Below, in pieces: positions 1 through 35,028 of a stretch of DNA of 35,028 nucleotides. The stretch is from Frankiales bacterium (GTDB lineage: Bacteria; Actinomycetota; Actinomycetes; Mycobacteriales; SCTD01). The stretch lies in assembly GCA_025965475.1 (NCBI GenBank), contig JAOPWV010000009.1, positions 1 to 35,028 of the forward strand, given 5' to 3'. The first letter of the stretch is position 1. The number at the start of each line of letters is the position of its first letter. A program made the translations under genes and the position numbers. The notes under the pieces are model-generated. The model was not told the origin of the DNA. It saw nothing but the letters and a program-made list of their open reading frames with translations, and did not search any database.

Positions 1-52
1 TCAGGACGAAGGCACCCTTCCTCGTCCCGACCAGTACCCGCACCGCGCTCAT
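1..52 (-). CDS. N-terminal fragment of a probable BNR/sialidase-like beta-propeller protein
   Basis: Only the first 17 codons are in the window; the gene runs off the left edge. The ATG at 52-50 follows a good ribosome site (GGAGAGGA, 7-8 nt upstream on the minus strand). The visible peptide, MSAVRVLVGTRKGAFVL, resembles the first beta-strand of WD40/YVTN/BNR-like 'exo-alpha-sialidase' proteins, which often open with VLVGTRKGAF. That match is from memory of the family and rests on 17 residues, so the function is tentative. It is divergent from the small membrane protein gene at 279. Confidence 0.5.
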   Translation of the reverse strand, partial: MSAVRVLVGTRKGAFVL

Positions 53-278
53 CTGGGTTCCTCTCCGCCGACTGCTGTCGGGAGTATGACGAGCGGCAGC
101 GACAGAAGTCATCGGTGGGCCGGGCCATTGCATCTACAAGGGCCTCGCCGGTGCCACAGGCCGGGGACGGCCTCCCGCTGGGACCGGAGGCAGACGGTCA
201 CAGCCGCTGCACAGCCGCCTCACAGGGACAGCCCGGCATCCGCGGTGACGCTGGAGCCCTCACAACGAGGAGGATGTG
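53..278. other. Divergent intergenic region, 226 bp
   Basis: This gap separates two divergent starts (52 on minus, 279 on plus) and should hold both promoters. A weak -10-like CATACT can be read on the minus strand near 83-88. No matching -35, operator, repeat or RNA gene is apparent. Open frames that cross it (for example 86-553 plus) look like arginine/proline-rich shadows. Confidence 0.4.
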
Positions 279-494
279 ATGGCCGGCATCACGAGCACCG
301 AGCAGCGGCCCAGTGGGTCGGCCGGCGTACGACGCGCCCTGCTGACGATCGTGGCGGGCGTTCTCGTGATGGTCCTCGCGGTCGTCGCGCTCGCCGACGT
401 CTCGGTCCCGGGCGCGATCATCGCGATCCTGGTCGTGGGTGCCCTGCTCGTCGGCTGGACGTCGATCGCGACGAGCACCGGAGCCGGGCTGTGA
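279..494 (+). CDS. Small two-helix membrane protein, unknown function
   Basis: This is a 71-aa protein. The ATG at 279 is preferred over the overlapping GTG at 276 because the Shine-Dalgarno AGGAGG (268-273) is 5 nt from the ATG but only 2 nt from the GTG. The polar N-terminus (about 16 residues) ends in an RR pair, followed by two hydrophobic stretches: about residues 19-37 (ALLTIVAGVLVMVLAVVAL) and 43-62 (PGAIIAILVVGALLVGW). They are joined by a short ADVSV turn, which looks like a helical hairpin in the membrane. I do not recognise a family. The strong ribosome site and clean hydrophobic pattern make it more likely real than the overlapping 176-codon minus-strand frame. Confidence 0.5.
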   Translation: MAGITSTEQRPSGSAGVRRALLTIVAGVLVMVLAVVALADVSVPGAIIAILVVGALLVGWTSIATSTGAGL

Positions 495-580
495 GGCTTC
501 GCCTCCCGCTTCCCCGGGCCCACCAGCACCCTCACGATGCCCTCCTCGCGTGAGCGCCCCGCGTCCTCAGCCCGCCGTGT

Positions 581-605
581 GGCGCGGGACTCATCCCCGC
601 CTTGT
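581..605 (+). terminator. Possible weak terminator after the small membrane protein gene
   Basis: GGCG-C-GGGA (581-589) pairs with TCCCCGCC (594-601) around a CTCA loop, an 8-bp stem with one bulged C, followed by TTGT. There is no real U-tract, so termination is uncertain. It lies between the small gene and the riboswitch leader, where a boundary is expected. Confidence 0.3.
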
Positions 606-668
606 AGAAAAGCGCTCAACCAATGAAGCCGCCCCCCCGATGACGTAGAGGTCTGCCGGAACGGCAGA

Positions 669-873
669 TGACGCCAGCCGCGGTTCGCCGAATCCCGCCC
701 GCGCGGCAGCGTCGAAGCGACCGGCGCGTGCCGGCCAGCACCGCAACCACGGGCGGGAGCGGGGGCCCCACGTACGACGGGGTCTCGCACGAGGCCTCTT
801 GGGGTGAAGCCTGCGCACGCGCAGGCCGGGCGACAACCGCGCCCGAACCCGACAGCTCACCTCGCAGGCGTGC
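669..873 (+). promoter_or_regulatory. ydaO-type c-di-AMP riboswitch
   Basis: The leader of the NlpC/P60 gene carries conserved blocks of the actinobacterial ydaO/yuaA riboswitch: GCCGAATCCCGCC (about 687-699), TTGGGGTGAAGCC (799-811) and GCCCGAACCCGACAGCTCAC (841-860), then the closing GGCGTGC. A P1 helix can be drawn between ACGCC (671-675) and GGCGT (867-871). GGAGAG (874-879) follows P1 directly, so it is a plausible switching target. Family knowledge: this class binds c-di-AMP, usually acts as an off switch, and in Actinobacteria commonly precedes cell wall hydrolase genes (Rpf, NlpC/P60). The exact ends are my estimate; the identification rests on motif recognition, not a covariance search. 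Confidence 0.75.
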
Positions 874-894
874 GGAGAGACGAAGTCCGACACC

Positions 895-1374
895 GTGTTC
901 CGCCATGCCCCCGCACGTCTCGGCATCCGCCGCATCGGCCGCATCGCGGCCGCCGTCAGCCTCGCCGCCGCCGTATCTGGTGGCACGATCGCCGCCGCAG
1001 CCCCGGCGCAGGCGGCCACCCCGCTCGGTCAGAAGGTCGTGGCCGAGGCCCAGAGCCACAAGGGCAAGCCGTACGTGTACGGCGCAGTCGGTCCCAGTTC
1101 GTTCGACTGCTCCGGCTTCACCAAGTACGTGTTCAGCCGGTTCGGCAAGAACCTGCCGCGTACGGCGGCCGCGCAGTACACCGCCACCCGGCACATCGGG
1201 CAGGGCGCCAAGCAGGCCGGCGACCTGATCTTCATGCGCAGCTCGTCCGGGAGCATCACCCACGTCGGCATCTTCAACGGTGGCAACAGCTGGTGGGTGG
1301 CCCCCAAGGCCGGGGACCACGTCAAGCTGCAGGCGCTCTACAGCCCGAACTACTCGGTGGGCCGCGTCAGCTGA
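895..1374 (+). CDS. Secreted NlpC/P60-family cell wall peptidase
   Basis: This 159-aa exported protein should cleave peptide stems of peptidoglycan in the outer wall. Residues 1-41 form a signal peptide: a basic start, a hydrophobic core around 18-36, and an AQA-A cleavage site near 40/41. The rest is a compact NlpC/P60 domain with no other wall-binding module. The nucleophile is Cys72 in the DCSGF motif and the catalytic His is 123 in THVGIF. The usual third polar residue, about 12 residues later, falls in WWVAP and is not an obvious His. The start is a GTG; the nearest purine-rich site, GGAGAG at 874-879, is about 15 nt away, longer than usual, and abuts the riboswitch. The c-di-AMP riboswitch upstream points to control by cell wall or osmotic status. 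Confidence 0.93.
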   Translation: MFRHAPARLGIRRIGRIAAAVSLAAAVSGGTIAAAAPAQAATPLGQKVVAEAQSHKGKPYVYGAVGPSSFDCSGFTKYVFSRFGKNLPRTAAAQYTATRHIGQGAKQAGDLIFMRSSSGSITHVGIFNGGNSWWVAPKAGDHVKLQALYSPNYSVGRVS

Positions 1375-1394
1375 GGGTCCCGGTGACGACCGTG

Positions 1395-1415
1395 CCGCCG
1401 CCTGTCAGGCAGCGG
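1395..1415. terminator. Possible hairpin between convergent genes
   Basis: CCGCCGCC (1395-1402) pairs with GGCAGCGG (1408-1415), with one mismatch, around a 5-nt loop. It lies in the 77-bp gap between the convergent stops of the NlpC/P60 gene and pilC. No T-run follows on either side, so a terminator role is only a guess. Confidence 0.25.
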
Positions 1416-1451
1416 TGCCGCCGGGCGGGACTGCTGGGCCGCCGCCGCCGC

Positions 1452-2672
1452 CTACTTGATGACGTTCATCAGGCTGAAGATCGGCATGTAGAGGGCGACG
1501 ATCATCGAGCCGATGACGGCACCGAGGAACGCGATCATCAGCGGCTCGATCAGGGCGGTGAGAGCCTCGGTGGTCGCCTCGACCTCCTGGTCGTAGAACT
1601 CCGAGATCTTGTGCAGCATGGTGTCGAGGGCACCGGTGTCCTCGCCGACCGACATCATCTGCACGACCATCGGCGGGAACACCCAGTGGTTCTCCAGCGG
1701 CTTGGCCAGCGCCTCGCCCTGGCGGACGCTGTTCTGCACGTCGCGGATGGCCCGCTCGAGGACGACGTTGCCGGTGGTGTCCGCGACGATGTCCAGGCTC
1801 TGCAGGATCGGCACGCCGCTCTGCATCATGGTGCCGAGGTTGCGGGCGAACCGGCTCAGGGCGACCTTCTGCGCCAGCGGCCCGAACACGGGCGCCTTCA
1901 GCTTGAGCGGGTCGAGGGTGTTGCGTACGCGCGGCGTGTTCTTGATCTTCGGCCAGGTGAACACCAGGGCGATGAGCGCCACCAGGCCGAGCGGCGCCGC
2001 CCATTTCGCGACGCCGGACAGGAAGACCAGGAACCGCGTGGGCGCCGGCAGCTGGGCGTCGAACCCGGCAAAGAGCCCGGCGAACACCGGCACGATGAAG
2101 ATGAGCATGCCGATGACCGCGACGATCGCCATCACGAAGACGACGGCCGGGTAGGTCATGGCCGCCTTGATCTTGCCGCGCAGCTTCACCTCGGCCTCGT
2201 AGTTCGCCGCGATCTGCATGAGGACGAGGTCGAGGAAGCCGCCCACCTCGCCGGCCTTGGTCATGTTGACCATCAGCGGCGGGAAGAAGGCGGGCTGCCG
2301 GGCCAGCGCCCCGGACAGGGACGAACCGGTCTCGACGTCGGTCCGCACCTCGCTGAGCGCCTGCTGCAGCTTCTTGTTGTCGGTCTGCTCGACGAGGATC
2401 GTCAGCGCGCGCAGCAGCGACAGGCCGGAGTTGATCATCGTGGCGAACTGCCGCGAGAAGACGGCCAGCTCCTTGAGCTTGACCTTCTTGCCGATGCTCG
2501 GCAGCTTGACCTCGCGCTGCAGGCCGGTGTTGGCCGCCGTGATGCTCAGCGGCGAGTAGCCCATCGCCTTCAGCTTGGTCGCGACCTGGGTCTCGGTGGC
2601 TGCCTGCAGGCTCCCGGACCGCAGCTTGCCGTCCCGGTCGCGGACCTTGTAGGCGAAGGTGGCCGTACTCAT
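1452..2672 (-). CDS. pilC: Type IV pilus inner-membrane platform protein PilC
   Basis: This 406-aa GspF/PilC-family protein forms the membrane platform that the PilB and PilT motors act on to insert or remove pilin subunits. There are two T2SSF repeats (about 65-190 and 270-395), each with the typical 'ARQLATMIxSGLPLLxAL' pattern, seen here as FSRQFATMINSGLSLLRAL and FARNLGTMMQSGVPILQSL. Hydrophobic helices lie near 170-195, 220-240 and 372-395. Length is normal for the family. It is the last gene of the block, 13 bp after pilT, so probably co-transcribed. The ATG at 2672 follows GAGAGG by about 8-10 nt. Confidence 0.95.
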   Translation of the reverse strand: MSTATFAYKVRDRDGKLRSGSLQAATETQVATKLKAMGYSPLSITAANTGLQREVKLPSIGKKVKLKELAVFSRQFATMINSGLSLLRALTILVEQTDNKKLQQALSEVRTDVETGSSLSGALARQPAFFPPLMVNMTKAGEVGGFLDLVLMQIAANYEAEVKLRGKIKAAMTYPAVVFVMAIVAVIGMLIFIVPVFAGLFAGFDAQLPAPTRFLVFLSGVAKWAAPLGLVALIALVFTWPKIKNTPRVRNTLDPLKLKAPVFGPLAQKVALSRFARNLGTMMQSGVPILQSLDIVADTTGNVVLERAIRDVQNSVRQGEALAKPLENHWVFPPMVVQMMSVGEDTGALDTMLHKISEFYDQEVEATTEALTALIEPLMIAFLGAVIGSMIVALYMPIFSLMNVIK

Positions 2673-2685
2673 GGGGCGAGGCCTC

Positions 2686-4059
2686 TCAGATCCGGCCGCA
2701 GAGGCGCTGGAAATCCTCGACGTGGTGGCACTTCTCGAAGGCCGTGTCGTACGTGACCTTGCCCTGCTTCACCAGCTCGGCGAGGTGCTGGTCCATCGTC
2801 GCCATCCCGAACTTGCCGCCGGCCTGCATCGCCGAGTAGATCTGGTGGGTCTTGCCCTCCCGGATGAGGTTGCGGATCGCGGGCGTCGCGACGAGCACCT
2901 CGGTGGCCACGACCCGGCCCTTGCCGTCGGCCGTGCGTAGCAGCTGCTGGCAGACCACGCCCTGGAGGGCGCCGGCGAGCTGCACCCGCACCTGCTGCTG
3001 CTGGTGCGGCGGGAAGACGTCGATGACGCGGTCGATGGTCTGCGCGGCGTCCTGCGTGTGCAGGGTGGCCATCACGAGGTGCCCGGTCTCCGCCGCCGTC
3101 AGGGCGATCTCGATGGTCTCCAGGTCGCGCATCTCCCCCACCAGGATGATGTCCGGGTCCTGGCGCAGCACGTGCTTGAGCGCGTTCTTGAACGACCAGG
3201 TGTCCTCGCCGACCTCGCGCTGGTTGATGAGGCAGCCCTTGTGCTGGTGCAGGAACTCGATCGGGTCCTCGACGGTCATGATGTGGTCGCGCCGGTTCCG
3301 GTTGGCCATGTCGACCACCGCCGCCAGCGTCGTCGACTTGCCGGAGCCGGTCGGGCCTGTGACGAGGACGAACCCGCGGGGCAGCATCGCGAAGTTGCCG
3401 ACGGTCGCGGGGACGCCGAGCGCCTCGAGCGGCTTGATCTCGTACGGGATGAGGCGGAACGCCGCCCCGAGCGCATCGCGCTGGCGGTACACGTTGACGC
3501 GGAAGCGGCCACGGCCCGGCAGGCTGTAGGCGAAGTCCAGCTCGAGCTGCTCCTCGAACTTCTCGCGCTGCTTCTGGGTGAGGATCGCGTACAGGACCTG
3601 CTGGATGACCTCCGGCGTGAGGACCGGATGGTCCTCGAGCGGCGTGAGATGCCCGTGCGACCGGACCGTCGGGTGCGCACCCGTGGTGAGGTGCAGATCG
3701 GAGCAGTTGTGCTCGATCACGTGGACGAGCAGGTCGGCCAGGAACGCGGTGCTGTCCGAGTGGTCCTCGGACCCGATCCGGCCCGCGACCGCCGGTGCCT
3801 CCGGCTGCTGCGGCAGCGTGGCGGGCCGCAGCAACGGCTGGGGATCAGGAAGGTAGGACGGCGGTTCGGGCAGGTACGACGGCGCCGGCGACGGGGCGTA
3901 CGGCTGCGCCGCGACGGGGGCAGCGACCGCGGGCGCGGGCTCGTACGCCGTCACCGGTTCCGGCGCCGGTGACCACGTGGGGTCGAGCGGCGACACGGTC
4001 GGCAGCGGCGACCCGAAGTAGTCGTCGAACCCGGCCGGCGCCGCGTACTGCTCGTCCAC
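2686..4059 (-). CDS. pilT: Type IV pilus retraction ATPase PilT with Pro-rich N-terminal extension
   Basis: This is a 457-aa hexameric ATPase expected to power pilus retraction. Walker A GPTGSGKS (about 235-242), the Walker B region DPDIILVGE (about 302-310), the His box GHLVMATLHT (about 326-335) and the PilT signature AIRNLIREGKTHQIYSAM (about 394-411) are all present. The signature separates it from PilB. Before the catalytic part there are about 90 residues rich in Pro, Ala and Tyr, absent from most PilT proteins. I chose the GTG at 4059 because GGAGGG sits 8 nt upstream; a longer frame to 4116 adds 19 residues that look non-coding. It follows pilB by 87 bp and precedes pilC by 13 bp. Confidence 0.93.
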   Translation of the reverse strand: MDEQYAAPAGFDDYFGSPLPTVSPLDPTWSPAPEPVTAYEPAPAVAAPVAAQPYAPSPAPSYLPEPPSYLPDPQPLLRPATLPQQPEAPAVAGRIGSEDHSDSTAFLADLLVHVIEHNCSDLHLTTGAHPTVRSHGHLTPLEDHPVLTPEVIQQVLYAILTQKQREKFEEQLELDFAYSLPGRGRFRVNVYRQRDALGAAFRLIPYEIKPLEALGVPATVGNFAMLPRGFVLVTGPTGSGKSTTLAAVVDMANRNRRDHIMTVEDPIEFLHQHKGCLINQREVGEDTWSFKNALKHVLRQDPDIILVGEMRDLETIEIALTAAETGHLVMATLHTQDAAQTIDRVIDVFPPHQQQQVRVQLAGALQGVVCQQLLRTADGKGRVVATEVLVATPAIRNLIREGKTHQIYSAMQAGGKFGMATMDQHLAELVKQGKVTYDTAFEKCHHVEDFQRLCGRI

Positions 4060-4146
4060 GTGTGTATCCCTCCTCGGGCTGGGCGCATCCGGCCGCAGGC
4101 ATCGCACGCAGAGCATCGGCCGATCGGAGCAGCGTCTTGAGCCCGC

Positions 4147-5814
4147 TCAGACCACGACGCGCAGGATCTCCTCGACCGAGGTGACGCCCGCCCTGACCTT
4201 GGCGAGCCCATCGGCCCGGAGCGTGATCATCCCCTGCTCGCGGGCGACCGTGGCGATCGCGAGCGCGGACGCGCGCTCCACCGCCATCCGCTCGATGTCC
4301 TCGCTCACGGCCATCACCTCGTGCAGCGCGAGCCGGCCCTTGTAGCCGGTCTTCGAACAGGCACTGCAGCCGATCGGCCGGTAGAGCTTGGGCAGCTCCT
4401 CGTCCGGGGACCAGGGGAAGCGGCTCTCGACCATCATCTCCCGGGTCGGGACGTACGGCTCCTTGCACCGCTCGCACAGCTTGCGGGCCAGCCGCTGGGC
4501 GAGGACGCAGTCCAGCGCGGACCCGACGAGGAACGGCTCGATGCCCATTTCGGTGAGACGGGTGATGGCCGACGGCGCGTCGTTGGTGTGCAGCGTCGAG
4601 AGCACCAGGTGGCCGGTGAGCGCCGCCTCGATGGCGATCTGCGCCGTCTCGTGGTCGCGGATCTCGCCCAGCAGCACGATGTCGGGGTCGGACCGCAGGA
4701 TGGAGCGCAGCGCCGCGGCGAAGGTCAGCCCGGCCTTGGCGTTCGTCTGCACCTGGTTGATGCCGGGCAGCCGGTACTCGACCGGGTCCTCGACGGTAAT
4801 GACGTTGACCTCGGGGCGGCTGACGATGTTCAGCGTCGCGTAGAGCGTCGTGGACTTGCCCGAGCCGGTCGGCCCCGTGACCAGGATCATCCCGTACGGC
4901 TTGGTGAACGAACGCGAGTAGACCTCGTAGTTGCTGTCCGCGAATCCCAGGTCGGACAGGGTCAGCATCGCGGTGCTGTTGTCCAGGATGCGCATGACGA
5001 CCTTCTCGCCCCACACGGTCGGCAGCGTCGCGACGCGCAGGTCGATCTTGCGGCCGTTGCTGCTGACCGACATCCGGCCGTCCTGCGGGATCCGCCGCTC
5101 GGCGATGTTGATCTCGGCCATGATCTTGAGCCGGCTGATCACCCCGGACTGGATGGTCTTGGGCGACCGCATGATCTCGTGCAGGACGCCGTCGATGCGG
5201 AAGCGGACCCGCAGGTCCCGCTCGGTCGGCTCGATGTGGATGTCCGACGCGCGATCCTGGATGGCCTGGGTGATGAGCAGGTTGACGAACTTGACGATCG
5301 GCGCGTCCTCGACGATCTCCCGGACCGAGGCCAGGTCCTCCGGCTCGGGGAGACCGGCGTCCATCGCCATCGTCAGGTCGTCGAGCTCGGCCTCGCCGCG
5401 GTGGTAGCGGTTGATCGCCTGCAGGACGTCGGCCTTCGTGGCGACGACCGGCTTGACCTCGAGGCCGGTCACCGACCGGATGTCGTCGACGGCGAAGACG
5501 TTCGCCGGGTCGGCCATCGCCACCACGAGGCGGCCCTCGTCGTACCCGATCGGCAGCGCGCTGTGCCGCCGGCAGACCACTTCGGGCACCCGCGACACGG
5601 CGGACCCGTCGACCGGGTAGTCGGACAGGTCGACGAACTTCAGCCCGATCTGGCTGGCCAGCGCGGCGACGAGTTGCCCCTCGGTGAGCGCGCCGAGGTC
5701 GACGAGGACCCGGCCGAGGCTGCGCCCGAGCCGCCGCTGCTCCTCGACGGCGCCGGCGAGCTGCTCAGGGGTGACGTGGCCACCCTCGAGCAGGATGTCT
5801 CCGAGCTGCTTCAC
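4147..5814 (-). CDS. pilB: Type IV pilus extension ATPase PilB
   Basis: This 555-aa GspE/PilB ATPase drives pilus assembly. Residues 1 to about 140 form the N-terminal T2SSE_N (MshEN-like) region, a domain that binds c-di-GMP in some relatives; binding here is untested. The motor follows: Walker A GPTGSGKS (314-321), Asp box EDP (342-344), Walker B DPDIVLLGE (376-384) and His box GHLVLSTLHT (401-410). Four cysteines, C447/C450 and C483/C486, form the C-terminal zinc site typical of PilB. The start is GTG, with MKQLGDILLE matching the usual family start; the ribosome site is weak, so coupling to the small gene 24 bp upstream is plausible. Confidence 0.95.
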   Translation of the reverse strand: MKQLGDILLEGGHVTPEQLAGAVEEQRRLGRSLGRVLVDLGALTEGQLVAALASQIGLKFVDLSDYPVDGSAVSRVPEVVCRRHSALPIGYDEGRLVVAMADPANVFAVDDIRSVTGLEVKPVVATKADVLQAINRYHRGEAELDDLTMAMDAGLPEPEDLASVREIVEDAPIVKFVNLLITQAIQDRASDIHIEPTERDLRVRFRIDGVLHEIMRSPKTIQSGVISRLKIMAEINIAERRIPQDGRMSVSSNGRKIDLRVATLPTVWGEKVVMRILDNSTAMLTLSDLGFADSNYEVYSRSFTKPYGMILVTGPTGSGKSTTLYATLNIVSRPEVNVITVEDPVEYRLPGINQVQTNAKAGLTFAAALRSILRSDPDIVLLGEIRDHETAQIAIEAALTGHLVLSTLHTNDAPSAITRLTEMGIEPFLVGSALDCVLAQRLARKLCERCKEPYVPTREMMVESRFPWSPDEELPKLYRPIGCSACSKTGYKGRLALHEVMAVSEDIERMAVERASALAIATVAREQGMITLRADGLAKVRAGVTSVEEILRVVV

Positions 5815-5838
5815 CCAGGGCTCATCGGCGCGTCGGGC

Positions 5839-6039
5839 CTATCCCTTGACCCGCTCATGGCCGGTCAGGACGCGGGCCACGTCCGCGAGGGCGCCCGCCT
5901 GCGCCGGATCGAGCGCCGCACTGGTGCCGTCGCGGAACGTCAGCTCCACCCGGGGCGCCGATTCCGGGCTCGCCGCCGGCCGCTGGACCGGTGCGCCGAG
6001 CGCGTGCCGGCCCTTCACCCGCCGTCGGAACAGCTTCAC
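5839..6039 (-). CDS. Small basic 66-aa protein coupled to the GTPase gene
   Basis: The GTG start (6039-6037) overlaps the GTPase stop in a GTGA junction, and the stop is 24 bp before pilB. The gap between the GTPase and pilB is therefore filled by coding sequence. The N-terminus is strongly basic (VKLFRRRVKGRH), then comes a Pro/Ala/Ser stretch, then a segment that could fold as strand-turn-strand-helix (PRVELTFRDGTS followed by DPAQAGALADVARVLTG). I do not recognise a family. Support comes from the overlap, the operon position and the non-random composition; there is no homology evidence. It could be an adaptor between the GTPase module and PilB, but that is a guess. Confidence 0.6.
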   Translation of the reverse strand: MKLFRRRVKGRHALGAPVQRPAASPESAPRVELTFRDGTSAALDPAQAGALADVARVLTGHERVKG

Positions 6040-6620
6040 GCCCGGGCCGCCTCGACGGCGTCGAGCTGGTCGACCAGGCAGTAGAGCAGGGCCAGCAGGA
6101 CGGTCTTGACCGACTCCCGGTCGGTGGCGTCGCACGGCACGACGGGTAGGCCGGCGCCGAGCGCCAGAGCCTCCCGTACGGACTCCTCCTGGGCGGCGTC
6201 CGCGCCGGGAGACCGGTTCAGGGCGACGACGAACGGCACCCGCGCCATCGTCCGGAACGCCGTGAGGATCGCCAGCGCCTCGGCGAAGGTCTCCGGCCGC
6301 TGGGCATCGATCACCAGGACGTAGCCGAGCATCCCCTCGCCGAGGATCTCCCACATGAAGTCGAAGCGGTCCTGACCCGGCGTCCCGAACAGGTACAGCA
6401 CGAGGTCCCGGTCGATCGTGATGCGGCCGAAGTCCATGGCCACCGTCGTCTCCGGCTTGCGGGCCCGGGTGCCGTCGGTGATCTCGCGCTCGGTGGACAG
6501 CACGGTGATCTCGCTGATCGTGCGGATCAGCGTCGTCTTGCCCGCCGAGAACGGGCCGGTCACGACGATCTTGACCGCCGTCCCGTCGTGCCCGCGGCGG
6601 CCGCGGGCCGGGGCCGCCAC
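6036..6620 (-). CDS. MglA/CvnD-like small GTPase
   Basis: This is a 194-aa P-loop GTPase of the bacterial MglA/Cvn (conservon) type. The P-loop is GPFSAGKT (22-29). A switch-like TTVAMDFG follows (58-65). The G3 region reads LFGTPGQ (77-83), with Gly where Ras-type DxxGQ has Asp, as is usual in CvnD/MglA relatives. G4 reads NRSP (135-138), lacking the specificity Asp of NKxD. The start is a GTG directly after the DUF4388 stop (TAGGTG), with AAGGGG a few bases upstream. Partners in this class are roadblock proteins, and one lies two genes upstream. With pilB, pilT and pilC downstream, control of pilus motors is a reasonable inference. Confidence 0.9.
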   Translation of the reverse strand: MAAPARGRRGHDGTAVKIVVTGPFSAGKTTLIRTISEITVLSTEREITDGTRARKPETTVAMDFGRITIDRDLVLYLFGTPGQDRFDFMWEILGEGMLGYVLVIDAQRPETFAEALAILTAFRTMARVPFVVALNRSPGADAAQEESVREALALGAGLPVVPCDATDRESVKTVLLALLYCLVDQLDAVEAARA

Positions 6621-7691
6621 CTACAGCCCCTTCACACCGGCGATGAGCCGCAGCAGCAGGGTCCGGTCCAGCCCGGGGTCGCCCTCGGCTGCCGCTACCG
6701 GTACGGGTTCCGGCTCCGGCGCCGGGGCGGACTGCATCGCGACCGCACCGTGCACCTCGCCGACGGTGGAGCGGGCGTACGCCGGCGCGGCCACCGGGGG
6801 CGGTGCTGCGGGGGCCGGCGCGGCGACCCGGACCGGTTCGGCACGCCTGGGCGCAGGCTCAGGCTCAGGGATCGCGGACCGCGCCGGTGCGGGCACACCG
6901 GGCCGGCTCGCGGGCGCTGGCCTCTCGACCAGCGGGTGCCCGGCAGAAGGGCTCTCGGCCGCGCGGAGCAGCTCGTGGCGGCGGTCCAGTCCGGCGGCGC
7001 CGTCCCCGACGGCCAGCAGCCCGCGGGCGACGAGCCGGGTCAGTCCGGACACGACGGCGTACGGCCCGCGGCCGGACAGGTCGACGATCTCGCCCACCGT
7101 GCGCCGGCCGTCGACGACCGACAGCAGGGTCCACTCGTCGCGGGTGAGGACCGGATCCTCGGCGAGCGCAGGAACCGGCCGGAGCACCGCGGACGCCGGC
7201 GGTACCGAGGCGACAGCCCAGGCGTCCAGCCGCCGCCGTCCCTCCGCGACGACCTCCTCGACGCTCAGCGACGCCCCGAGGTCGTCCGGGTCGGGCTCGT
7301 CCATGACGAAGGCGAACTCCCCGTCCGGCCAGCGCAGCAGCTCGAAGACCGCGTCGGCGGCCTGCTCCGCGGCCAGGGCCCTGGCCGCGTCCGCCGGCAC
7401 GGCACCGCCGTCGGCGAGCGCCCGCGCCAGGCCGCAGGCCGGCTCGGACTGCACGCGCGCGACCGCGGCGGCCAGCGCCTGGTCGTCCACGAGGCCGGAC
7501 CCGACGATCCGCCGGCCGAGGGCCTGGCGGCGTACGTCGGAGCGGCCACCGGTCACCGCGCCGTCGCGCAGCTGCACGACGCCGTGCGCCTCACCGCGGC
7601 GCAGGTGCAGCGCGCCCGTCTTCTTCGTGAAGCTCAGGAGCTGCAGGATGTCGGGCAGGCTGAACGCGTCGAGCGTTCCTTCGAGCCTCAT
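6621..7691 (-). CDS. DUF4388 (PATAN-type) protein with Pro/Ala-rich tail
   Basis: This 356-aa soluble protein opens with the DUF4388 signature (MRLEGTLDAFSLPDILQLLS, then TGALHLRRG), the PATAN fold known from two-component and GTPase signalling proteins. About residues 5-155 form this region. A winged-helix-like segment follows near 178-235 (EWTLLSVVDGRRTVGEIVDL), then about 100 residues rich in Pro, Ala and Glu, and a short hydrophobic end, DRTLLLRLIAGVKGL. The gene begins 3 bp after the roadblock stop and its own stop touches the GTPase start, so the three are one translational unit. The ATG has no clear ribosome site. I infer a scaffold between roadblock and GTPase. Confidence 0.88.
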   Translation of the reverse strand: MRLEGTLDAFSLPDILQLLSFTKKTGALHLRRGEAHGVVQLRDGAVTGGRSDVRRQALGRRIVGSGLVDDQALAAAVARVQSEPACGLARALADGGAVPADAARALAAEQAADAVFELLRWPDGEFAFVMDEPDPDDLGASLSVEEVVAEGRRRLDAWAVASVPPASAVLRPVPALAEDPVLTRDEWTLLSVVDGRRTVGEIVDLSGRGPYAVVSGLTRLVARGLLAVGDGAAGLDRRHELLRAAESPSAGHPLVERPAPASRPGVPAPARSAIPEPEPAPRRAEPVRVAAPAPAAPPPVAAPAYARSTVGEVHGAVAMQSAPAPEPEPVPVAAAEGDPGLDRTLLLRLIAGVKGL

Positions 7692-7694
7692 GCG

Positions 7695-8261
7695 CTAGGA
7701 CCAGGGCCGGCCGTCGACCGACGGCGGGAGCGGGTCGGCGGGTGCGTACGACGGCCAGGCCGGCGACTCGACGAGGGCCGGGACGTACGCCGGCATGACC
7801 GATGGCTCAGGGACGGCCGGCGGCGAGGGGACGACCTGCAGTACCGGTTCGGGGAACGGGGTCGCCGGTTGCTCGCTGCGCAGCGTCTCCGCGATGACGG
7901 CAGCCGCGCGGCGTACCTCGTACAGCATCAGGCCGGTCTTGGCGCCCTCGGACGCGACGGCCACCAGGACCGCCTCGTTCTCGGCCGAGACGAGGAAGAC
8001 CGTCCCGGTGTCGCCCTCGATGTACACCTGCGACAGCTCGCCCCGGCCGAGGCCCTGGGCCGCCCGCTCACCGAGCGAGAGCAGCGCCGCGCTCATCGCG
8101 GCGACCCGGTCCTCGTCCATCGACGGCGGAAGCGCGGAGGCCATGGCCAGCCCGTCGAACGAGACGACCGCCGCCGCCTCGAGTTCGGGCGCCTGCGCGA
8201 GCAGGTCGTGGAGGGCGCGGCCGAGCCGGACCGCGCGGCTTCCCGTCTGCAGGTCGGACAT
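7695..8261 (-). CDS. Roadblock/LC7-domain protein (MglB/CvnB-like)
   Basis: This is a 188-aa protein. Residues about 10-115 form a roadblock/LC7 domain (LHDLLAQAPELEAAAVVSFDGL, then a conserved MSAALLSLGERAA helix and a VFLVSAENEAVLVAVA strand). Family members dimerise and act as activators or scaffolds for MglA-like GTPases. The last 60 or so residues are Pro-rich with Tyr and Trp, unlike a minimal MglB. The ATG at 8261 follows GAAGGAGAG by about 7 nt. It is the first gene of the switch-and-pilus block, 60 bp after aroE; I see no strong promoter in that gap, so read-through from aroE is possible. Confidence 0.88.
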   Translation of the reverse strand: MSDLQTGSRAVRLGRALHDLLAQAPELEAAAVVSFDGLAMASALPPSMDEDRVAAMSAALLSLGERAAQGLGRGELSQVYIEGDTGTVFLVSAENEAVLVAVASEGAKTGLMLYEVRRAAAVIAETLRSEQPATPFPEPVLQVVPSPPAVPEPSVMPAYVPALVESPAWPSYAPADPLPPSVDGRPWS

Positions 8262-8321
8262 CCAGGCTCTCCTTCCGGGCCGGCCTCGTGCAGGGCCGTC
8301 CCCTGAAGATGCTTCGGCGTC

Positions 8322-9098
8322 CTACCGGCGCGCCTTGAGGGCCGCCCGCATCACGGGCAGCGGCGCCTCCCGGCCCGTCATCAGGGTGACCTGCTCGGCC
8401 GCCTGATGGAGCAGCATCGCCTCGCCGCTGACCACCGTGCCGCGACAGCCGGCGGCCAGCGCGGTGGGCCACGGGTCGTAGACCACGTCGAGCAGCGCGG
8501 GCACGTCCGCGACGTACGGCGCGAACCGGTCCGCCGCCCGGGACGGCAGCGTCGAGACGAGCAGGTCGCAGTCGGCCAGTACCTCGGGCGACCAGGCGAC
8601 GACGGAGGGAGTCACGCCGAGGCGCACCGCGGCGGCGAGCGTCTCGTCCGGCGAGGACCGCACCACCAGCGTCGGGCGGTCGCAGCCGAGCGAGGCCAGC
8701 GCGGCCAGCGTGGAGCGGGCGGTCGCTCCTCCCCCGAGCACGACGGCCCGGGACACGGCCGTGACGCCGGCCTCGGCCAGCGCGGCGACGATCCCACCGA
8801 CGTCGGTGTTCTCGCCGTGCAGCACGCCGTCCCGCGGCACGACCGTGTTGGCCGCCGCCACGGACTCAGCGAGCGGGGACACCGACCGGAGCAGCGGCAG
8901 CACCGCCTGCTTGAGCGGCATCGTCAGCGACAGGCCGGCCCAGGACTCGTCGAGCGCACCGACGAACCCCGGCAGTCCCCCGGCGGTCACCTCGATCGCG
9001 TCGTACGTCCAGTCGAGGCCGAGCTCGGCGTACGCGGCCCGGTGCAGCGCCGGCGAGAGGGAGTGCGCGATCGGCGAGCCGAGGACGGCGGCCCTCAG
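8322..9098 (-). CDS. aroE: Shikimate dehydrogenase AroE, probable CTG start
   Basis: This is a 258-aa enzyme that reduces 3-dehydroshikimate to shikimate with NADPH. Near the N-terminus the substrate motif GSPIAHSLSP is present, then LSLTMPLKQ with the catalytic Lys, ENTDVGG with the catalytic Asp, and the nucleotide-binding GGGATA. The frame has no ATG, GTG or TTG before the SLSP motif; the first is a GTG at 8990, which would delete it. The only candidate is CTG at 9098-9096, in a CTGA overlap with the mltG stop, preceded by GGAAGG at 6 nt. I therefore call a CTG start. It closes the alaS-ruvX-mltG-aroE run. Confidence 0.9.
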   Translation of the reverse strand: MRAAVLGSPIAHSLSPALHRAAYAELGLDWTYDAIEVTAGGLPGFVGALDESWAGLSLTMPLKQAVLPLLRSVSPLAESVAAANTVVPRDGVLHGENTDVGGIVAALAEAGVTAVSRAVVLGGGATARSTLAALASLGCDRPTLVVRSSPDETLAAAVRLGVTPSVVAWSPEVLADCDLLVSTLPSRAADRFAPYVADVPALLDVVYDPWPTALAAGCRGTVVSGEAMLLHQAAEQVTLMTGREAPLPVMRAALKARR

Positions 9099-10189
9099 AA
9101 CACACCTTCCGCCTGCGACTTCGCCTTCTGCCGCAGGAAGACGTTGTAGTCCGCGGTGAACAGCTGCCGGCCGCTCTTGTCGGCGAGCACGTAGTAGAGC
9201 CAGTCACCCTGCGCCGGCTGCAGCGCCGCCTGCAGCGCCACCTCGCCCGGCGAGGCGATCGCCGTCGGCGGCAGGCCGGTGTGCACACGGTTGTTGTACG
9301 GCGTGTCCCTGGCCAGGTCGGACTGCGTCAGCCCGCCGGAGGTCCGGCCGAGGCCGTAGAGGATGGCCGCGTCGATCCCGAGCGTCATGTTCTTCTTGAG
9401 CCGGTTGTAGACCACCCGGGCGACCTTCGGGTACTCGTCTGCCAGCCGGCTCTCCCGCTCGATGAGGCTGGCCGAGATGACGACGTCGTACGGCGTGAGC
9501 CCGAGCGCCTGCGCGCCGGCCACCAGCCCGGTGCTCGTCGCGGCCTCCGCGAAGCGCTGCACCATCATCTGCAGCGCCTCGACGGCGCTCGTGCCGGGCT
9601 GGACCTCGTAGGTCGCCGGGAACAGGAAGCCCTCGAGGTGACCCCGGGCGTAGGCCGGCAGGCCGAGCGCGGCCGGGTTGGCGGCGGCCTGCTTGAGCTC
9701 GGCCAGCGGGATCTTGGTGTTCTTGGCGATCAGGGCGAGGGTCTGGTTGACCGTCGACCCTTCGGGAATCGTGACGCGGCCGAGGACCCGGGCGGCGGGG
9801 TCGAGCAGCAGCGTGAGTGCCGCGGCGGCACTCATGTGCTGGCGCAGCTGGTAGAAGCCCGGCTGCAGGGACCGCGAGTCGGGGTTGTTCGCCGCGGCGT
9901 CCCGGAAGGCGGCGGAGCTCTTCACGACCTGCTTGGCGATCAGCGCCAGGGCGATGTCGGAGGCGGTGTCGCCGGGCTTGACCTGGACGACGGCGCTGCC
10001 GGTGCCCGCTCCCGCGTAGTCGGGGGCGGAGCCGAAGTGGCTGCGGACCTGCCCGACGCCGTACGCGGCCGTGGCGGCCAGCACCGCGAGGACGACGAGC
10101 ACGACGAGGACGCCGACGATCCTCGGCAGTCGCCTCGGCGGGCGCCGGGACGGCCGCTCGCGCGGGGGCAGGTCCACGAGGTCGGTCAC
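9095..10189 (-). CDS. mltG: Endolytic murein transglycosylase MltG (YceG)
   Basis: This is a 364-aa membrane-anchored enzyme that cuts nascent glycan strands and so helps set glycan length. A basic cytoplasmic tail with an RRPPRRLPR patch precedes one transmembrane helix (about 24-46). The extracellular part has a LysM-like segment (KPGDTASDIALALI) and the YceG catalytic domain; ASLIERES matches the conserved glutamate region and VVYNRL the following motif. The GTG start lacks a ribosome site but has a TAGATT -10-like element 6 nt upstream, consistent with a leaderless mRNA in addition to read-through from ruvX. Confidence 0.93.
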   Translation of the reverse strand: MTDLVDLPPRERPSRRPPRRLPRIVGVLVVLVVLAVLAATAAYGVGQVRSHFGSAPDYAGAGTGSAVVQVKPGDTASDIALALIAKQVVKSSAAFRDAAANNPDSRSLQPGFYQLRQHMSAAAALTLLLDPAARVLGRVTIPEGSTVNQTLALIAKNTKIPLAELKQAAANPAALGLPAYARGHLEGFLFPATYEVQPGTSAVEALQMMVQRFAEAATSTGLVAGAQALGLTPYDVVISASLIERESRLADEYPKVARVVYNRLKKNMTLGIDAAILYGLGRTSGGLTQSDLARDTPYNNRVHTGLPPTAIASPGEVALQAALQPAQGDWLYYVLADKSGRQLFTADYNVFLRQKAKSQAEGVF

Positions 10190-10195
10190 GGACCG

Positions 10196-10201
10196 AATCT
10201 A
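10196..10201 (-). promoter_or_regulatory. Candidate -10 element for a leaderless mltG transcript
   Basis: On the minus strand TAGATT is followed by CGGTCC and then the mltG GTG. The TANNNT pattern at 6 nt fits a -10 box whose start site is the start codon. Its TAG is also the ruvX stop codon. No clear -35 is visible. Confidence 0.35.
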
Positions 10202-10609
10202 CCTACGTGTGTCGAGTACACCCTGTAACAGCGCCACCGCGGCGGCCTGGTCGATCACCGAGCGCGACTTCTTCGCCGACCGGCCGGACGCCCGCAACGC
10301 AGCTGTCGCGGTCACCGTGGTCAGCCGCTCGTCGACCAGCTCGACGGGCACGTCGACGAGTGGCGCGAACGCGGCCACCCAGTCGCGGGCCATGTCGGCC
10401 GACGCGGACGCGGACCGGCCGGACAGCGAGGTCGGCAGCCCCACCACGATCAGCACCGCCTCGCGCTGCCGCGCCAGTTCGGCGACCCGCGCGTGGCCCG
10501 GTGCGGGCACCGTCTCCACCGGGGAGGCGAGGATCCGGTGGGGGTCCGAGGCGGCGACGCCGACCCGGACCGTGCCGACGTCCACCGCGAGGACCACCCC
10601 AGGTGTCAC
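10199..10609 (-). CDS. ruvX: RuvX/YqgF-family nuclease (putative Holliday junction resolvase)
   Basis: This 136-aa protein has the RNase H-like fold of the YqgF family, linked to Holliday junction resolution and, in E. coli, 16S rRNA maturation. Visible acidic motifs are [12 protein letters not shown] (first Asp), VDERLTT (Glu) and a C-terminal [12 protein letters not shown] (Asp). The GTG start overlaps the alaS stop as GTGA, so translation is probably coupled. The stop is 9 bp before the mltG start. Length is normal. Confidence 0.92.
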
Positions 10610-13281
10610 GACGGGGACGTCGCCACCCGTCCGACGAGGCTCTCGCCGAGGTCGAGCGCCGCCTGGATACCGGCCGGGTTGGTGCCGCCGCCCTGCGCCA
10701 CGTCGTCCTTGCCGCCGCCCTTGCCGTCGACCGCGGGCGCGGCCTCGCGCAGCACGGCGTTGGCGGAGAGCCCGAGGGCCCGGCCCGCCTCGTTGACCGC
10801 GGCGACCAGGGTGACGCGGTCGCCACCGGAGGCGGCCAGGACGACGGCAGGCCGGTCGGCCGGGATGCGCCCGCGGATGTCGAGCGCGAGCCCGCGCAGC
10901 AGGTCACCGGGGGTTCCGGCGGGCGCCTCGATGCCGACGTACGCCACTCCGGCGATGTCCCTGGCGCCGGCGGCCAGCGCCGCCGCCTGCTGGAGCACGG
11001 CGCCCGCCCGCAGCTGCTCGAGTTCCTTCTCGACCTCGCGGAGCCGGGCGACCGTGGCGGCGACCCGGTCAGGGACCTCCTCGGCCGGCACCTTGAACGC
11101 CGACGCCAGCTGGGCGAGCAGCACGTGTTCGCGGGCGAGGTAGGAGTAGGCGTCGAGTCCGACGAGTCCCTCGACCCGGCGGGTACCCGAGCCGATGGAC
11201 GCCTCGGACAGCAGCTTGACCATGCCGAGCTGGCCGGACCGCGCGGCGTGCGTACCGCCGCACAGCTCCCGGGCGTAGTCGCCGACCTCGACGACCCGCA
11301 CCTCCTCGCCGAACTTCTCGCCGAAAAGCGCCATCGCGCCGATCCGGCGGGCCTCCTCCTGGGTGGTGACGAAGGCCCGCACCTCGAGGTCGGCGAGCGC
11401 GATCTCGTTGATCTCCTGCTCGACGTCGGCGAGCACCGAGCCCGGCACCGCCGACGGGGAGGCGAAGTCGAAGCGGAACCGGCCCGGCCGGTTCTCCGAG
11501 CCGGCCTGGGTCGCCTGCTCGCCCAGCGCGGTGCGCAGCGCGCGGTGCACGAGGTGCGTCGCGGTGTGCGCGCGGGAGATCGCGCGCCGCCGGTCCACGT
11601 CCACGGCGGCGAGCGCCAGGACGCCGGTGCGAGCCTCGCCGGTGAGCACGCGGGCGCGGTGCACGACCAGGTCCGGCAGCGTGCGCTGGACGTCGAGCAC
11701 CTCGAGCTCGGTGCCGTCGGCCAGCAGCAGCCGGCCGGTGTCGGCGAGCTGTCCGCCGGACTCGGCGTAGAACGGGGTCCGGTCCAGCACGATGTCGACG
11801 CTGGCACCCTCCCCCGCGGCCTCGGCGATGACCCCGTCGACGAGCATGCCGCGCACGGCGCCCTCGGTGCGCACCTCGGTGTAGCCGGTGAACTCGGTGG
11901 ATCCGGCAAGGTCGCGCAGGGCGCGGTACGCCGAGACGTCGACGTGGCCCTGCTTCTTCTGCCGGGAGTCCAGCTTGGCCCGCTGGCGCTGCTCGTCCAT
12001 GAGGGCCCGGAAGCCGGGCTCGTCGACGGTCAGGCCCTGCTCGGCGGCCATCTCCAGCGTGAGGTCGATCGGGAAGCCGTAGGTGTCGTGCAGCGCGAAC
12101 GCCGACGGGCCGGACAGCACGTTGCCGGCCGCGCGCGCCGCCGGGACCGCCTGGTCGAAGATCGTGGCGCCCTTGGAGATGGTCTCCAGGAACGACGCCT
12201 CCTCGGCGTCGGCGACGGCGTGGATCCGCTCGGCGTCGGCGACGAGGTTCGGGTACTGCGGGCCCATCGCGTCGAGGGACGCCTGCACCAGCTCGGGCAT
12301 CGTCGGCTGCAGCGCGCCCATCAGGCGCATCGCGCGCGTCGTACGCCGCATGATCCGGCGCAGCACGTAGCCGCGGCCCTCGTTGCCGGGGGTCACGCCG
12401 TCGCCGACGAGCATCACGGCCGTGCGGGCGTGGTCGGCCACCACACGCAGCCGGACGTCGTTCACCCGGTCGTCGCCGTACCGCACCTGCGCGAGCCCGG
12501 CCGCGGTGTCGAGGATCCGGCGGGACGTGTCGATCTCGTAGAGGTTGTCGACGCCCTGCAGGACGGTCGCCATCCGCTCCAGGCCCATGCCGGTGTCGAT
12601 GTTCTTCGCCGGCAGCTCGCCGCTGACGTCGAAGTCGACCTTGCTCCGGACCGCCGCGAGCTCGAACTGCATGAAGACGAGGTTCCAGACCTCGAGGTAC
12701 CGGTCCTCGTCGGCGATGGGGCCGCCCTCGCGCCCGTAGTCCGGGCCGCGGTCGTAGTAGATCTCGCTGCACGGGCCGCCCGGGCCAGGCACGCCCATGT
12801 GCCAGTAGTTGTCGGACTTGCCGCGCCGCTGGATGCGCGACGGGTCGACGCCGACGACGGTCTTCCAGAGGTGCTCCGCCTCGTCGTCGTCCTCGTAGAC
12901 GGTCACCCAGAGCTTCTCCTCGGGGAACCCGAAGCCCCCGGCGTCGAGCGACCCGGTCAGCAGCTCCCACGCGAACGGGATCGCGCCTTCCTTGAAGTAG
13001 TCGCCGAACGAGAAGTTGCCGGCCATCTGGAAGAACGAACCATGCCGCGTGGTCTTGCCGACCTCGTCGATGTCGAGGGTCCGGACGCACTTCTGCACGC
13101 TCGTGGCGCGCGAGAACGGCGGCGGCACCTCCCCGAGGAAGTACGGCTTGAACGGCACCATGCCGGCGTTGACCAGCAGCAGCGTGGGGTCGTCGGCGAT
13201 CAACGACGCGGACGGTACGACGGTGTGGCCCCGGCGCTCGAAGTGCGCCAGGAACCGGCGGTGGATCTCGGCGGATTCCAT
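10606..13281 (-). CDS. alaS: Alanyl-tRNA synthetase
   Basis: This 891-aa class II synthetase charges tRNA-Ala. The N-terminal catalytic region opens with the usual [20 protein letters not shown] and includes [16 protein letters not shown] and [11 protein letters not shown]-like [12 protein letters not shown]. The editing domain has the zinc/active-site motifs [12 protein letters not shown] and [14 protein letters not shown] coiled coil and a DHHA1-type C-terminal domain (ending near the [12 protein letters not shown] motif) complete the enzyme. Start and upstream stop share bases in a TGATG junction with the DUF6167 gene. Nothing is unusual in length or motifs. Confidence 0.97.
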
Positions 13282-13529
13282 CAGCTGTCGACCACATCGT
13301 GCCGGCCGTCGAGGCCCAGCTCGACGCGCAACTCGTCCTCGCGCTCGGCCATGCCGGCACGGATGTCCGCGCCGAAGTCGCGGATCGCCTCGCCGAGACC
13401 GCCGAACGCGCCGATCACGGAGGTCTGCACGCCGGCGGGCGTGAAGCGGGCAGCCGCCTGCGACGCCCTGCGCACGACGAGGACGCCGACCGTCGCCCCG
13501 AGGGCGATGTAGAACATGCGGCGGGTCAT
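13281..13529 (-). CDS. DUF6167-like small membrane-associated protein
   Basis: This 82-aa protein has one short hydrophobic N-terminal helix (about 5-20), an FTPAGVQ stretch and a charged C-terminus ([18 protein letters not shown]). The pattern and its place between DUF948 and alaS match the DUF6167 family of Actinobacteria, which I recall from Streptomyces; the function is unknown. The ATG overlaps the DUF948 stop (ATGA), and its stop overlaps the alaS start. Confidence 0.75.
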
Positions 13530-13927
13530 CGACGGTTCGCCTTCATCTCGCTCTTGATCCGCTTCTCGATGTCCCCGTGCTGACGCTTGCTGGCAGCACG
13601 CCGTACGCCGTACGAGAACGCGGCAACCTTGACCACCGGGCTACCCAGGGTGGCGGCGAACAGCGAGGTCAGCGCGGAGACGTTGCCGGTCATGGACTGC
13701 ACGTTGGAGGTGATCGCGTCGACCCGGACCAGCTCCTGGTTGACGTGCGTCACCGTTCCGGTGACCTGGCCGAGCAACGGCACGGTCTGCTCGGTGATGC
13801 CCGCGACCAGCTTCTGCGTCTCAGTGAGCACCTGGCCGAGCTTGACCAGCACGAGCCCGAGGAAGAGCACGAGCAACACGAAGGCGAACGCCACGATCAG
13901 CCCAGCGACCTGTCCAGCTGTCAGCAC
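13526..13927 (-). CDS. DUF948 membrane protein
   Basis: This is a 133-aa protein: an N-terminal transmembrane helix (about 6-28, [20 protein letters not shown]) followed by a long amphipathic helical region ([19 protein letters not shown] and so on) typical of DUF948, a family found in cell envelope contexts without a known activity. I chose the GTG at 13927 because AGGAG lies about 8-10 nt upstream; a longer frame to 13999 would add 24 Arg/Gly-rich residues. The start lies 7 bp inside the end of rarA. Confidence 0.85.
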
Positions 13928-15357
13928 GAGGGCTGCTCCTTCTGTTCCTGCTCGTCCGGGTTGGCGAGCTCTTCTGCGGTGGGTGGGGCCGGCGTGCACC
14001 GGGGCCGGAAGCCGGAGGCGGCATCCTCGGGCACGACCCGGCGGGCGCCGCGCAGAACCTCGCGCAGCCCCGCGAGCCGTTCACCGACGACGCGCTCGAC
14101 TCCCAGGTCGCTGGGCGAGTAGTACTCCCGCCCGACGACCGGGTCGGGCGCGTACTGCTGCGCCACGACCCTTCCCGGGAAGTCGTGAGGGTACCGATAC
14201 GCGTTCCCGTGACCAATCTTCTTGGCGCCCGGGTAGTGGCTGTCGCGCAGGTACGGCGGCACGCTGCCGGTCCGGCCCGCGCGGACGTCGGCGAGCGCCG
14301 CGTCGACCGCCGCGTAGACGGCGTTGCTCTTGGGCGCCATCGCCAGGTGGATGACCGCCTGGGCGAGGTTGATACGCGCCTCAGGCATGCCGATCAGCTC
14401 GAGCGCCTGCGCCGCGGCGACCGCGGACTGCAGCGCGGACGGGTCGGCCATGCCGATGTCCTCGCTCGCGCTGACGACGAGCCGGCGGGCGATGAACCGC
14501 GGGTCCTCACCGGCCTCGACCATGCGCGCGAAGTAGTGCATGGCCGCGTCGACGTCCGAGCCGCGGATCGACTTGATGAACGCGCTGATCACGTCGTAGT
14601 GCTGGTCGCCGTCCCGGTCGTAGCGGACGGCGGCCTTGTCGACCGCCTGCTCGAGCAGCTCCAGGGTGATGTGGTCGGCCGCGCCGGCCGCCGCCTCCAG
14701 CGCCGTCAGGCTCCGCCGCGCGTCGCCGCCGGAGAGCCGGACCAGGTGCTCCTCGGCGTCCTCAGCGAGCGTCACACGGCCACCGAGGCCGCGCTCGGGG
14801 TCCGCGAGCGCCCGGCGTACGACCGTCCGGACGTCGTCGTCGGTCAGCGGCTCCAGGGTCAGCAGCAGGGACCGGGAGAGCAGCGGGCTGATCACCGAGA
14901 AGAACGGGTTCTCCGTGGTCGCCGCGACGAGGGTGACCCAGCGGTTCTCGACGCTGGGCAGCAGCGCGTCCTGCTGCGTCTTGGAGAAGCGGTGTACCTC
15001 GTCGACGAAGAGGACGGTCTGGGCGCCCGTCTCCCCCAGCGCGCGCTTGGCCTCGTCGACGACCGCACGGACGTCCTTCACGCCGGCCGTGACGGCGGAC
15101 AGCTCCCGGAACCGTCGCTGCGTCGAGCGGGCGATGAGCATCGCGAGCGTCGTCTTGCCGGTGCCGGGCGGTCCCCAGAGGAAGATCGACAGCGGCGCGT
15201 CGCCCTCGATGAGCCGGCGCAGCGGGGCGTTCGGGCCGAGCAGGTGCTGCTGGCCGACGACCTCGTCGAGCGTGCGGGGACGCATGCGGACGGCGAGGGG
15301 CGCGATGCGCTCGGCGGCGGCCCGCTCGCCGGCGTCGAAGAGCGTCTCGCCGGTCAC
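13921..15357 (-). CDS. rarA: Replication-associated recombination protein A (RarA/MgsA)
   Basis: This 478-aa AAA+ ATPase, related to clamp-loader subunits and eukaryotic WRNIP1, acts at stalled replication forks. It has Walker [12 protein letters not shown], Walker [11 protein letters not shown], sensor motif AATTENPFF and the MgsA C-terminal region ([20 protein letters not shown], then [11 protein letters not shown]). The N-terminal [18 protein letters not shown] is typical. About 40 residues at the C-terminus are less conserved and end in a Glu/Gln-rich tail. The start is a GTG with a TAGGGT -10 candidate 6 nt upstream, suggesting a leaderless mRNA. It is the first gene of the run towards alaS and aroE. 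Confidence 0.95.
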
Positions 15358-15363
15358 CCGACA

Positions 15364-15369
15364 ACCCTA
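15364..15369 (-). promoter_or_regulatory. Candidate -10 element for leaderless rarA
   Basis: TAGGGT on the minus strand is followed by TGTCGG and the rarA GTG. The 6-nt spacing puts the likely start site at the start codon. There is no Shine-Dalgarno between them and no obvious -35. Confidence 0.4.
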
Positions 15370-15559
15370 TCTGCGCCTGTGGACGGCCGCTCGCACGCGA
15401 GGCGCCGCGACGGCAGCCCCCTCCGACGCCCTCGCCACGCTCAGGTACGCGGCGCGGCAGGACAGTGTGCGTGTCGAGACGACTCGGGCAACACACAAAC
15501 GGCCGCCGGGAGGATCCGGCAGCGGGCGTGCGGCCGACGAACTCGCCGGAGCGGCGCAC

Positions 15560-15565
15560 TAGGTT
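15560..15565 (+). promoter_or_regulatory. Candidate -10 element for the leaderless acetyltransferase gene
   Basis: TAGGTT is followed by CGGACGG and an ATG at 15573, a 7-nt gap. This supports both a leaderless mRNA and the choice of that ATG over the earlier in-frame start at 15465. Confidence 0.4.
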
Positions 15566-15572
15566 CGGACGG

Positions 15573-16319
15573 ATGGCGCTCACCATGCTCGGCTCGGCGG
15601 CCGAGGTCCTCGTGGCTACCGGGCACGACCCGTTCGCCCGCGGCTCGCTGCGCCGCCCCACCGCCCGCGGCTGGCTGGGCGGTCCGGCGGTCGGCTGGAT
15701 GGGCACCGACGCACACCCGGGCGGCGAGACCTACTTCAGCGCGCTCGGCCCGCCGGCCGAGGTCGGTGCGCTGGTGGCCGACCTGCTCGGCGAACTGCCG
15801 CCCGGGCAGCGGATGACCCTGCCGCGGGGCACGGTCGCCCACCTGCCGGCCTGGGTCTCGGTGGACGCCACCGAGTGGGACTTCCGCTGGCTCGGCGCAC
15901 CGCCCCCGCATCAACCCGGCGAGGACCTGGTCGAGGACCTGCGCGACGACGAGGAGGTACGGCGCCTGCTCGTCGCGGGCAGCCCCACGGCGTCGGCGCT
16001 GCCCGGCGACCCCGCCGTACGCCGCTGGGTCGGCATCCGCGACCGGGGCGAGCTCGTGGCGTGCGCGGCCGACACCAGTGCGGCGACCGGCGTCGGGCAC
16101 CTGTCGTCCATCGCCGTACATCCCGAGGCGCGCGGCCGGCGCCTCGGGTCGGTGGTGACCGCCGCCCTGAGCCGGCGGCTCTTCGCGCAGGGCTGCGACC
16201 TCGTCACGCTCGGGATGTATGCGACCAACACGCACGGCCGGGCGATGTACGACGGGCTCGGGTTCGCGGACCAGCACCGCTTCAGCAGCGGCCCGCTGCT
16301 GGTCCGTGGCCGCTGGTAA
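15573..16319 (+). CDS. GNAT-family N-acetyltransferase
   Basis: This is a 248-aa protein. The C-terminal 110 or so residues are a GNAT fold: GHLSSIAVHPEARGRRLGS carries the acetyl-CoA loop (RGRRLG), followed by ALSRRLFAQGCDLVTLGMYA, and the family ending NTHGRAMYDGLGFADQHRF. The N-terminal half is a less conserved domain (about 1-130), as in FR47-like acetyltransferases. The substrate cannot be told. It is a single plus-strand gene in a minus-strand stretch and meets aspS tail to tail with 15 bp between stops. The start is chosen from the -10-like element 7 nt upstream. Confidence 0.85.
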   Translation: MALTMLGSAAEVLVATGHDPFARGSLRRPTARGWLGGPAVGWMGTDAHPGGETYFSALGPPAEVGALVADLLGELPPGQRMTLPRGTVAHLPAWVSVDATEWDFRWLGAPPPHQPGEDLVEDLRDDEEVRRLLVAGSPTASALPGDPAVRRWVGIRDRGELVACAADTSAATGVGHLSSIAVHPEARGRRLGSVVTAALSRRLFAQGCDLVTLGMYATNTHGRAMYDGLGFADQHRFSSGPLLVRGRW

Positions 16320-16334
16320 CGGTCGAGCAGGCGG

Positions 16335-18110
16335 TCAGGCGGGAGCGGTCTCGCCGGCCGGCGTGCTGGCGACCGGGGCGGACCCCGGCGGCGGCGCGTC
16401 GATGCCGGCCTCCTTGCGCTGCTCGGGCGTGATCGGCGTCGGGGCCCCGGTCAGCGGGTCGTGGCCGGCACCCGTCTTCGGGAAGGCGATGACCTCCCGG
16501 ATCGAGTCGACACCGGTGAGCATGGCGGCGACCCGGTCGATCCCGAAGGCGATGCCGCCGTGCGGCGGCGGGCCGTAGTTGAACGCCTCGAGCAGGAAAC
16601 CGAACTTGTCCTCGGCCTGCTCGCGGGACAGCCCGATCACCTCGAAGACCCGCTGCTGCATCTCGGCCCGGTGGATACGGATCGAGCCGCCACCGAGCTC
16701 GGAGCCGTTGAGGATCAGGTCGTACGCCCGGGCCGGCACGTCGGCCGGGTCGGTGTGGAACGTGTCCGCGTGCGACTCGGCGGGCGCCGTGAACGGGTGG
16801 TGCACCGCGGTCCAGCCGCCGTCCTCGGTCTCCTCGAACATCGGGAAGTCCGTCACCCACAGGAACTCCCACCGGCTGTCGTCCATCAGCCCGAGGCGAC
16901 GGCCGATCTCCAGGCGGGCCGCGCCCAGCAGCGCGAGGGCGTCCTTGCGCGGGCCGGCGGCGAAGAACGCGGCGTCGCCGGGTGAGGCGCCGACGGCCTT
17001 CCTCAGGCCGGCCCGCTCCTCCTCCGACAGGTTCTTGGCGACCGGGCCGCCGAGCTCCCCGTCCTCGCCGAACGTGACGTAGGCCAGGCCGCGGGCACCG
17101 CGCTGCTTGGCCCACTCCTGCCAGGCGTCGAACCCCTTGCGCGGCGTCGAGGCCCCGCCGGGCATGACGACAGCACCGACGTGGGGGGCCTGGAACACCC
17201 GGAACGGCGTGTCCGCGAAGTACGACGTGAGGTCGACGAGCTCCACCCCGAAGCGGACGTCCGGCCGGTCGACGCCGAACCGGCGCATCGCCTCGTCGTA
17301 CGTCATGCGCGGGAACGGGGTGGGCAGCTCCACGCCTGCGACGTCGCGCCAGACCTCGCGGAAGATCTCCTCGCTGAGCGCGTAGATGTCCTCCTCGTCG
17401 AGGAAGCTCATCTCGATGTCCAGCTGCGTGAACTCCGGTTGCCGGTCGGCGCGGAAGTCCTCGTCCCGGTAGCACCGGGCGATCTGGTAGTAGCGCTCCA
17501 TGCCGGCGACCATCAGCAGCTGCTTGAACAGCTGCGGGGACTGCGGCAGGGCGTACCAGGTACCGGGCTGCAGGCGGACCGGCACGAGGAAGTCGCGGGC
17601 CCCCTCCGGCGTGGACCGGGTCAGGGTCGGGGTCTCGATGTCGAGGAAGTCGCGCGCGTCCATGACCCGGCGGATCGACCGGGTGAGCTTGGAGCGGGTC
17701 CGCAGCGCCGCGGCCGGCCCGCTGCGGCGCAGGTCGAGGTAGCGGTACCTGAGCCGCGCCTCCTCGCCGACGGTGATGTCGTCGTCGAGCTGGAAGGGCA
17801 GCGGGGCGGACTCCGACAGCACCTCCACGGACTGTGCGGTGACCTCGACGTCGCCGGTCGGAAGCGCCGCGTTGGTGTTGCCCTCGGGCCGGGCGCCGAC
17901 GGTGCCGACGACGCGCACGCAGTACTCGTTGCGCAGGTCGTGGGCGATGTCGCTCTCGCGGACGACGACCTGGACGACCCCGGAGCCGTCGCGCAGGTCG
18001 AGGAACGCGACCCCGCCGTGGTCGCGGCGACGGCCGACCCAACCAGCCAGGGTCACGGTCTCCCCGGCATTCTCGGCACGGAGCGTTCCGGCCTCGACGG
18101 TGCGGATCAC
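16335..18110 (-). CDS. aspS: Aspartyl-tRNA synthetase
   Basis: This 591-aa bacterial-type class II synthetase has an OB-fold anticodon domain first (about 15-110, [23 protein letters not shown]). Motif 2 is in [20 protein letters not shown], the bacterial GAD insertion lies near 300-420, and motif 3 is [10 protein letters not shown]. About 30 extra residues at the C-terminus are Pro/Ala-rich. The GTG start overlaps the hisS stop as GTGA, so the two synthetases are coupled. Whether it also charges tRNA-Asn cannot be read safely here. Confidence 0.97.
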
Positions 18111-19372
18111 AGCAGCTTCCCCTTCACGGTGCTCACGAGGTCGGTGAGCGGCACGGCCGCCTGCTCACCCGACCGCAGATCTTTGAGCTGGGCCTCGCCG
18201 GCCTCCAGGTCGCGGTCGCCCAGGACGACGGCGTACGACGCCCCCGAGCGATCGGCGGCCTTCATGGCGCCCTTCATGCCGCGGTCGCCGTACGCCAGGT
18301 CGGCGGCCACGCCGCCCCGGCGCAGCTCGGCGACGAGAGCTGCCGAGCGGGCCTTGGCGGCCACGCCCAGTGGAACGAAGAACACCGCCGCACGGGCCGG
18401 CGGCTCGGGCAGGACGCCCTCGGCGTCGAGCGCGAGCAGCGTGCGGTCGACCCCGAGCGCCCAGCCGACCCCCGGCAGTTCCGGGCCACCGATGGCCTGG
18501 GACAGACCGTCGTACCGGCCGCCGGCGCCGATGGTCGACTGCGCCCCGAGCAGCGGGTGGACGAACTCGAACGTCGTGCGCCGGTAGTAGTCGAGGCCGC
18601 GAACCAGGCGCGGGTCGTCGAGGAACGGCACCCCGAGGTCGCTCAGGCAGGCCCGGACCGCCTCGTGGTGCGCGCGGGCCGCGCCGGACAGCACCTCGGT
18701 GAGCAGCGGCGCGTCGACGGTCGCCTTGCGGACCTCCGGGCGCTTGTCGTCCAGGACCCGCAGCGGGTTCTTGGCGATGCGCCGGTCGGTCTCCTCGTCC
18801 AGCCCGCCGACGCGGGGCGTCAGCCACGCCCGCAGGCGCTCGCTGTAGTCGGCCCTGTCCTCGGGGTCGCCGAGGGTGCCGAGGTGGAGCACGGTCTGGG
18901 TGAGCCCGAGCGACCGGAAGGCCTGGTCGGCGAGCGCGATGAGTTCGGCGTCGAGCAGCGGGTCGTCGGTGCCCATCGCCTCGGCGCCGACCTGCGTGAA
19001 CTGCCGCTGGCGGCCGGACTGCGGCTGCTCGTAGCGGAACATCGGCCCGGCGTACCAGAGCTTGACGGGCAGCGCGCCGCGCTCCAGCCCGGCCTCGAGC
19101 ACGGCGCGTACGGCGCCGACCGTGCCCTCGGGGCGCAGGGTGACCGACCGGTTGCCCCGGTCGGTGAACGTGAACATCTCCTTGCTGACGACGTCGCTGG
19201 TCTCGCCCACACCGCGGGCGAACAGGGACGTGTCCTCGAAGACCGGCAGCTCGAGGTAGCCGTAGCCGGCGAGGCGCAACGGGGCGGTCATGGCCTCGCG
19301 GACCGCCAGCAGCGCCTCGGAGCGCGGCGGGACGTAGTCGGGGACGCCCTTCGGGGGCGCGAAGTCACCCAT
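18107..19372 (-). CDS. hisS: Histidyl-tRNA synthetase
   Basis: This is a 421-aa class II synthetase. Visible signatures are [11 protein letters not shown], the motif 2 region [18 protein letters not shown], the histidine-specific [11 protein letters not shown] and GGRYDGL, and a C-terminal anticodon domain with [15 protein letters not shown] (19375) and ATG (19372) are adjacent possible starts; I list the ATG. Either overlaps the stop of the upstream hydrolase gene, implying coupling. Order hydrolase-hisS-aspS is usual for Actinobacteria. Confidence 0.97.
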
Positions 19373-20076
19373 CACAAGCCACGCGAGGGCGGCGCCGCCG
19401 GCAGGTCGCGCAGGTACGGGTTGACCGCGCGCTCCTGTCCGATCGTGGTGCTCTGTCCGTGGCCGCAGTAGACGACCGTCTCGTCGGGAGCGGCCAGGAC
19501 GACCCGGGCGAGGGACTCCTGCATCTGCTCCCAGGAGCCGCCGGGAAGGTCGGTACGCCCGATCGAACCGGCGAACAACACGTCACCCGAGAACATCACG
19601 GGCGGGGCGGCCTCCCCCGCGGCGTCCGCGCCCGGGGTGCGGAAGACGACCGAGCCCGGCGTGTGGCCCGGCGCGAAGTCGACGCCGAGCCGCAGGCCGG
19701 CGACCTCGAGCGGCGTGGCCGGGTCGAGCAGCGCGACGTCGTCGGGTTCGGTCCACTCCAGCCGGCCGCCGAACATGGTCCGGCTCTCCGGCGACAGGCC
19801 CTTCATCGGGTCCTCGAGCAGTGCACGGTCGCCGGGATGGATCCACGCCGGGATGCCGCGGGCACCGCAGACGGGGGTGACGGAGAAGGTGTGGTCCAGG
19901 TGCCCGTGTGTGAGCAGCACGGCCACCGGCCGCAGGTTGTGCTCGCGCAGGACGTCGTCGAGCTGCTTCTCGACCCCGATGCCGGGGTCGATGACGATGC
20001 ACTCCTCGCCGGCTGCCGGCGCGACGACCCAGCAGTTGGTGTCGAACGCGGCCGCCGGGAACCCGCGGACCAGCAC
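19372..20076 (-). CDS. Metallo-beta-lactamase-fold hydrolase (glyoxalase II-like)
   Basis: This 234-aa binuclear metal hydrolase resembles hydroxyacylglutathione hydrolase. Metal ligands are in THGHLDHT (about 56-63), PGHTPGS (about 135-141), the FSGDVLF aspartate and the CGHG histidine near the C-terminus. In Actinobacteria, which mostly use mycothiol, the true thiol-ester substrate is unknown. The GTG at 20076 follows GGAGGAAGGA at about 6 nt. A TAGGGT at 20125-20130 on the minus strand is a candidate -10. It probably heads the hisS-aspS operon. Confidence 0.92.
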
Positions 20077-20124
20077 GGTCGTCCTTCCTCCGGGGTACGG
20101 CGACCGGTCGCGGCCGCCAGTTCG

Positions 20125-20130
20125 ACCCTA
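20125..20130 (-). promoter_or_regulatory. Candidate -10 for the hydrolase-hisS-aspS operon
   Basis: TAGGGT on the minus strand lies in the 149-bp divergent gap, about 50 nt before the GTG. It fits the actinobacterial TANNNT -10 pattern; no good -35 is seen. Confidence 0.3.
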
Positions 20131-20166
20131 CCGGCGGCGCCGCAGCGCCCGACGATCGGGATTCTC

Positions 20167-20172
20167 TAGACT
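20167..20172 (+). promoter_or_regulatory. Candidate -10 for the cyclophilin gene
   Basis: TAGACT sits in a locally AT-richer patch (ATTCTCTAGACT) 53 nt before the start codon at 20226. It fits TANNNT, but a matching -35 is not apparent. Confidence 0.3.
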
Positions 20173-20225
20173 CCCGACCCGACGCGCCCGCGTCGGCGCA
20201 CCGACGATCAGCAGGAGGAGCACGC

Positions 20226-21047
20226 GTGGCCAGCAACAAGCGGGGAAAGGAGCTCGCCCGGATGCGGGCCGAGCGACAGGCCGCCCGCCGGGCAGCTGCG
20301 GCCGCCCGCCGCCGTCAGCGCACCGCTGTCGTGGCGAGCGTGGTCGCCGTCGCGGTCGTGGCCGTCGCGGCGATCCTGCTGGCCACCAAGGTGGGCGGGA
20401 GCACCAAGACCATCGCCGCGGCCGCGGCGGCCAGCCCGTCCGCGTCCACGGCGGCGTCCGCCTCCCCCGCCGCCTCGCTCGCCCCCGGTACCTGCGCCTA
20501 CCCCGTCGGTACGCCCGCCTCCCGCAAGGTCGCCCTGCCGCCGAAGGCTGGCGTGGAGCAGACGCAGCCGTACACCGTGTCGCTGAAGACCACCCAGGGC
20601 GTCATCGCCCTGAAACTGGACACGGCGAAGGCGCCCTGCACGGTCAACAGCTTCCGCTCGCTGGCGATGAAGAAGTTCTTCGACGGCACCCCGTGCCACC
20701 GCCTCACGACCCAGGGGATCTACGTCCTCCAGTGCGGCGACCCGAGCGGCAAGGGCACCGGCGGTCCCGGGTACTCCTTCGCGGACGAGAACCTCAAGGG
20801 CGCGACCTACCCGGCGGGCACCGTCGCGATGGCGAACTCCGGGCCGGACACCAACGGCAGCCAGTTCTTCCTGGTCTACAAGGACACCCAGCTGGCCCCG
20901 AGCTACACGCCGTTCGGCACGATCACCAGCGGCCTGGACATCCTCGCCAAGGTCGCCGCCGCCGGATCCACGCCCGCGGGCGACGGCAAGCCCAAGCTGC
21001 CGGTCAGCATCCAGACGGCCATCGTGGCGGCTGCCCCCCAGGGCTGA
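20226..21047 (+). CDS. Membrane-anchored cyclophilin-type peptidyl-prolyl isomerase
   Basis: This is a 273-aa protein. Residues 1-32 are very basic (cytoplasmic), 33-54 form one transmembrane helix, 58-88 are an Ala/Ser/Pro linker, and about 115-270 are the cyclophilin domain facing outward. The isomerase core shows CHRL with the catalytic-type Arg, YVLQCGD (the family FMxQGGD) and ANSGPDTNGSQFFL. Four cysteines (90, 138, 157, 170) lie in the outer part, so disulfides are possible. The GTG follows AGGAGGAG by about 5-7 nt. Its position beside relA and hisS is common in Actinobacteria. Confidence 0.95.
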   Translation: MASNKRGKELARMRAERQAARRAAAAARRRQRTAVVASVVAVAVVAVAAILLATKVGGSTKTIAAAAAASPSASTAASASPAASLAPGTCAYPVGTPASRKVALPPKAGVEQTQPYTVSLKTTQGVIALKLDTAKAPCTVNSFRSLAMKKFFDGTPCHRLTTQGIYVLQCGDPSGKGTGGPGYSFADENLKGATYPAGTVAMANSGPDTNGSQFFLVYKDTQLAPSYTPFGTITSGLDILAKVAAAGSTPAGDGKPKLPVSIQTAIVAAAPQG

Positions 21048-21060
21048 CGCCCCCAGGCGA

Positions 21061-21092
21061 AAGGCCGGTCACCCCTCGCGGTGGCCGGCCTT
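21061..21092. terminator. Bidirectional hairpin terminator between the cyclophilin gene and relA
   Basis: AAGGCCGGTCACC (21061-21073) pairs with GGTGGCCGGCCTT (21080-21092), 13 bp with one G-U pair, around a 6-nt loop. It lies 13 bp after the cyclophilin stop and 17 bp after the relA stop on the other strand. The AA/TT ends replace a long U-tract, as is usual in high-GC genomes. Confidence 0.75.
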
Positions 21093-21109
21093 CGTCGTTC
21101 GTACGGCGG

Positions 21110-23503
<2,394 letters not shown>

Positions 23504-23534
23504 GGGCGGCTCCTCGGGAAAGGGCTGGACCTCC

Positions 23535-23561
23535 AGTGTAGGAGGCCTGCCTGTGCGACAA
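23535..23561 (-). promoter_or_regulatory. Candidate relA promoter
   Basis: On the minus strand TTGTCG (23561-23556) and TACACT (23540-23535) resemble -35 and -10 boxes, but the 15-bp spacer is short. The start site would be near 23528, about 25 nt before the GTG. The ribosome site GAGGAG lies in between. Confidence 0.35.
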
Positions 23562-23572
23562 GGCGCTGCCTG

Positions 23573-23599
23573 ACCGCGGTGTTCCCGTTGCCCCGCGGT
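23573..23599. repeat. Inverted repeat between apt and relA
   Basis: ACCGCGG (23573-23579) and CCGCGGT (23593-23599) are perfect inverted 7-mers, 13 nt apart. They could be a protein-binding site upstream of the relA promoter candidate, or a hairpin after apt; no T-run follows. Confidence 0.35.
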
Positions 23600-23606
23600 A
23601 AGCGCT

Positions 23607-23628
23607 CTGGGATACCGCTGAGATACCG
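23607..23628. repeat. Tandem 11-bp repeat downstream of apt
   Basis: CTGGGATACCG (23607-23617) and CTGAGATACCG (23618-23628) are adjacent copies that differ at one base. They lie 8 bp beyond the apt stop, in the 133-bp gap before relA. One helical turn spacing would suit a DNA-binding protein. Confidence 0.4.
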
Positions 23629-23636
23629 GCTGCGGC

Positions 23637-24197
23637 TCAGTACGTGAGCAGGGAGTGCACGTCCACGTCCGGCACCTCGGCCTGGAACGCGGACCGGCCG
23701 GAGAGGAACTCCAGCTCGAGCAGGACCGACAGGCCGACGACCTCGGCGCCGGCAGCGCTGACGAGCCGGGCGGCCGCGGCGGCGGTACCGCCGGTGGCCA
23801 GGACGTCGTCCACGATCAGCACCCGGTCACCAGGCTCGAACGCGTCCTGGTGCACCTGCAGGACGTTGGTGCCGTACTCCAGGTCGTACTCGGTCTCGTG
23901 GGTGGCCAGCGGCAGCTTGCCGGGCTTGCGCACCGGTACGAAGCCCGCCCCGAAGTGGTAGGCCACGGGGGCCGCGACGATGAAGCCGCGGGCCTCGATC
24001 CCGACCACCTTGTCGACCGTGCCGCGCCCGTGGTGGGCGACGATCGCGTCCACTGCGCCGGCGAAGGCGACATGGTCGGCGAGCAGCGGCGAGATGTCCT
24101 TGAACATGACGCCCGGCTGCGGGAAGTCGGGGACGTCGACCACCCGGGACCGCAGCAGCGCGTCGAGGTCGACGGGGCCGCGCACACGCGTGGGCAT
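23637..24197 (-). CDS. apt: Adenine phosphoribosyltransferase
   Basis: This 186-aa enzyme converts adenine and PRPP to AMP (purine salvage). The PRPP loop is [13 protein letters not shown] (about 125-137), and the N-terminal [15 protein letters not shown] and [16 protein letters not shown] are typical. The ATG directly follows the secF stop (TAGATG), so it is the next gene of the secD-secF operon. This secF-apt-relA order is a long-standing actinobacterial arrangement. Confidence 0.96.
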
Positions 24198-25391
24198 CTA
24201 GCGCCGCCGCTTGCCGGACGGACGGCCGGGACGGCCGCCCTTGTTGCTCTTGCGCGCCGGCTGACCCCCGGGGCGACGGCCGGCACCGGACGCCGGCGAG
24301 GAGGGCGGTACGGCGACCGGGTCGCCCTCCTCCTCGGCTGCGTCGGCAGTCGCGGCGACCGGCAACGGCGTCCCTGCGGCGCGGGCCGCGGCCCGCTGCT
24401 GGAACGAGCTGCCGCTCTTGGCGACGCTGCCCGACCGGCGGGCGAGCACCCGCTGGGTGAGCGCCTTGTACTGCGGCTCGCGCTCCTTGAGGTCGGCGAG
24501 CAGCGGCGTGGCGAGGAACAGCGAGGAGTACGCCCCGGAGGCGAGCCCGACGAACAGCGCCAGCGCCAGGTCCTTCAGCGTGCCCGCGCGGAGCAGGAAC
24601 GCCCCGACGAACAGCAGGCCGGAGACCGGCAGCAGCGCGATCAGCGAGGTGTTGATGGAGCGCATGAAGGTCTGGTTGACCGCCAGCTCGGCAGCCTCGC
24701 TGTAGGTCTGCGTGCTGCGGCCGGCCAGCCCGCGGGTGTTCTCCTCGACCTTGTCGAACACCACGATCGTGTCGTACAGGGAGTAACCGAGAACGGTCAG
24801 CAGGGCGATGACCGTGGACGGCGTGACCACGAACTGGGTGATCGAGTAGATGCCGGCGGTCAGGATGAGGTCGTGGAACAGCGCCACGATCGCGGCGATC
24901 GCCATCTTCGGCTCGAACCGGATGGAGATGTAGATGATCACCGCGATGAGGAACATGACCAGGCCCTGAAGGGCCTTGTTGGTGACCTGCTTGCCCCACG
25001 ACGGGCCGACGTTCGACTCGGTGATGTCGTTCGGGTTGACCTGGAACTTGGCCGCGATCCCGTTGGTGATCGAGTCGATCTGCGGCTGGGTCAGCGGACC
25101 GGTCGTGACGCGCAGGTCGGTGGCCCCGCTCGCGGTGCCCACGGTCTGCACCGTCGGGTCGTGCACGCCGAGGTCCGCGATGACGGTGCGCGCCTCGGCG
25201 ACCGAGACCCCCTTCGCCGGGAACTGGAAGCTGGCGCCGCCCTTGAACTCCTCGCCGACGTTGAAGCCGCGGAACGCCATGCTGGCCAGGCAGATCAGCA
25301 CGAGGGCCACCGAGATGGCGTAGAAGGTCTTGCGCTTGTGGATCAGCGGGAAGCTGGTCTCACCGCGGTAGAGCCGCGATACGAGCCCCAT
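24198..25391 (-). CDS. secF: Protein translocase subunit SecF with long basic tail
   Basis: This is a 397-aa SecDF-family membrane protein. One helix near 24-41 is followed by an extracellular P-domain (to about 140), then five helices that include GYSLYDTIVVFDKVEENTR, the SecF signature. The last 86 or so residues are cytoplasmic, low complexity, first Ala-rich, then Gly/Arg/Lys-rich (ending GRPGRPSGKRRR). The start is ATG at 25391, 2 bp after the secD stop; longer frames upstream lie in secD and are not coding. It uses the proton gradient to help Sec export. Confidence 0.95.
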   Translation of the reverse strand: MGLVSRLYRGETSFPLIHKRKTFYAISVALVLICLASMAFRGFNVGEEFKGGASFQFPAKGVSVAEARTVIADLGVHDPTVQTVGTASGATDLRVTTGPLTQPQIDSITNGIAAKFQVNPNDITESNVGPSWGKQVTNKALQGLVMFLIAVIIYISIRFEPKMAIAAIVALFHDLILTAGIYSITQFVVTPSTVIALLTVLGYSLYDTIVVFDKVEENTRGLAGRSTQTYSEAAELAVNQTFMRSINTSLIALLPVSGLLFVGAFLLRAGTLKDLALALFVGLASGAYSSLFLATPLLADLKEREPQYKALTQRVLARRSGSVAKSGSSFQQRAAARAAGTPLPVAATADAAEEEGDPVAVPPSSPASGAGRRPGGQPARKSNKGGRPGRPSGKRRR

Positions 25392-25393
25392 GG

Positions 25394-27109
25394 TCAGACC
25401 TCCGGGTTGGACGCGACGGGCCGCGACGAGCTCGCCGCGCGGGACGGGGGCCGGGTGACGGGTGCGCCACCGTCCGGGCCGTAGAACCCGGTCCACTTGT
25501 GGTTGCTGAACCATGCGAAGCGCGACAGCCACGACACGAGGGGCCGGGTGAAGAGGAAGACCACCACCACGTCGAGCAGCGTCGACAGGCCGAGCGTGAA
25601 GGCGAAGCCGCGGACACCGCCGACGGACACGAAGTACAGGATGATCGCGGCGAGCAGCGAGACAGTGTCCGCCGACAGGATGGTCCGCCGGGCGCGCACC
25701 CAGGCACGGTCCACCGAACTGCGCGGCGTACGACCTTCCTTGATCTCGTCCTTCAGGCGTTCGAAGAACACGACGAACGAGTCCGCGGTGATACCCACCG
25801 CGACGATCAGACCGGCGATGCCGGCCAAGGAGAGCGCGAAGCCGATCTGCTTGCCGAGGATCGTGACGAAGGCGTAGACGAGCAGGCCGGACAGCAGGAG
25901 GCTGGCGATGGTCACGACGCCGAGCGCGCGGTAGTACAGCAGCGAGTAGATGACGACCGCGATCAGGCCGATGCCACCCGCCAGCAGGCCGGCGTGCAGC
26001 TGGTCCTTGCCGAGCGTGGGCGAGATGATCTCCACCTGGCCGGGCTGGAAGGACAGCGGCAGCGCGCCGTACTTGAGGGTGTTGGCGAGGTCCTGCGCGC
26101 TCTTCTGGTCGAAGCTGCCGGTGATCTGCGCGTCGCCGTCGATCCGGCTCTGGATGGTCGGCGCCGAGATGGTGACGCCGTCCAGGACGATCGCGACCTG
26201 CTTGCCGAGGGTCGCCGCGGTGAGGTCGCTGAACTTGCGCTGACCCTCGCCGGTGAACGAGACGACGATCTCCCACTGGCCGGTGGTCGGGTTCGTCGTG
26301 GCGGTGGCGCCCTTGACGTCGGTCCCGACGACCTTGGCCACGTCGAGGTGGTACTTCACCTGCCCGTCCTGCGAGCAGGACACGATCTGCTGGTTCGGGG
26401 CGTCGTTCGAGCCGCCGGTGCGGGCCGTCGGCTTGCTGCAGTCCAGCGCAGCGAAGGCCTGCGGCGTGTACGGGTCACCGCTGCGCACGCCGGTCTGCCC
26501 GGACGCGGACGGCGCCGGCGACGCGGACGGGCTGGCAGAGGGGCTGGGCGTGCCGGCCGCGAGCAGGCCCTTGGACAGCGCGCGGCTGTTCGCGGTCGCC
26601 GACGGCGTGGCCGCCGGGGTCGCGGGAGTCACGACCGCGGCCGACGGCGAGGCACTGGGGTTCGCCGACGGCGTGCCGCTCGCCTTCGGGGTCGCCGTCG
26701 CGGTCGGCTGCGCCGCCTGCGGGCTGCCGGCCGCCGACTGGAGCACCTCGCGGAAGCGCAGCTGCGCCGTGGTGGCCAGCGACTTGATCGAGTCGCGGCT
26801 GCCGCCCGGCACCGACACGACGATGTTGTTGCCCTGCGTCACGACCTCGGCCTCGGCGACACCCAGACCGTTGACGCGGCGGTTGATGATGTCGACGGCC
26901 GTCTGGAGCTGGTCGCCCTTGGGCTGGGTCTTGGGCTGCAGGATGACGCTCGCGCCGCCCTGCAGGTCCAGGCCGAGCTTCGGGGTCAGCGGCTTCCCGC
27001 CAGGACCGGCCAGCAGCACGATGCTGTACAGCACCACGAGCAGGAGGGCCAGCGCCCCGAAGTAGCGACCTACGTGCAGCGTGCCTCGCGAGGGGCCGGG
27101 TCGTGCCAC
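25394..27109 (-). CDS. secD: Protein translocase subunit SecD with Ala/Ser/Pro insertion
   Basis: This is a 571-aa partner of SecF. A first helix (about 17-34) is followed by the P1 region beginning KLGLDLQGGASVIL, the SecD signature; the C-terminal part has helices with the motif VAVGITADSFVVFFERLKDE. Residues about 124-208 are an Ala/Ser/Pro/Thr-rich stretch in the extracellular P1 region (ATATPKASGTPSANPSASPS and similar), not part of the usual fold. I chose the GTG at 27109 because AGGAG lies about 9 nt upstream; a frame to 27151 adds 14 residues. It follows yajC by 96 bp. Confidence 0.94.
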   Translation of the reverse strand: MARPGPSRGTLHVGRYFGALALLLVVLYSIVLLAGPGGKPLTPKLGLDLQGGASVILQPKTQPKGDQLQTAVDIINRRVNGLGVAEAEVVTQGNNIVVSVPGGSRDSIKSLATTAQLRFREVLQSAAGSPQAAQPTATATPKASGTPSANPSASPSAAVVTPATPAATPSATANSRALSKGLLAAGTPSPSASPSASPAPSASGQTGVRSGDPYTPQAFAALDCSKPTARTGGSNDAPNQQIVSCSQDGQVKYHLDVAKVVGTDVKGATATTNPTTGQWEIVVSFTGEGQRKFSDLTAATLGKQVAIVLDGVTISAPTIQSRIDGDAQITGSFDQKSAQDLANTLKYGALPLSFQPGQVEIISPTLGKDQLHAGLLAGGIGLIAVVIYSLLYYRALGVVTIASLLLSGLLVYAFVTILGKQIGFALSLAGIAGLIVAVGITADSFVVFFERLKDEIKEGRTPRSSVDRAWVRARRTILSADTVSLLAAIILYFVSVGGVRGFAFTLGLSTLLDVVVVFLFTRPLVSWLSRFAWFSNHKWTGFYGPDGGAPVTRPPSRAASSSRPVASNPEV

Positions 27110-27205
27110 GGGGAGAGGTCTCCTGTCTCGACCGGCGCCCGGACAGGGCACACGGTTCGGCGTACGGAAGGCAACAGCGTCAGGGTCGAGTATCGCCCCT
27201 GGTCG

Positions 27206-27520
27206 CTATGCGGGCGGGGCGCCCTGGTCGTCGGCAGCGACGGTGCCGGGCGCCTCGGGTTCGTCGAGCACGCGGACCACCGCGCCCGACGCGAAGCGGG
27301 CCTGCACCCCGGGCGCGATCTCGAGCAGCACCGTCTCGCCGTCGACGGCTGCCACCGTCGCGTGCAGCCCGGCGGTGGTGATGACACGGCTTCCCGGCCG
27401 GAGGGCCTGGCGCACCTGCTGCAGGGCCTTGGCGCGCGTCCGCTGCGGACGCACCAGCAGGAACCAGCCACCGATCGCCAGGACCACGAAGAAGAGCAGC
27501 TGCTGGGCTGCGGGGTTCAT
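27206..27520 (-). CDS. yajC: Sec translocase accessory subunit YajC
   Basis: This 104-aa protein has one N-terminal helix (LLFFVVLAIGGWFLLVRPQ), then the family core LRPGSRVITTAGLHATVAAVDGETVLLEI split over the conserved 'GxxVvTxgGl' motif, and a short acidic end. The ATG follows AAGGAG at about 9 nt. A TATGCT on the minus strand at 27583-27578 is a candidate -10. It sits with SecDF, as in most bacteria. Confidence 0.93.
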   Translation of the reverse strand: MNPAAQQLLFFVVLAIGGWFLLVRPQRTRAKALQQVRQALRPGSRVITTAGLHATVAAVDGETVLLEIAPGVQARFASGAVVRVLDEPEAPGTVAADDQGAPPA

Positions 27521-27577
27521 GGCGTGGGACTCCTTGCTGAGGACGGACGTGGGCGGACCGGGACACTGGCCCGGGAG

Positions 27578-27583
27578 AGCATA
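27578..27583 (-). promoter_or_regulatory. Candidate -10 for the yajC-secD-secF-apt operon
   Basis: TATGCT on the minus strand, 57 nt before the yajC ATG, in the 129-bp gap after ruvB. It is the best -10 match in that gap; a TTGCCC 13 nt upstream is too close for a normal -35. Confidence 0.35.
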
Positions 27584-27649
27584 GTGACTTCCGCCTGGGC
27601 AACGGCGGACAGGCGCGAGCGGTTCCGCCGTCCGGGCGGCGCCGGCGCG

Positions 27650-28699
27650 TCACGCCGTGGCGCCGCCGACGTCGAAGGGCAGCGCGTCGACCTGGCGGAG
27701 GGCGCTGCGGTCCGGCGACAGCCCCAGGTGGGCCCAGGCTGCCGGTGTCGCGACCCGACCCCGCGGCGTACGGATGACCAGGCCGGTGCGGACCAGGAAC
27801 GGCTCGGCGACCTCCTCCACCGTCTCCGGCTCCTCACTCACCGCGACCGCCAGCGTCGACAAGCCGACAGGTCCCCCACCGAACCGCTTGACCAGCGCCT
27901 CGAGCACCGCCCGGTCGAGCCGGTCGAGGCCCAGCTCGTCGACGTCGTAGACCTCGAGCGCGGCCCGTGCGACGGAGCGCGTGACGATCCCGTCGGCGCG
28001 CACCTCGGAGAAGTCCCGGACCCGGCGCAGCAGCCGGTTGGCGATGCGGGGCGTCCCGCGGGAGCGGCCGGCGATCTCGGCCGCGCCGTCGGGGCGCAGG
28101 TCGACCCCGAGCAGGCCGGCGGACCGCGTCAGCACCCGCTCGAGCTCCTCGGGGGTGTACGGCTCCATGTGCGCGGTGAACCCGAAGCGGTCGCGCAACG
28201 GCCCGGTGAGCAGGCCGGACCGGGTGGTGGCCCCGACCAGGGTGAACGGCGCGACGTCCAGCGGGATCGCGGTCGCGCCGGGCCCCTTGCCGACGATGAC
28301 GTCGACCCGGAAGTCCTCCATCGCGACGTACAGCAGTTCCTCGGCCGGCCGGGCCACCCGGTGGATCTCGTCGATGAACAGCACCTCGCCCTCGACCAGG
28401 CTGCTGACGAGCGCGGCGAGGTCGCCGGCACGTTCGATGGCCGGGCCGCTCGTGACGCGGATACCGGTGCCGAGCTCGGCGGCGATGATCATGGCCAGCG
28501 AGGTCTTGCCCAGCCCGGGAGCCCCCGACAGCAGCACGTGGTCCGGCGGCCGACCGCGTCGCTTCGCACTCTCCAGCACGAGCGACAGCTGTTCGCGGAC
28601 CCGTTCCTGTCCGACGAACTCGTCCAGCCGGCGCGGGCGCAGCGCGGCTTCGACGAGCCGCTCGTCGTCCTCGGCCTCCGGGGTGACCTCCGAGCTCAT
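27650..28699 (-). CDS. ruvB: Holliday junction branch migration helicase RuvB
   Basis: This is a 349-aa AAA+ motor that drives branch migration with RuvA. The N-terminus has [19 protein letters not shown]; Walker A is [11 protein letters not shown], Walker B is LFIDEIHR, sensor 1 is GATTRSGLL, and a C-terminal winged helix follows. The ATG overlaps the ruvA stop (ATGA). A GC-rich hairpin (CCGCC-CGGAC-GGCGG on the minus strand, about 27627-27641) follows, without a T-run. Confidence 0.96.
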
Positions 28700-29292
28700 C
28701 GCGCCCGGCCGAGCATCGCCAGCGCCTCGCGCAGCAGCGCGGGTACGTCGGCGTCGGTGGCCTCCGGATGTGCCTCCGAGAGGCGTACGACGGCCTCGTC
28801 GGCCGGCTTCTCCTGGAAGCCGAGCCCGACGAGGGCCTGCTGCAGCGTGTCGCGCCAGCCGGACCGGGCGGCCAGTGGGATGGCCGACGTCGTACCGACG
28901 ACCTTGTCCTTGAGCTCGAGCACCATCCGCTGGGCGCCCTTGCGGCCGATGCCAGGCACCAGCATGAGCGCGACGAGGTCCTCGGTCAGCAGGGCCCGGC
29001 GGACGGTGTCAGGGGTGTGCACGGTGAGCACCGCCTGGGCCAGCCGCGGGCCGACACCAGAGGACGTCTGCAGCAGCTCGAACAGCTCCCGCTCGTCGTC
29101 GTCGGCGAACCCGTAGAGGGTCAGGCTGTCCTCCCGCACGACCAGGCTGGTCGACAGCACCGCCTCGTCGCCCACCCGCAGGCGGGCCTTCGTCCCCGGC
29201 GTGGTCTGGACGGCCAGCCCCACTCCCCCGACCCGGACGACGACACCGTCCGGGTGCAGGGCCGTCACGGTTCCGGCGACGCTGGCGATCAT
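28696..29292 (-). CDS. ruvA: Holliday junction DNA-binding protein RuvA
   Basis: This 198-aa tetrameric protein holds the four-way junction flat. It has an OB-fold domain at the start ([22 protein letters not shown]), helix-hairpin-helix region with [17 protein letters not shown] and [17 protein letters not shown], and a C-terminal domain III that contacts RuvB ([20 protein letters not shown]). The start overlaps the ruvC stop by 4 bp and the stop overlaps the ruvB start by 4 bp. Confidence 0.96.
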
Positions 29293-29825
29293 CGGGCGGC
29301 GCCTGACCCGGTCAGAGCGGTCGCGGCGGCGACCGACGCAGCCAGCCTGGCCTGGCCGGGGGCCCGCCACAGGTGGCAGATGGCGAGCGCCAGGGCGTCG
29401 GCCGCGTCGGCCGGTTTCGGCGGCTCGGCGAGCCGGAGCAGCCGGGCCACCATGAACCCGACCTGGGCCTTGTCGGCCCGGCCCGACCCGGTGACGGCGG
29501 CCTTGACCTCGGACGGCGTGTGCAGGACGACCGGCAGCCCGCGCCGGGCCGCGCAGGTGATGGCGACGGCCCCCGCCTGCGCGGTGCCCATCACGGTCCG
29601 CACGTTCGCCTGGCTGAACACCCGCTCCACCGCGACGGCGTCCGGCCGGTGCAGGTCCAGCCACGTCTCGAACTCGCGCTCGAGCGCGACCAGCCGCAGC
29701 CCGAGCGGCGCGTCGGCCGGCGTACGCGCCACACCGACGGCGACCAGGCTGGCGCGGCCAGGCGAACCCTCGACGACCCCCAGCCCGCACCGGGTCAGAC
29801 CGGGGTCGACGCCCAGGACGCGCAT
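29289..29825 (-). CDS. ruvC: Holliday junction endonuclease RuvC
   Basis: This 178-aa nuclease cuts Holliday junctions. The first catalytic Asp is in [14 protein letters not shown], Glu in [17 protein letters not shown], and the last Asp pair in [16 protein letters not shown] start at the ATG at 29825; a GTG at 29837 would add four residues but lies only 3 nt from a -10-like TAGAGA (29841-29846, minus). A LexA box lies 28 bp upstream, so ruvCAB should be induced by DNA damage. Confidence 0.95.
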
Positions 29826-29852
29826 GGCGGACCCCACATCTCTCTACTCGGC

Positions 29853-29868
29853 TAGAACAGGTGTTCGG
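29853..29868. promoter_or_regulatory. LexA (SOS) box of the ruvCAB operon
   Basis: GAACAGGTGTTC (29855-29866) is a perfect GAAC-N4-GTTC palindrome, matching the actinobacterial LexA site CGAACNNNNGTTCG. It sits just upstream of the ruvC -10 candidate, where bound LexA would block RNA polymerase. SOS control of ruvCAB is known in mycobacteria. Confidence 0.75.
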
Positions 29869-30064
29869 ACGCGAGCCTACGGCGGGGGCGCCGCCCGGCC
29901 GGGGAGGCGCGCCAGGAATTGCCGTCGTGCGCCCGCCGCAGCGAACTCGCGGCCCGGCGGCGGGTCACGCGTCGGTCTCGGGAGCGGCCGGACCGGGCGG
30001 CCGGGAACGCGCCGGTCGGTGTCGTCCGTTTTGCGTACGGCGGGTACACGGGCAGGATCCCGTC

Positions 30065-30439
30065 ATGGAGCTCGAGGCTCGGGTGTGGCTGCGGGGCGAC
30101 CTGCGCTCCCCTGCCGACGCGCGCCGCTTCGTGGGGCGCACGCTCACGCCACTGCTGGGCCGCGAGGACGTCGAGACCGCGATGCTGTTGACCAGCGAGC
30201 TGGTCACCAACGTGGCACTGCATGCCGGGACCGAGTGCGAGCTGGTGTTGCGCGGGAAGCCGAAGACCCTGCTGATCCAGGTCACGGACTTGGACAGCCG
30301 GGGGTCGAGGCAGTCGTTCGGCCGCGAGCTGCCGAGCGGCCGGGGCCAGCGCATGTTCGAGGTGCTGTGCCGGCGGTGGGGGGTGCGACCGGAGCCGGGT
30401 GGCAAGACGGTGTGGTGCGAGCTGGCCGTCAGGGAGTGA
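30065..30439 (+). CDS. RsbW/SpoIIAB-like ATP-binding protein
   Basis: This is a 124-aa protein of the HATPase_c_2 group (anti-sigma kinase type). The N-box is SELVTNVALHA (44-54), with the Mg-binding Asn49; the G1-like region is VTDLDSRG (73-80), and the glycine-rich lid is SGRGQRMFEVLCRRWGV (91-107). There is no membrane segment or partner domain, so it is a stand-alone kinase/anti-sigma-like unit, a type abundant in Streptomyces and relatives. The ATG at 30065 follows AGGA at 8-9 nt; upstream codons from 29861 look non-coding. No sigma factor or anti-anti-sigma gene is nearby. Confidence 0.85.
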   Translation: MELEARVWLRGDLRSPADARRFVGRTLTPLLGREDVETAMLLTSELVTNVALHAGTECELVLRGKPKTLLIQVTDLDSRGSRQSFGRELPSGRGQRMFEVLCRRWGVRPEPGGKTVWCELAVRE

Positions 30440-31313
30440 CGTCCGCGTGGACCAGGACCACCCCGGCGACACCACCGCCGGCGAGCAGCGGCTGGCAGTC
30501 GACCTGACGCCCCTCACGATCCGCGGTCCGGGCCATGTCTCCGTGCAGCACGCGGCGGACGGCGTCGACGTCCACGCCGAGTCCCAGGTCGGCCAGCGGG
30601 CGACCGTGGGCATCGGCCCGGCGCAGCCCCCAACGACCCTCGGCCCGGTCGGACCAGACCCGCACGACGAGGTCCCGGTCCACGACCACGAGGCCGCCCG
30701 GCAGACCGGTGAGAAGGCTGTCGAGGAAACCCGTCCGCTGACGCAGTCCGTCGGCAAGGGCCTGCAGCGCGTGGTTCGTCAACCGCAGGTCGTCGTTCAT
30801 GGCCTCGAGCTCCGCGTTGGCGTCCCGTAGCTCGGCGCTCGTCGTCTCGACCTCGCCGAGCGCGGACTGCAGCTGCCCGTTGGCCCGCACGACCTCTTCC
30901 TGGGTGTGCTGCAGCCGCCGGTAGGCGGCCTCGAGCTCGCCGTAGACCTCGTCCAGCGCTGCGGCGCGTTCGTGGTGCCGCGTCACGTCCCGGAAGCTGA
31001 TCTCGACGCCCATCACCCGGTTGCCCGCGGTGAGCGGCAGGATCTGGACGTCGTACCAGACCTGACCGCCGTCCCGCTCGGCCGCGACGTCCCTGAACTC
31101 GACCGCCGTGGCGTCGGTGCTCGCCTGCAGGACCGACCGGTGGAGCTCGATCGGCTCGTGGCAGATCGCCAGGTCCTGGAAGGGACGCCCGACGTCGGTG
31201 CCGTCCACCCCCAGGCTGCGTACGGCGGCCGGGCTGACGAAGGCGAGATGGCCACGCTGGTCGAGCACCAGCCGGGGACCCGGCGGGTGCTCGGCGCCAG
31301 CCGGACTGGACAT
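30429..31313 (-). CDS. PAS - coiled coil - PAS sensory protein without output domain
   Basis: This is a 294-aa cytoplasmic protein. Residues about 12-110 form a PAS domain (ending VMGVEISFRDVT). Residues 112-195 are a long helix with a repeating Asn/Glu/Leu pattern (LQSALGEVETTSAELRDANA and on), very like the linker that joins CheR to PAS in chemotaxis CheB/CheR fusion proteins. Residues 197-290 are a second PAS (LTGLPGGLVVVDRDLVVRVWS). No kinase, cyclase or methyltransferase follows. It starts 15 bp after the yebC stop on the same strand and overlaps the ATPase gene tail to tail by 11 bp. The ligand is unknown. Confidence 0.85.
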   Translation of the reverse strand: MSSPAGAEHPPGPRLVLDQRGHLAFVSPAAVRSLGVDGTDVGRPFQDLAICHEPIELHRSVLQASTDATAVEFRDVAAERDGGQVWYDVQILPLTAGNRVMGVEISFRDVTRHHERAAALDEVYGELEAAYRRLQHTQEEVVRANGQLQSALGEVETTSAELRDANAELEAMNDDLRLTNHALQALADGLRQRTGFLDSLLTGLPGGLVVVDRDLVVRVWSDRAEGRWGLRRADAHGRPLADLGLGVDVDAVRRVLHGDMARTADREGRQVDCQPLLAGGGVAGVVLVHADVTP

Positions 31314-31328
31314 GGAACGAGGGTGGGC

Positions 31329-32077
<749 letters not shown>

Positions 32078-32081
<4 letters not shown>

Positions 32082-32680
32082 GGATGCGCCTCCTTGACCA
32101 TGCGTACGAACAGCCCATGGACCCGGCTGTCACCGGTGAGTTCGGGATGGAACGACGTCGCGAGCAGGGGCCCGCGCCGGACGGCCACGACCTTACCCGC
32201 GGCAGGTCCATCGCCCGGAACCGTCGCCAGCACCTCGACGTCCGGGCCCGTCCGCTCGACCCACGGCGCGCGGATGAACACCGCGTGCACGTCCCCGACA
32301 CCGGTCATCTCCACGTCGGTCTCGAACGAGTCGACCTGCCGGCCGAAGGCGTTGCGGCGTACAGCGACGTCGAGCCCGCCCACGGTGGCCTGGTTGGGCC
32401 GTCCGTCGAGCACCTCGTCGGCGAGCAGGATCATCCCCGCGCACGAGCCGTACACCGGCAGGCCCGCGCGGACGGCCGTGCGCAGCGGCTCGAGGAGACC
32501 GAACAGGTCGAGCAGCGTCCCGATGGTCGTCGACTCGCCGCCGGGCAGGACCAGCCCCTCGACGGTGGCGAGCTCCTGCGGCCGGCGTACCTCGACCGGC
32601 TCGGCACCGGCCTCGACGAGGGCGCGGGCGTGCTCGCGTACGTCGCCCTGCAGCGCCAGGATCCCGACGCGCAAGCTCAC
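32078..32680 (-). CDS. pdxT: Pyridoxal 5'-phosphate synthase glutaminase subunit PdxT
   Basis: This is a 200-aa class I glutaminase that feeds ammonia to PdxS. The N-terminus is [30 protein letters not shown] is the oxyanion strand, the nucleophile Cys is in [11 protein letters not shown], and the His-Glu pair is in [11 protein letters not shown]. The GTG start overlaps the pdxS stop (GTGA), which fits the 1:1 need for the two subunits. Confidence 0.96.
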
Positions 32681-33576
32681 CAGCCGCGGGTGGCCAACAG
32701 GTCGCCCGCGCCGAGCGAATCGACGGCGATGCCGACCATGGCCTCGCCCAGCCCACGGCTGACCTTGGCGATCCGCTGGGCGTCCTGGAAGTACGCGGTG
32801 GCCTCGACGCAGGCCCGCGCGCGCAGGGCCGGGTCGCCGGACTTGAAGATGCCCGAGCCGATGAACACGCCGTCCGCCCCGAGCTGCATCATCATCGCCG
32901 CGTCCGCCGGGGTGGCGACGCCGCCGGCCACGAACAGCACGACGGGGAGCCGGCCGAGCTCGGCCGTCTCGCGGACCAGGTCGAGCGGGGCCTGCAGCTC
33001 CTTGGCGGCGCTGTAGAGGTCGCGCTCGTCGATCGACTGCAGGCGGCGGATCTGACCGAGGATCGTGCGGATGTGCACCGTCGCCTGCGACACGTCGCCG
33101 GTGCCGGCCTCGCCCTTGGAGCGGATCATCGCCGCGCCCTCGGCGATGCGCCGCAGCGCCTCACCGAGGTTGGTGGCGCCGCAGACGAACGGCACGGTGA
33201 ACGCGTGCTTGTCGATGTGGTGCTCGTAGTCGGCCGGGGTGAGGACCTCGGACTCGTCGATGTAGTCGACGCCGATCGCCTGCAGGACCTGCGCCTCGAC
33301 GAAGTGGCCGATGCGGGCCTTGGCCATCACCGGCACGGAGACCTCGGCCTGGATGCCGTCGATCATGTCGGGGTCGCTCATCCGGGCGACGCCACCGTCA
33401 CGGCGGATGTCGGCCGGCACCCGCTCGAGCGCCATCACGGCAACCGCGCCGGCGTCCTCGGCGATGCGGGCCTGCTCGGCGTTGACGACGTCCATGATGA
33501 CGCCGCCCTTGAGCATCTCGGCCATGCCGCGCTTGACGAGCGGGGAACCGGTGACGGGGGTGTCTGACGCGGACAC
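32677..33576 (-). CDS. pdxS: Pyridoxal 5'-phosphate synthase subunit PdxS
   Basis: This is a 299-aa TIM-barrel enzyme that builds PLP from ribose 5-phosphate, glyceraldehyde 3-phosphate and ammonia. Core motifs: [43 protein letters not shown] with a catalytic Lys, and [15 protein letters not shown] chose the GTG at 33576 (GAGG about 8 nt upstream) over the ATG at 33612. That ATG lacks a ribosome site and lies inside a TAGGAT that could be the -10 of this operon. The longer form would add 12 residues. Confidence 0.95.
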
Positions 33577-33610
33577 GAGAGCTACCTCACGATCGGAAGG
33601 AGAGGGCTCC

Positions 33611-33616
33611 ATCCTA
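33611..33616 (-). promoter_or_regulatory. Candidate -10 for pdxS-pdxT-yebC
   Basis: TAGGAT on the minus strand fits TANNNT. A start near 33604 would leave a leader of under 30 nt with a GAGG site before the GTG at 33576. No -35 is clear. Confidence 0.35.
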
Positions 33617-33618
33617 GT

Positions 33619-34650
33619 TCAGCCGAGGGTGAGCGGGCTGCCCAAGGGCAACAGCAGGATCCAGGTCGGACCGGGGCGCAACGGGACCGCGTGGCCCGCG
33701 CCGTCGACGTACGAGGTCCCAGCCGTCACGGCCGGTCGGCGCCAGGTCGCCTCGAACGCCCGCCCGTCCCGCAGGATCGTCGCCGGCCCGCTGCCCGTGC
33801 TCACGGTGTACGGCGTCGGGTTGCCGAGCACGTCGACGTAACGGCTGCCCTGCACGGACACCCGCTGGACGATGACGTTCGCCGGCGCCACCCCCGCCAT
33901 CAGGTGGCTGTCCTGGGTGACCGACCACCGGTGCGTCGAGGGGAGGTACCGCAGGGTCACGACCGCGGCGTCGGAGAACGCCGCGCGGGCCGACGGCGCC
34001 GCCGTTCCCCAGACGGCCGGCAAGGTGCCGAAGCGCAGCCCGATGTCGCGCGCCGGCGAGCCCGGCCGATCCTTGGCCAGCGCAGCGGGTGAGGTGAAGA
34101 AGTTGCGGGCGTCGGCCCGGAACTCGCCCAGCCGGTAGTCGCCGGGCACCGCGTCGTACGACGCGTCCAGCAGCCGCCCGGCGGTGACGGCGCTGCGGAA
34201 GCTCGCCTTGACGCCGCGGTTGCCGCCGGAGAAGCCCACGGCCACCCGGCCGAGCTGCGAGAGCAGCTCGATGTCGCTCTCCCGGACGCTGCGGATGGGC
34301 CCCACCTCACCGGCCGAACCGTCGTCGAAGACGGCCGCCAGCCGGGTGGAGCCGCCCTCCATGAGCTCCTGGTAGACGATCGCGGCCCGGTCGAGCCCCC
34401 GCTGGTACGGCCAGGCGAGCGTCTCGTTGTCGACCTTCAGGACGACCACCGACGACGTACGACGAGGCGCGAGCCCGGTCAGCGGGTCGGTCGCCGCGGG
34501 TGTCGGGCTGGGCGACGGGGACGCCGACGGCGACGCGGAGCTCGCGACCGGACGGGGCGCGGCGGCCGCCTCCTTGTCGGCCTGCGCGGAGGAGCAGCCG
34601 GCGGCCAGCGCCGCCGCGGCGACGAACACGAACAGACGGTGACGGGCCAC
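33619..34650 (-). CDS. DUF3048-domain lipoprotein (YerB-like)
   Basis: This is a 343-aa exported protein. The signal peptide is RHRLFVFVAAAALAAGC, with a lipobox LAAG-C giving lipidation at Cys19. A Ser/Pro/Ala linker (about 25-55) precedes the DUF3048 N- and C-terminal domains (VVLKVDNETLAWPYQRGLDRA; VGPIRSVRESDIELL; ending PGPTWILLLP). The family resembles B. subtilis YerB and has no firm function. The GTG at 34650 has TACGTT 6 nt upstream, so I prefer it, as a leaderless start, to the ATG at 34677. It ends 42 bp before the pdxS start. Confidence 0.88.
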   Translation of the reverse strand: MARHRLFVFVAAAALAAGCSSAQADKEAAAAPRPVASSASPSASPSPSPTPAATDPLTGLAPRRTSSVVVLKVDNETLAWPYQRGLDRAAIVYQELMEGGSTRLAAVFDDGSAGEVGPIRSVRESDIELLSQLGRVAVGFSGGNRGVKASFRSAVTAGRLLDASYDAVPGDYRLGEFRADARNFFTSPAALAKDRPGSPARDIGLRFGTLPAVWGTAAPSARAAFSDAAVVTLRYLPSTHRWSVTQDSHLMAGVAPANVIVQRVSVQGSRYVDVLGNPTPYTVSTGSGPATILRDGRAFEATWRRPAVTAGTSYVDGAGHAVPLRPGPTWILLLPLGSPLTLG

Positions 34651-34656
34651 CGACCG

Positions 34657-34662
34657 AACGTA
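34657..34662 (-). promoter_or_regulatory. Candidate -10 for the leaderless DUF3048 gene
   Basis: TACGTT on the minus strand is followed by CGGTCG and the GTG at 34650. The layout matches those at mltG, rarA and the acetyltransferase gene. Confidence 0.4.
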
Positions 34663-34689
34663 CGGGGCGCCGCCCATGATCGGGGCGTT

Positions 34690-35028
34690 TCAGCCGGCGA
34701 GCGCCGTGTCGTCGATCTCGAAGTACGACGGCATCCGGCGGCGGCCGGCCAGTCGCAGCGCCCGGGGCACGGGCCGCTGCCGGACGGTGCGGGTGTCGTT
34801 GACGGCCGCATTGTGGAACGAGCGGGCCAGGGCCACCCGGCTGGCCGCGGCCTGCAGCTCCTGCAGCGGCGCGTCGCCCGGCAGCAGCGGTACGGCGTTG
34901 CGCAGCGCGCGGCTCAGGTCGTTCTCGACCGTCTCCCGGCCGTCCTCCCCCGCACCCAGGGCGACGTGCGCCGCGGCGGCCAGCGCGGCGGAGGTGGGGC
35001 CGTCGGGCACCCGCGGCACCAGCGCCCG
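34690..35028 (-). CDS. C-terminal part of a conserved actinobacterial protein (LemA-like helical type)
   Basis: The frame is open to the right edge, giving the last 112 residues. It is helical and charged: AALAAAAHVALGAGEDGRET, then a stretch with VALARSFHNAAVNDTRTVRQ, and an end with RALRLAGRRRMPSYFEIDD. That ARxFHNxAVxDxRxxR...RxLRLAG...P.xFE pattern is one I associate with a conserved actinobacterial membrane-anchored protein of unknown function, with some likeness to the LemA helix. The N-terminus, where a membrane helix is expected, is outside the window. Confidence 0.6.
   Translation of the reverse strand, partial: RALVPRVPDGPTSAALAAAAHVALGAGEDGRETVENDLSRALRNAVPLLPGDAPLQELQAAASRVALARSFHNAAVNDTRTVRQRPVPRALRLAGRRRMPSYFEIDDTALAG

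Follow-up and report, generated by a model that had tools for sequence, protein, structure and literature searches.

The window, by which we mean the whole 35,028-nucleotide stretch of DNA that was analysed, contains a structured leader at about 670-894 followed by a gene for a secreted NlpC/P60 peptidase, and the elements of both are collected in Table 1. The next gene downstream is pilC (1452-2672, minus strand), which lies 77 nt beyond the peptidase gene and is convergent with it. Upstream of the leader, a plus-strand open reading frame at 279-494 (71 aa) has a strong Shine-Dalgarno (SD) sequence, GAGGAGG, and hydrophobic stretches. A scan of the whole window returned a single Rfam match, to RF00379 (c-di-AMP, ydaO/yuaA; E 2.7e-10), which spans the full-length model (1-134) and, at 55.1 bits, exceeds the gathering score of 38 bits. 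An initial annotation had assigned the leader to the ydaO class from its conserved blocks and a P1 pairing, and the significant covariance-model match agrees with that assignment. The blocks GCGGGG, GGGGTGAA, CCCGAACCCG and CAGCTNACC are all present in the aptamer, as are a 4-bp pseudoknot between a loop and the 3' tail, the purine-rich stretch GGAGAG that had been noted after P1 and, once the 5' end is corrected as described below, the P1 and P2 helices of the family. The same genome has five RF00379 matches, four of them above the cut-off, and one diadenylate cyclase (DAC) domain, PF02457, the domain that makes the ligand. We conclude that the leader is probably a c-di-AMP riboswitch of the actinobacterial type.

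Table 1. Positions in the window of the leader elements and of the gene that follows them.
Feature	Position	Strand	Remarks
P0 5' strand	670..682 (670-674 and 677-682)	+	Pairs with 702-714; the helix covaries across loci
P1 5' strand, CGCC	686..689	+	Partner of 867-870; near 739-742 in the Rfam alignment
P2 5' strand	693..701	+	9 bp with 750-758
P0 3' strand	702..714	+	Abuts the P2 5' strand without a linker, a predicted H-type pseudoknot
Small hairpin, CCGGC-GCGT-GCCGG	721..734	+	Within the P2 insertion; read from the sequence
Putative c-di-AMP riboswitch aptamer, RF00379 match	729..886	+	55.1 bits; gathering score 38
P2 3' strand	750..758	+	
Conserved GCGGGG	759..764	+	Pairs with CCTCGC at 860-865 (square brackets in Rfam)
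CCGC in hairpin loop	837..840	+	3' pseudoknot partner of GCGG at 872-875
P1 3' strand, GGCG	867..870	+	
GCGG, 3' pseudoknot strand	872..875	+	Overlaps the first two Shine-Dalgarno bases
GGAGAG, candidate Shine-Dalgarno	874..879	+	Read from the sequence; relatives have one at a similar place
Secreted single-domain NlpC/P60 peptidase, 159 aa, GTG start	895..1374	+	Pfam match and structural relatives; conserved Cys72 and His123, with Val135 as the third residue

The product of the downstream gene matches a single Pfam domain, PF00877 (residues 57-152, 78.1 bits against a cut-off of 23), and its closest solved structures by sequence are NlpC/P60 cell-wall hydrolases, the best being 4hpe (E 3.6e-22). 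Together with a signal peptide read by eye, this bears out the earlier description of a secreted, single-domain enzyme. The columns of Cys72 and His123 are conserved in all 53 rows with DCSG. The third catalytic residue of NlpC/P60 (C40) peptidases is commonly His; here that column holds Val135 (codon 1297-1299), and among the 53 riboswitch-controlled NlpC proteins it is His in 15, with D, S, V and A also common. The GTG at 895 is supported as the start codon because the products of two relatives, L049 and L059, likewise begin with MF and start almost equally far from the aptamer.

For comparison, we assembled 80 aptamers from 31 genomes, the window's own and 30 relatives, taking one downstream protein per match (set A), and a class set of 90 loci that shares no genome with set A, 30 of them chosen by best scores and 60 picked before any test for the additional helix described below. 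In set A the downstream protein matched NLPC_P60 in 53 of 80 cases and Transglycosylas (Rpf) in 22, with one GH25 protein, and the few remaining open reading frames include truncated or doubtful calls; the start codon mostly falls no more than about 15 nt from where the model ends. In the window's genome, half of the eight NlpC/P60 matches stand behind RF00379 matches. The association of the aptamer with cell-wall hydrolase genes is thus conserved. The position beside pilC is another matter. The initial annotation had raised a functional connection with the pil block, but this neighbourhood is not conserved: none of the other 79 aptamers has a pilC-like match up to about 1.5 kb away, and no NlpC match turned up at that distance around 19 other pilC loci from relatives, some of them truncated by contig ends. 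The adjacency is best taken as chance and appears peculiar to the window.

Several arrangements in these genomes stood out in their own right. Two consecutive NlpC/P60 genes occur elsewhere in the window's genome (G000:C130:27689-27985 and 26813-27088; L002, L199), the second behind a riboswitch and the first with a leader that ends at the contig edge. L049 and L058 (G014:C59) form divergent, back-to-back riboswitch-NlpC modules about 1.5 kb apart, and L082 (G001:C120:885-943) is a partial aptamer, at 30.8 bits below the cut-off, in front of a rarer target, a GH25 lysozyme-like gene. GGTAAC/GTTACC boxes, which we take to be MtrA-like, occur 10 times in the 200 nt upstream of P1 in 78 set-A loci and once in the control region; the window has none.

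The Rfam alignment has the P1 and P2 5' strands at about 739-746 and relies on non-standard pairs there. A motif farther upstream, CGCCGAATC at 686-694, instead allows P1 to form with four of four pairs (CGCC with GGCG) and P2 with nine of nine (TCCCGCCCG at 693-701), leaving a 48-nt insertion inside P2. Judged by this pairing, the 5' end of the RF00379 match is misplaced in the window aptamer and the true P1 and P2 5' strands lie upstream, so that the start at 669 proposed initially fits the RNA better than Rfam's 729. The insertion in relatives L059, L058 and L078 holds inverted repeats different from the small hairpin of the window. Across the 31 genomes, 66 of the 80 aptamers carry the 5' motif with a P2, and in 49 of these 66 P2 spans at least 36 nt (long P2).

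The corrected 5' end also brings into view a further helix, which we call P0. In the window it consists of GCCGCG/CGCGGC (677-682/702-707), in which six of six pairs are GC, extended by a 5-bp helix, GACGC/GCGTC (670-674/710-714). Elsewhere the pairing is kept with different letters, as in GGTCGG/CCGACC, CAGCCGG/CCGGCTG, GACCAG/CTGGTC, CCCGCAC/GTGCGGG and CTCGCACCCG/CGGGTGCGAG. When P0 was searched for freely, its mean length was 6.04 bp in the 49 long-P2 loci of set A, compared with 4.39 bp after partners were exchanged (maximum 4.96 in 1000), and 5.89 bp in the 47 long-P2 loci of the class set, compared with 4.09 (maximum 4.55 in 500); these tests leave aside 14 of the 80 set-A and 17 of the 90 class loci, where the 5' motif with P2 was not found, and retain some long-P2 class-set rows that look misassigned (e.g. 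L122, L124 and L133). Among class-set loci with a short P2, 26 in all, no excess was seen (3.27 versus 3.49 bp exchanged). At fixed geometry, 55 of 96 long-P2 loci have a P0 of at least 5 bp, against a mean of 5.6 loci and a maximum of 14 in 1000 with exchanged partners and 0-5 loci in slid controls; 44 distinct P0 sequences occur in this test, and 41 of the 96 loci lack a 5-bp P0 at this geometry.

We then asked how P0 varies in an ungapped alignment of 31 long-P2 loci with a 9-bp P2, selected irrespective of P0. All six pairs vary on both sides, 67.2% of P0 cells pair (49.7% when shuffled), and the covariation score is 0.466 versus 0.228, a value reached in 0 of 500 shuffles. Sliding the strands by -1 scores just as well (66.7%, 0.491), which reflects the 3-nt linker of some loci, the window among them, and other slides drop to 0.12-0.24; these exchange, shuffle and slide controls fall short of a full phylogenetic test. 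In most P0-positive loci P2 passes into P0 without a gap, the linker between P0 and P1 is mostly 2-3 nt and P2 is mostly 7-9 bp. This is the layout of an H-type pseudoknot, in which P0 would stack on P2 and the crossing loop would hold the 5' strand of P1. In RF00379, the consensus line leaves the first ten model positions unpaired, so P0 is absent from that model. On sequence evidence, the window RNA is thus a variant form of the aptamer: it has an additional 5' pseudoknot that covaries and that the public model does not contain.

P0 of at least 4 bp is present in all 15 long-P2 aptamers of set A that precede short NlpC genes and in 14 of the 18 that precede Rpf genes, and many actinobacterial aptamers with a short P2 have none. 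A longer P1 in place of P0 was considered for the short-P2 aptamers and set aside, as no clear difference was seen (mean extension 1.28 versus 1.14 bp). Outside the class, 3 of 18 loci (L211, L212 and L215) pair the 5' flank with the loop of a short P2, over 4, 5 and 7 bp, and most of the others show no such pairing. These three come from another part of the phylum, and their pairings (GGTGCCA/TGGCACC, GAGCC/GGCTC and GCCA/TGGC) may represent a simpler form of P0. Just 5' of P0, the window also carries a perfect plus-strand hairpin, TCTGCC-GGAAC-GGCAGA (652-668), lacking a T-run, where relatives carry different inverted repeats. A search of titles and abstract openings found no description of P0, which may yet stand in Block 2010, Nelson 2013, St-Onge 2015 or three 2014 crystal-structure papers that lay outside its reach. 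The crystallised ydaO aptamer (RNA-Puzzles 12, PDB 4QLM/4QLN) has, in its printed construct, hardly any 5' flank and lacks a P2 insertion, unlike the window, and therefore cannot show P0 (PMC5393176).

At the other end of the aptamer, the crystallised RNA resembles the window: its loop CUCCUUCG and tail CGAAGGAG are complementary in the printed sequence (PMC5393176). The loop before GCCCGAA is complementary to the tail that follows P1, and the two change together, being CCGC/GCGG in the window and its nearest relatives and, for instance, CCTTCC/GGAAGG or CTCTC/GAGAG in other loci. In fixed regions, the mean longest pairing between loop and tail was 5.20 bp in set A (80 loci) and 5.16 bp in the class set (90 loci), compared with 4.32 and 4.24 bp when partners were exchanged between loci (maxima 4.66 and 4.50 in 500) and about 2.7-3.3 bp in slid controls. 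Of the 72 set-A loci that could be used, 49 have a pairing of 4 bp or more that takes in 2 nt or more of the best SD match; the other 8 of the 80 have a start codon outside 8-45 nt from the tail. The pseudoknot of the window is only 4 bp long and covers just G874-G875 of GGAGAG, and in L078 the pseudoknot shares no bases with the best SD match. When the window was folded freely or with constraints, no switch at the SD was evident from folding alone. A hairpin spotted by eye beside P1, CTCGCA/TGCGGAG, which would hide the SD, was rejected; its bases are already taken by P1 and the conserved GCGGGG/CCTCGC helix.

The distance from GGAGAG to the GTG is 15 nt (880-894), as had been stated. Its description as unusual holds insofar as it lies at the long end, but it is not isolated: by the best-SD-match definition, which gives the window a gap of 17 nt, 5 of the 72 usable loci have gaps of at least 16 nt in a range of 3 to 21, and the close relatives L049, L058 and L059 have SD-start gaps of 12-14. 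This long gap, and a score of 55.1 bits where many relatives score higher (up to 93.3), could be read as signs that the aptamer is degenerate and non-functional in this genome. We consider that very improbable: at least part of the shortfall in score seems due to the insertion in P2 and to the wrongly placed 5' end, P1, P2, P0 and the conserved blocks are intact, and four of the five aptamers of the genome exceed the cut-off.

How might such a leader act? Neither an intrinsic terminator nor a sigma-70-like promoter was found in positions 480-1480 of the window. Because there is no terminator in this region and the SD-bearing tail takes part in the loop/tail pairing, a translational OFF switch is the best reading, and we regard it as probable that the c-di-AMP riboswitch turns off translation of the NlpC/P60 gene, with P0 buttressing P1. 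At high c-di-AMP, the aptamer would close P1 and the 3' pseudoknot, which would take SD bases and pack the folded RNA against the ribosome site, so that little endopeptidase would be made; at low c-di-AMP, the tail would be freer, the enzyme would be produced and peptidoglycan would be loosened. The 4-bp pseudoknot of the window, with its weak overlap of the SD, counts against this reading. The same aptamer could instead act by ending transcription prematurely, through pausing or a factor, with the short distance to the start codon reflecting compact leaders only, and a Streptomyces review does give c-di-AMP-dependent premature termination for rpfA (PMC10117811). That is unlikely here, given that 480-1480 has no terminator-like site, that the SD sits in a covarying pseudoknot and that transcript levels in Corynebacterium glutamicum did not track c-di-AMP (PMC9960051).

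The part played by P0 can also be read in two ways. Under the preferred reading, the 5' pseudoknot would form first during transcription, and P0 would most likely steady the short P1 (4 bp) from the opposite side. Alternatively, P0 could be a competitor; in that case the P0/P2 pseudoknot would stop P1 from closing and leave the SD accessible until c-di-AMP restored P1, and the two pseudoknots would be mutually exclusive. This alternative concerns the role of P0 only. The P1 5' strand does lie in loop 1 of the P0/P2 pseudoknot, the geometry noted above is rather constant and P0 is transcribed well ahead of the P1 3' strand. Simple geometry, considered without a 3D model, nevertheless seems to let P1 form within loop 1, and many short-P2 actinobacterial aptamers do without P0. 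We give competition a minor though appreciable chance and favour P0 as a support, because the linkers seem long enough for P0 and P1 together.

A translational OFF switch has a close parallel in C. glutamicum nlpC (cg2402), where an RF00379 aptamer likewise precedes an NlpC/P60 peptidase gene, there is no canonical terminator and the SD can pair with an aptamer segment; the authors describe a repressing c-di-AMP riboswitch that acts most likely at translation and propose a CTCC/GGAG pseudoknot (PMC9960051). The C. glutamicum gene is described there as heading a seven-gene operon, whereas in the window the next gene is convergent. The Streptomyces literature reports six ydaO leaders each in S. 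lividans (PMC8079986) and S. venezuelae (PMC11481543), and rpfA and other ydaO-controlled cell-wall hydrolases there resemble the window's genome in having several leaders before secreted wall hydrolases; the level of control differs by source, being termination in one (PMC10117811) and translation initiation in another (PMC8079986). The pairing of this riboswitch with hydrolases is thus already published in Corynebacterium and Streptomyces, and the regulator and target of the window are an ordinary new instance of known biology.

The wider significance lies in the architecture. The pattern of an SD held in a pseudoknot, repeated over many loci, offers a direct, testable answer to how riboswitches of this kind work in the absence of a terminator. 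In many actinobacterial members the public model sets the 5' end wrongly, and it leaves out a helix that covaries; a construct trimmed to the Rfam borders (729-886) would be missing P0 as well as the true P1 and P2 5' strands, and might yield false-negative binding tests. Tentatively, and as a possibility that we hold more loosely than the OFF switch itself, we suggest that a widespread actinobacterial subtype clamps its 4-bp P1 between two pseudoknots, one on the 3' side, already known, which holds the ribosome site, and one on the 5' side, so far undescribed, formed by P0 on a 7-9 bp P2, with the 5' knot setting the response to the ligand or acting as the alternative state of the switch.
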